Source of the DNA: Arabidopsis thaliana | Lineage: Eukaryota; Streptophyta; Magnoliopsida; Brassicales; Brassicaceae | Direction: 5' to 3' | Assembly (NCBI RefSeq): GCF_000001735.4 | Contig: NC_003076.8 | Span: 7,874,001-7,938,000 of the forward strand | Length of the DNA: 64,000 nt | In this document: in pieces, positions 1 to 64,000 of the stretch | Layout of the letters: every line of letters begins with the position of its first letter | How positions within the stretch are numbered: the stretch's first letter is position 1 | The notes under the pieces: model-generated | What the model was told of the DNA's origin: nothing | The model's input: the letters and a program-made list of their open reading frames with translations, nothing else | Database searches by the model: none | Program-made: the position numbers and the translations under genes

Positions 1-283
1 AGTAGAGACCTAGGATCTGAATCATATATGAATCTCGAAACTGTTCAATAATATGAGGATTAGAGAGAGTGTACTTTGAACAGCGGGAGACGACGGAATT
101 GGCGAGAAGAGAGAGCTGCGGAATAGGTTTCGGGGAAGCGATAGGCGACGGAGAAGCATCTCCATCACGACCAGAGGATGATTTCTTTCTCTGGAATAAC
201 GATTTCAAAGAACTCTGATGCGTCTTCATGAAATTCTCCAGCATTCCAACTTTCGCACCGCCGCCACCACCGTCTTCTTCCAT
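1..283 (-). CDS. DUF639 family protein, 5' end only
   Basis: This is the first coding exon of a minus-strand gene that runs off the left edge. The ATG is at 281-283 and is followed by an acidic, glycine-rich start (MEEDGGGGGAKVGMLENFMK). A Ser/Pro-rich stretch and the phrase LSLLANSVVSRCSK come next, which I recognise from plant DUF639 proteins. The exon probably ends at about 75 with the donor AAA|GTAC. The remaining 1-74 then look like intron, because the open frame continues there into sequence unlike the family. The function of DUF639 is unknown. The family assignment rests on recall of the N-terminal motif, and the rest of the protein lies outside the window. Confidence 0.75.
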   Translation of the reverse strand, partial: MEEDGGGGGAKVGMLENFMKTHQSSLKSLFQRKKSSSGRDGDASPSPIASPKPIPQLSLLANSVVSRCSKYTLSNPHIIEQFRDSYMIQILGLY

Positions 284-847
284 CGGAAATCACCACAATT
301 AATCAGATTAGATCAGAATTTGGTAATCGTAAACCTCGATTGCTTCTCCGATTCAGATTCCTTTCTTTCCCGATTTGCTTTCTTCCTGTGCAAGCTTTCA
401 CAGACTCCTAGTACGCAAACTATCAACTATAATATCTGTTCAGAGAGATCTCTCTTATCTGCACGCTTTCGCAGTTTTCTTCATTATTGAGTGAGAAAAT
501 TAATTGTTTCGATTTTAATTAACGAATAGCCATTATTAATTAATGTCTCGAATCAAAACCGAATTAAACCGCTCAATTGTTTTATGAAACCGAACCAAAA
601 CCCAACTCTGTAACATTAACCGTTTGGTTTACCAAATTATCACAGCATAAAGTTAGTTTAAATGGTGCAAGCAAATAACCAAAAATCTCAGCTTTTTAGT
701 ATTAAAAAAGAAAGAACAATGTTGATCTACACGACCACTGATCATGGTCTTCTACTCTTCTTTTACATTCTTAAAAGTGCTGTCTAGAGAAAAGAATCAA
801 AAGAGGAGAGACTAGCTTCTGATGCTGACTCCATTGTTGTTGATATT

Positions 848-2091
848 CTAAAGCTTGGAATTGCCACTGCGAGGCGGGTCTTTGGCCCAGAGAGGAGGGA
901 TGATTCTATGGTCTTGCACAGGAGGCTGCTCTTCCTTTTTCTCGGTTTCTTTTTCGTCCCCTGTAACTGATTTAGAGAATGCATCCGGATTGGCATTGAT
1001 ACAGCTTTGCAATGCTACAAATGGATTCACGCAGTCTGATCCCTGCAACAACAACAACACATCCAATATCCTTGAATGAAACTTCTCTTCGCTAAATGGC
1101 ACAAAAACCATTTAACGAAAACAACAACTATCGCCAATGTTTATGATTTTTTGAGTTGAGGTTACACTATCCTAAACAATCTAATATGTTCAGTTTGATC
1201 CCTGTAACAACATTACAACAACAACAACACATCCAATATCTTTGTGAAGGTTTTCTTCTAAAGGGACACAAAACGTAAACGAAAGAGAAACAACTGTCAT
1301 CAATGTGTCAATCTTAGAGCATTTCAGTGGAGTTTACATCATTCTAAACAACCTAATATGTTTAGTTACGGTTTACCTTTTCTTCAGCAGTGCTTTTGAG
1401 AAAGCAAAGGAATGCCTCGGAGAACTGAGACCCGCAAGAGCCATTACGCAAATCTGCTATACAAGGACAATCGAGAGCTCTCTGTGCTTTGGCTTCAAGA
1501 GACTGATGGATTTAGTATTTGTCAGATAACTCGGTAATTCAAAAAGAAAAGCTAGCAGATGACTAAATAACAACAAAGTTGAAGGAATAACCTCATTCTC
1601 ATTATCATCTTCACCATATGCTGCAGCTTCTGTGATATTGAAGAGAGTACAACAATGTCAAATATCCCATAATACATAAGTGTTTCTTAGCTTTCTTTAC
1701 AAAACTAGATTAGAAGATTATCTTCCTATAGAAACTACATAGACAAAGATTTAAGAATCTTCTTTTTAAGCAAGAACAAGATTTTGAATAGATACTATAT
1801 AGAGAAACGCAAATTCCATTTCACCATTTCATCATTTTTTATCAATGATCATTAATAGAACAAAACAATCCCAATTTCCCAAAACTTTTCTATGCAACGA
1901 ATAGTGTAACTCTCTCAATCGGGATACAGAAAACACCAACAAAAAAAAAAAAAAAACGAACCTGCAAGAAGAGAATCCATCGATGGCGACGAAGTATCTT
2001 CAGAATCCCGAGGTGAATTCGCAGAAGGAGGAGGAGTGTTCGTTGTCGTCGTCGTCGGAATTGAGTTCTCGTCACTTTGAGCTTGACCCAT
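848..2091 (-). CDS. MIA40: MIA40, mitochondrial intermembrane-space import oxidoreductase (CHCHD4)
   Basis: Four coding exons (2091-1962, 1629-1592, 1502-1377, 1042-848) join in frame to give 162 residues. The protein has a low-complexity Thr/Pro N-terminus. It then carries the redox CPC motif (C68-P-C70) and a twin CX9C pair (C79/C89 and C102/C112), the signature of Mia40/CHCHD4. The family introduces disulfides into small cysteine-motif proteins in the mitochondrial intermembrane space, together with Erv1; in plants part of the pool is also reported in peroxisomes. Unlike yeast Mia40 there is no N-terminal membrane anchor. Phases 1/0/0 are consistent at every junction. Intron 3 carries an internal duplication, described separately. 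The gene lies upstream of the DUF639 gene on the same strand. Confidence 0.96.
1040..1375. repeat. Tandem duplication inside MIA40 intron 3
   Basis: Two diverged copies of about 165 bp lie end to end, roughly 1036-1200 and 1201-1372. Landmarks repeat in order: GATCCCTG.AACAACA, ACATCCAATATC, the stretch CAAACAACT.TC.CCAATG-like, and TCTAAACAA.CTAATATGTT. The first copy begins at the intron 3/exon 4 boundary, so the second copy (near 1197-1203) repeats that acceptor and the first exon bases. Identity is visibly imperfect, so the duplication is not recent. Confidence 0.75.
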
Positions 2092-2520
2092 CTCGAGAAA
2101 TTTCTTTCAAAACCCTCTGGAAGAATTTGATTAGCCGCCGACGAGAAAGCAGATCCATCCCTCAAAAGAAATGCGTCGACGCAATCTGAATTTCCCAAAA
2201 TTGAAATCAAAAGAAGGCCCAGATGGTCAGACAAGGGCCAGGCTTTAAATTTTGTTCAGGGTTTATTGGGCTTGAATTTGAATTTTTCCATATTCTAGTC
2301 TCTCTCTTCTTTTCAGAAACCAGATGATCGCATCTGTACGATGAGACATTTTTCTTATTTGAATGAATGTAAAAATATATTCAACCAGAAAAGACTCGTG
2401 TACAATGAATATATCAGTTTGTTTGAAAGTTATAGAAATCAGGTATTAAAGGTAGAGAATAGAATTTAAAGAGAGTGTTGCAGTCTTGTTCATGGAGTTG
2501 ATCGGGTAGAAAACCACAAA
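2092..2520. other. MIA40 upstream region
   Basis: No coding sequence is supported here. The stretch next to the MIA40 ATG is presumably its 5' UTR and promoter. It contains GGCCCAGATGG and ATTGGGCTTG near 2215-2275, which resemble site II (GGCCCA/TGGGCT) elements common in promoters of plant mitochondrial and ribosomal genes. From about 2280 the sequence becomes AT-rich and unremarkable. Confidence 0.4.
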
Positions 2521-2521
2521 C

Positions 2522-2830
2522 TTAGGCCATCATCATAGGCTCATAGCGATGATCTCCCAAGTTTTTAATACCGTTGATGTGGTTTCGATCATTCTTTTCG
2601 CTAAGTTTAATGAGCCGAGTCTTTGGTGAAATTTCACCATGTCTTCTTGTGTTTCTCTCGCGCCATATTTGGTATAGAGTCGCTTGGAAGACGTATCTGA
2701 ACAAGAAAAGGTTGAGCTTCAGGATGGTTGTGTTGTTAAGCAGTGCAATCAATTGGCCCCAGTATGTGGAATAGTTGACGTTAAGTAGTCGTTGGGCTGA
2801 ATCCTTCCAAATTACAGCAGCATATTTACA
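2522..2830 (-). mobile_element. LINE (non-LTR retrotransposon) 3' fragment
   Basis: Read on the minus strand, about 90 codons stay open and encode FLFRYVFQATLYQIWRERN followed by TRRHGE. This is the typical C-terminal tail of the reverse-transcriptase polyprotein of plant L1-type LINEs, where ALYxIWRERNxRRHG recurs. Only this tail is present. No reverse transcriptase catalytic motif, endonuclease or poly(A) tail with target duplication was recognised. It is a decayed 5'-truncated copy; its boundaries are approximate. Confidence 0.7.
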
Positions 2831-5800
2831 TTGAAACTATATACATAATAATCTCTTGATTCTTCAGTGTTTGTCACATAGAATAAAGTCCACTCGCTGT
2901 CCCGAGTTCCATTGTTTGATACGGTTTTCGATTGCCAATCTGTTATGAATTAAGATATTTTATTTATTGTCAATTAGTTTTGAATTGAAAACTCTAATTT
3001 TATATTGGTACCAAAATCTTCGAAGACAATATTCCTCTAAGATTTAATTATGATGAGTTAAAGATCATCCTAGTTATTGTCAACTAATTTTGTGATTCCT
3101 CAAAGTTTTTCCGTTAATCTTTCAACTATTATGAATCGTCATTGGTTACATTTTCTTTTTTTTTTTTTTTTTTGTGCAAACATTGGTTACATTTTCTAGA
3201 TATTTCTTTCTTCAAATGAACCACAAAGAAAGAAAAGTTCAATTTTTCGTAACGATAAAACAAACAGCAAAAAAGAAGTAAAAAGATTTGAATCTTAGGT
3301 TGTCAAAGTGAAGGTAGGGTCAAACTTTTTAATATAAAACCCTGAAACACGAAAATGGCTTTGCGAACCCACATTATCGACATATATTAACAAGTAACGA
3401 CTCCCATTATCATCAATTCTGGCTGTCAATATCGAAACCCTTTTTTTCTAATTCAAATTTTGAAGACCTTTCGTAACTTAATTATAGATTAAGGATTAGT
3501 GCATACTATTTCATTAACTTTTGTTGGAGATTTTTTTAGAAAACTAATGAAAAGATTCTAAATAATATAACGTTCTTTTTCCTTTTTCTAATAATATAAT
3601 GGTTATTGATTTTAAAATACAAGATAATGTTTAAAATTAAGATAGTTAGAACTTTTAATTGAAACATTTGGTACTTATTTTTTAGACTTTTTAAAGTACT
3701 AACAATAAATTATTTTTGTTGTAATTTTTCGGACATGATTTGTCCTTCCTCATGTCGGGTTACGATTTTGTATGTTGGATTCCAACTCATGCTTAGTCAA
3801 AGAACGTTCAAGATATTCACTGCTCCTAACTTGTTTTCTAGATATTTTGTGCGTAAAGCATTTGCTTCATGAACTTTAGTCCTCGCATGTTCACTAGTAT
3901 TAAAAAAACACTGAAGCTTCTTCGGTCGATACTTAGTCAAAAACTCCATCAGGTTCAACAAATCCAGTTTCAATATTTGATGATAGTATAAGCGATCGAG
4001 TTATGCCATAGATGTCTTCTTTTTCTGTATTGGAGATCGATACTACCTACCATTGGCAAGTTAGTTTGGTATGTATTCGTTTAGTGTCTACCCATTTATT
4101 CTACAACACGACAACGAGAAAAGACTGCCTTGACAATGTTCTTAATGTCAAATTAAAATTGGACTATGTGACTAGACGAATAATCAAGTTTGGACGATAA
4201 AGAGGTTGTTAGTTTCGTAAATTTGGATTATGCCCATGCAAATGATACTAGTTTAATTTTGGTATAATTACCAAAAATATTTGATGAAACAAAAAAATTA
4301 TATTTTAAAATTATTATAACCATAGAAACATATTGCATTCCAAATCGGAAAAAGGTTATAGTTCTACATATATCATATATATCATCAAGCTTGTAATCTT
4401 GGAGTTTGTAATAGTAAATAACTCAAATTCGATATGACTTGTGTCTAATTCATGTGAGTTATATATACAATATGCTTGGTTATGTCCTACATGGACCATT
4501 CTTACGTCAAGCCGCAATTGACGCACTTAAAATACACTTGAGAGAAAGAAAAACTTAAACAAATCGAAATCAAAGCCTTACCAACAGCAAATAAAGTTTT
4601 CAAACAACAAACTTGCCCAAGAAAAAAAAAAGTTTTTTAAACAAACTCTCATGACCAACATTAAGTTTTTGTTTTTCAACTTAGCTACTGTTCTCTAGAT
4701 TTGGATCGACATTATCATATCTATTGTCGCCATAACGAATTGAACTTGACTATAAAAGTATCTTACTCCTGTGAGAGAAAAAAAATACGTTTATCAATCA
4801 AATATACAATACCAAATGATTAGAGCTCATAGTTTAGTTTACACTAAGTACCGTAGTACGTAGACATTTTATGACGGATACAAATATCATATATTTAGAA
4901 AAGTAAATTATGTTTTATACTTGAAAGTAAATATTTATTGAGAAAGTGAGTAAAGTAAATGTAACCTTGATACTAAATTATAAAGAAATGTTATGGAGTA
5001 AATTTTGAAATTAGAGTTACAAAATACTAAAAGTTAAATTAAAAATTCTTAAATGATCAAGATCACTTTGAAATGCATCATTTTAAGTCAACACAAGCTA
5101 AAAAGTACTAATAATGACGTATGATGCGATAAATTATCAACAGTGTAGTGTCAAGTTGTTAATGAATTATTTAGAGTTGAATTATCATTTATAACATATT
5201 ATTGGTGCATGACAAAGTTGTCTTTGGTGACCACATAATTGATGGGATTGGGAGCTGTGTTATTGTCGATTACAAAAATAAACTTTGTTGTTTTTATAGC
5301 AATGCAATTAGAACAAAATTGCTATAATACTAAAGAGTTTGTTTACTTTTGAGGAAAAAGGTCAAGAAATTGAGAATGATGGTTTTAAATCCTTGAGTTG
5401 CATATTTTTCGACGACCCATATCTAATGTTTTAATTTCCATCTTGATTTGTCTTATAACAATATCAAAGTTGATTAAACAACAAGTTTCCAAAATTAGCA
5501 TCACTATAAAAAAAGAGTATTCAAATGACTTTGATTGCAGCACAAAATTTTCAACGACCCATCTCCAATTTTTTTAAAAAAATCCATCTTAATTTTTCAT
5601 ATAATATATGAAAGTAGATTTATCTCAAATCAACAGGTTGGCAAAATGAACATCGCTAATATTCAACAATCAAATAGTATACTCCTATCTCAACCCCATC
5701 CTCAAATGCTAAAAAGGTTTGGTGTTCGCTGGTTCAATACATTTATCATGCTAATTCAAAAATGATCAAGAGTGTATTTAATAGAAATCGATAGTTCAAC

Positions 5801-6602
5801 CAACATAACAAACTATTTAAATTATAATTATCGTCTATTAATTTTCTTTTAAGACTTAAAATAATCTTTATCAATTTTTATCAATATCATCCACAAGTGT
5901 AAGACTATATTCAATAACATATTTCAAAAGTCGATTGAAAAAACATTACAAACTTTAATATGAGACAACTTTATTTAAAAATTATCATATGATGAATTGT
6001 TTATTGATGATCACTTTTATTATGAGACAAATAGTGGCCTATATCACGAATTCACATGAATTTATTAATGATGCTCTCTCTTGAGAGCTTGAAACAAAAA
6101 GAAGAATCAGAAGAATGGTTATAAACGTTAGTAAAAAAATGTAAAACAAAGTTTTTCAAACTGATTTGCGCTCCAACGTTCGAAAACAAAATTGGGATCC
6201 TCGTGAATTCATCCAACGGTCACAATTCTCCATGTGAATCTCTTCAAGACCTTTTGTGTAAAAAAATTCAAATCAAAATTATTCTCTTTTTCACCACTGC
6301 TTATAAGTAAAGGTTGATAAATTTTTCAAGATCCAACCAAAAGAGAGACTTATTCCACCAATTCCTATTTTTTTTTTTTGATTAAAGCGAAAAGAAAATA
6401 ACTTTTTGCAGCTCTTTTCTTTTTTTGTGATATCATTATAATACCTTCCTGTCTAAGTGAAGGTACAATAATAAAACAGTTTCTGTTCACTCTACTTTAT
6501 CCCAATTCGAGCCAAAGTTAACTCTTGTCAGATCCTTTTGTCTGAACAAAATAAAAATCTTATTTTTAACCATTTTTCCGTTTAAACTGATCAAATCCCA
6601 AA
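2831..6602. other. AT-rich intergenic spacer upstream of the LRR gene
   Basis: No credible gene was found in this 3.8-kb stretch. Open frames are short (the longest about 76 codons), of AT-biased composition and without recognisable motifs. It contains poly-A/T runs and one degenerate tandem duplication near 5385-5660, listed separately. The last few hundred bases before 6603 are the likely promoter and 5' UTR of the LRR gene. Confidence 0.5.
5385..5660. repeat. Degenerate tandem duplication, two units of about 135-140 bp
   Basis: Unit 1 (about 5390-5515) and unit 2 (about 5530-5660) share, in the same order, TTG..TGCA, TTTTC.ACGACCCAT.TC.AA, TCCATCTT.ATTT.TC.TATAA, TCAA.....GTT, and CAAAAT.A.CATC. 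Copies have diverged by substitution and small indels. No coding potential was seen. Confidence 0.5.
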
Positions 6603-8372
6603 ATGCAAAACCTGAAATGGGTTTTGATGAATCTCTTGTTTGTTTCTGCTCTTGTTCGTAATTTTGTTCTTTCATCATCACAACAAGTAATCTGTTCAAG
6701 CCAAGACAGAGCAACACTTCTGGGTTTCAAGTCAAGCATCATCGAGGACACAACAGGAGTTCTTGATTCATGGGTTGGTAAAGATTGTTGCAATGGAGAT
6801 TGGGAAGGTGTTCAATGCAATCCAGCCACCGGAAAAGTCACCGGCTTGGTGTTACAATCCGCCGTGAACGAGCCTACTCTCTACATGAAAGGCACATTAT
6901 CACCTTCTTTGGGTAATCTCCGATCTCTTGAGCTTTTGCTGATTACTGGAAACAAATTCATCACTGGTTCAATCCCCAACAGCTTCTCTAATCTGACCAG
7001 TCTTCGTCAGCTCATACTCGATGATAATTCTCTCCAAGGCAATGTTCTTTCTTCTTTAGGCCATCTTCCATTGTTGGAGATTCTCTCTTTAGCTGGGAAT
7101 CGCTTCTCAGGTCTTGTCCCGGCGAGTTTTGGAAGCTTGAGACGTCTTACTACGATGAATTTGGCTCGAAACTCTTTCTCTGGTCCAATCCCAGTGACTT
7201 TCAAGAACCTCCTCAAACTTGAGAATCTTGATCTCAGCTCCAATTTGTTATCTGGACCAATCCCAGATTTCATAGGCCAGTTTCAGAATTTAACCAATCT
7301 TTATCTCTCCAGCAACAGATTCTCCGGGGTGTTACCAGTTTCTGTTTACAGCTTAAGGAAGCTTCAAACCATGTCGTTGGAGCGTAATGGTCTAACCGGA
7401 CCACTCTCAGATCGATTCAGCTATTTGAAGTCACTCACTAGCCTTCAGCTAAGCGGCAACAAGTTCATCGGTCACATTCCAGCATCCATTACAGGACTGC
7501 AGAATCTTTGGTCTCTCAACCTCTCAAGAAACCTGTTCTCTGATCCTCTGCCTGTTGTTGGAGCCAGAGGGTTCCCTTCTCTACTGTCCATTGATCTTTC
7601 CTACAACAACCTTAATCTTGGAGCAATTCCAAGCTGGATCAGAGACAAGCAACTCTCAGATATCAACTTAGCTGGTTGCAAACTGAGAGGAACCTTTCCA
7701 AAGCTAACAAGACCAACCACCTTGACGTCGCTAGATTTGTCTGACAACTTTCTCACAGGTGATGTTTCAGCTTTCCTTACAAGTTTGACCAATGTTCAGA
7801 AAGTGAAGCTCTCAAAGAACCAGCTCAGGTTCGATCTCTCCAAGCTGAAGTTGCCAGAAGGAGTCGCGTCTATTGATCTGAGTTCAAATCTAGTGACCGG
7901 GTCCCTTTCAAGCCTGATAAACAACAAGACAAGCAGTTTCTTGGAAGAGATCCATCTCACCAACAACCAAATCTCAGGGAGGATTCCAGATTTCGGAGAA
8001 AGCTTGAACCTGAAAGTTCTCAACATAGGAAGCAACAAAATCAGTGGACAAATCCCAAGTTCAATATCAAACCTTGTTGAACTTGTGAGACTAGACATCT
8101 CAAGGAATCACATAACAGGAGGCATACCTCAAGCTATAGGACAGCTAGCACAGCTCAAATGGCTTGATCTCTCGATCAATGCACTTACAGGAAGGATCCC
8201 GGATAGCTTATTGAACATCAAGACGATCAAACATGCGAGTTTCAGAGCCAACAGATTGTGTGGACAGATTCCACAAGGAAGACCATTCAACATCTTTCCT
8301 GCAGCTGCTTATCTGCATAACCTTTGCTTGTGTGGTAAGCCATTACCAGCTTGTAGGAAGACAATGAAGTGA
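6603..8372 (+). CDS. Secreted leucine-rich repeat protein (LRR receptor-like, no kinase)
   Basis: A single uninterrupted 589-codon frame starts at the ATG at 6603. Residues 1 to about 29 form a hydrophobic signal peptide. An LRR N-terminal cap follows (DRATLLGFKSSI, then paired cysteines in KDCCNGDWEGVQCN). About 18-20 tandem plant-type LRRs with the consensus LxxLxLSxNxLSGxIPxx run from residue 75 to 560. The C-terminal cap ends in CLCGKPLPACRK. There is no transmembrane helix or kinase domain, so it is closest to the DRT100/PGIP/FLR-type extracellular LRR proteins rather than a receptor kinase. It is presumably apoplastic or cell-wall associated; no ligand can be inferred. I recall the locus as At5g23400. 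Confidence 0.93.
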   Translation: MQNLKWVLMNLLFVSALVRNFVLSSSQQVICSSQDRATLLGFKSSIIEDTTGVLDSWVGKDCCNGDWEGVQCNPATGKVTGLVLQSAVNEPTLYMKGTLSPSLGNLRSLELLLITGNKFITGSIPNSFSNLTSLRQLILDDNSLQGNVLSSLGHLPLLEILSLAGNRFSGLVPASFGSLRRLTTMNLARNSFSGPIPVTFKNLLKLENLDLSSNLLSGPIPDFIGQFQNLTNLYLSSNRFSGVLPVSVYSLRKLQTMSLERNGLTGPLSDRFSYLKSLTSLQLSGNKFIGHIPASITGLQNLWSLNLSRNLFSDPLPVVGARGFPSLLSIDLSYNNLNLGAIPSWIRDKQLSDINLAGCKLRGTFPKLTRPTTLTSLDLSDNFLTGDVSAFLTSLTNVQKVKLSKNQLRFDLSKLKLPEGVASIDLSSNLVTGSLSSLINNKTSSFLEEIHLTNNQISGRIPDFGESLNLKVLNIGSNKISGQIPSSISNLVELVRLDISRNHITGGIPQAIGQLAQLKWLDLSINALTGRIPDSLLNIKTIKHASFRANRLCGQIPQGRPFNIFPAAAYLHNLCLCGKPLPACRKTMK

Positions 8373-8626
8373 AAACCAAACACAAGTTCTCAAGTGGCCA
8401 GTCCAACGCTGACTTTTATCTTAATCCCCTATTACTTTTACGTCATTTCTTCAAAAAAAATAGATGATATCTTCTATTTGTCTTTTTTACTCTTTTCTTA
8501 CAATTCTATTGTTTCAATCTGATTCTGTTTTCATCTAAATAAATTATTATCATTTTTAATCAACCAGCAAAACACAAAGGATAGAAAGAGGACAGCCCAT
8601 AAATTATGAAGAAAATAAAACATAAT

Positions 8627-8910
8627 TCCTCATTAGCATAATTGTTCTCCAGTGACATGTTATATTCAGCCTTAAGTTGAGCAGCTTTAACCAGATAAAC
8701 TTTCTTCTTCTAAATGATCAAAGAACACAAACAAGAGTGACAAACGCAGTAAACAAATCACAATGAAACTTATTTCTTGCTCGTGGAATCGATTCGATTA
8801 TAATGGGTTTTAAGAGACTCTCGTTGAGAAGAAAAAGGAGCAAATTAAGAGGGAAAGAAACTAAACTTGTTTTCTTCTTATAGTAGTTATAACATAAATG
8901 GGCCAAACCT
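8627..8910 (-). pseudogene. HMGB gene relic (5' leader joined to exon 7)
   Basis: On the minus strand, 8709-8627 reads KKKVYLVKAAQLKAEY then NMSLENN, homologous to exon 7 of HMGB6 (EKKVYLDKAAELKAEYNKSL). It follows a TTTAG acceptor, but the donor has mutated from GTATGT to TTATGT. Upstream, 8910-8760 resembles the HMGB6 5' leader (GATTCGATT, GAGACTC, GAGAAGAAAA.GGAG). Exons 1-6 are missing, so leader and intron 6/exon 7 are fused by an internal deletion. It is the most decayed member of the array. Confidence 0.7.
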
Positions 8911-9096
8911 ACGTACTAATGTCAACTCGTATGGGCTTTTAAGCCCATATTCGTATCAGTCTGTTTTTGTATACTACCTTAAATCCATTTCAATAAGATT
9001 AAAGACCCCCCAAGAACAACTGAACAAGCATAACTAACATATTTAGTAGTCGTCACCCAAAATCTTTACTTTTTTACTTGAGCTACTTTGTTGTGG

Positions 9097-10243
9097 TCAA
9101 TTGTCATCATCTGTTTCCTTAACTTCATTGTCCTCAGCATCATCAGAATCATCAGCTTGTTCCTCCACGGTATCCTCATCCTCATCCTGAAAAAATCATC
9201 ATCTTAACACTCAAAGATGTAATAGAAAGGATAAATAAAGGACAAGCCATTGACTATGAAACTCCTACTTCCTCATCAGCAGCTTTATCGAGATAATCTT
9301 TCTTCTCCTAAATGACCAAAGAAGACAGAGTAAGAAGAAGAGACAGTAAACAAATCACACCATGAAACTTAACTAATGAAGAAACAACTCACATCCTCAG
9401 TCATAGACTTCCACATTTCCCAACCGATCTTTGAACCCTACAAATCATATATATATATACATAGCAAAGTTTAGTAAAATCTCATAAACACTAAACATAG
9501 TAGTAGTCAAAGCATAGCAATAAGCTCAGTTTAAAAAGTCTTACTTCTTTCACCAATGCACCATTATAATCTGTTCTAAAAGATTTACGGAAATGATTCC
9601 TGCAAAGTGAAAGGGCAACATCCATCAACATCATCCCTAAAGAAGAGTAAGTGTTAAACAATGAACAACAACATTACATGAAGACAGCAAAATCGGTAAG
9701 AGATGTTGTTGACTTCTTCCTGAAAACAAACACACACACACAATAACATGAGGGATTCAAAATCACCATATAGAAACAATACAATCAAGTCATAGGTAAG
9801 GCTTAAAAAAGGAGCTTTTTTTTTTTACTTGTTTGTAGGTTTCTTCTTAGCCTGAGTTTGTGTCCCAAAACCTCGAGCTGCTGTACAACCAAATCCATAG
9901 AGATTATGAAAACACAAAAACAGGGAAAAGAGGGGAAAAAACGAAAGAGATAATGATTAGATTACCCAGAGTCCTATGGAACATAGCATAACAAATGTGC
10001 ATCCTTACAAGCTCTACAGGTATTTTCTTGTTACAGTCTACGTCTTCACTGAATTTTCAACAACAAAAAAAAAACAAAAACTTGTGAGAAGCCCTAGAAA
10101 TCCCAATCGCTAAATCTTTGTAACAAAACCCTAATTCGAACAAAATTAGAAACACAAATCCGATTTCAAAAAAGTTTTCAACGAAGAAGAAGAAATCACC
10201 AGCGAGCGAAAATACTGCTATCCTCAGACGATGCGCCGGACAT
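9097..10243 (-). CDS. HMG-box-like protein, shortened HMGB6 paralogue
   Basis: Eight coding exons (10243-10200, 10048-9966, 9880-9829, 9719-9678, 9599-9545, 9437-9393, 9307-9269, 9186-9097) splice to an open 149-residue frame. Exon structure and phases copy those of HMGB6. Exon 4 is only 42 nt against 120 nt in HMGB6, so the basic KPKRPLTAFF segment that starts helix I of the HMG box is gone. What remains is [15 protein letters not shown], then [19 protein letters not shown] and a short acidic tail. Exon 7 is also shorter (39 against 84 nt). The protein keeps the N-terminal zinc-finger-like CEDVDCNK segment. DNA binding of such a truncated box is doubtful, although the frame and all splice sites are preserved. 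I recall it as At5g23405. Confidence 0.85.
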
Positions 10244-10919
10244 ATCTTACTCTCTTCTCGGTCTCGTAAGATCCACGAAAAGAGAAATGTTTCCTCACTC
10301 GAGGAATCGATTTGATGACAAGCAAGGGTTTAGAGACTTCCCCTCTCTCTGCTGGGGAGAAGAAAAAGAAAGTAAAAATGGAGACTTTGGAAAAAAGGAG
10401 TAAATTTTTTACCTTTTTCTTACCATTCTGTTATTTTATTTTATTGTCCTTTGTTAAAATAACATTTGTTTTTTTATAGGACAAAAATGCCTCTTTGATT
10501 TGATTTACTGTTGGGCAAAATATTTGTTGGATTCGCTTCCATCTACTATTCGACTCGATTTGATTTAGAAAAAATCGTATATCTGTAAATTTATGAAACA
10601 AATCAAATACTAAAAATAGATATTCGTTTTTTCTTACTTAAATCTTCTCAACTAGATGTTTGATAGTCACCATATGACATTCTTTTTTCTATGAATGTAA
10701 AGATTTGTAAGACTTTGAAAATTTTAGATAATATAACAACTTGTAAAATAAGATTAGTGGATATGGATGTGAAACCAGTAGCGTAAGCCGCCTTCATAAT
10801 CATGTAATCTCAACAATGTCATTGTGCTTGGTCAACCATGAACACTCTTATCGATAAATCCAATGAGTTTAGAGGGTCGTGTTGGAGCCTCACCATGACG
10901 TCTCATGTTTCCTTCTCAC
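10244..10919. other. Leader/promoter of the shortened HMG gene and spacer
   Basis: The first 100-150 bases (to about 10390) resemble the HMGB6 5' leader and include a CT-rich tract on the coding strand. Beyond that the sequence is AT-rich with no supported gene. Confidence 0.4.
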
Positions 10920-11107
10920 CATATACTATCATCTTTAGCGTGACGTAATGTAGTCGTAGAGGTGTTGCTGCTATTTTCCACTTGGACTCTCTTCCTCGGC
11001 TTTGCTGCATTTGAATTCGTCCAAGGACTAGCCATATCTTCACTTTATATGACTTGTTTATATTCTGCCTTTAGTTGAGCAGCTTTATCCAAATAAACTT
11101 TCTTCTC
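10920..11107 (-). pseudogene. Chimeric HMGB relic: exon 7 fused to exon 1 of another copy
   Basis: On the minus strand, 11107 to about 11045 is HMGB exon 7 (EKKVYLDKAAQLKAEY, after a TTTAG acceptor). A few bases later a new ATG at 11035 opens HMGB exon 1 (MASPWTNSNAAKPRKRV, then SSNTSTTTLRHAKDD), ending at the donor G|GTGAGA near 10920. HMGB6 exon 1 reads MAGPSTTSNAPKQRKRV, then SSNTSTTLRRAKDG. The tail of the upstream pseudogene therefore runs into the head of another copy whose remaining exons are absent. This is what a deletion or unequal crossover between tandem copies would leave. Confidence 0.75.
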
Positions 11108-11201
11108 CTAAATGGTCAGAGAACACGAACCATAGTAAGAAGACAGTAAACAAATCACCATAAAACTAATGAAGAAACAAGAAATTAAATAAAGCAACTC
11201 A

Positions 11202-12996
11202 GAGCAAGACCATTGGTAAGTCCTTATAAAGGAATCCTTACATTTGTATAATAATAAATTTTGAAAATTTTAAAGTTTAGAGTTTTTGTAGAGTCTTTAC
11301 ATTTTTTACTGTCCAGTGGTAGAATCCTTAAGTGAATTTTTTTTTTAAAAAAAACCAGTCATTTTGGATGAAGAACTTGCCATTTTGGATGAACTAGTAT
11401 TTTGATGAAATTAAATAGGTTTTAGCTTTGTATTGGAGTTTGTGTACTTTACTTGTTCGGTTTCTTCATTCTATTTACTTGAGGTGTGTGTGATTATTTC
11501 TACTTTTGGGTTTGTTGACATATGTCATAACTCAGTGGCTTCTCTTTTGGATGTTATGTGTTCGCATGCTTCAGAGAAGCCTTTTGGTACGTCAAAATCA
11601 AATGCTACATGGTCATGTAACAAGGAGTAAGTATATTATAGAAGGATCTCATACAGCAAACCCATTAACATCATTACATTAATATCTAAAGCGTACAACA
11701 ATCACTAATTTACTATGTACACACGCTTCTGTCATAAGAGTTTGGAATGTGACAGATACATAACCACAAACCAAATGAATAAGGAAAGAGTCTTTACAGA
11801 TCCGAGTCTTGCCAGCTAGCCAAGCAGAGTTCATGTAATTCATTGAGTATCCATTCCTCACCATTGTGACCACCAAGGACCAATACTCTAGTTCCTCCAA
11901 CAACGCATGTGCTATGTCCCCAAGCTAACTTGGGTGGTTTCCCTGGGACATTCAGGATCCTCCATGACGGTTTCTCTTTTGAAGGATCTATTAGGAATAG
12001 TTGCGAAGGAGAGTGAAGCCCTGCAATAGACCCTCTAAGATGATGACCCTACCACACGGCATTCTCACAACCACATTAAAGACTTGCACAAACCTGAATG
12101 TTGAAAAGATGAGAAAGGTAACATCTTGAGATACCAAAGGCCTAAGAAAAAGAAGCACTTGCCTCAACAAGTCTCACCTTCAACAGATTCCATCTCGTGT
12201 TTGGTTTCCCAATCACCTAGAAGACCAAGTAACACCATTTTCCATTAGTTGATACATCTTTTCAGAGGAATTTCATCGAACACATTCAAGTCACAAACCA
12301 CAGCAGATATCAAAAATAAGAAATTTTTGAAAACCACACAAAGTGTAATGATGAGATGGAATTGTTACCTCCTCAGACAATGTTGAGGCCGAAGAAGAGG
12401 AGGATACGAAAAAGATCACAACCTAGACCCGTTTTGTCAGGACAATTGATGGTTATAACACTCGGGTCACCTTCTTTCTCCGATTGACTGATTATCACTA
12501 CGTTGTCCGAAAAATTCCCATCTTGTGATTGTGATTTATTCTTGCTTTAAGCTCTAATTGTGATTTCTTCCTCAAAACTATCTTATTAATCTTCTCTCTC
12601 CGATTTGGTTCATCAAAATCGCCGATTATGTTCGAAGTCACAGATGTTGAGACCGTCGGTTGAGATGATGATCACGGCGGAAGGGGGACGATTTTCTTCG
12701 GTTATCTTCTCCAATTTGATGATGTGGACGCCGCATGAAGCTGATCGAGAGAGAATTCATCCGGAGAAAACAAGAGAAGAGAGACAATGATTTCGCAAAC
12801 AGAGGAAAGAAAAAAAATTGTTTTGTCTCTTACCTTACCCAATGGGAAACCACCACGTATACGCACCTAAAACATCACAAAATACCTAAGCTAAGGTGCG
12901 TACCTTGATTAATTTCATTTTTCTGATTTAATTTTGGCTTCTTTTTGTAAGGATTCAGTACTAGAAACTCTTAAGGACCCTCCAATGGAGGTGGTC
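11202..12996. mobile_element. Harbinger-like TIR element carrying an FKF1 gene fragment
   Basis: The 1795-bp insertion is flanked by a 3-bp direct repeat TCA (11199-11201 and 12997-12999). Its ends are imperfect terminal inverted repeats: left GAGCAAGACCATTGG then GTCCTTA; right, reverse-complemented, GACCACCTCCATTGG then GTCCTTA. Removing it restores the intron 6 donor (GAT|GTGAGT) of the HMGB copy exactly as in its paralogues. The T-N-A target duplication and TIR style suggest PIF/Harbinger, but no transposase is present. It is non-autonomous and carries captured host sequence. A GC-richer exon-like block at about 12600-12790 was not identified. Confidence 0.75.
11794..12083 (-). pseudogene. 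Captured FKF1 C-terminal kelch fragment
   Basis: On the minus strand the segment reads MPCGRVII, then after a 1-base deletion near 12037 continues in another frame as [58 protein letters not shown] and [12 protein letters not shown], to a stop at 11796-11794. I recognise this as the last two kelch repeats and native C-terminus of FKF1, the LOV/F-box/kelch blue-light receptor (ADO3). The LOV and F-box domains are missing and the frame is broken, so it is not a functional gene. Its orientation is the same as the host pseudogene. Confidence 0.8.
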
Positions 12997-13725
12997 TCAC
13001 ATCCTTAGTCATAGAGTTCCACTGTTCAACACCGAACTTTGCAACCTACAATAGCACAGTTTAGTAAATCACATAAACACTAAACATAGTAGTCAAAGCA
13101 TAGCAATGAGCAAAGTTAAAAGTCATACATCCTTAATGAGAGTACCAAGATAATCTTGTCTAAAAGATTTACGGAAACCATTCCTGCAAAGTGAAAGAGC
13201 AACATCCATCAGCATCATCCCTAAAGAGTATACAACTTATATCAACAAAAAGTAAGTATGAAACGATGAACATTACATGAAGATACAGAAGGCGGTAAGA
13301 GGTGGCTTGGCCTTTCTACGCCTCATTGGTTCATGTTCATCAGATTCTGTCTCAACATCTGAAGCTTCTGAACAACAAACACAACAACCAAATCCACAGA
13401 GATTATGATAACACTGAAAACACAAAATACAGTAAGGAGGGGAAACAACAAAAGAGATGATGATTACCTGGATACTCCGAACAAAAAATCAAGGCTACAC
13501 ATGTGAATGCTTATAAGCTCTACATGAACTTTCTGGTTACATTTTTCACTGAATTTTCAACCCAAAAAAAAAGTTGTGAGAAGCCTTGGAAATCCCAATC
13601 GGTAAACCCTAAACCGAACAAAAATTCGACTGAAAATAGATCCAAAGAAGAAGAAATCACCAGCGAGTGAAGATAGCACTGCCATCTTTAGAGGTGTTGC
13701 TGCTACTTTCCGTTTCGCCTGACAT

Positions 13726-14640
13726 ATCTTACTTTTCTCTGTCTTCTGAGAGAATTCTGACTCCAGCAAGGGTTAGGATTTTTATTCGATGACAAGGGTT
13801 TTATAGACTCTGGTGGAAGGAAAAAAAAAAGTAAATTTGTTGAAATTAAAAAAGATTTGCGTAATGCGTGGGCTACAAGAAAGTGGTATAAAATAGTTGT
13901 GACTCCGAAATATTCGTTAACTGTATGGTTGTGAACCGACTAAATATGGGCGATAAAATGTGTGCTTGGATGTGGGTGTGGATGCTAGATGTGTTTTTCT
14001 GTCAAGATCCTATGGAGACTCCGAAATATCATGTTGTTACTCATCACAGATATGGGAAGTGATATCTCAAAGCATCTTAGCTCATCGCTATACACATGTT
14101 CAGTGTAATTCTCTCCTTAATCTCCGACTCTACATACAGCCACACACCTCGTTTTCGTTTGAGGTATGTATATCCATGTAAATCATAAGCTCTAGCCTCT
14201 TCTATAACCGTAAAATTGGCTTTAGCTGCTTCAGTTCTTTTTAATGCTAAGGTAGAGTTGAATTACGCAGCTGTTTCTTGCCAGATAGAGTCAACGTTAG
14301 GCAAGAATTCCTCCATTGATGGGTTAGCCATTAGTAAACTTGAAAGTGATAGACCTACATCCACACCTGCGTCAATCAGACAATACAAAGAAGGGAAGAT
14401 CTGCATCTGATCATCATTAATATAGGAATATTTTATACCCAACCAGCAAAACACACAAGTCACAAGCAAAGGATTCGAAACCAAACGTGACTTTTAAGTC
14501 TACAGCATTAGTAAAACGAAAAACATAGCTTCATTACTTGTTTAAACAAAAGGCATTACCATTTCAGTGAACTACAAAAAACCCACTTGCTCACAACTTA
14601 ACTTCAAATAAACTACTTTCACTAATAAAGGCTTCATTTA
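13726..14640. other. Spacer between HMGB pseudogene and HMGB6
   Basis: The part next to 13725 is the former leader of the pseudogene. 13960-14410 contains plus-strand open frames of 64-73 codons that read like protein but lack recognisable domains; they may be a transposon scrap. The block at 14640-14711 is HMGB6 3' UTR. Confidence 0.35.
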
Positions 14641-14711
14641 CAATGCATCGCAACGATTAGAGATAAACCGATTTCAGTAAGACTAGAACCACAAAAACGA
14701 GCATATCATTT

Positions 14712-16111
14712 CTAGTAGTCATCCAAAATCTCTTCTTCCTCCTCTTCTTTACCCTCAGCTTCTTTCTTGTCATCATCTGTGTTCTCAACTTCTTTCTCCT
14801 CAACTTCATCATCATCGTCAACTTGTTTCTCCTCAGCATCATCAACATCATCAGATTGCTTCTCCTCATCTTCCTCCTGAAAAAGTCATCGAATCATCTC
14901 AACACTAAAGATTTCATTTAGTAAGTGAAACACTGCCCATTAATTATGAAACACATACTTCCTCATCAGCATCATTACTTTCCAGTGACTTGTTATACTC
15001 TGCCTTAAGTTCAGCAGCTTTATCCAGATAAACTTTCTTCTCCTAAATGATCAAAGAACACAAACCAGAGTAAGAACACAGTAAACAAATCACCATGACA
15101 CTAATGAAGAAACACGAAAATAAAACAACTCACTTCCTCAGTCAAAGACTTCCACTTCTCACCACCGATCTTTGCAGCCTACAATCATATATATACATAG
15201 CCCAGATTAGTAAATCTCATAAACACTAAACATAGTACTCAAATCATAGTAATGAGCTCGGTTCAAGTCTTACATCCTTAGCTAACGAACCATTATGCTC
15301 TGACTTAAACGTTTTACGGAAGTCACTCCTGTAAAGTAAAAGGTTAACATCAGCATCAACCCTAGAGACTATATCACAATCTAAAAAAAGCAAGTATGAA
15401 CAAAAAACATTACATGAAGATAAAGAAAGCGGTAAGAGGTCGCTTGGGCTTGTTTGAAGTAGACGAGCTCTTCTTCTCATCATTGGTTTTCTTAAGTCTC
15501 TTTGGCTTAGGTCCATCAGATGTTGTCTTCTTCCTGGAACAAAAACAAACATTCAAATAATTCAATATCACATACAGAAACTATACAATCAAGTCTTGAC
15601 GAGTCTTACTTCTCTGCAGGCTTCTTCTTAGCCTCTGCTTGTGTCTCCACAACTTGTGCTTCTGAACAACAACAACAACAACAACCAAATACACAGAGAC
15701 TATGAGACGATGAAACACACAATACAATAAGAAGGGGGGAAAACCAAAGAGATGATTACCGAGATTCACTCTGATCTTAGCATCGAGACTGCAATTGTGC
15801 ATGCTTATAAGCGCTACAGCTACACTCTTGTTACATCCTTCACTGTAATCGATTCAATCCACAGAAAACTTATGAGAAACCCAATCGTTAAAGCTGTAAA
15901 ACCCTAATAAATCTGAAATAAAAACCTAGATCTCTAAATTCGAAACAGAATATTCCGTCGATTCAACAGATTAAGCAAGTAGAACTCACCAGAGAGCGAA
16001 AGCGCTTCCGTCTTTAGCGCGACGTAAGGTAGTAGAAGTGTTGCTGCTAGTCTCGGCTTCGACTCTCTTCCTCTGCTTTGGTGCGTTTGAAGTTGTCGAT
16101 GGTCCAGCCAT
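14712..16111 (-). CDS. HMGB6: HMGB6, high-mobility-group B chromatin protein
   Basis: Eight exons (16111-15990, 15842-15760, 15661-15610, 15533-15414, 15328-15274, 15178-15134, 15042-14959, 14876-14712) give 241 residues with consistent phases. The N-terminal extension carries CEGCNK, a short cysteine-containing segment. It is followed by a Lys-rich stretch (residues 80-113). The HMG box covers about 113-180 (KPKRPLTAFFIFM, KIGGEKWKSLTEEEK, YLDKAAELKAEY). A strongly acidic tail of Asp/Glu runs to the C-terminus. HMGB proteins bind and bend DNA without strong sequence specificity and act as nuclear architectural factors in chromatin. It is the only member of this local array with a complete box. 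Confidence 0.96.
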
Positions 16112-17307
16112 TTCTTCCTTTTTCTCGGTTAAGATCGAAAATATCTGTGAATATTTTTCGTGTTCGAGAATTCGATTCGATGAGAAACGTTTGAGAGACT
16201 CGGTGGAGAAGAAAAGGGAGGAAAATGAGAGGGAAACGAAACTTGTTTTCTCAGTTATGGCGCCAATCTGATCCCGCGATACTGTGTTTTTAGGCTTTGA
16301 CACGGATTGTTGACGTGGCGTTCTAATCCACCGTTGGTATTGTATAAAGCGAATAAACGGTCTAGATCTGGATATGATGTTCGCGTCCCATTTATTCGCG
16401 GTTTTTCTTTGTTTAGATGGGCTTTAGGTTTTGAGGCCCATTATAGGCTTAAATATTATTATAACCAAAATTAATCCGGCCCGATATAAATATTTTTCCA
16501 CATAATTAGAAAATGATTGATTTAAAGTAAAGAATAGTAAAAAGTTGATAACGGTAAAAGTGAAAAAAGGCTATAAGGAAGATAGAGATAGGCATGTGGG
16601 TGTGGTGCAGAGAGGTGAGAAGACTTTTGAAGGGTTTTAGGGTGATGGGAAGGTGAAATATAAGCAGTTCTCTCGCTTACTGTGCCACCACCACCACCAA
16701 CGTCAGAGAATCTCAGCTCCTATACTCTTCTCTTCTCTCTCTTTCAAATCTCTTTTTTTTTAACTCATTTTCTATACATTTTTACAAATTTCAGAGTAAT
16801 AGTATTATCTGATTGTAGTTACGTCTATAATCCAAGTTATGATGGATGGATTTGGGGAATATCTAATAGTTAAACTGTTTAAACTCTATCTTCTTCTTCT
16901 TTGTTTTTTGGTGTTTTGTGTTGTTTGTCTTACTTATACTAACTTTCACTCTCTCCAATATGATAATCATTGGGAGATTATGGAATAACTTTCTTACCTC
17001 CAGCAGAATATAAATAAATTTAACACAATTTAATACTATCTTTTTTTGTTTTTTGTTCAACGCATACAATTTAAAATCATAAACACATCTCTCCATCAAA
17101 GAAGTAAAACGATAGTTTGATATATCTCATACACTTAAACATTAGCCTAAGAGAAGATGATGATTAACTTAAACAAAAGTTGTTAAATAGTAACCTAATA
17201 CATAGAAGAATAACAACAACCCAAGAAAGATACATATTTCACAAAGTTGATAAAAGAAACCAACAAGAGGACATGCATAAATATAGAATGTTGTTCTTTT
17301 TTTTCTG
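16112..17307. other. HMGB6 promoter/leader and spacer
   Basis: 16112-16280 is the HMGB6 5' leader and proximal promoter. Paired GGGCTTTAGG and AGGCCCATTATAGG motifs near 16420-16450 resemble site II elements. At 16655-16780 an AATATAAGC box is followed about 30 bases later by a CCACCACCACC and CT-rich leader-like stretch on the plus strand. This could start a transcript, but no convincing ATG-initiated frame follows. The rest is AT-rich. Confidence 0.4.
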
Positions 17308-17502
17308 TTAAAGAGAGTCGAAGTTAAGAGAATAGCTGAGAGGATCGTAGTTGAAACTGACGTGTCTCTTATTCTTCTTGTGTATTGGTGATGATCTCAT
17401 GTTCTTCTTCATCTTCTTAATCTCGGCTTTGATTCTCCATAAAATGCTCTTTATCAGCTTCTTCTTCTTCTTCCCTAGCTCCATTACCATTATGCATCCC
17501 AT
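17308..17502 (-). CDS. Small basic protein with YDPxSYxLNFD motif
   Basis: This intronless 64-codon frame starts MGCIMVMELGKKKKKLIKS and continues ILWRIKAEIKKMKK. It ends with FNYDPLSYSLNFDSL. I recall a family of short plant proteins that combine a basic SxxWRIRAEI-like helix with a C-terminal YDPxSYALNFD motif; their function is unknown to me. MGC at positions 1-3 could allow N-myristoylation and palmitoylation, a speculative membrane tether. A TATAAG box lies about 115 bases upstream on the same strand. No neighbour suggests a role. Being above-background in motif content and having a promoter-like TATA make it a probable gene. Confidence 0.6.
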   Translation of the reverse strand: MGCIMVMELGKKKKKLIKSILWRIKAEIKKMKKNMRSSPIHKKNKRHVSFNYDPLSYSLNFDSL

Positions 17503-17613
17503 TGCTTTTTTGGTCGAAAGTTAGAATTGAGAGAGATAGAGAGCAAAGGACTAGAGAGTGAATAAAGTCAAAATGTGGTTATGCAATAAAACTAAGGAGA
17601 AGGAAGAAGACTA

Positions 17614-17620
17614 CTTATAA
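17614..17620 (-). promoter_or_regulatory. Probable TATA box of the small basic protein gene
   Basis: On the minus strand the sequence reads TTTTTATAAGTAG about 115 bases before the ATG at 17502. The spacing suits a TATA box with a leader of roughly 80 bases. This is inference from sequence only. Confidence 0.4.
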
Positions 17621-18957
17621 AAAGAAAGCAGTATCTCTGTCTTTGTTGTTAGAGCTGTACCAAGAGGAGAAGTGATGTTGACCTCTCACTTTTATATTTT
17701 TTTATATCAGTTATGATTATCCATATACACGTGTATAGCTTTTATCTATAATCTTCTAGTTGTTGGATTTTTAACCGTCCAATAAGTTACTAATCCACAA
17801 AACAGCGATTAAAACAAGCAACATAGAAGAAGCCATTGGAAAAATTGAGACGCATGCGGCGATTTGAATAGTTACTAATCCACCAAGTACTATTTGCTTC
17901 TTTTTTTTCAACCAAAATTTTCTTTCGGTTTCAAGAGTTTTAAGATTTACAGAATCAATGTAATTGTTGAACAACTATCTCATATCTCTTACATTAGATT
18001 AAGGGAACAAACCCACTAAGAGGGTGTATTCAAAATCACGAAGAATAGAACTCATGTGGTTAAACACATCTTTTCTTATAGAAAAATTTCGCATTTTGAA
18101 ATGGTAAAGTTGGTAAAGTTGGAAGTAGACCACCAAACAATAAACTCTTTATGAAATTTATCCACTACAACTATATGAACCATTATCAAATATGCTCGCG
18201 GAGACGACCATGATTAAATTTCATCCCTAACAATCTTATACAATATACTAACAAGGCTACATATACACAAATTAAAAGATAGTTTGATAAGGGACTAACA
18301 CTAGTTGATAAAAACATACGAGTATTCAACAATAATGCGATAAAAAAAAAAAAAAAAAAATGGAGGAGAGAATCTAAAACTACAAAAAGAGACAAACGAA
18401 AATGAACAGTTTGGTCTCGAGAAAAAAGGGAGGGTACGTAGAAGGTGAAGAAGAGTAAGTTTGTACAGCAGAAGCTTGTTTGGTCGTGGTCTCTTAACGT
18501 AAACGCAGAGCAGAGGCATGGGATAATGCTAGCTACTTCACTGTCAATTTTCACATCTCCCTTTTTTTATATTTTATTATTGTAGAGAAATAAAAATTAT
18601 TTTGTTAGGTAGTTGATGACAATTCCGTTACATGGTTTTGGCAATTTCGTTTTCTCAAGAAAACTCTAGTCTGTTGGATTTATTGCAGTTTTTGCAGATT
18701 TTCTCTATTCTCTTTTATTACTTCTTGTGTTTTTTGTTTTATTATGTCTCTACTTTCGACAAGTTTATCTTTCTTCTTCCTCTTCTTTAAATGTGTAATG
18801 CAGTACATTTGATTTGGCCTCTATCACCTACCTCAATGGATCTTTTGTTAACAGATTGCATTAATGGTGGTTGAGTTCATTTTTCATGGTTTAAGTAATA
18901 AAAATACTTAAACAAAGGCCAAGGAAATACTATTTTGTGAAAAATGATCCAATAAAC
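17621..18957. other. AT-rich spacer
   Basis: No supported gene is present. Minus-strand frames at 18186-18554 are built around poly-T and repeated TTC codons, without any domain. A 20-base A run occurs near 18342. Confidence 0.45.
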
Positions 18958-19532
18958 TAGGCCTGGGCAAAAAAACCGCTAACCGATTAACCGAACCGAA
19001 CCGAACCGAAAAACATGGTCCGGTTTGGGTTTGGATAGCTTAAAATAACTGGCTGGATATTATATGTCTTAGATTTCGGTTTCGGTTTCGGTTAGGTTCG
19101 TAACCGATAACCAAAGGATAACCAAAGCATATATGTATGATAGATAATATATCACATATATTGTATGTATTAACACTTAACTATGTTTTTCTCTTTATTA
19201 GTTTGCAAGTTGAATTTCGTGAGTTGTGAATAAGGTGTTTTAATATTATGGAGAGTATGGACCATCTTTGTGAGTTGTGAATATTTCTTTTTTTTACGTA
19301 CGTTCTATATCGGTATTGGTCAAAAATTTTGGTTGTTTTGGTTTTTAGTCGGTTATTTCGGTTTTAGTTTATTTATGGTTACCAAGTTTAATATCCAAAC
19401 CGAACCGAACCGAAAGATATCCGAACCGAACCAAAATTCTTCAAATATCCAAATGGTTCTTATATTACTATAACCGAAATAACCGAAACCATGCGCAACC
19501 GAAGCGAAACCGAATGGTTAACCGAATGCCTA
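18958..19532. mobile_element. hAT-like MITE with 8-bp target duplication
   Basis: The 575-bp element begins TAGGCCTGGGCAAAA and ends ACCGAATGCCTA. The outer 5 bases TAGGC/GCCTA are perfectly inverted. It is flanked by the identical octamer CAATAAAC at 18950-18957 and 19533-19540, the 8-bp duplication typical of hAT transposons. Both subterminal regions are packed with AACCGAACCGAACCGAAA-type repeats in opposite orientations. There is no transposase, so it is non-autonomous. Confidence 0.85.
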
Positions 19533-20072
19533 CAATAAACATTGTTCATGACACCTTTTTTATTTGCTTTTCTGTGTGTTTTACGAATTTTAGTATGAAG
19601 AATTCATTTCCATTTTTGCTCTTTTTGGCTCATAATTAATAACGAAGAACATAAGATTGAACAACGACATGAAGAAATCCAAGAAACCGCGAAAAACCTC
19701 TATTCATGTTTCGAGAGAACACTGAACATGTCTCTTTCAGACGAGTAGAAACTCAAGCAGTACTCTCATAAGAACAATACACAGCCCAATGGCTCTCTCT
19801 CTTTCTCTCTGTCCCTCTCTACTACACACCAAAATTAGAACAATGCAGACAAAGATTAGTGACCAGAAGCAGCTAACTTGGGAGGATTTTTGCCTTCCAA
19901 CTCTTTTGGTTAACTTAGTAAGTATCAGCCTTTAGTTTTTGTTAGACTCCCTTTGGAACCAAATCCACATCAAAAAGCAGATGGTTGGGGACTTGGGATG
20001 ATGCAGGTTCTTCCACGAGGAAGACGGGCTTTTGCTCTGCGTTTTTGTCCAGGGTTGTAAGACTCATAGTTA

Positions 20073-23000
20073 TTATGATGAAACTTCCTGAAATGCTAGG
20101 TTGAGTTCGAGCACAGACTTGGCCACCAAACCTCCTCTTCTACACAAATTCCATCACATAATCATTTGAGCCACATAGATTCTTACACAATTAATGAGAA
20201 TTATGGATTCTTCAGACGTTTACCTTGCTAGAGAGGGAAGGCATGCTTTGACTTTCTCTAGCTCTACAAAGCAACGGCTGTAGCGCTCGATCCTATATTG
20301 CAGTAAACATGTGTTGTTGAGTTCCAAGAGAGTATGCTATCAAATTTATCACGCACAATGGCTTATAGATATGCACATAAGGTTAAAAACATGCAAACCT
20401 TTGCTCAGCCTCGATATCTACACCAACAGATGCTGGAGCTGACAGTGATGAGTAAATTGGTGACCCATACAGTCTGACAAGCTTCAGCAGCAAATCCAGG
20501 GAAACGCTCAAATGCCTAAATATAAGATATGGTGTAGCAAACACTGTGAGAACAAATCAAGAATTCTTAGTCTAATGTACTATATCTATGACCATAAAGA
20601 TCAAGCCTATTAATGCATCCATGAGGCATGATAAGTTTAGAAAGACGACTCTGCCATTTTTTAAAAATCAGAAAAGCGAGTTCTTACTGATCCATGCCGC
20701 TCCCTAAAAGAGCTGTTAGAAGGGGAAGAAGGGAGGTACAATTATCCAGTGTCAAAATCTCATTTCTCTCGGTTATTATACCCAGTACGTCCGCAGTAAC
20801 CTGTAACCAATGAATAAGAAGATTGGCGTGAGCAGATAATCTTTTTCATATATCCTGCTACTGATACAAAAAGAAGATACTTACAGCATTATCAGCCATC
20901 TTCTCTATCGAGCCTATCGAATTTTTTACATCATTCCTTTCCCAATATCTACGAACTACCTGCAAATTTGGTGAATCAATTTAGGACAGAATAAATCAGG
21001 AGTCTTTCCAATCCCTAACTCTTTGCGAAGCTTCTGACATCTCAACCACCTATAAAATCCACCAACATAAGTAAACAAGGACCAAAATTTTCAATAAGCA
21101 GAAGAGGAGAACCATGTCCAGCGTTTCACTCCCAGCTAAAACATGCCAAGTGTTGAAATAGTAATTCTACGCATGCTAAGTGGTCGTGCATAAGCATATG
21201 AAAACTCTAATAAGTATTCAAGGTACTAGTCTAATTAGGGCTAAGCCAACAAAATTGTCACAACGTGACTGGTTTCACGTTACCTGTAACTTAGCCAAAC
21301 GAGACTGCATAGAGCTGACAAATTGATTGTGCTTTCCCATTATGTCTTCAACAATATTTTCTTCAGAAGGAGAATCGATCCCTTGTTCAACTGGCATATG
21401 GTTCCCTCTCTGCTTGAACTATATGAAAGGAAATACAATATCTATTATCTCTGGATCTCAGAGGAACATGAGCAAAAGCATGACTAGATGTGTAGTTGAA
21501 AATTACTAAATCACAAAATATTATGTCTATTAAGATGTTATGAAGGCAGTACCATTTGAAATTGTATAAATCAAATGCATTAATTTCCTCTTTGTCCGTA
21601 ACTTTCTAACTTTCCTCTTTTGTGGCAATTTACAGTCAGTGTGTTATTGCCTCAAGATCTCAAGTTGAAAATAGTAAGGCTATTATACCATATTTGAAGG
21701 GCGGATGTTTGGAGCAGGCATATTTCCACTTGAAAAATTTGAAACAGGACCCTCGAAGTTTGAAAATCTTCCTCTCCTCTCCCTATTTATGACGAGTGAC
21801 TGGAATCTTCCTGATATGATAAGACACATGAATGAGATTCGCTTCATTTGCAAAAGAAAAGATGAAAGCTGGGCTGAAGAATCACCTCCTTTCTGACTTT
21901 CAGTGGGGCTTGGGTCTCTATTTGATCTGTGGCTTACCAAGTCATCTGAAACAATGACTAAAGCTTAGAACTGAGAATATCATCTATCAAACTCAACACA
22001 GGTACGTCATAGCAACCAATAATCTTAAACACATGATTCTTTCCACTATTTGCATGTTTCACTGGAGCAACTTCATAATATTAACCCTACAGGCCACATT
22101 TTAGGGGCCAAGGTAGTGTAAGACTACCAGCTGACATTCATATTAGCACTGAAACAGGCAAATATTCAAAAGGACAAAAACATACAGTTTTCATCGTGGT
22201 TTCGTGGAGGTGACCCCATCCGTGACCTTGAATTACTCCTGCCATATCTCTTGTATCTAAAATCATTAATGCTTCGCTCAGTTGCACCCCGCATGCCAAC
22301 CTTTCCACCAGGAAGTGTACCCCCATCTGGTATATTATTTGGTTCAACTGGCTGAGACTCAGACATTTCAAGAACCGAAGCGTCTGGCAGATCAGGGTTA
22401 TTTCTGCTGCTAGGTGACCTTCGGGAATCAGCCGCCTGCAATGAATACGGCATGGTTCTTGCAATTATGTCAAGTTCTGCTCTGGATTCAGTAGCCTGCT
22501 CTATTCTAGGGTCTGCTCTGGGGACAATCACCGGAGCAAAATCTGCTGCCTTATTGACAGGATTCGCCTTTGGGTTAGCTTTTGTAAAATTCCTCCTTGA
22601 CGTTGCAGCATTAGAGACGGCTGTTGAAACACCCGAAGTGGCTTTTGATACATTGGTCGAACTGACCCTATGAGGAGTGCCTGGTAAACTTCCTGTGGCT
22701 TCAAACAGCAGACAAAACCAGAAATGGCATATCATTTAATCAGTGCTAAGATTAAGTAAGAAGAAAAGAGAAAAATAATAGAAGCAAGCATACATGAAAA
22801 CGTCCTTGACTCTTTAGAAACGTCTGAATTTTGAGAAACTGACAACCTCCCGAGAGGCTTTGATTCCTTCATCGAGGACTCTGAATTTTGTGATGTTGAT
22901 GACCTTCCAATGGACTTTGTTTCTTTTGTCGAAGGATCAGAGTTCTGAGAAACAGATAATCTTCCTAGAGACTTTGTTTCCTTCAATAAAGGATCTACAT

Positions 23001-25862
23001 TTTGGGAAACGGACAGCTTCCCGAGAACTGTCTTTGAGTTATTATCATTGAGAACTACTGGATCTCTTCCTGAGCAAGATCGTTTCTCTGGATGACCATT
23101 TGATTGCGCAGTGTCTCCAGCCATACATGGCTCAGTACGCTGACCATGCATTTGAAAATGAGTTGGTTCGTAAAGATTACTACCAGCTACAATTAAACAA
23201 AAAGAAAAAGATATGTAGGGAGAGAGGAATACCGAGAGATCTACAACCCACACGCCTACACAACTCTGATTGTATGAGCAACCAAGAAGCTTTCCCTCGT
23301 GAACATTCATATCTGACAATCTTGACCATCCAACATCCACTCCATCATGACATCTAATTGGCTCCCATGAGAAAATCTACGATTTGCACAGGATTAAACC
23401 AAAGGAGTGAGGTAAGAAGAGTAGGAATGTGTATTTTGAAAGCAAATGAGTAAACATAAGAACGAATCCTTCAAAAGATGAGTTGTTCAATTAACATATA
23501 TCTAATTTAAGAATCTACATACTGCATATCAAAGTATAGAAGAATTTACCTTGAGACTTTCTTGCAATCCACAAAGCACAGTCTTTCCATCTGGATTGAA
23601 ACTCAGGCAACGGACCCCGGCAGTCTAGCGAAAATGAGAATATTAAAGGTAGAGGGAAAATAAAATGTCACCAATTTGACTTAGCGTAAAACAAGTTGTA
23701 CCTCAGGTCCACCAGAACCAATCAGCTCGAATGTTTCCAGATCCCAGAATTTTACAGTTCTATCAGCTGAACCTGTTAGCACAGGCAAAAACAGAATGCT
23801 TCAAATATTTGTAATCACACTAATTTTACATATTCCATGTAAATATTTAGGTGAACGTTAACAGAGAGTGAGAGAAGTAGTCATTATTAAAACGTCGGCA
23901 TTCTATTGTTATCTACACAACACAGCACCATTCTGAAAATATCTATGTTACACACACCCTCAATAATATGACCAAAGAAATGAAAAATACTTTAGATGCA
24001 TATTTACTTCCAGATCTCAAATCACAGAGCTAAAAAGATAAGATGGCCACAAGAGTTTCAATTACATAAAAAGAAGATGACGCCATGACACAGGGATCTA
24101 TATAACTGGTTGGGCTGGGCTGGTAACCGCAATACAGTTGTGATCAGACACTCTTAGCCTAGAAGTTTTATTTTGTGTTGGTGTTAGAAATTTTTAAGAG
24201 TAATACAAACCTGTTGCCAGTAGGAATTCATGAGGATGAAAATCTAGGCTTTGAATTTGCCCTTCATGACTCTTAAACTCGGTCAGCAGTTTTCCAGCTG
24301 TTAAATCCCAAACCTGGTAAAGACAAGCTGCATATCAGATCCATTAACACACAGAAAGATAAAAAAAAAGGTTCCCGGTAAATTGCTTTTCAAGATAACA
24401 ATACAGTGCGCTGAGAGAGGTAAAGAAGCAATAACCGAGAGAGATGAAGCATCCGAAATAGTTGGCCAGGGTGGTCTATGTGGGTTTTAGCAAAATGCAA
24501 AAGAATAGTACGTCCTAAATACTCTCATATAGCATACTCAGCTCAGGTGCAGAGAGGTAACACTAAATAGTCGCAAGTTCTCCTCCACACTTAAAGGGCA
24601 ATGCTTACTACAGAACGTCATTCATGAGATACATACAAAGAGAATTAGAACAAAAGCTTATTCCTACCAACTCTCGAAAGCCAGTTCATAGTCTATAACC
24701 AAAAGCGCAGTTTCATTGCTCCAAATTCTCCCAAAGGTAAATCCAAACTAATTATGTCAACTAAGCAGCTGTATTTCCCTCCACAGTAGAGAAGATAAAA
24801 TCACATACCCAGAACTGAAAAATGACTAGTGACATGAAAGCAGCTACCAACCTTAACAATGTTGTCCTCTCCTCCAGATACAACCCAGCGACCATCTGGG
24901 GTGAATCTGAGTACATTGACTCCTCGCGTGTGACCCTTGTAAGTATGGATGCAGCCCTTTTTTCGTATATCCCATATCTTAAGATTTGTGTCTAGTGAGC
25001 CTGACGCAAAAAACTCACCAAAAGGGTGGAAATCCACTGAGATGCAATTGGACCTGTGACCAGTGAGAGTCCTGACAACTACTCAACAAAGCAAGTGAAA
25101 GAACACGTAAGTACTCACAGAAGTCAAATCGAGTCCAATAAGAATGGTCTCTTGGAACTACAAAACTTACTCTTTGCCTCCTCTAAATCCCAAAGTTTGA
25201 TAGTACCACTAGCAGCTCCTGCTGCAACTAAGACCTCCGAAGCATCAAACGTCACTGAATCAATTCCACTTGAGTGCCCATACAAGCTCTGACAACAAAC
25301 AAGCACAAATGAGATACTCAGAAAGAGTGAATCCCATAGAAACACTCTACTAACTTATAACCAACACATAATGAAACAGTAGACCGAGAACTGACCAGAA
25401 TGGCATTGGGCTTACCAATAGCCCAAAGATTGACCTTGTGATCTTCACCACCTGTTACCAGAACCCTAGAAGACTTCCTTCCGATCTTAAGACAATTGAC
25501 AGCAGCAGAATGTGCCACAAATTCCTCTTTAAACCACACAGAAAGTCAAGGCTAAGCAATAGGTACCAGATAGAGACTCTAGTCAAAACTCAAACTTGAC
25601 TTCATTCATAATAGTCTTAAATTTAAACAGACAAGTTTCTCGAAAGGTCTTAAATTAAATTACTCCACGGGGAACAAATGCAAACATGAAAAAAGATGAA
25701 CACAGACAGATCTCGTGCATATCAAAATAAAAGCAGTAGATCAAACACGGCACTTGTGACACAGAACAAACCCTAAAAATAGAATCTCAGAGAAAAATAC
25801 GAAAAGAATCAAAATTGGTGTAAGAAAAGGATACGAAGCTTATAGGCTCGCTTGGTGGTCAT
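20073..25862 (-). CDS. KTN80.3: Katanin p80 subunit (WD40 and con80 domains)
   Basis: Eighteen coding exons from the ATG at 25862 to the stop at 20075-20073 splice in frame to 837 residues. Residues 1-300 form six or seven WD40 repeats, for example [65 protein letters not shown] and [16 protein letters not shown]. Residues 300-640 are a low-complexity linker with a fourfold 19-residue repeat. The C-terminal con80 domain (about 650-837, [20 protein letters not shown] to the end) binds katanin p60. Katanin severs microtubules at crossovers and nucleation sites in the plant cortex, and p80 targets and activates p60 (KTN1). Exon 10 uses the acceptor GAAG|CC, inferred because the nearer CAG would create an in-frame stop. 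I recall the locus as At5g23430; the paralogue number is less certain. Confidence 0.94.
22798..23025 (-). repeat. Fourfold 19-codon repeat within the katanin p80 linker
   Basis: Residues of about 338-413 form four tandem 19-residue units, e.g. [19 protein letters not shown] and [19 protein letters not shown], all within exon 9. The Ser/Thr/Lys-rich SVSQN core suggests a disordered, phosphorylatable linker. Copies differ at several positions, so they are not a recent microsatellite expansion. Confidence 0.85.
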
Positions 25863-28800
25863 GGCGGAAACGAAACCCTTGAAGTGGAGGACATTCAAAT
25901 TACACTCTCAACAACCATACCAAAACCAAAATCTCGAGAAATCGAAGAAAGCAAGCAGCCCTCAAGATCTCCGCTTTCTCAACCGCTGAACCAATCTGAA
26001 AGCTCAAACGGGAAACAGATCAAAAACCCAGAAATCATTTCTGGGAAAGATACAAAATGAAGCCTTTAGGAAATGGAAGCCGTACCCAGCAAAAAAGGGC
26101 TTAACTTTCGTCTTCCCAAAACGCCAATCTCACTCTGCTCCACGAAAACACACAAAATTTGGGGAAGTGAAGAAATGATAAAGGAGGAATTTTTTTGAGG
26201 AATACTCGGAACTTCGTTGTTGTCTTAGATAAGCGGAAAATCTAAGGAGAAGTTGAAAGTGATTTCTCTTTTCTCCAATGGCGAAGTAAAAAAGGAGACA
26301 GAGAGAGATTGACAGAGAGCAGAGCACAAGGAAGAAGAAGAAGAGAGAGAGAGAAGCAAAAAGGGAGGCGCAGAGAGAGAGAGAGATACTTTTTTAACCT
26401 TTGGCTACGTCTTCTCTCTTTTAAGTTTTCTCCCTCTTCTCTCTATTTCAAATTCCCAAAACAATTTTTTCATTTAATTCTTTGAGTTCCTCATTTTTCA
26501 TGCATCTTGCTACTATTCACATTTACATTTACAAGGAAGAGTACAAATTATTAAACTTTTACCATTGGTTTCTTTTTGTCAGAAACCATCATGTTTGTAT
26601 TTTGCATCTAAAATGAACAATAACAATTAATTATTCTACATAAGAGTATATTCAGTGGAAAATTAAAAAGAGTATATACATTCTGATTGTAGGAACAAAA
26701 TAGTACTAGTGCATATCCAAAAATAGTTTTTAATCAATAAAAGACTTAAAAAAGGGGAGACATTGCACAACTGAAATCGCGGTTTGCAAATTAATCCTTA
26801 AGAAAATGTTTTGACCGAAATTTTATATAATGGAATTATGAAACTACTGTCGGTGCTATAATGGAAAATGGCGATGTAATCATTAATAGGTGATTATTGC
26901 TTAGATGTTAAATAAATTTATTATCATGGACCCTTGTCCAAAAGTTACAAAATTTATGTACAAGTGTTTCAGTTCTAGTATCTCTTAACATTTAAAAAAC
27001 TCGTCCAAAACAAATATGCAATGATCATATAACTTATCGGTTATTTTCCAAAGTATTTTTATACAATATTAGTGATAACGTACTGTGAGGATAAATAAGT
27101 GAGCGATCCAACAGCAAAATGTAACTTTGTATCCATAATGAAAGAACAGTGACAGTCAGTAGATAGACCAACGTTGGATAGACAAAAAAATTATGGTGAA
27201 AGGTTTGGCTTGAAAGTAACGGACTACCTAATTGCATGGGGCCATGAGCGATCCCATACATTTTACAAGTACACAAACTCTAACTCCAAAAACAAAAGAT
27301 TTTTTTATTTAATAAAGAGTTTTTTTTTGTGAAACCATGATTTCAATGTTGCAATGCTTCTTGAATCTTGACTTTAACCAAAAATTCATAATTATTTTGA
27401 ATGGTTAATTTAATCATTTATCCGTCGTCGAATTTTTAGAATTAGGGACTTGATTTATTGGTGCAATGTTATTTAAGTAGAATTGACATTTCACATTACA
27501 TTAAAATATCAGGAACACCTATTTTAAAATCATGTTTTTTATATTCTCTTGTTAAAGAAGAAATTCATTAGGTGGTAGAAATCAATTACGTAACATCAAG
27601 AAAACAACTTTATGGATAGATGTTAATTAAATAAACATTCGGTAAGATAAAGTTTTTATGTGGAAGATGATTGTAACAACTTTTAAAGACAAGATTACAG
27701 TAACTACAAAATTTTGAAATAGAAACCTAAAATTACGGACATATATAAGCGTTTTGACTTTTTAGAGTTTAAATTACTTTGTCCCTCATTACATATACTT
27801 TGGCTGCTTGCTTTTGAAAGCGCACAATGCATTAGCTAATTAAAAAGCTAAATCAATCATTGCCACCATGGTCTGGCCTGGCCTTGGCCTAGATGTGCTG
27901 TCACCAAATCTGAGTTTTGTAATCCAATTATTGTATTATTCATATGCAAGCTCGAATCTCCATCCACTCCAATTTTAATACTCCAATCTTTATAAAACGT
28001 TGAACTTTGGAAGACGTGATACATGGACGTGTTAGTACGTTAGAGTTGATCAAACAACCATAATAATATTCCTCACAAAATCTAAACATATTACTAAGAT
28101 TTTTTTTTTAGTTTTCTTCTGAGAATAATGACAGACTCGTGATATCTATGATGATGAACCTGTCTACCTTAGGGCATATGTATTTGACTAAGACGACTCG
28201 CTTCTCTCTACCTAAAATATCTTGTTTTAAAGTTTATGAGAATAGGAATAGCTAAACCGATACGGGCCTAGAATCTGACCCACGAACGAAAAACGGGCCT
28301 AATCTGACCCACCAACTAAACATAAGGATGACATATTTTGGAGCACTTTCCTTTAGAGACTTTAAGCTTATATACTCTATCAACAACAAAAGCTTGAAAT
28401 TCACAAGGTTTCAAAGACTAACAATCGTAGCTCAATCATCTCCTAGATCAAAATGCGATTGATGACGACTACAAATCTAGATTGCCTTCTCCTCTATCTC
28501 ACTAGGACGAAATGCGACCACGAGCATAAAGATCATCACCAATACCACAGCCACGAAGCTGCTGAATTCACAAATACTAGAAAAGACAGAAGAGGAGAAT
28601 GACAATAGTTTACCTTTGATTCAAAATCAAACATATTTTATAAGCTAAAGACACATGAACCAAACAGAGACAACACAGATTTGCATATAGGAAAATCATC
28701 TGAATACCTAAGGAACTGTTTCTCTAAGACTCCTCAAGTACGATCCACACTATGTAACATCTCAAGTGCTAACTCAATCTAGTAGAGAGTCTGAGCTCCA

Positions 28801-29229
28801 CTCCCTAATCACCCTTACCATCATGACCAAGATCCACCCTTTCAATTCAAGATACTTCAATGATACTAGTCTTAAACAGCAAACATAGTAAACTAGGTGT
28901 TATCCCAAATTGGATCTTGATCTTGCTAATGGAATCATTTGAAACAACCGCAGCCTAAAATTGCCCTTATTAATCATCAAGAAACCACATCTAGATCCAA
29001 CTTTTCGTTTCTTCCAATCTATCGAACACTAAGAAACCAATAACAAGATCAAGCCAATGAATCAAATCAACATAAATAGAGAGTGAAGAAACCCTTATGT
29101 ATATGATTGCTAAAGGTTGAATACACATCACACTACATACAAATCATTCTCCATTCCCAGGTTCCAGTAAACACAACAAACAAAAACAAACACTGAGAAA
29201 GGAAAACAAAAATTGTCTTTCTTGTTTCA
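25863..29229. other. Katanin p80 leader, AT-rich spacer, and FTRA1 3' side
   Basis: 25863-26400 is the katanin p80 leader and promoter, with a GA-repeat tract (GAGAGA) at 26335-26385. 26400-28350 is AT-rich, with no supported gene. 28380-29100 is less AT-rich and lies downstream of the ferredoxin-thioredoxin reductase gene. It may be 3' UTR or a noncoding transcript, but I could not build an open spliced frame on either strand. Confidence 0.4.
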
Positions 29230-29778
29230 TCACTGATCAATGAACTCGAACTCATCTTCCTTAAGATGTGAAACAAATTTAACAAGACCACGACCTTCAA
29301 TTTCTTTGAAGAACTCAATCTTATAAGGAAGATTAGCTGAGATTCGTTTCCCTTTCCAAACAGCAACGTAATCTTTGAGTTTACCTTCCATACCTTCTAA
29401 ATCAACCTCTGGAACTCGATTTACATGATAAACCTTCAACGGTGCAGTTACTCTAACCCTAGATCCTATCTTCGCCTTCGCTTCCGCTTCGATTTCTTCC
29501 TCTGATGACGGTGAGGACGAAGGATTGGCGTCTGCGTTTATCGAATCTGCGGATTTTATCGCTACATCGCATCGAATCGTGGTTCGAGAAGTTTTTCTTG
29601 AGCTTGAGTGTTTGATTTGAGATTGAGAGGTGAATAGCGAGAGAGGTGCGACGATGCAAGATTTGAGAGCCATGGGGGTGGCGGTAGCAGTAGTGGCGGA
29701 AGCGGATAGACAGTCGTGAGAGGACGGACGGCGAATGGCGGCGGCGATGGCCGGTGACAAAGCGATTTGGCTACTCAT
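29230..29778 (-). CDS. FTRA1: Ferredoxin-thioredoxin reductase, variable (A) subunit, chloroplast
   Basis: This intronless 182-codon frame starts with an Ala/Ser/Thr-rich chloroplast transit peptide of about 70 residues (MSSQIALSPAIAAAIRRPSS). An acidic linker follows (SSEEEIEAEAKAK). The conserved variable-subunit domain then begins KIGSRVRVTAPLKVYHVNRV and ends KEDEFEFIDQ. This small SH3-like beta barrel has no catalytic cysteines. It stabilises the catalytic FTRB subunit, whose 4Fe-4S/disulfide centre passes electrons from photosystem I ferredoxin to thioredoxins in the stroma. Length and lack of introns fit the family. The coding strand is GC-richer than its surroundings. Confidence 0.96.
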   Translation of the reverse strand: MSSQIALSPAIAAAIRRPSSHDCLSASATTATATPMALKSCIVAPLSLFTSQSQIKHSSSRKTSRTTIRCDVAIKSADSINADANPSSSPSSEEEIEAEAKAKIGSRVRVTAPLKVYHVNRVPEVDLEGMEGKLKDYVAVWKGKRISANLPYKIEFFKEIEGRGLVKFVSHLKEDEFEFIDQ

Positions 29779-31040
29779 ATCAGTCCGAGTGAAGAAAAAA
29801 AAATGTGTGTGAAGAAGATTTGTGCAAGTGGAATAAAACTGATTCGTTTTCTTTTTTCTTTTTTCAGTGGGAAGATATAATTAACATTTTACTATTACGA
29901 CCTTAATATTTTGCTTTACAATTTTAAAAATTATAAAAATTTTGACCATTGATATATATGTTTATATATATCATTGGATATAAGTTGTATTTTATTTTAT
30001 TTTTGTTAATAATAAATAATTTTGATCTAAAATACAAATAATTTTCAAAATGTATAGTTGAAGATGGTCAGTCCACCGGATAAGCCACTAAAATTAGATG
30101 TGTTATTATTTTGAGTTTTGACTGACCAAATAAAAACGAAAGATTATGGAGTGAAAATCAAATGAAAGAATGCAAATTAACCTCATGGCTCATGCACATG
30201 GTTTACTACCGGATCATTAGTGTGATAGTGTCTACTATTTCCAAACGATGGAAATTTTTTATCATTATTAGTTGGAAGAATTGATGCTAAAATATGCATT
30301 TACATTTTTTTAATATGTCAAAATCTTCATCTACAAATTTATATGGATGCAATTTAATATGATTTTTTTTCGAATGAAACAAATCAAGAAACGTGTAAAT
30401 GATAAGCAGACAGAAAAAAAAACATGTGAATGAAATGGATAATAACAAAGGTTTAAACTTTAAGAAGTAAAAAGGAAAGGGAGAAGAAGACCCAGCAATA
30501 TAAAGAAGTCAGACGTGTGTCCTTTTTCACGGGATGAGGAACGTGCGGCTTCTACTATATTCATCTGTGAGACTCTGATGCTTCAAAGTTCCGAGTCAGA
30601 CAGAAAGAATCTCTATCAGTTAAATATCTTCGAATAAAATCTTCTTAATCCACAAATAATATCACTTTAGAAGTTCACCTAGTTAACCTAGTCCAAAAAC
30701 CTCGTTACTTCAAATCATCTATTTCGTTATTGATCGACTAATCCAAACAAAGAAATGGAAACACACAAATCGTTGTAGAAAACACGTACACAGTACATAT
30801 ATAATTCAAAACACACAAAAAAGGGCAAAAGAATATACAAAGGGTTTTAGAGTTATAGGGAAGTTATGGCACAAAAGGATGTACTTGGTATACTCTCTCA
30901 TGTTTGCTTCTCTTATCACATAGATGGTACTTACCGTAAACTTGACGCCGACAAAAAACAAAAAACAATAAAAATGAATTCCAGATATATAAACATCCAA
31001 ACTCTCTCACCATCCTCACAATTTAGATGAGATTAATTAA
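29779..31040. other. Intergenic spacer between FTRA1 and LCBK1
   Basis: 29779-29860 is the likely FTRA1 5' leader. The rest is AT-rich with no supported frame. The last 100-200 bases before 31041 are probably the LCBK1 3' UTR. Confidence 0.4.
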
Positions 31041-34000
31041 CTATGAATGTCGTCCAGGAGCGTTACCGATCAGTCTGCATTGTTCAGGTAGCATTGTCGA
31101 TATCACTTCTCCATGCAATGCAAACAGTTCCCCGTCTATCCCGCAACTGTCATGCGTATTTTTCCCCGCCTTTATCTTCACTGATTTCACCTGCAATTGT
31201 CATGCATTTGATCAACTACATTCTATTCTAGACTTATAATATTTGCATTGAGTTTGACCGTTTGATTAGCATTTCCTAGCACATAGCGAGTTGCAGGTTT
31301 CGTAATGTAAGAAAATAGGAAAGATAATTTACCTTTACACACTCAACATACGGAAGAGAAAGGTGTCGACCTGTTTGCAAAAGTATAAAAAACCTCAGTA
31401 ACCTCAGTCTTCCACACCCATGAACCAAGAGCATATCCATTGTACCATCATCATGTTCTGAATTGGGAGCCACGACTTGGGAACTTTGCACAGTCCGACA
31501 AGCATGGTTACAGACCATGATGCCGAGGAAATGTCCCTTTCTCGAAACCCATTTATCCTCAAATATTGGAGTGATGCTCTGTTTCCTCAGTCCTGTCTCT
31601 ATATCCTCAGGAGGACCAGGCAGCTCGATCGAATTTTCTACATCCCAAGCAGACGGTTCAGTGTCCCATTTGGGTCCTGCATCCCAGATTGGACCTGGAT
31701 CAGATACAGTAGATGATATATCTTCCCTGTCTTGACCACCGGTATTCCCCCATGAACATCGAGTTGGAGGATCCTGCACGGATGTTAACCCCATCCATCC
31801 TTTATCCATTCTTGACTTTGATCTTGTCCTTGGCCAATTAGGGGTTGTTGACTGTGCTTGAGGATGAATAACCTCTGGCTCAGCCGTAACATCTCTTCTT
31901 CCAGAGGACAAGCGTTTCATTTTAGGATCTATTCCACGGACATATTCAGACGGCTCAGTGCTGGCATGTGTGCTGCTACAAGTGTCTAATTCGCCTACGC
32001 TTGGGGTCATTATGGAGTCAATACTTGATAAACTGGAGGCTCTAGGAAATCCTTCTCTGCTTGATCTCCTCATTACATCCGTGTAGAGATCTTGCATATC
32101 CACAGCTTCCTTTTCAAGTCGAATTTTGCCTTCTGCATCCTCTTTTTGTGCCGGAAGATATTCCACTTCATAGCTATACTTCGGCAAACACATGAACTTG
32201 AGGAATCCAGCAACAAAGTAACGCAAAGGACCAAACCGTTTTTGGTATTTTTCAGAGAGCTCCAAAACTGCAAATAGATAATGACAAGAAAAACCATGAA
32301 ATTTAGTTATAGCAGGTGAATGCCACAAACATTATACAGTATTCATGAAGGTAATTATATGTGCAATAATCCTGACGTCAAACACGAGACAGCGTCCAAT
32401 AGCTCAAACTAATACATCAAACACACACCGGAGCTGTTAAAGAAATGGAGAGAGATTTACAGCCTTTTGCACAAGTTCAATGTATTTGAGTTTATCCATG
32501 ATACGTTTGAATAACTAGGCGATTTTCTGCTTCTAACTCATCATCAGAAGAGTGCACATTCTGCAATATTCTATGAAATTATGTGTCTTGGGAGTCAGCA
32601 TAGTGTTCACACTGTGCCAGTTAAAATATTTAGAAGATAAACTGAAAAATTACAGTAAGGAAGATTTAAAAACTCTCCTCTAAAATGCATGAAAGATCTA
32701 AACAGTTGCAGACACGGTGAATGAAACAAAGAAGCTAGGAATACAGATTCAAACCTAACTACACTTGAGAAACTGTTTATCATTAGAAAATCATACAAGA
32801 CAAAGCACACAGGTATCCTCACTTACCATCGCTAACAAAACCATAGTAGGAAACAGTCATTCCAAAGTGTATAATACCGGTATGAATCCATTCAACAGCA
32901 AAGACATCAGTAGCTGTTAGGCCACCCTAAACCAAAAAAAAAAAAATCTTTCACTGAGAAAATATTAATTAAGTAGAAGCTAATTAATGTTGGCGGCTGG
33001 ATAAAACAAAGCAGGGACCAATAGGATTTTAGGCGGGGTTACCTTCACAATAGAGAGTGCTGCAGAAATAGGATCTCTTACACCAAGGACAGTCCAAACT
33101 AACGAGTTATCAGAACCAGCAGGTACTATTCCAATTGGGATAGAAACTCCTTCTTTCGGATTGCTTCGAGTAAGCAGACCATTAAGAACCTGAAACATTG
33201 AAATAAGGCAGGCCTTGAGATGAGAGTTCATTCCAAGTAAATAGAATCTAGGAGATGTTAACATCGAAAGCAGTCTTTTGAATCCATCTTAGTCTACCTA
33301 AAGAGTTCTACATCAATCGAAAAATCAATAGTGAAAGTTCTCATGTGTTTCAACTCGAGCAAGTATTTCCCTATAAGATGCATCCCAAAGTCCTCGCTCT
33401 GGAGGATTAGAGTATCTAAACTCTTAAATTATTCAACATGCTTGCAAAGTGGTGTGAGCACGCTGAAATAAGCCAATAAGGTTTCATTTTAATACCAAAA
33501 TTGGTTCCGAAGTACGTTCAGGCACCAGGGCTTGTAAGCAGATAAGTAACCGGGAGTATGGTATAAAAGGAACATCACTTCATGAACTTAACTCCTAACC
33601 AAAATAGGGCGAAAAAATGAGTATAGTTTAGGAAAGGTAATTATCACACCTCATTGATGATTCCATCCCCTCCAACACAAATAATTCCTGGAAGAATTAT
33701 TAAGAACTCGTAAGTAATAGTAGATATGTAAGATAAAATATATGCATATTAGAAGCTAGATATGTTAAACATATCATTAAGTGTTGGAACAAGTAGAGGT
33801 ACCGTCAGAGCATAAGTTAATGTCGACAGTGGAAGCCAATTCTCTCGCATGACCTGCTTTAGTTGTTTTGACAACCTCCATCTTAATTCCGGCCAGCTGT
33901 GACAGTTCACAAAATCATAAACAAGATTAAAAAAAATGCATAATGGGATTGGAGAAATGGAAATGGTTCTCTAGGGTACCTAAAAGTGGAAATAATGTGA

Positions 34001-34960
34001 TGATGTAGTACTACAACATCCAAAAAGAACAAAAAGATGGGAACGGTACCTTGAAAATTGGTTCCACGACATTATGGAAAACTTTGATAGATCGTCCATG
34101 TCCTGACCTAGGGTTCAATATGACAAGCATTTTGGGTGCACTCTTACACCTGAAGACCAACTCAGGAGGGGTATCAATGGGGACCGAAAATAACTCAGAC
34201 GAAGCCTGTTTCTTTGCGACTAAAGGATGTGGCAAACAGTTGATAAAACATTGTTGATCTCCAAAACTGGCCACCCATTGAACGGCTTCTTCTACTGTAG
34301 GTGCGACAAAGCGGAAATCCTTGCGGCTTCTCTTTGGTTTCGTGAAGCAAGACAGGCCACAAGAACCCTTGCCAATTGGATAAGCATGCACAGTGAAATG
34401 CCTAAGACCAACATTGTATGTCACCTGGAAAACATAGATAAGTTTGTTGACTCAGTTCTCCAAAACACAGAGTTAATTAGTTCATTGCAAGGCCAACAAA
34501 AACCTACCGAGACAACATCGTTAAGCTGTAGCATGTCAGAACCCCAAACCAAAGCGCTGCTTGTAAGCTTTGCATCAACTGCTTTCTTAATAGAGATGTC
34601 CGTAGCGGCTGGTTGCTGTATCTCTGTTGCATCTTTTCCACTCGCAGATTTCCTCTTATCCAACACAAGCTTCCCAGCGTAAACAAGACTACCTAACAAA
34701 TCTGATTTCTCATCCCCTCCACCAATATCGATCCGATGCTCATCAGGCTTCGGTTTCACCTGTGGATCATTAGTAACCTCACCACGTCTCGAAGATGCCT
34801 TCACCTTCTTATTTCTCTTTTCAGGGAATACTATAGGAGATGACTGCTGAGATCCACCCGTAGCTATTTGGGAGCAAAAACCTAAACGTCTAAGCGACTG
34901 TTGTGCCTGAGGAATGGCTACTTTCAAAGAAGGGTTCCGATTAACACCACTCTTCTGCAT
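31041..34960 (-). CDS. LCBK1: Sphingoid long-chain base kinase LCBK1 (DAGK catalytic domain)
   Basis: Eight coding exons (34960-34508, 34424-34050, 33896-33803, 33687-33650, 33189-33043, 32926-32827, 32267-31333, 31190-31041) give 763 residues. The diacylglycerol-kinase-type catalytic domain starts near residue 249 with KMLVILNPRSGHGRS. It contains the nucleotide-binding CVGGDGIINEVLNG (about 312-325) and IPIGIVPAGSDNSL. A long plant-specific insert rich in Ser and Pro (roughly residues 450-640) splits the C-terminal half. The family phosphorylates sphingoid bases such as phytosphingosine on the 1-hydroxyl, at endomembranes. LCB phosphates act in ABA, cold and cell-death signalling. All exon phases agree. 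I recall it as At5g23450. Confidence 0.96.
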
Positions 34961-36227
34961 ATCCGTACACTAACAATCTCTCTGCTCTTGAGTTCCGCGG
35001 ACGAAACAGACGACAAACAGTGATCGGAAGGCATACACAAAACAAAACCCCTGATGAGCATAAACAGAGAAACCCAATCAAACCTCGTTCGAGCTGGTCA
35101 ACGAACAGATTTTAGAGAGAATTACACAATTCTAATCCGTAGCTATACATCAGATCCATCAACGCGTTTTCAGGAAGAATTCTCCTGTAACAAAATTCAT
35201 GTCCATGGATCGATTTATAACCAGCATTTGATGGAAATTCAATCAAAATAAGAACACTATACAACAGATCATGAGGAATCGGAAGCAAATGATAAACGAA
35301 TCTGAAAACGAAATCGTCGTCAGAGCTTGCTTTTAGCTATTTATTCGTCTTACCTTAGCTTCTCGGCGAACAAAAAGAAGAAATGGAGAGAAGTGTATCA
35401 GCAAAAGTAACGCCGCCGGATCGGAGGATCTGAGAAGCGTCAGAATTGAAGAGAGGTGGCGGAGAGAGAGAGAGAGAAGACGATAATGGCGGAGGAGATG
35501 ATGACTCGACTCAATTTCGATTCGATTTCGATTGGATTCGACTCGACAGCAGAAACCTATGGCCCCCTCCTTTCGGATTTATTTCCACTACAGAACCTTT
35601 TTTTGGACTTCTTTTTTCCAAAATTTTAATCTATTTTATTTATGATATTATAGTAGTATTTGTTACTTTAATGGCTATGTTTTAAAATTATTTTGTACTT
35701 TATTTTTCGAAATATTTTATTCTTGCAATTGCTTTATTCGCAAGATATTTTTTTTAAAACCCCTCATTTTTAATATAAGTTTTTAGTCCTAACTTTATAT
35801 TTATATATTTAGTAGGTAAATTTGAATTCTCATAGAATTTTTTTAGTAATTAGATTTGAATTTGTTTCCTTGATTATAAAATGAAACAAAACAATGTTAT
35901 TAAAATTCAGTAAAAATGTTATTTATATTTCAAAAAACTTAATAAGTAACAAATTTTATTTATCAAAGTATAATATCCATCTAAGATAAATCATATAAAC
36001 TCTAATTTTGATACATATATATTTTCTGGAAATGTTTTAAAAAATTTCATATATAACAAGGCGATAAATCATAAATCAAAGTTTTCCTAACAATGTCCAA
36101 ACTATATTGTGTACTTGTTCCTGGTTATATGGTTTTGTGATTGACGATAAAAGTGTGATACAATATCATTGATATGATTTCATGTCTCATCTTCTTCTAT
36201 TGTTAAATGATTTTTTATATATTTATT
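34961..36227. other. LCBK1 leader/promoter and AT-rich spacer
   Basis: 34961-35480 is less AT-rich and likely holds the LCBK1 5' UTR, perhaps with an intron, plus a GA-repeat at 35462-35480. From 35600 the sequence is very AT-rich with no supported gene. Confidence 0.4.
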
Positions 36228-36560
36228 TGTTATGAATTGTAGATGACTTGGGAGAGAAGTATATACTATATAAGCTTATTTTCATGATCAGATTAATTAA
36301 GCTTTGTAACAAACACTTATGTGTGTAATGAAAGTTTGTTAAGTTTTCGTTATCATCTCTTCTCCGATCATCGGAGTTTAATATGGTATCAGAGCTTTTT
36401 CGTTAATTCTTCTTCTATCGTTTTTGTTGGAGACGAGTTCTTTGTTTCATTTGTTATTCCTTTTCCGTTTTGCAATTGGTGATTTGCAATTTTATTTTCT
36501 TCTTTTGGTTCATTCTTCTTGTATAGTAAGTTGATCTAGAATGTTATTCGATCAGATCTT
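36228..36560 (+). mobile_element. Ty1/Copia LTR end with primer-binding site (fragment)
   Basis: TGGTATCAGAGC at 36384-36395 is the canonical primer-binding site complementary to initiator methionine tRNA used by plant Copia elements. The preceding stretch has LTR features: a possible TG start near 36228, a TATATAAGC box at about 36268 and a TCTCCGATCATCGGAG palindrome just before the boundary. The following bases resemble an untranslated leader. No gag, pol or second LTR was found, so this is a truncated 5' end; limits are approximate. Confidence 0.65.
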
Positions 36561-38900
36561 AGAGATCCAGCTTCTAGGGAAAAAAAATATGAATGATGTT
36601 TTCAAATGGTAGTGGATAGCTTTGGTTATGTTTTAGACATTCTTGTAATCGTGAATTGTTATAATAATGTGAAGTTTTATTGACTTAAAAATGTTACAGT
36701 GCATTAATTGCATTCCATTACTCTCGTTAATCGATACAAATTACGTTCATATAATCATTATAAATAGTTTTTTTATTAATTATTTAAACAGTTATTAATT
36801 GCATAGGTTAATCCATTTAAACAAATTGGTTGGGTCAACTCATATACTCATTTAGCTATAAACTTATTGGGTAATGAGTTGAGTTGAGTTTTTAACGCTC
36901 GTAGTATCATAAACCAAATATATATCTATATTTTAAAAATTTAATTGTTTAAATTTATAATGAGATATTTGATATTATTTTCAATTAGATACAACATCAA
37001 ACACTATAATTATTTTTTAATCTTTAAATAACAATAAATCATTTTATTTATATTATATATTATATATAGAAAAGAAGGAACATCAAATACGTGGATTTAA
37101 ATATTTACATAGAAAAACGATGACAATTTTACTTATAATCAAAATTAGAAGAAGTTGTAGATAAATGAAAACATTTTATCAATACGGAGTTGGCCCATTG
37201 ATAAATCTCACAGGTAGAAGTTCTGGATTATATTTCTATTGGGATGAATTTTTTTTCCAAAAATATGAATTTAACTAGATGTGAATTCTAAATTTAGGGA
37301 AAGTAAAGTTTTCATGTTTGAACTTTTAGATATTCAAAAAGAAAAGAAAAAATGAAAACACTTTCAAATACAAAAACATGATGTTGAAATGATATACCAT
37401 ATATTATATGTATCTAAGTGACTGGTGACGTAAACCATAATGCTAAGTGATTTCTGACATATTATAGAAACTACAAAAAAAACATAAATTGGAAATTGCC
37501 ATGATATAACCTAATTCTATTTAAAGAAAAATCACCGACTTTCACATTCAAAGAAATTTAATATATGATTGTTAATTTACTTATGTTCTTGAATCTTGAC
37601 AAAAGAAACGACTATTTTTTCAAATAAATAATTTCAAAATTGATAAGAAAGTCAACCACCGTTACACCAAATTTAGATATGATATATTTATTGGTCACAA
37701 ACTACTACTACTATTTGTAGTTTACCATATTTTCTCACTATAGATGCCGAATATTCTGAATATAACAAACAAAAAATTTCTTAAAATGGTTTAGCTTAGC
37801 TGTCAATATTTCCATAGCCAGATTTAATAATTTAGCTTTCAGAAAACGATTATGCTATGTTAGTTGATGATGGTTTAGCTTAAGTAATAACCTTATAATC
37901 TTAAAAGGATGATTAGAGAAGGTTTAATAGTGGAAGAAGTTGGTAGATGGGAAGATGGTCCCGACCATTGTTACATAAACAAGTCAAAATAAAATTATTA
38001 AAGTGGAAAATGTTATATTGGTTTGGTTCATTCAATTTAGAATTTGGATGTGGCGACCAACAGACAAGTGATGCTTCGTTAAGAAGAATTGTTAAAAGGG
38101 CATCTTCTTCTTTCTTATTATAAAAGCTTGGGCACATCTAAAGGCATTATTGCTTTATTTTTTGTATTACTTCAATAAAGTTTGGAACGATAACGATAAT
38201 GATGCAATTAATTCTTTGTCGAATATTCATTGTAGTGTCATGGTAGATTGTAACACGTTTTGTGCAGATCTTTTTTTTGACAACAGCAAAAAATAAAAAA
38301 TCACACATCTTTTGAAAAGTTATAAAGATGATTAGCTTATTCTTTCTCGTTGTTAACATAAAGAGGATTAGCTTACCTTTATGGAAACTTGAGAAATACG
38401 TACATTTCAACTCTTAGAAAAACAATTCATATATTTCTTAGATCGGAAACTAATAATGTTTGAACGTATGATGTATGAAAAATCATACCCTTAATTACGA
38501 GCTTATTGGGATATAATTCACGAGATATGTGTACATATGTTCCACATGTTTTTTTTTTACATGAAATAACAAACTCGAAACAATGAATTATTGTTGAAAT
38601 TGGAAACTCTTATATAATGTCACAAAATATTTTCCATCAGTGAGAAAAGAACGTTAAATTTTAGAACATAGTTGCAAATTTTCTTAAAATATTTTAATGT
38701 TAATTTAGAAAAAAAGAAAGAAAAGTTCTTGAGCTGAATAATCAAGGATGGTATGTGAACTAAGGCCCATAAGATAGATCTCTTTCTTCTCGCTCTCGCA
38801 TCTATCAGAGGGAGAGGATCTCTACTCCGATCTCAATCGAAGTTTTAGATTTCGTTTTTTTGTTTCCGGTTTACCGGATCAGTGTATATTTTCGCCTTGT
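36561..38900. other. AT-rich spacer
   Basis: No supported gene. Open frames are below 90 codons and AT-biased. From about 38760 the GGCCCATAAG motif and CT-rich stretch look like the promoter and leader of the locus starting at 38933. Confidence 0.45.
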
Positions 38901-38932
38901 ACGATTTAATAATTCTGATTTTGTTTTCGATT

Positions 38933-39046
38933 ATGTCCGAAACTTTCTCGCTCTTGCGAGTCTTCGATCTCACTCTCCTGACACTATTGACATCTTCGCT
39001 CTTCTTCACAATCCTCTTTGTTTCCGCCAATTTGCTCGAGGAATAA
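38933..39046 (+). CDS. Short hydrophobic 37-residue ORF (upstream ORF or microprotein)
   Basis: This ATG-initiated frame encodes MSETFSLLRVFDLTLLTLLT, then a hydrophobic SSLFFTILFVSANLLEE. About 25 residues could form a membrane helix. It ends 26 bases before the ATG of the 111-codon ORF downstream and follows a leader-like CT-rich stretch. It may be a uORF controlling the next ORF or the real product. No family was recognised. Confidence 0.4.
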   Translation: MSETFSLLRVFDLTLLTLLTSSLFFTILFVSANLLEE

Positions 39047-39071
39047 TATATTCATCTTTCCCCTATTGCTC

Positions 39072-39407
39072 ATGATGTTTGAGCAAGGATTCAACTACAT
39101 CAACTTAGGTGTGGCCAGTGATGGAGCTTCCCCGAAGTTGGCGTTAATCGGAGAGTTTTTGAAGCAGTTTTTCTACTCAAATCCGGAAGAAACTTGGCGT
39201 TGTGGGCTCAAGCTTAGAGATCGACATGAGGAAAGAGGATTCACATCGCCTCAAAGCCGATTGACGGTGGCTGATCGGAATTTTTGCGGTGTCCCGGTGA
39301 ACCCGACAATGAGGCTCAACGTCATGACACGTGGCTTAAGGACGACACGTTCGTTACACGTGTTAGACACTAAATCAACTTGCGTTTCTTGTTTATCTTT
39401 ATTTTAA
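39072..39407 (+). CDS. Uncharacterised 111-residue protein
   Basis: The ATG at 39072 opens a frame beginning MMFEQGFNYINLGVASDG and ending CVSCLSLF. Composition is balanced and GC is above the surrounding spacer, which favours real coding sequence. However, there is no recognisable domain, signal peptide or membrane helix. The 3' part overlaps two ACGT-core motifs, so part of this stretch may instead work as a promoter of the phosphatase gene 450 bases downstream. I think it corresponds to a locus annotated as unknown protein (At5g23460). Confidence 0.5.
   Translation: MMFEQGFNYINLGVASDGASPKLALIGEFLKQFFYSNPEETWRCGLKLRDRHEERGFTSPQSRLTVADRNFCGVPVNPTMRLNVMTRGLRTTRSLHVLDTKSTCVSCLSLF
39322..39364 (+). 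promoter_or_regulatory. Paired ABRE/G-box elements
   Basis: GACACGTGGC (about 39325) and TTACACGTGTTA (about 39355) are two ACGT-core G-boxes about 30 bases apart, with a third GACACGTTC half-site between them. ACACGTGGC is the textbook ABA-responsive element bound by AREB/ABF bZIP factors. They lie about 500 bases upstream of the phosphatase ATG. Confidence 0.5.
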
Positions 39408-39663
39408 TTTGGTTTGGCCTGGGCTTATATCCATGTAATTTTTTTGAACCTTCTGTATTTCCTGCCTTTGGGCTTTAATCAAAGGAAATTGCTGGAAAAA
39501 AAAAACTAAGGCCCATGAGATTCAAAGCCTCATTGCATTTAATAAGTATCGAGGGTATAGTGGTCAAGATGACGAGGGTTTTGGCCTTTTGGGCCTTTTG
39601 GCGCGTCGAGAGTCGGTGCTTTCGAAGAAAAAAGGAATTTTTTATTTGATTCACCACGCTCTC

Positions 39664-39673
39664 TCTATATAAA
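39664..39673 (+). promoter_or_regulatory. Probable TATA box of the FCP1-like phosphatase gene
   Basis: CTCTCTATATAAACCTC is a close match to the plant TATA consensus. It sits about 190 bases before the ATG at 39861 and is followed by a leader containing TTTAGGGTTTG, a telo-box-like motif, at 39743. Confidence 0.6.
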
Positions 39674-39860
39674 CCTCAATTACCAAAACCATATTTTTTT
39701 CCAGTATACAACAAATTTCGCAGCTTTTCACTCTTTGCTCTTTAGGGTTTGTAACCAAAAAAAAAAAAGTCTAGGTTTTTGAGTCGATTTCATAAGCTTT
39801 TCAGGTGATTCTTCGTTGTGTCCGGTTTCAATTAGTTCTCGTAGATTCAGATTCGAAACC

Positions 39861-40769
39861 ATGTCTCTAGTTGAAAACCTTTTTCTTGAGCCACAATCCA
39901 AAAGACGTAAGATCAATCCAGAGACCATAGAGTCTCCGTCTCCTAATTGCAATCATTGGTTCGTCCGCAATAAGATCTGTATCTCCTGCTATACAACAGT
40001 GGACAATTTCGAAGGCAGATCTTTTGATTATCTCTACAAAGGGATGCAGATGAGTAACGAAGCTTTAGGTTTTACAAAAGGGCTCATCTCTCAAACCTCT
40101 TGGCTTGAAGACAAGAAGCTTCACTTAGTACTTGACTTGGACCAGACGCTTATTCACACCATTAAAACTTCACTGCTTTATGAATCTGAAAAGTATATAA
40201 TAGAGGAAGTTGAATCGAGGAAAGATATAAAGAGATTCAACACTGGCTTTCCTGAAGAATCTTTGATAAAGTTGAGACCTTTTGTTCACCAGTTTCTGAA
40301 AGAATGTAATGAGATGTTCTCTATGTACGTTTACACAAAGGGTGGTTATGACTATGCTCGGCTCGTGTTGGAGATGATTGATCCGGACAAGTTTTACTTT
40401 GGCAATCGGGTTATAACGAGAAGAGAGAGTCCTGGTTTTAAGACGCTTGATCTTGTGTTGGCTGATGAACGTGGGATTGTGATTGTTGATGATACCAGTA
40501 GTGTTTGGCCTCATGACAAGAAAAACTTGCTGCAGATTGCTAGGTACAAGTATTTTGGAGACAAGTCTTGTTTGTTTTCAGAAGATAAGAAGAAGATAGA
40601 TGAGAGTGATGAGAAAGGACCATTGAATACTGCTTTGAGATTCCTCAAGGATGTTCACGAAGAATTCTTCTATGACTGGTCGAAGAAAGACTTGGATTCA
40701 GTGGATGTGAGGCCGTTGCTAAAGGAGATTTCTTTGAGATGGAAGCGTAAAGCAGACGGTGTGGTTTGA
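39861..40769 (+). CDS. FCP1/SCP-like (HAD superfamily) CTD phosphatase
   Basis: This intronless 302-residue frame has an N-terminal CxH...CxxC cluster (C30, H32, C40, C43), as seen in plant CPL3/CPL4-type proteins. The FCP homology domain starts HLVLDLDQTLIHT, with catalytic D92 and D94 and T96 of the DxDxT motif. KLRPFVHQFLKE and VYTKGGYDYARLV follow, then VIVDDTSSVWPHDKKNLLQI supplies the C-terminal acidic motif. Such enzymes dephosphorylate serines in the RNA polymerase II C-terminal domain. There is no BRCT domain, so it belongs to the short plant FCP-like group with uncertain substrate. I recall it as At5g23470. The upstream frame without an ATG (39816-39860) was excluded. Confidence 0.93.
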   Translation: MSLVENLFLEPQSKRRKINPETIESPSPNCNHWFVRNKICISCYTTVDNFEGRSFDYLYKGMQMSNEALGFTKGLISQTSWLEDKKLHLVLDLDQTLIHTIKTSLLYESEKYIIEEVESRKDIKRFNTGFPEESLIKLRPFVHQFLKECNEMFSMYVYTKGGYDYARLVLEMIDPDKFYFGNRVITRRESPGFKTLDLVLADERGIVIVDDTSSVWPHDKKNLLQIARYKYFGDKSCLFSEDKKKIDESDEKGPLNTALRFLKDVHEEFFYDWSKKDLDSVDVRPLLKEISLRWKRKADGVV

Positions 40770-42313
40770 AGTTAAAGTGTTGATTCATTTTTTATGTTTC
40801 TGCGTGTGTTTTTTTTCTTTCTTACGGCCTGTGTTTTGTTTATTATATTAGATCTTGATGGTAGTTATTGGTAATGGAGGTACTTTATGCGTTTCATAAT
40901 GTGATGAGATGTGACTTTTGAGTTTTGATTCAGTTTCAATCTATAATATAATGTTTCATTGAAGATGTATTGAGGTTCTTATGGGTGGTACTTACAGAAA
41001 ACTAGTCACATTAAGGATGTTTCTGGTTCTAACAACATTTAGTGAGACAAGAAACATATAACGAGATGAAAACTTGAAATTGAAAGGTGATTACGCAGCT
41101 CCTAGCTCACTCGACTTCCAAAAAGACAAAGATCGAGTTTGTGTTGTTGTATCCTTGATACCATGATTAATGATGTTTGTGTTTCCCTCGATGAATGTGA
41201 CCTGAAACATCTCTGATTTGGAAACACTCCTTTGTTCTGTAACAATAACAGTAAGAGTAACAGTAACAGACGAGTAAAAAACAAAGATGGATAGTCTTCT
41301 TATAGGCGTGAAACAGGCTTAGCAACAACTTTCTCTTGCAGGTTATTTCTTTCCATAAGGATCTCAATTATCAGCAAAAGCTTTGTAGTACATGCAGATT
41401 CAATTCAGTAGGTTTAAAGTGCTTACGTTGTAACCATGTTGTCTTAATTGAGTGAACAATATATTCATCTATTGTTCTATGCATCACTTATATGGTATCG
41501 AACCTTTTTTTGTATGAGAAGATGAGGGTTTGTGTCAGTCGTATTGTAGCAAACAAGAATAAGAAACATAAACTAGATGGAAAAAGAACAAAGAAGAATA
41601 ATTAAGACTCATGCTCAAGAACTAGACCTTTTCCATTTTGGATCAAAGATATTACACCCAATGGCGGCTCCAGAGTCCAGATCGGATAAAGGTAATTAGG
41701 ATATCGAATCATGGTACTATCCGAAGTGTACTCTAAAATGTTATTGGGTTTGACAAAACACACAATAAATGGGCCTTTTGGGCCTGACGAGATTTGACAT
41801 AGAGAAGAACAAAATGGCCCATTACATCACTAAATATTTATTTCAATTACTTTTATGAGTTTATCTAGAATGTTCTGATTATTCGGATTGGGTAACGGGC
41901 TGGGTGACCCGACAATAAATGCACGCAGAGACCAACGCAACGGTACACAGTACAGTACACAACAAATCGGATTAAAGAACAATAAATCGAATAAAACAGT
42001 GTGTGTCCTTCGTCTCAAGCAGTCGCTCTCCAGGGTATATCTTCTCTCTCTCTCGTCACCTATTTCGACGATTCTCACTTTTACTTCACAAAGTTTCCGT
42101 CTTTTTCATACCCAAAAAAAAGAAAAAAGTTTCCGTCTTTAGTTCGTGCCGTTTCATATACCCGTCAAGGTTTTGCATTTCATCACTGTAATGTGTTTTC
42201 TCTCCTTCTGTCTTTGTTTTAGAAACTTGTAGTTATCTATAAATGGCGATCGAAAGCTTTGACCTTTACTTGTTTGTTTTGGTTGAAATATCTATCACAG
42301 GGTTTCACTTAAA
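40770..42313. other. Spacer and promoter of the SWIB/GYF gene
   Basis: No supported coding sequence. 41765-41830 has GGGCCTTTTGGGCCTGACG and AATGGCCCATTA, site II-like motifs. 41990-42310 looks like a CT-rich 5' leader with a probable intron ending TATCACAG before the ATG at 42314. A minus-strand frame at 41102-41367 is made of repeated TTA/CTG codons and was not accepted. Confidence 0.45.
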
Positions 42314-45155
42314 ATGGAGGATGATAATGAGAAAGTGAAAGGTTCGAGTAAAAAGAGGTTGAGAAAACCTAAAAGCTTGGAATTTGTTGGATGGGGTTCG
42401 AGAAATCTCATTGAGTTTCTTGAATCACTTGGTAGAGATACCACCAACAAGATATCAGAGAATGATGTTACAGCGATTATAATGAACTATATCCGCGAGA
42501 AGAGCCGTGAAACTCCTTTGAAGAGCAAGAAGAGGAGAAAGACAGTAGCTTGTGATGAGAAGTTGCGTTTGCTTTTCGGTGCTGGGAAGATAAATGTAAT
42601 CAAAGTCCCTGATTTGGTAGAGAAGCATTATGTAGAGAATCAGGAGGAAGACTTATTCTATGATGATCTCTACGCTTCAGAGGATGATAAACAACAGAGA
42701 TTGTCTCTATCAGATAAGGTGGCTAAACAGACGAAACAGGTTGTGTCAAAGCCTAGAGGGACTTTTGCTGCAATAGTGCGTGATACTGTTAAGCTTCTGT
42801 ATTTGAGAAAGAGTTTAGTCCAGGAACTAGCAAAGACTCCTGAAACTTTTGAGAGCAAAGTGGTGAGGACTTTTGTGAGGATCAAGAATCCTTGTCAGCT
42901 TGTTCATGTAACCGGTAAGCTTTAGCTGAATCCTGGTTCGAAAAAAACTAAGATTCTATAACTTCTTATATTTTTTCTGAGATTGAGCTTATTCATTTGT
43001 GACTTCTTTTGACTATCACTAACCACATCTCTTATTAACTAGGTGTGAAGGAAGGAGATCCGATTGATGGTAATCTTTTTCAGGTTACAAATTATTCGTA
43101 TTATCTAAAAGATGTTACTACCTCTTCCCTATCAGATGATGATTTCTCTCAGGTAATATTCTTAGAACTATGTCTGTTCCACTTTTGTCTTCCTATCAGT
43201 GACAATCAAGGCAAAAAATTAGTCCTCAATGTTTCTTCTGAAGCTTACTAATATCCGTAATCTTTTTTATATGATATTGAATATTGCGCAAGATCTTTGT
43301 TTCCCCCTTAGAGCGTAAGTAGTTATCTGATATCTTATGCAGACAACGGCTAGTCACCACAACTTTTGGTTTTAGTTTATATATTGAGTGATTCTTGTTT
43401 ATGATTTGTAATAGCTTCAAGTTAATTTTGGCAGGAGGAATGCGAAGAATTGCATCAGAGAATAAATAATGGCTTTGCTAAGAGACTTACAGTTGTAAGT
43501 TGCTTAGAGTATCTAGTGGTACCTTAGTTTGCTGCCTTGTTGTCTTTAGAGCTTTCTCTACTAATATTTGTATTTCTTGACATTTACTCTTGCAAGTTGC
43601 TCCCATAGTCTGTTTATTCTAGTGCTTCTGATTTATTTCACTTCTCTCATCTAATCTACTCTAACCGTGGACAGGTTGATATGGAAGAAAAGGCTCGAAG
43701 TTTGCATGAAGATGTGACAAAACATGTATGTTGCTAACTTACTCTATTTTGACATGATATCAAATATCAAATCCTGGTTGTTATGTCAGATTGTGTATGA
43801 AGCTGCAAATTGTTATTCAGAAAAACTGATTTGCTAACTAACTCCAACTTTTACGAATGTTTTTTAGTGGATTGCAAGAGAACTTGTAGTGTTACAAAGG
43901 CTTATTAATCAGGCCAATGAAAAGGGATGGCGAAGAGAATATCCTTTAATAAAGCATTATCAATATTAATATATTGTTTTACTTTGAAGAGTAACTAGTG
44001 AATATGAGAGACTCTTTCTGTTATATTTTTCTTGACTTCTTAGCTAATACACTATCCCAGTATCTGGAGAAGAGGGAGCTTCTTCAGAATCCGGATGAAC
44101 AGAAGAGGCTAGTGGATGAAGTTCCAGAAATTGTTGCAGAAGAACTTGAACCTGAATGTGAAGATGATGATGATGATAGGACAATAGAAGATAGCCTCAT
44201 TGTACCAAACCCTGAGGCTCATCAAAGTGACAAAGAGCAACGACAAAGAGATTTACCAGTTTCTTCTAGTGTCAAGAAAAGTCAAGAAAATTCCTTGCTT
44301 CTTAAGAATCCGGAAGAGCAGTTGAGGCTGCTGTGTGATGTTCCCGATGTTGTTGCAGAAAAACTTGAACCTGAGTTTGTAGATGATGATGGAAAACTAG
44401 TAAATGACGTACCGTACCAAACCCTGAAGCCTTCACTGAGGCGCATCAAAGTGATGAAGAAATACAACCAAGTGATTTACCAGATTCTAGTATCCAGAAA
44501 ACTCTAGAAGACCAGCCAATATGGACTGCTTCTGCAGGTGCGTCCCATTCTTTGTAACTTCAATTCATCGATAGGACTTAAATTGGTTGGATTAATGAAT
44601 CCTATTCGTCCTTGCCTTTGTCAAAGTGATGTTAGATGAATGTGTCCTTCATAGTTAACTAAGTGGTGTCCAAGAAGCGAGATATTGTGAACTTGATCTG
44701 GACCCATATATTTGTTTGTGTAAATTCCAGGTAATAAAGATCTCCATGAAGATGTGTACGAGCCGCCAGCAAATGGCATAACACTGAACACGGACTCTAT
44801 CACTGAAGGAGAAATGAATACCAAAGTCAGTCAGCATCAGTCAAGTACTCCAGTGATTGATCTCTCTAACAAAACTCAAGCACACTCAAATCCAATTGAG
44901 ATTATTGAATTGAGCGATGATGATGACGACGACGAAAAGGACAAAAACGATCAAGCTTACCAGAGTTATGATCCAAAGAAGGTGATGTGGTTCTATGAAT
45001 ACCCTAAAGGAAAAACACATGGACCATTCTCTCTCACAGATCTCAAAACGTGGAGTGACGAAGAGTACTTTGTTGGAGTTCCAGATTTCAAAGTATGGAA
45101 GACAGGAGAGAGTGCAGTGCTACTAACCAAACTTCTATCTCAGATCAAAACCTAA
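42314..45155 (+). CDS. SWIB / Plus-3 / GYF domain protein
   Basis: Proposed exons are 42314-42914, 43043-43152, 43435-43494, 43675-43725, 43868-43938, 44051-44399, 44498-44537 and 44731-45155 (568 residues). An N-terminal SWIB/MDM2-like domain (about 23-105) is followed by a Plus-3 domain (about 125-280). Two copies of an acidic repeat (LLxNPxEQxRL, VPxxVAExLEPE) precede a C-terminal GYF domain (MWFYEYPKGKTHGPFS). The same domain set occurs in NERD-like proteins, which bind histones and Argonaute in RNA-directed silencing, but here the PHD and CCCH fingers are missing. The intron at 43939-44050 is of the AT-AC class. The last part of the second repeat is frame-shifted unless 44400-44497 is spliced out, a 98-nt segment proposed only on frame grounds. 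Confidence 0.85.
43939..44050 (+). other. AT-AC (U12-type) intron
   Basis: The 112-bp intron begins ATATCCTTTAATAAAG, an exact match to the U12 5' splice site ATATCCTT. It ends TTCTTGACTTCTTAGCTAATAC, with a branch-like TTCTTGAC about 15 bases before the terminal AC. Using AT and AC gives GA|A (Glu) and joins KGWRRE to LSQYLEKRELLQNP in frame. No GT donor exists nearby and the read-through frame stops after nine codons. Confidence 0.85.
44067..44520 (+). repeat. Internal tandem repeat in the SWIB/GYF gene
   Basis: Copy 1 (from about 44080) and copy 2 (from about 44294) each encode ELLQNPDEQKRLVDEVP-like or SLLLKNPEEQLRLLCDVP sequence, then EIVAEELEPE or DVVAEKLEPE. An acidic run follows, then VPNPEAHQSD or, in the shifted frame of copy 2, VPNPEAFTEAHQSD. 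The repeats are clear at the DNA level, showing that the shifted segment of copy 2 was once coding. Confidence 0.85.
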
Positions 45156-45830
45156 TTGAAGAACTTGCAAAAAGCTTAGCATTAAGTCTGAAAAGTGTGC
45201 ATTTTGTTTATTTCTCTAAAACGGTTGTTGCTGAATTTAGTGCACATAATGCAAAGATTCTGACTTTTGTTGTAAAAAAGTCTCCTCTTAAAATCCATGG
45301 AACATAATTATTAACATGAAGATTCCTTAAAATTATTTGAAAATCCTAATTCTTTTGCATAAATAATAAGTGCAGTATTTATTTAAATTGAAGAAAGTGA
45401 AACATGTATAAAACCCAGAAGTCAGCACAACACTTACCAGTCCAGAATTAAAAAAACTGATTGAGACAGAGAGAAGAAAGATTGCTTGAAGAAGACGAAG
45501 ACAAAAGGAGGAAACTTTCTTCTCATTTCAATTAAAAAATCCATTTTTTTCTCTGGGTTTTTCTTTCTCATGTGATTGTGTAATTGATTCTTATCGTTTT
45601 CTCGCAATCATTACGGCTTCTTCTGAAATCAACACGCTCAATTTCCTTCCTTGGAAAATTTTGGGGTTTTGGTTTTGTTCCTGTTTCATTCGTGTGAGAT
45701 TTGATTACTTAAGCGCTCAGATGAAATCATGATAATTAAGAAGCACAAGAGAGAGGAAATTAGAGTCCTTTGGTCAATTTATTGGGGAACTTGATTGGGA
45801 TTTAGTCAGCTTCAAAGTGAGGAGCTGAAG
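45156..45830. other. Spacer and leader of the AIR9-like gene
   Basis: 45156-45400 is probably the 3' UTR of the SWIB/GYF gene. 45450-45830 is a leader-like stretch (GAGACAGAGAGAAG, CT-rich tracts). It contains several short upstream ATGs but no supported CDS. Confidence 0.4.
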
Positions 45831-48800
45831 ATGGAGAATGGCCATGAGGAAAGATTGGCGGAGAGATTTTCCGGATTGGGTTTCGAAGATTCTTCTCTTT
45901 TGCCTGAGAACGAGTTTAAGAACGACAACTTGTTTCAGGTCATCAAAGCTGTTGAAGCAGCAGAAACCACCATCAAGGAGCAGGTCTGGTTCTCCGTCTG
46001 TGTCTCTATTTGAAATTGTTTCGATTCGTGGGGAAGTACTTCCTCTATCAATCCATTTCCAGGAGTTCTGTCTAAATTTCTGTATTGACATGTCTGCTTT
46101 ATTAGAGAAGTAGTTGTGAAATGCAAGGTTTTATTAAGTCTGGTTGATGCATAGGGGATAATTAAGTATCTGGAGTGTAGGATCTGTCTCTTGTTTGTTA
46201 GCATTTGCCAATGCAAGATGGTTTTTGTTTGTCATCGAAGTATTTTAGGCATCTAAGAATGTGTTTTTATCCTCTAAGCAGGTGGAAGAGAATAGCCGAT
46301 TAAAAGCTGAACTTCAGCGAAGTGCTCTGGAATTGGCTAAATATGTAAGTAATTGTCTAGTTAAAGGATAAGAGAGGATCTCTGGTTACTTTTGCGCAGT
46401 CTTTATCAGATATCAGTATTTTGCAATTAGTGAGAATCCTTTTCTTTTGTTATGGTGATACTTCCATGGTATAAGTTTAGTAGCTCGTAGATCATATTTG
46501 GTAAATTTTTGATTGGTAGTCTTGCTCTTGTTATCTTGCCTAGAAATCAGATGAATCCTTGCCCCAAACTTCTAATATCGGAGATCACACAAATTCTACC
46601 ACTGTGTCCCGCCTGGTTCACCAGCCAGTTGACTGGAAGCCAGTTGTGATCAAAGCTTCAGATGCTGATTCATCAGGCTTGCTGGTTGTTCACCCCCATG
46701 TGAATGCTAATGGTGAAGAAGCTACTGTGAGTAATCGTTTTGAAAGCCATTCTGAAGAAACTATAAGTAATGGCACTGTTAAAAGAGCTATAGATGGTAC
46801 TGGTCCCTCTCAATTCGATTCGTCAATATCTCCTATGAGGTACTGAAACAGAAACTACCACTCTTGCGTGTGCTGAGTCTATTTGTAAATCTTATGGCTT
46901 AGATGAATTTCCATGAACGAAATGCCTATAATTTTCAAGATCTGATATCTGCTAGAATGCGATTGGAGGGAGAGCATGACGCACACTTCAGTTCGTCTAC
47001 TCATGGATCTATGCCAGTTGGTGAAGTAAATCATTCAGGCAATGCATGGAAGCAGGTCTCTATCATACTTACTCTACGTCTTGGTTTTATTGGTGTAAAT
47101 GAAAAACTGTTTACCGGACTATGTACCTATTCAGGACCTCATTCACAAGGTCCAGGAGCAGGAACAAGAAATTTCGCAGTTGAGAAGATATCTTACTGAC
47201 TGTTCTGTTAAGGTGAGTCTTGTTCGACATGGGAGATTTCTAGTCACTATTGGGGTTTTGTGTTACTAACTTTTGTGGTTCCTTGGGATTTGTTTGTGAT
47301 TGAGTCAGGTTTCTTTGGTTGCATATGGGTTTTCTCTTCTTTTTTGTCCTTTAGAAGTGAGCAGAACAAGAAATGAAAATCATCTATGGTTTGGATCAAT
47401 AAAAGGTTGTCATAAACAGAGTATAATATTCATGGGAAAAGATAGATTTTCTGCTACTTAGAAGGACCTGCAAATATCTTACTCCGTTTCATCGGAGAAA
47501 CAGCAAACTCTCTATTGATCCAAACCAAAGATAATCTCTTCAATGGTTTTTATGTTCACTTCGAAAGGGCACAAAACAAGAGCAAAACCCTAAACAATCA
47601 GCTCAACCACAAATAAAGCCCATGCGACCATAAGCGTAAATGACATAATAAACTATGTAGTCATTAATGCTTTCTGTTGGTTCATCCCTTGCATTCTTTG
47701 TTAATTTTATGCTAAATCAGATGACTAACATTTTAGTTATCTTATAGGAAGCCCAAATTCGCAATGAAAAATATGTTCTGGAAAAGAGAATTGCCTACAT
47801 GCGTCTGGTAGGCCTTTCCTTTTTTTTACTTATCTGTTTTATTCATCTCGTATTAAATGTATTTAATTTAATTGTTTGGAAGCTGAAAGATTGTTGCTGT
47901 TGTAACCAGGCATTTGATCAACAGCAACAAGATCTTGTTGATGCTTCATCAAAAGCTCTCTCTTACAGACAAGAGATAATTGAAGAAAATATACGCCTAA
48001 CATATGCCTTACAGGTACTATCATTTTGTGTGTGTGGGAATACAGCACTAGTTGTCTGTCTTCTGGCATATGCTTTAATTCCTCATTTCCTTTTTCTTTG
48101 GTAACCCTATTTAGCTGGACACCTTGAATTATTTCAGTTTCCACTTCAGTTTTCAAACTAGGATTTGTCTCTGGCCCCTCACTTTCATCATGTTTTTGGA
48201 TAACTTTATACTGCAACTGGTATATATATATCTACGTAAAATCTGGTTAATTTTTAAATCGAAGCCAATATGCCTGTTTTCGTTTTTTTTTCCAGGCTAC
48301 ACAGCAAGAAAGATCTACATTTGTATCATACTTGTTACCTCTTTTATCAGAGTATTCTCTGCAACCACAGGTTTCTGATGCTCAGTCTATTGTCAGCAAT
48401 GTGAAGGTAAGATCCAAAATCTGAAGTGCTGTCTCTCGCTATCTTTTATTTTTTTTGTTATAACTTGTGTTGGAATCTTACGTTTCTTGTTTTATTATTC
48501 TGTTGTAAGTTCGGACCATCTCTAGCTCCTATCTTTGACTTTACTGTATACTGTAGCCTATTAATTTGAGAGGTTTTGTTGCACTGCATCCTATTCGATG
48601 ATTAACGGAGCTTGGTTGACATAGTTTTTTGAGCTTCATGGATATGGAAGCATAAGCATTTGTTGTCTTATCTGTGAAATTTATGTGGAGTCATGGAGAA
48701 CCACAGAACATAGAAATTTGGATAGGAAATTAAACGACTGATTATATATTATACTCTGCTTCACTATATATGAAAGTGAAGTTTTTCTTGCAGTTTTTAT

Positions 48801-51800
48801 GTTAAACTAGCGATTGGCGTTTACAGCTACTGTTTTTTATTTATTTAGGTTTTGTTTAAGCATCTACAAGAAAAGCTCCTTCTTACTGAGGTATGTTATC
48901 CGGGTATGGGCTTATCTGGTGTTAAATCTCAGTGTCTGCTTCATTTTTGACTTCTGTTTTTTTCTTAGCGTTGAATTGGCTTTATTTCTTACAGACATAT
49001 GATAGATGATTGTTTCTGATCTTTTTCTTGTACTAGACAAAGTTGAAGGAGTCGGAATATCAGTTAGCACCATGGCAGTCAGATGTGAACCACTCAAATG
49101 ATTCCCCTTTGGCTCCATCGCGCTCAGCTGGTGTGGCATTAACCCACTCCGTATGTGCATATTCCTCAGTGTTATATCATAAGCTTGAGTGAATAGAATC
49201 TTAAATTACTTCTTGTGTTTACACCAGACAAAAGATTCCATGTATTCTCATGATCACACAGCCATAGACTGGAATTTGGAGCGCCAGCAGCAAGATGAGC
49301 CAGGTAGCTCAGCTGTGAGGAATTACCATCTTGATGATTCTAGTACGTTTTCACCTCTTGAAAACAGGTGAGTTTGTCCCTGCAAAGATTGATATTCCAA
49401 ACTGTATGAAAACTATGTGCACACACTCAATATTTATGAAATCCACACATGTAGTTGCTAGAGCATTGTATATTTCTATCCCAATAGATATAATAGGGTG
49501 GGGATCCTTCACTTGGAAATCATCCAAGGAACTACAAGCGAAGCATTTTAGCTTCTTTCTCTTTCTTAGGGTTGGTCTTAACTTAGCTACCGCAGGGAAT
49601 GAAGGAGTTAAATCCACATGTTCATGTTAGGTAGGAACAAGTCCGTGACTTCTTGGCCCTTTGTTTGTTGTTGACTCTTGACTCTGACTGCTTTCTCTTG
49701 ACTTGTAAAACACGCTGAAAAGTATTTGATTTAATTTGGCAATGAATCTTGACGCTTGAGTCTTTCCTGTTGACTCTGAAAATTCGTAGTTCTAAGCCAA
49801 TAGTTAGTATCCCTCTTCTGCACTCTTAGTGTTCATCGACTTTTTCCTATTCTTACATTTTCTAACTTCCTGTCCCCTCTGGGAAATATGATGATTTCAA
49901 TTCTCAAATGTATCAGATTAGTCATAGGCCAAATAAGGTGCTGTTCTTCTTTATGTTTTTATGTCTTGATCTGTCATGAGGTGTCAGATCATCTGACTTC
50001 ATCATGTCACGATTATGATCAATTTCGTAGTGCTCACCTGGTTGTATGCACTGTAGTTATTGGTGGATAACTGTCTGCAATGTTTGATGATTAAATGCAT
50101 TCGTGTGTACCAGTCAGTCGGCAGCCTTTGAGATGCATGTGCAACCAGGTACCAGCGTGGACGAATCTCCTGCTCATAAGAAAGTAGACGAAACTCCACC
50201 TAAGCATGTCCAGTTTCTTGAGCCTATCAGCAAGACGGTGGTCGACGATGCTCAAAATCCATCATATGGGTCTGCGTTTGATGACCCAAGCTCCTCAAAT
50301 TCTCCTCTTTTGTCCCCAGTTTTTGAAGAACCTTCTTCCTCCTTTTCTGAGGGTAATGATTAACAATACTAATTCCATTATGGTCTTTCACTTGTCTCAA
50401 TATTTTGAACCACTGTTGACAGGTGGAGATGATGACCCGTTACCAGGTATAGAGGACCTCCAAATTTCAGGAGAACCTTATCCTGGACATGAACTTCAGG
50501 CTTGTGGTTACTCCATTAATGGAACAACAAGTTGTAATTTTGAGGTGCGTACTAAATAAAAAACAGAATCGCTTCCTTACTTATGTTGAATTGCATCTAA
50601 TCTATCTTCTTCTGTTCTTCAATTTTCAGTGGGTCTGTCACCTAGAAGATGGATCTGTGAATTACATTGATGGTACATTCCCCTCCTGCTGAATTTTGTT
50701 TCTTATTTCTTTATATGGAAATAAGAATCTAGTCGTGAACGAACTTCTAATGCAGGAGCAAAGCAGCCAAATTACCTTGTCACTGCTGATGATGTTGATT
50801 TATATCTTGCTATTGAGGTTCAGCCTTTGGATGACAGGAACCGAAAGGTTAATATTTTTTTGTATGAATGAGATTATATGTTGAGTGGTTCTTTTCTGTG
50901 GAATACTGGAATCTTGATATGGATTTTAGTTTCCATTATTTACCTCAGCATTTTGTTTCGTCGGCTAGATTTCATGCTAAAATGTTGTAGGGGAAAAGAT
51001 TCGCCTTTGGAAAGTACAGATACGATTTAACAGTTTTGTTAGATGTGCATACACTGTTGTTTTCTGCTGATTGTTTTTCAGTTTTTTTTTTCATGTGGTT
51101 TGCAATATTCATTTGCTACTTTCTGATTTCAGGGGGAGCTTGTGAAGGTTTTTGCCAATGATAACCGCAAGATTGCTTGCCGTAAGTTAATCTGTTTACT
51201 TAGAGAATCACCCTCTTGCCACTTGTCTGTTTACGTCTTCATATTAAGATGTTACGTCTTTTATGCTCCCTGAGCTGTTTCTGGTTGGTTGTGTTAGAGA
51301 ATGTTTCCCTTAAATCTGAAGCATTCGTTGAGAACTTGATAATATTTATTCTGAGACCTAAATGTAACAGTAATCCTCTTTTTACTTTGACAGATCCAGA
51401 TATGCAGAGCAATATAGAGAAGACTCTTCATACTGGTCATGCTTCATACAAAGTTTCTCTTGCGGTATAACATTTACCATTTCAACTCGTTTATTTAGCC
51501 TATGTTCTCTCTGGCTTTTCTTGGATTAATCCTTCACATGCATGGACAGGTTGGCTTCGTGGATATATGGGAAGCAGCAACATTATCTATTAAGAGAGAA
51601 GGTTACAGCATCAAGTGTATTAGTGATCTCACAATTGCAGAAAAGTTCTCAGCATCTACTACTGTAAGACTTATGCCTTATTTGTTTCTGTCCTTTTTTG
51701 TCATAAAATAAATCGCGCTTCTCTGTGAAACGTGTGGCGGTGTGGGTATGGAGAGAGCTTTGCATGTTGAAAGAGTTATTAGATAGGTTCTGAACTTTGA

Positions 51801-52499
51801 ACTAATATTTATATCCGTCTTGTGATACCTATGTAGGTAACCATTCCGTTTGGGCAACCGGCAGAACTTGTTATCATTGGTTCTGATGGTAGTGAACATT
51901 CCTTACGAGCAGATAATGGATCGCCAGACCTTATCGGGTAAGTGGAACTTAATTAACTTTCTTTTAAAGAGGGAAGTAGACCATTAGAATGCCTCGAGTT
52001 TGATGAGCCTGTCAATAGATACTTAGCTCCTAAGTACTTAGTGAGTTCAAAAGCCGATCCGGATTAATCAGCATGTGCTTTGTTCTATGATCCTATCAGA
52101 TATACCAAATCGATGAATCTCAGTATGATTAAACACACAAGTGTAGGGGATATATAATACACTTTGATCCAATAATGATAGGGTCTTGTTTGTAATATGT
52201 CCGTTGAATCCTCCACTGTAAAAGCTAATATTCTGTTGTCTTTGGCAGCTCAAGAGATGAAATAGTACTCACCCTGAGATTATTTATCAAGAGGGTAATG
52301 TTCTTCAAAGCATTAAATTCATTTTATCACTTTCGTTGTAGCTGTCATAAAAGCAGAGGCAATTTGTAAGTAGATACAAAGAGCTTCAAGCTTGAGGCTT
52401 TCTAGAGAAGCAATGACGGATTATCTTTGGTTTGATATTTCGTTGCAGGCTCTGCAGAGGAAGAAGGGAAAGAAGAGAGTATTTTTGTTTAACAAATGA
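45831..52499 (+). CDS. Coiled-coil protein with C-terminal AIR9-like (A9) domain
   Basis: Twenty-one exons from the ATG at 45831 to the TGA at 52497-52499 join in frame to 729 residues. Junctions include 45983/46282, 46839/46956, 49367/50114, 50352/50423, 51937/52249 and 52294/52449. The N-terminal third is predicted coiled coil (VIKAVEAAETTIKEQVEENS, KVQEQEQEISQLRRYL, then IAYMRLAFDQQQQDL). The middle is Ser/Pro-rich and disordered. The last about 230 residues (GYSINGTTSCNFEWVCHLED, then VTADDVDLYLAIEV, ELVKVFANDNRKIAC) resemble the A9/Ig-like repeats and C-terminus of AIR9, a plant microtubule-associated cell-plate protein. Function is unknown. A truncated copy follows downstream. I recall this as At5g23490. 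Confidence 0.85.
47377..47536. repeat. Inverted repeat (hairpin) in intron 5 of the AIR9-like gene
   Basis: TGGTTTGGATCAATA at 47387-47401 is exactly complementary to TATTGATCCAAACCA at 47513-47527, and pairing extends outward over several more bases with few mismatches (ATCATCTA/AGATAAT). The loop of about 110 bases contains a second small stem (CTCCGTTTCATCGGAG). It could be a small foldback MITE or an intronic hairpin RNA precursor. A telo-box-like AAACCCTAAAC follows at about 47585. Confidence 0.6.
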
Positions 52500-52599
52500 G
52501 ACTTGGTATATAATATTTTTTTGGCTCTCTTACTTTTGTCAGCTGCAAATCAATTAGAGATAAGGACTTGTGACACAATTCATTCATATGAAAAGTCAA

Positions 52600-53240
52600 T
52601 CTTTGTTTATATAAAACCCCCACATAAGTTAGATTTGATCAAAGATCACTGCTCTGCAGTCATAGTACATTCTTATTGACCTGTTTGATTACACTAAACA
52701 ATTGGCCAACCTGACTATGTTACAAAGAAGAATGATAAGTCTTAAGGAGATATGATACAACAGCAATGAAGTAACAACAAAAGTATTTGCTAAATATGAA
52801 ATCAATCATATATTCAGCTGTGTCGGAATTTTGGCTGCACTGTGAGAACTCCTGGTCTTGTCTCATCAAACCTGTACCTGCATAAGTAACAACATTCCAT
52901 TCCTCATCTTTTTATTTATACAAATGATTATGAACTGGAAGATCAAAGAGTTTATCTTCACGGCTAGAGGAAGTTGACATACCTGTTACAACATACCTGT
53001 TACAGTATTCCTCATCTTTCATGCCTTTCACATGGAGTTAAAATCCACATTCAAATGAAACATAGTCAAGAGAAATCCACCCATTTCTGCAAGTCAACAT
53101 AAGACAAAAGCACTGTCCACTTGCGTCAAAAAAGAAATGATTATTATAGATGGTTGACTAACTTTAAGGCCAAATGATTCAAGCAGTCACAGTTTGACCA
53201 GTGTAAAGAGAACCACCGGGGATAAAATTGACGGAGAAGC
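52600..53240 (-). pseudogene. Relic of a duplicated Smr gene (3' end and 5' leader only)
   Basis: 52610-52960 is closely similar to 55370-55770, the 3' UTR and last exons of the intact Smr gene. It includes a still readable terminal exon at 52877-52814 (YRFDETRPGVLTVQPKFRHS, stop). 53040-53235 is similar to 57480-57715, the leader and promoter of the same gene (CCCATTTCTGCAA, CACAAAAGCACTGT, GGTTGACTAAC, AGCAGTCAC, GATAAAATTGACGGAGAA). Nearly all coding exons in between have been deleted. Confidence 0.85.
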
Positions 53241-53265
53241 AATCAATCATTCTGCAGCCTTTGAG

Positions 53266-55117
53266 ATGCAACCAGGTACGAGTGTATACGAATCTCCTGC
53301 TCTGAACCAAGCAGACGAAACTCCACCTATCAGCAAGACGGTCGTCAACGATACCAAAAATATCTTCTATTTTGATGGTAATGATTAATGATACTAATTC
53401 CTCCATTACATGGTCTTTCTTTCACTTGTCTCAATATCATGAACCATTGTTTACAGATGGGGATGATGCCCCCTTACCAGCTTTAGAGAACCTCCAAATT
53501 TCAGGAGAACCTTATCCTGGACATGAACTTCAGGCTTGTGGTTACTCCATTAATGGAACAACAAGTTGTAATTTTGAGGTGTGTACTAAAACAGACAACA
53601 GAATCGCTTCCTTTCTTACTTATGTTGAATTGCTCTATCTTCTTCTGTTCTTCCATTTTCAGTGGGTATGTCATCTAGAAGATGGATCTGTGAATTACAT
53701 TGATGGTACATTCCCCTCCTGCTGATTTCTGTTTCTTATTTTCTTTATATGGAAATAAGAATATAGTCGTTAATGAAATTCTAATGCAGGAGCAAAGAAG
53801 CCAAATTACCTTGTCACTGCTGATGATGTTGGTTTATGTCTTGCTATTGAAGTTCAGCCTTTGGATGACCGGAACCGGAAGGTTTAATATCTTTTTATAT
53901 GAATGAGATCATATGTTAGAGTTGTTCTTCTCTGTGGAAAGCTAGGATTATGATTTTGTGGTATACTGGAATCTTGATATGGAAAGTACAGTTGTGTTAG
54001 ATGTGCTTACACAGTTGTTTTCTACCGATTGTTTTTCAGTTTTTTCATGTTGCTACTTTCTGATTTCAGGGAGAGCTTGTGAAGGTTTTTGCCAATGATA
54101 ATCGCAAGATCGCTTGCCGTAAGTTAATCTATTTACTTAGCTAGAGAATCTCCCTCTTGAGTTCCTATAAAGCTAGACCACTTGTCAGTTTACGTCTCGA
54201 TGTTAAGTCTTTTGTGCTCGCTGAGCTGTTTCTGGTTGGTTGTGCAAGAGATTGGTTCCCTTAAATATGTAGCATTCTTTGAGAACCTAATAGTATTTAT
54301 TGTCAGACTTCTATCTAACAGTAATCCTCTTTTTATTTTCACAGATCCAGAGATGCAGAGCAATATAGACAAGACTCTTCATACTGGTCATGCTTCATAC
54401 AAAGTTTCTCTTGCGGTATCACATTTTCTGTTTCAACTCGTATATTTTGGCTATGTTTTCCTTGGATTAATCCTTCACATGCATGTGGCTTTGGATAGAT
54501 TGGTTTCGTGCATATATGGGAAGCAGCTACGTTATCTATTGAGAGAGAAGGTTACACCATCAAGTGTAATAACGATCTCACAATTACAGAAAAGTTCTCA
54601 GCTTCTACTGCTGTAAGACTTTTGCTTTATTTGTTTCTGTCTCCTTTTTTGTCTACTGCGCTTGTCTGTGAAAAGTCTGGAAGGCAACAAGTTTTGAACT
54701 AATATATGAATCCTTCTTGTGATACCTTTCTAGGTAAAAATTCCGTTTGAGAAACCTGCAGAACTTGTTATCATTGGTTCTGATGGTAGTGAACATTGCT
54801 TACGAGTAGATAATGAATGGCCAGACATCAGGTAAAGAAAACTTAACTTTCTTTCAAGAAGGGAAGTCGACCATAACTTAATCTTCTGTTATCTTTGGCA
54901 GCTCAAGAGATGAAATAGTACTCACCCTGAGATCATTTATCAAGACGGTAGTGTTCTTCAAAGCATTACAATTCATTTTATCACTCTCGTTACAATCTCT
55001 AGAAGACCAGTTTTAAGTATACAAAGACTTGATTATTTTTGGTTTGTTATTTCGTTGCAGGCTCTGCAAAGAGGAAAAAAGGGTTTTAAGATTGGTGAAG
55101 TATGTTGTTGTATTTGA
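53266..55117 (+). CDS. Truncated tandem copy of the AIR9-like gene (C-terminal half)
   Basis: Exons 53266-53377, 53457-53578, 53663-53705, 53790-53881, 54070-54118, 54345-54415, 54499-54612, 54734-54831, 54902-54947 and 55061-55117 correspond to exons 12-21 of the full gene. They give an open 267-residue frame with all splice sites intact. The start is placed at MQPGTSVYESPAL, the first in-frame ATG. The coiled-coil half is absent; the A9-like domain is complete (GYSINGTTSCNFEWVCHLED, ELVKVFANDNRKIAC), but the C-terminus differs (KKGFKIGEVCCCI). Upstream lies the duplicated promoter/leader of the neighbouring Smr gene, so any expression would be driven by a borrowed, reversed promoter. Alternatively it is a young pseudogene. 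I think it corresponds to At5g23510 or a neighbouring number. Confidence 0.7.
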
Positions 55118-55590
55118 GCAGAAGCTCTGAAGCTAGTGAGGAAAGAGTAAAGGAAAAGGAATATGTAAAGAGGCGCGAGAAGACATAAATGAGGTTCCTC
55201 GATCTGTGTTCTTCATCGCTCAAAATATGAAATAAATTGAGTTTTGTTGTCTGTGTGGATAGATTAGCGTGAAACAGAGGTTTTTTTAAAGTAAACGGTC
55301 TAAACGGTCTTTTGTGAGAAAGACCTTGTAGAAGGGAAACAAATTATTCATGAGAAAAAAATCAATCTTTGTTTATATAAAAGCCCCACTTAAGTTACAT
55401 TTGATCTCACTACAAATACCACTGCTCTTCCACATTACATTCTATTTTATCGACCTTTTGAGTACACTAAACAATTGGCCAACCTGACTATGTTACAAAG
55501 AAGAATGATATGACAAGTCTTAAGGGGATATGATACAACAACAATGAAGTAACACAAAAGTATTTGCTAAGTTTGAGATCAAACAAATTT

Positions 55591-57296
55591 TCAGCTGTGT
55601 CGGAATTTAGGCCGCACTGTGATAACTCCTGGCCTTGTCTCGTCAAACCTATACCTGCAATCCAACATCCCATTCCTCAGCTTGTTATTTATACTAATGA
55701 TTGACAAAGATATGAAACAGAAGATCAAAGAGTGATCTTCACCTGTTATCTTCAAAGAATGTCTTCACGGCTAGAGGAAGTGAAGCCTGTCCGCGACTGT
55801 GTTTACCAATACCTACAATGGACATAGAACATCACCGTCACAGATTTATGTGTGAACCTCCTATTATACTTAAAACCATGGAAACATCAGTTCACTTGAT
55901 GCTTCATAAACAGAAAATCGACATACCTGTTATAACCTGCAATGAGTTTCTCAGTTCTCTAGAAGAAGTTCTTTGACAGTGCATGCCTTCCTCATCTAAT
56001 CTACCAAAAGGCTCTTGTGATGCAGATCGCAGAGCTGCATTCTTTGACCTACCTCTATTTGGTGATACTGAACGGTTCACAGTAAAGTGACCTTCAATCA
56101 TTTGCAAACGTTCTTGTAAGGCTTGAACAGCTTCTGTGGCATGGAGACCATGCAGGTCCAACTTCCATATGTCATTATCCTTATTTGTTATACCTATGAT
56201 CTTCTTGGCCGCTTCAGCATTTAGCTTCTCAGCTGCTAACCAGTCCTCTCTTGCTTTATCTGAATGCTGCTTGGCAGAAGCATGATCATATCTCTGAAAA
56301 GCATTTTGGGCAGCTCTTGAATGGTTTGAGGCTGATCTGTTTAACAAAGAAGGAATTTCTCAATAGCTGATGATACATATTCATCTTCGAAGATAAGAAA
56401 GTTTGAAATGAGATACTGACTACTCGTAGCTGTAAATTTAAGCATAAAGTTTGAAACTTAAGTTCGAAATATGATTATCAATATGACAATTGACAACAAC
56501 ACAGTATAAAAAGGACTTAAGCCTTTGTGTACCTCATCACTTTCAGCGCATCCTTTCGATGACTCAAGTATAGATCATCTTCTTCCCATTCAGGTTCTAT
56601 CGGAATGGACTGAAGCCGCTGAATGATACTATCTAGTTCAGAAATATCATCAGGGAACTTTTCATTGTCAGATGCATTGACCAGAAACGAGCTTCCATCA
56701 CTATTTTCCAGATCATACTTGCCAGCATCCTCAAATGTGGACCTTGCAGCCATCTTCACCGAACTTGTAACTGTTTTCTCAAATGTTCTATATTCCGATC
56801 TTCTGTTATCGGATGAATACCCCTCAATCTTTGAAGTTGGCTCCTCATCCTCCTTACCAGAAGAAACCATTCCTTTCAAAAAAGCTAAGGCCATTTCAAA
56901 ATCATCCTCTGTGGATAACAATACATCCCTTATTAAGTTATCATCCGCCCAGCTGTTCATTTCCTTCAGCTTCGTGAAGGCTAAATCATGACTGTTTACC
57001 GGGAGACTCAAAGTGTCCGGCTTTCTTCTACAACAACCCCCTCGTTCTTGGTTTCCGCAATCCTTATTCTCTGTCAATGCCGGAAATCTCGAAGGAGGCA
57101 AGAGCACGGACGAAAAAGACTTTTCAGAAGGTTCATGGTTTCTTCTCAACCGTCCTCTTACACCAAAGGATGCATTAACACTAGTTGAAACAGGTGGGAA
57201 TGGATCACCCTCGACCTCACTTTCAAGACCTTGTTTCTGTCTCTGCTTGAGATCAAACGCAGTCCAACCAGATGATTTACCTTTCATCCATGACAT
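55591..57296 (-). CDS. Smr (small MutS-related) domain protein with DUF1771
   Basis: Four exons (57296-56533, 56336-55927, 55812-55743, 55654-55591) give 435 residues. The N-terminal half is Ser/Asp-rich with a CUE-like segment (WADDNLIRDVLLSTEDDFEM, residues about 115-140). DUF1771 follows (YDHASAKQHSDKAREDWLAA, about 275-310). The Smr domain starts WKLDLHGLHATEAVQAL and has a split end in exons 3-4 (GIGKHSRGQASLPLAVKTFF, then RPGVITVRPKF). LDLHG and the GxGxHS/R motif are the Smr signatures; such domains often have nicking endonuclease activity on DNA or RNA, and CUE-DUF1771-Smr proteins bind polyubiquitin or PABP in other eukaryotes. The precise plant role is unknown. I recall it as At5g23520. 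Confidence 0.92.
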
Positions 57297-59365
57297 CTTT
57301 ATACCGAACTAGTGATCATCTCTCACTTCCCCATCAAAGTGATACTTCAAAGTTTCAGTCTTTAAGGTACTTAAGGGTGGCTCAGGAGCTTCAAAACATA
57401 AAAACAAACACACACAACCATTTCTCAATGAACAACATTCAACAAACCAGTTCCAAACGGAGTTCGATTCTACATTCAAATTAAACCCAGACAAGACAAA
57501 TCAACCCATTTCTGCAATTCAACATAACACAAAAGCACTGTTTGGAAATTTTTTAATTCAAATCCTTTAATTCTAAACCCAAAATTTGACGGAAAAAAGA
57601 AATTGACTTTATAAGCTAAAGAGGGTTGACTAACCTAAGGCCAATGGTTCGAGCAGTCACGGTGTATATGTGGTCGGAGAGTACAGACGGTCGGTGATAA
57701 AATTGACGGAGAAGGAAGCAATAGAAATTCGCCGGCGGAGAGAGAGAAAGAGACGCTGCAGATTTGCATTTAATTGCGAAATTGCCCTTTGTCGAGATTT
57801 TGGTAAATTTTGACCTTTTTAATTTTCTTTGTATGACTGGTCATTGGTCAACCATCCATTATTGGATTCATACGTACTCTTAGTGGGCCTTAACGGCCCA
57901 TATTAGTGATTTAAAAGCAGAACACAGTTTGTTTTTCTTTAGCTTTAAGCCTTTAGGGTTTACGCTATAGTTAGAGTTACATAAAACCAACTTAACTCAT
58001 TAAATCATCCTTAAGCTCCACCAACAATGAAAATTCGATCATAAATCGGCCTCCGAGGTTTTACAAACATTCATGTATAACAGTTTTCACTAATAATCTT
58101 TACAAGAATAGTGAAATCATATCATTTGTGAATCAATGCATAACCTAAGTATTAGAAGAAGAAAAATACAAAGGTAGAGAAAAAAAAGTTTCGAAAGTAA
58201 TCAAGAACAAAACACAATTTGATTAACTTCTAAACGTGCAAACCTAGTAATGATATTAGAAAGAAGAAGAAAAAAAACCATATCTTTTATGAGATTGGAC
58301 ACGTGACTATAGTTGCATTTCTAACCATATTAATTCGTTCCTCCTTTTAAAATTAATTGTCAGTATCTCCAAGAGACGAACAGTTCACCTAATTAGTGAA
58401 AGGTATGGGTTAAAAACATAAGTCTTCTCACATATTTAAGACTACGAAAAACACGAATGATGTATTGGTCGACAAAAGACGGACGATCCAATGAGTCACT
58501 TAACCATTTCTTCTTACGTAAGAAATCATTTAAATACTTGTAACACATATATTAAACGTTGTCACATCACTCATTAGTAGTTAACCAATAAGCCAATAAG
58601 GTGTGAAAATACGAGCTAGGCTTTCAACGATCAATAATGCTAGGTTATTTTAATCAGATAAAATATGTAATGTTCAGTGTATACTTATCGGAGAAATGGT
58701 TTATTTATGTGAAAACGTACACGTCAAACGCAAACACAAACAAAAAGGTTTCCTTTCCGATTGGGTTTAGCATTTACATTTACAATTTACAAAGAAATTT
58801 TGTTTAAATTCACACTTAACAAACATGTTTCTTTCAATGTTAATGTAACTTTTTCAAATATAGATTACACAATTCAACAAGCTTATAATACATTTCCTTT
58901 ACATTATACATTAAATAAGAGCTTTGGATAGTCTCATAGTAATAAATAAGAGTCGTATGGGCGTTAAATCTTTTGCTAGAAATGCATTAAATGTGGCTCA
59001 CTTTTCACCAAACTTAAGGGATAGACATAGTCACTCACCTACCGGTATTGTTGAATCTCACCGTACAAATAATCAATTCCATTGTTTTGTATCCCCACTC
59101 GTATAATAAGTACAACAAACCTGACTATAGTCTATAATGAAACCAACATTGGTATTTTACTACAAGTACAAAAACCCCACGTCTCACAAGCTTTAAAACA
59201 AGTTTAATAACCAACCCAAACATTCACTTAAAGTTGAACACTTGATTAATAATGAAAATAGATCGACCTACACCATTTTTAAAACACTAAACAAGACACA
59301 AGCATAGAGCTTAATACATTATTATTCATTGAGCTAATTTAAATATCCATCATTAGCGAAGGTGA
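57297..59365. other. Smr gene leader/promoter and AT-rich spacer
   Basis: 57297-57780 is the Smr leader and promoter region, copied at 53040-53235. A TGGGCC.TAACGGCCCA motif at 57883-57901 is site II-like. The rest is AT-rich; no supported gene. 59210-59365 is the probable 3' UTR of the carboxylesterase. Confidence 0.45.
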
Positions 59366-60373
59366 TTAAGCGGAGAGCGAAGCCACGCGCTCATCAACAA
59401 AATCCTTAATCCGCATAATTAACTGACCCGCCTCAGGCAATTCAGGGAAAATGTAAAACGCATGAAACATGTTTGGATATTCGATTAACGTTGCTTTTTT
59501 ACCGCATAACTTTAACCACTCGTAGTAACTTCTCTGCCAATCTTTTAACGGATCAAACCCAGCTACTACCACCATCGTCTCCGGATAATCCAGACCCGAT
59601 ATATCAACCGCGTTTGGTCCGCCGACGTTAACCGCTTCATGATCCCGGTTTAATCCCATCGCTTTCCAGCACCAATCTGTTCGGTCCGGTGAAACCAAAG
59701 GAGCTCCGACGAGTTGTTTCTCCGCTTCCGTTCTCTCTTCTCCGCCGAAGAAAGGTTGAATCGAGATAAGTCCGATGAGTTTCACGGCGGTGAAAGATGA
59801 CCGCGGCTCGCGACAAATTCGAATCGCGACGTTGTGCGCGATGTTTCCACCTGCACTGTCTCCGGCGAAGAAGCATCTCGAGAGATCAGCGTTCGCCGGA
59901 AGAATCGAACCGTGATTCTCCTCGATGTACTTCAAAGCATCGAAACCGTCGTCGTATTGAGCAGGATAACGATGCTCCGGAGCGAGACGGTAGTTAACGG
60001 AGATGACATAAGCAGGTAATTTCCTAGCGAATCTCCGGCATACATTATCGTAAGGATACGCATTAGGACTGAGGAAAGCGAAACCACCGCCGTGGAAGAA
60101 AACAACGACGGGGATTTTATCGCCGGAGACATGTGGAGTGTACAATCGGAACCAGAGATCACGGGATTGATCCACGACGAAATCGGAGGTGGAGACGATG
60201 TTGACGGGTTTAGGATTGGGAGGAGCACGGAAATCGAAGAGGCGGAGGAAACGGCGGTTGATAGTTCCGTCAGGACGTTGAGCGTTATCGGTCATGGTGG
60301 AGATAACGGTGAGAGCGATTCTTGTTTTTAACGGAAGCGTTAGCTTTTGGTTTGGTTGAGAATCTGTCGCCAT
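59366..60373 (-). CDS. CXE18: Carboxylesterase CXE18 (GID1-like alpha/beta hydrolase)
   Basis: This intronless 335-codon frame belongs to the plant hormone-sensitive-lipase-like carboxylesterase family. The oxyanion-hole motif HGGGF is at 94-98 and the nucleophile elbow GDSAGG has S173. The other triad residues are D274 (AGFDPLKD) and H304 (NMFHAFYI), so catalysis should be intact. In GID1 gibberellin receptors the histidine is replaced, so this is an enzyme and not a GID1. There is no transit or signal peptide, so it is probably cytosolic. Natural substrate is unknown; family members hydrolyse short acyl esters and some xenobiotics. The coding region is markedly GC-rich compared with its surroundings. 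Confidence 0.95.
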
Positions 60374-60461
60374 TTTTTTTTTTTCCTCTCTGTGAAGAAA
60401 AGATGATGATTAATGGATTTGGTGGAAGAGTACAGTGAATTTGTAAGCTGTTATTACTTCG

Positions 60462-60470
60462 TCTATATAG
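60462..60470 (-). promoter_or_regulatory. Probable TATA box of CXE18
   Basis: On the minus strand CCTATATAGAC lies about 93 bases before the CXE18 ATG at 60373, a typical spacing for a short plant leader. Confidence 0.55.
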
Positions 60471-61870
60471 GCTAAGAAATATTCTGCCAGCTGTAATTTT
60501 CTATGTTTTTATTGACGTTTATAGTTAGAACAACTAATGAAAATAATCGTTTCAAGGAAACACGTAAACGTAAAAATAGAAAAAAATCTCAAATATTTTG
60601 GATTTGGCTTAAGGTTTAAGTCACTAGTTTTCTTCTACTACAGTGTTGAATGTCGATGAAGTCATGTCACATGGCCAACGCAATGGAGTCACATAAGAGC
60701 AAGTAGATTCAATCAATGTACATGTTGCAGGAGGCAAGTAATTTCTAATGTCAGAAACCTGCATCAACTAATTTTCAATCTCATTCAATTCTTCTCTATG
60801 TTAGATTCAACAGTGGTCATGGGTAAATTTGTAAAAACAAACTTTGAATGATTACAGCGGTCCAAACAGACAAAACCGTTTATAGACCGGACCGCTTTTT
60901 ATTTACCATTCATAAATTATAATCCGTAATAGTACATACTTAAAAAAAATAGAAGACAACCGCATCGGACTAACTGCGGACAGTCTTTAAACTAAGTCCG
61001 CATCGGTTTGTTGTCCGACCCAAAAATGGTATGGACTAAACCGCTACGGATTAGTCCGCACTAACTACAACATCCATTCAAAGCAAAAAGCAAAACAAGA
61101 ACGAATTTACACCATCATGATTTAGATACACGATATAATCCAGGCATATTTAATCCCGTAGTTACCTTCCAAGTTCAAACCATATAAAAATGTGAACTTC
61201 TAACACATCGGAATACAAAAAATTTGGTCTCTAATAATACATCAACAGTGCATCTCTAGTAAAGAAAAGAAAACAGAGCATATATCGTCTCATCCCAATT
61301 AATTAAAATCGTTAATACCTAATTAGTTAGTGACTTATAATTTTTTTGGCCAAATTGCGAATGCGGTGTCGTTTTAATGTTTGAAGACATGAGAGGTTTT
61401 AGGGTTTATCTTTTTTACACTCACAATCAAAATACTGACGACTTCTTCGCCACCGTGGTTAACGCTGCCTGCACCGTCGGCGGAAAACAAAAAAGCTTCA
61501 ACTCCATTGGTTTCCTCTTCCTCGATCTCTCGATTAATTCTCAGAGGCAAGCTTCTTCTATTAGACCAAACTTGTTTTCGCATCCTAATTGTCAATTTCG
61601 GCGATATCATTTCTAATCATCAATTTTCTCCCTTTTCGAATTAGATCGGAATTATGTATAAATTTTTTGGTTGCGTATCTTTGACGTGAAAAAACCCTAA
61701 TTTAGGTGGCTTTCCGCAGTTGAAAACCCTCGAAATTGGCCCTGCCATTTTCAATTTCTTTGATTTGGATTCTTCATGCTTTCCGTTTCTCGTTGTTTTT
61801 TTTGTTAGAAGAAAGACGTGAATTTGTTGTGATGTAATTTTTAGGATTATTCTCAAAGAGAGTAGCAGCT
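60471..61870. other. Spacer, possible transposon remnant, and rpL24 leader
   Basis: 60855-61065 contains repeated GCGGTCC/GGACCG, CCGCATCGG and AGTCCGCA motifs in both orientations, like the subterminal repeats of a small hAT-type element, but ends and target duplication could not be fixed. 61370-61870 is the promoter and leader of the mitochondrial L24 gene, with telo-box-like TTTTAGGGTTTATC (61397) and AAAACCCTAATT (61690). Confidence 0.4.
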
Positions 61871-63127
61871 ATGGGCTGGAAAGCTGCTGAGAAACTCATC
61901 AGACACTGGAAGATACTTCGAGGAGACAATGTGAGTACACCACTCATGTTCTTCTTGTGGTGTTCATTAGTTTGGTTTCATTTTTGATCTGTTGTTTCTG
62001 GGGTATGATTTTATGTGCAGGTAATGATAATTCGTGGGAAAGATAAGGGTGAGACTGGAACCATAAAGCGTGTCATTCGATCCCAAAATCGTGTCATCGT
62101 TGAAGGGAAGAATCTGGTGAGATAGTCTTGTTCTGGATATCTTTTGTTCGCTCTGTCTCATGCATTTAGAGAATGAATGTACAAGTTCATTTTTTGATTT
62201 TTTTGTTCTTGATTTGGTTTGTAGAGTATGAACTAGTACTGAATCAATATCATATCACTAGCTCAACACCAACCATAGAGTTATCAATTTTCATTTGATT
62301 CTCATTTTTTTAATCCAAGCATCAAGTAGACGGTTACTAAATCACAAAGCGACTCTAGTTCCATGGATTTCGCTACACAATTCTTTTGAATTGTTTATCT
62401 TGAAACTGTTATCGTTTTGGATGTTCTACCTTGCTGCTGGGATAGTCTTTGTCTACTCACTGAAGCTTGTATATGTTTTTCGCTGATGCTTTTTTTTTCC
62501 TGTGTTCTCAGATCAAGAAACATATAAAGGGAGGCCCTGATCACGAAGGTGGAATTTTCACTGTAGAGGCTCCTCTTCACGCCTCAAATGTCCAAGTTGT
62601 TGATCCTGTCACTGGGTATGATTTCACTCTGCACTACTGTCTCCAATTACTCTTTTGCTCAAGCGAGAGATCACTTATTAATCTATTATCTTTTCTACCA
62701 CAGGAGGCCTTGTAAGGTTGGTGTAAAATACCTAGAAGATGGAACAAAAGTAAGAGTAGCCAGAGGCACTGGCACATCTGGTTCCATAATTCCCCGACCA
62801 GAGATTCTAAAGATAAGGGCAACGCCGCGACCCACAACTGGTACATAGAAGCTCAATATCTCTTTAAACGTTGGATTTTGGAAATATATAGTGGAAGTCT
62901 GTTAGCTATCTGAGAAAAAAACATAATCATAGATCGGCTATAAGATAAACATAGAATCAACATAATTCGTTTGCTATCAACATAATCAACAAACTTGATA
63001 GTAGCGGTTTTCTTATAGAAGGATTCATACTTTTCTCTTTGCAGCTGGCCCTAAGGACACACCAATGGAGTTTGTCTGGGAGCAGACATATGATGCTAAA
63101 ACTGGAAAGGGCATGCCTGATCTTTGA
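61871..63127 (+). CDS. Mitochondrial ribosomal protein L24 (uL24m, KOW domain)
   Basis: Five exons (61871-61930, 62021-62116, 62512-62615, 62704-62840, 63045-63127) encode 159 residues. The N-terminus MGWKAAEKLIRHWKILRGDN leads straight into the KOW motif VMIIRGKDKGETGTIKRVIR. NRVIVEGKNLIKKHIKGG and a C-terminal extension (MEFVWEQTYDAKTGKGMPDL) follow. uL24 binds 23S-type rRNA early in large-subunit assembly. Weak basic N-terminus and lack of a long transit peptide fit the short plant mitochondrial form, which differs from the chloroplast RPL24 with its long transit peptide. All intron phases agree. I recall it as At5g23535. Confidence 0.93.
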
Positions 63128-63771
63128 GTTGAAACCTCTCTACAGTTTCGTTTGGAAAATGTTGCCTGCTCTCAAAAAGGATTCTTCTTTTTCCCATCCA
63201 TTAGAGTTTGATTTCGGTCTAGAGCTGTGAGGTTTTGTTGGAGAACCTTTGATCATGACTGAAACGGAGTCGTTTTCCTTTTTTCTTTCATTGATCTTGT
63301 GAACTTTCAAGGTGCCAAATAAAATCCGTCTGGAAAACAGTTCAATATTTACATGTTTAGTTATTGTATATACACTAGCCAGAAGTCTAAACATAAAACG
63401 AAAACTATAAGCTCTAAGTAAAGTAGATTTATATTATGCAACCGAATTAACAATATTAACACAATGACATGATTTGCATTGTAATGAAATTTAAAATTTT
63501 GACAAAAAAAATATGGAAATTCAAATTGGTTATTAACTTTTATTTTTGGGGATGATTTGGAAATTTGGTGAATTATTGGTTACAATAAATAAAAGGAAAT
63601 ATTGAAGGACTTATATGTAATTAGTGTCGCCTAATCGAGTAATTCGATCCATCTTCGTCTGTCTTGTTAACAAAGAAAACTGAGAAAGGTTTTCTTATAA
63701 GATCCCATTCTTGTAGCAAAAACCCAGAAGAACAAACTTTCGAAGAAGACGACTAATCAATTCATCTGATT
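63128..63771. other. rpL24 3' UTR and RPN11 promoter
   Basis: 63128-63340 is the likely 3' UTR of the L24 gene. The region to 63650 is AT-rich. 63650-63771 is the RPN11 leader. No gene was seen. Confidence 0.5.
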
Positions 63772-64000
63772 ATGGAGAGACTACAGAGAATCTTCGGAGC
63801 TGGTGGCGGTTTAGGTCACGCATCGCCTGATTCTCCGACTCTCGATACATCGGAGCAGGTTTACATCTCTTCTCTCGCTCTCCTCAAGATGCTTAAGCAC
63901 GGTAATCAATCCAAACCCAAGCTCTAATTTAGTCTTCTCTTGCTTAGGGTTTTATGATTTTGTCTCGTTCTCTGTGATTTTACTCTCGTCCTCTTTTGCT
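63772..64000 (+). CDS. RPN11: 26S proteasome lid deubiquitinase RPN11, 5' end
   Basis: The ATG at 63772 opens [20 protein letters not shown] followed by [11 protein letters not shown], the conserved start of RPN11/PAD1. Exon 1 ends at 63901 (CAC G|GTAATC), and the remaining bases to the window end are intron. RPN11 is the JAMM metalloprotease that removes ubiquitin chains from substrates at the proteasome entrance. The catalytic HxHx7Sx2D motif lies in later exons beyond this window. I recall it as At5g23540. Confidence 0.95.

Follow-up and report, generated by a model that had tools for sequence, protein, structure and literature searches.

Evidence for a non-autonomous PIF/Harbinger Pack-TYPE transposon with fragments of FKF1 and ACR10 in an HMGB intron of Arabidopsis thaliana

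The Pack-MULEs of rice carry gene pieces within elements bounded by TIRs, and Mutator-like transposons are characterized by a 9-11 bp target duplication and long TIRs; Helitrons have neither TIRs nor a target duplication and insert between A and T. Within the PIF/Harbinger superfamily, Pack-PIF elements are known from maize and rice and transduplication by PIF elements from grapevine (Gisby and Catoni, 2022, PMC8903248; Benjak, 2008, PMC2528002). For the Pack-CACTA elements of Arabidopsis (Catoni, 2019), which have a 5-bp target site duplication (TSD) and CACTA ends, capture by fusion of neighbouring insertions was proposed, as summarized in two later articles (PMC13317346, PMC8903248). A 2022 automated scan states that it found no new Pack superfamily in Arabidopsis (PMC8903248), and a 2020 review names MULE- and CACTA-derived Pack elements in this species, to which a 2021 review adds Harbinger ones. 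Because of this mention we do not claim a first case in Arabidopsis. According to a 2026 review, an undiscovered capture route for unlinked fragments may still exist (PMC13317346).

The element described here is a new, well-defined case of this known type of gene shuffling and not a new type; it is a clean Pack-Harbinger example with two donors and a rough date, from the plant that has been studied best and for which the automated scan reported none. It resembles the Pack-PIF elements of maize, rice and grapevine in its PIF/Harbinger ends, in the 3-bp duplications around gene fragments and in being present in several copies, but differs from them in its host Arabidopsis and in having captured from two unlinked donors in one direction. 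With the Pack-CACTA elements it shares the species, the captured genes and the organization as a non-autonomous TIR element. However, those belong to another superfamily, and their proposed fusion takes up the DNA between the insertions, which in one step gives no account of one donor on chr 1 and another on chr 2. Like the rice Pack-MULEs it contains gene pieces between TIRs, but the 3-bp duplication and the short, imperfect TIR of 15 bp rule out a Mutator-like origin, and the presence of TIRs and a TSD rules out a Helitron.

The window, i.e. the whole stretch of 64,000 nucleotides that was analysed, corresponds to 7,874,001-7,938,000 of contig C5, taken to be chromosome 5. It contains a tandem array of three minus-strand HMGB copies, and the element lies in an intron of the middle one. 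It is an insertion of 1795 bp at 11202-12996 with imperfect 15-bp TIRs, of which 11 of 15 bases are identical, and a TCA duplication. Its parts and surroundings are as follows (positions in the window):

11043..13725, minus strand: host gene, the middle HMGB copy, with exon pieces at 13661-13725, 13276-13367, 13126-13183, 13001-13045 and 11043-11107
11199..11201: left target site duplication TCA; the site is uninterrupted in both HMGB paralogues
11202..11354, plus strand: left terminal region with the TIR GAGCAAGACCATTGG; at least 38 further places match besides the two full copies, at 73-83%
11350..11402, plus strand: internal piece of the transposon, with a homologue past the Plant_tran remnants of locus L070 (79%) and partly of L069 (84%)
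11415..12076, minus strand: FKF1 (chr 1) fragment; 3' untranslated and downstream sequence at 11415-11793, last ~94 codons and stop at 11794-12076
12069..12106, minus strand: ACR10 piece a, an exon end and the beginning of the next intron
12109..12526, minus strand: ACR10 piece b, which covers intron 1, exon 1 with the start codon and some of exon 2
12527..12542: filler of ~16 nt, a copy of adjacent ACR10 sequence (ATTGTGATTTATTC vs ATTGTGATTTCTTC)
12543..12599, minus strand: ACR10 piece c, from upstream of the start codon (5' leader), 57/57 identical
12597..12996, plus strand: right terminal region with the TIR GACCACCTCCATTGG, given from the end inward, and with 68% identity over its length to locus L012
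12997..12999: right target site duplication TCA

On the plus strand the junctions read ...CAACTCA / GAGCAAGACCATTGG at the left and CCAATGGAGGTGGTC / TCACATCC... at the right, and in a three-copy alignment the uninterrupted site is CAACTCACATCC in the first HMGB copy and CAACTCACTTCC in the third. Since these two copies have the uninterrupted site, the element entered the middle copy, and the insertion proposed in the initial annotation agrees with the empty sites in both paralogues of this genome (2/2). The annotation had given the coordinates, the TIRs and the TCA flanks of the 1.8-kb insertion correctly to the base, and had also placed it rightly directly after donor base 4 of the intron (GTGA, then the element). 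The longest start-to-stop frame within the element has 74 aa, so that it is without a transposase of its own, and the two donors together with the transposon ends account for most of its interior.

One further full copy, likewise of 1795 bp, is present at C5:17132874-17134668 on the minus strand (best 40 of 69 candidates scored), a locus which we take to be AT5G42730. As a copy of equal length with the same ends occupies an unrelated site, the insertion is not a product of chance, and the earlier claim withstood the search for other copies with the same ends. The second copy is flanked on both sides by TAA and the window copy by TCA, and no similarity was found between the flanks of the two at E 0.01 (1.5 kb each side). 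The copies differ by 11 substitutions and no indel (99.4% identity), giving K = 0.0062; at 7e-9 substitutions per site and generation they would have separated, very roughly, ~0.4 million generations ago. Eight of the differences fall in captured sequence, and the donors assign three of these to the window copy and five to the second copy. Compared with the 0.0062 between the copies, the captured sequence diverges from its donors by about 5-6%, and the age of the capture therefore appears to be several times that of the separation of the copies. Movement after capture, a trait of Pack-TYPE elements, is seen in the same captures being present in two copies at unrelated sites. In a literature search covering few subscription journals, no paper with FKF1 and ACR10 together and none with AT5G42730 was found.

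The first ~150 and the last ~180-400 bases of the element match many diverged elements. For the left end there are at least 40 matches, both full copies among them (40 of 49 candidates scored), the others being 73-83% identical, and for the right end at least 25 including the two full copies, with the others at 67-84%. Ten relatives could be projected to both ends, and seven of them combine TIR-like ends with equal flanks of 3 bp (six TTA/TAA, one TGA), the TGA flank of locus L013 being the TCA of the window copy on the opposite strand. Two others, L014 and L017, have unequal flanks, and L023, left out of the count of seven, has equal flanks but no TIR-like sequence at its projected right end. 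In a second set, TTA or TAA pairs occur at BLAST-defined ends in 11 of 21 loci, with both ends defined by BLAST in nine and the right end alone in L018 and L022; of the remaining ten, eight gave no pair and two gave pairs at other end points alone. The two sets overlap, as five of these 11 loci are also among the ten relatives. The relative L012 (C5:13566644-13570894, 4251 bp) has both ends present, TTA/TAA flanks and pieces of Plant_tran (PF04827) in broken frames, and thus shows the TIRs and subterminal regions of the element in common with a transposase-bearing relative, as is typical for PIF/Harbinger. The 3-bp duplication, usually TTA/TAA in this superfamily, is TAA at the second copy, while TCA in the window is off the usual sequence. 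Furthermore, positions 48-133 of the element match the Plant_tran loci L032, L035 and L036 at ~76%, and the 53-bp stretch 149-201 matches sequence of L070, and partly of L069, that lies past the remnants of Plant_tran. Because of the latter match beyond the transposase remains, the element looks like an internal-deletion derivative whose transposase-bearing middle was seemingly lost. A near-identical parent without captures was not found among the matches listed, the best full-length relative of the left end being 82% identical. The initial classification as a Harbinger-class Pack-TYPE element is supported by the TTA/TAA duplications, the TIRs in common with a Plant_tran relative and the captured genes.

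Pack-TYPE elements carry fragments of host genes between TIRs, and here both donors are still in the genome, FKF1 on chr 1 and ACR10 on chr 2. The terminal kelch region of FKF1 with a 1-base deletion, already recognized in the first reading, is indeed present, but that list of captured content was incomplete, as ACR10 at 12069-12599 had been overlooked. The FKF1 piece (element positions 214-875) is identical to the chr 1 donor at 595 of 625 ungapped positions in the BLAST alignment, extends about 380 bp beyond the stop and has its 1-nt deletion within the coding part. The donor frame contains PAS, F-box and kelch repeats, and the PDB entries nearest to its PAS part are Adagio 1 and 2; we take it to be FKF1 from the initial annotation and from what is known of this family, not from gene annotation. 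A weaker match of this piece at C5:23244035 (72%; best 40 of 69 candidates) is presumably an FKF1 paralogue. The chr 2 donor was identified as ACR10 by Pfam PF24914, and its three pieces (element positions 868-1398) keep the order of the donor. The largest piece is identical to it at 392 of 418 aligned bases and contains a 1-nt deletion ~11 nt into the reading frame as well as in-frame stops. Since intron sequence of ACR10 is retained, genomic DNA and not cDNA was captured. C/G to T/A changes amount to 2/20 at CG and 9/152 elsewhere in ACR10 and to 5/30 and 12/233, respectively, in FKF1, the latter from an alignment that misaligns a repeat region (48 differences in 631 columns, against 30 in 625 in the BLAST alignment used for identity), and with so few sites these counts do not support a methylation-type decay.

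Both captured genes lie on the minus strand, as does the HMGB host, resulting in a 5'-ACR10/3'-FKF1 chimera. At the FKF1/ACR10 junction the donors have CAT in common, at the junction of ACR10 with the right end both sides have TCTC, and the 16-nt filler between two ACR10 pieces differs from neighbouring ACR10 sequence by one change over 14 nt. The transposon/FKF1 and the first internal ACR10 junctions, two of the five, show no defensible overlap. Short overlaps at two junctions out of five, together with the copied filler at another, are the trace that template-switching repair synthesis would leave, although overlaps of 3-4 bases are, one by one, weak evidence. We infer that an internally deleted Harbinger element gained the FKF1 and ACR10 pieces, most likely when a gap or double-strand break within it was repaired and both genes were copied with template switches at short matches. 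Members of this superfamily are mobilized by the Harbinger transposase together with a Myb-like partner. A Plant_tran-type transposase from elsewhere would then have moved the element and brought it to its two places on chr 5, the HMGB intron being one. Two successive captures fit equally well, whereas one fusion event between a pair of insertions flanking a single locus would not account for donors that lie on different chromosomes (chr 1 and 2). Overall, it is very likely that the element is a non-autonomous PIF/Harbinger Pack-TYPE transposon that captured pieces of FKF1 and ACR10, presumably by repair, and was presumably mobilized in trans; against this speak the TCA in place of TTA/TAA, the relatives with unequal flanks or without the expected ends, the lack of a close parent and the broken transposase of L012. 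The junctions are sharp enough to bear on the mechanism of gene capture.

Captures are also found in other elements of this transposon group. L023, from C1:17488937 (right end not fixed), contains a fused frame of 169 codons (3152-3658, minus strand), whose first part matches at 75% a chr 5 locus encoding COP9 signalosome subunit 4 (CSN4) and whose second part has a Ras-family domain (Rab GTPase). As in the ACR10/FKF1 element, both parts have minus-strand orientation, and it is the Rab end that lies close to the left terminus. Elements at C4:5174258 and C4:1395728 match the Rab part at 88-90%. Another 1.8-kb pair, L071 (C4:2036357-2038156) and L072 (C3:20852154-20853955), is 98.9% identical with TAA/TTA duplications and represents another element of the group that moved fairly recently. 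L071, L072 and L073 have ~400 bp in common with C5:6629313-6629706 (90-91%), and in this sequence and in the places matched by the interiors of L018 and L014 no gene was recognised. ACR10/FKF1, CSN4/Rab and the other shared interiors indicate that capture is recurrent in this group. In both chimeras examined for orientation (2/2), one gene contributes its 5' part and the other, near the left end, its 3' part. We tentatively consider, as a possibility that is still rather doubtful, that this Arabidopsis Harbinger group repeatedly assembles such directional chimeras of two genes, with repair switching templates between unlinked loci. If true, its way of capturing genes would differ from the fusion of tandem insertions that was suggested for Pack-CACTA.

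It is conceivable, though improbable, that the element is still functional, either through RNA feeding small RNAs that tune FKF1 or ACR10 or as a long non-coding RNA with a role of its own. Exact runs of 67 nt in common with FKF1 and 73 nt with ACR10 would be long enough for small-RNA cross-talk, and the window copy has 174 21-mers in common with FKF1 and 155 with ACR10, the second copy 154 and 155, respectively. Since the FKF1 piece is co-directional with the HMGB gene, read-through from HMGB would be sense and not antisense to FKF1. According to one paper, repeated in a review, AT5G23410 is a long non-coding RNA induced by leaf ageing and a proposed miR169 decoy. By the gene numbers it should lie between HMGB12 (AT5G23405) and HMGB6 (AT5G23420), i.e. 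putatively at the middle HMGB copy, where it may correspond to the element; the decoy claim finds no support within the element. The best miR169 site there has eight mismatches, and 13 of 30 shuffled elements reached six or seven. The named donors, one of them the flowering-time photoreceptor FKF1, make small-RNA feedback testable with existing public data.

A protein role for the chimera is unlikely. That it encodes, now or formerly, a selected protein with the ACR10 start fused to the FKF1 kelch end would agree with the co-directional pieces, the start codon at the 5' side and the FKF1 stop with its 3' flank at the 3' end, but is hardly credible, as the deletion ~11 nt into the ACR10 frame leads to a stop after seven residues from the ATG, another stop lies in the exon 1 remnant and FKF1 has its own 1-nt deletion. 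Differences at the three FKF1 codon positions (4/93, 2/94 and 7/94) give no clear sign of constraint, the numbers being small. Both copies carry the frameshifts and stops, and since no indel separates them, the frameshifts are older than the separation; with decay preceding it, any present role would be that of a non-coding RNA or of a modifier of HMGB processing. An equally slim chance is left for a segmental duplication or a repair insertion of repeat-bearing filler DNA, which could explain an interior that is a patchwork of unlinked pieces, but the flank comparison speaks against the former, and both copies end exactly at the TIRs with different 3-bp duplications, dissimilar flanks within 1.5 kb and many relatives with similar ends.

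That the host is an HMGB pseudogene, as had been stated, is not established, because the HMG-box exons on either side of the insert are open. The middle copy (11043-13725), with its HMG box open around the insertion, ends early and is without the acidic tail of its neighbours. Just downstream of it, on the minus strand at 10932-11046 of the window, lies an HMGB exon-1-like fragment that is 81% identical to the third copy in the region of its first exon and suggests a fourth, truncated tandem HMGB copy.
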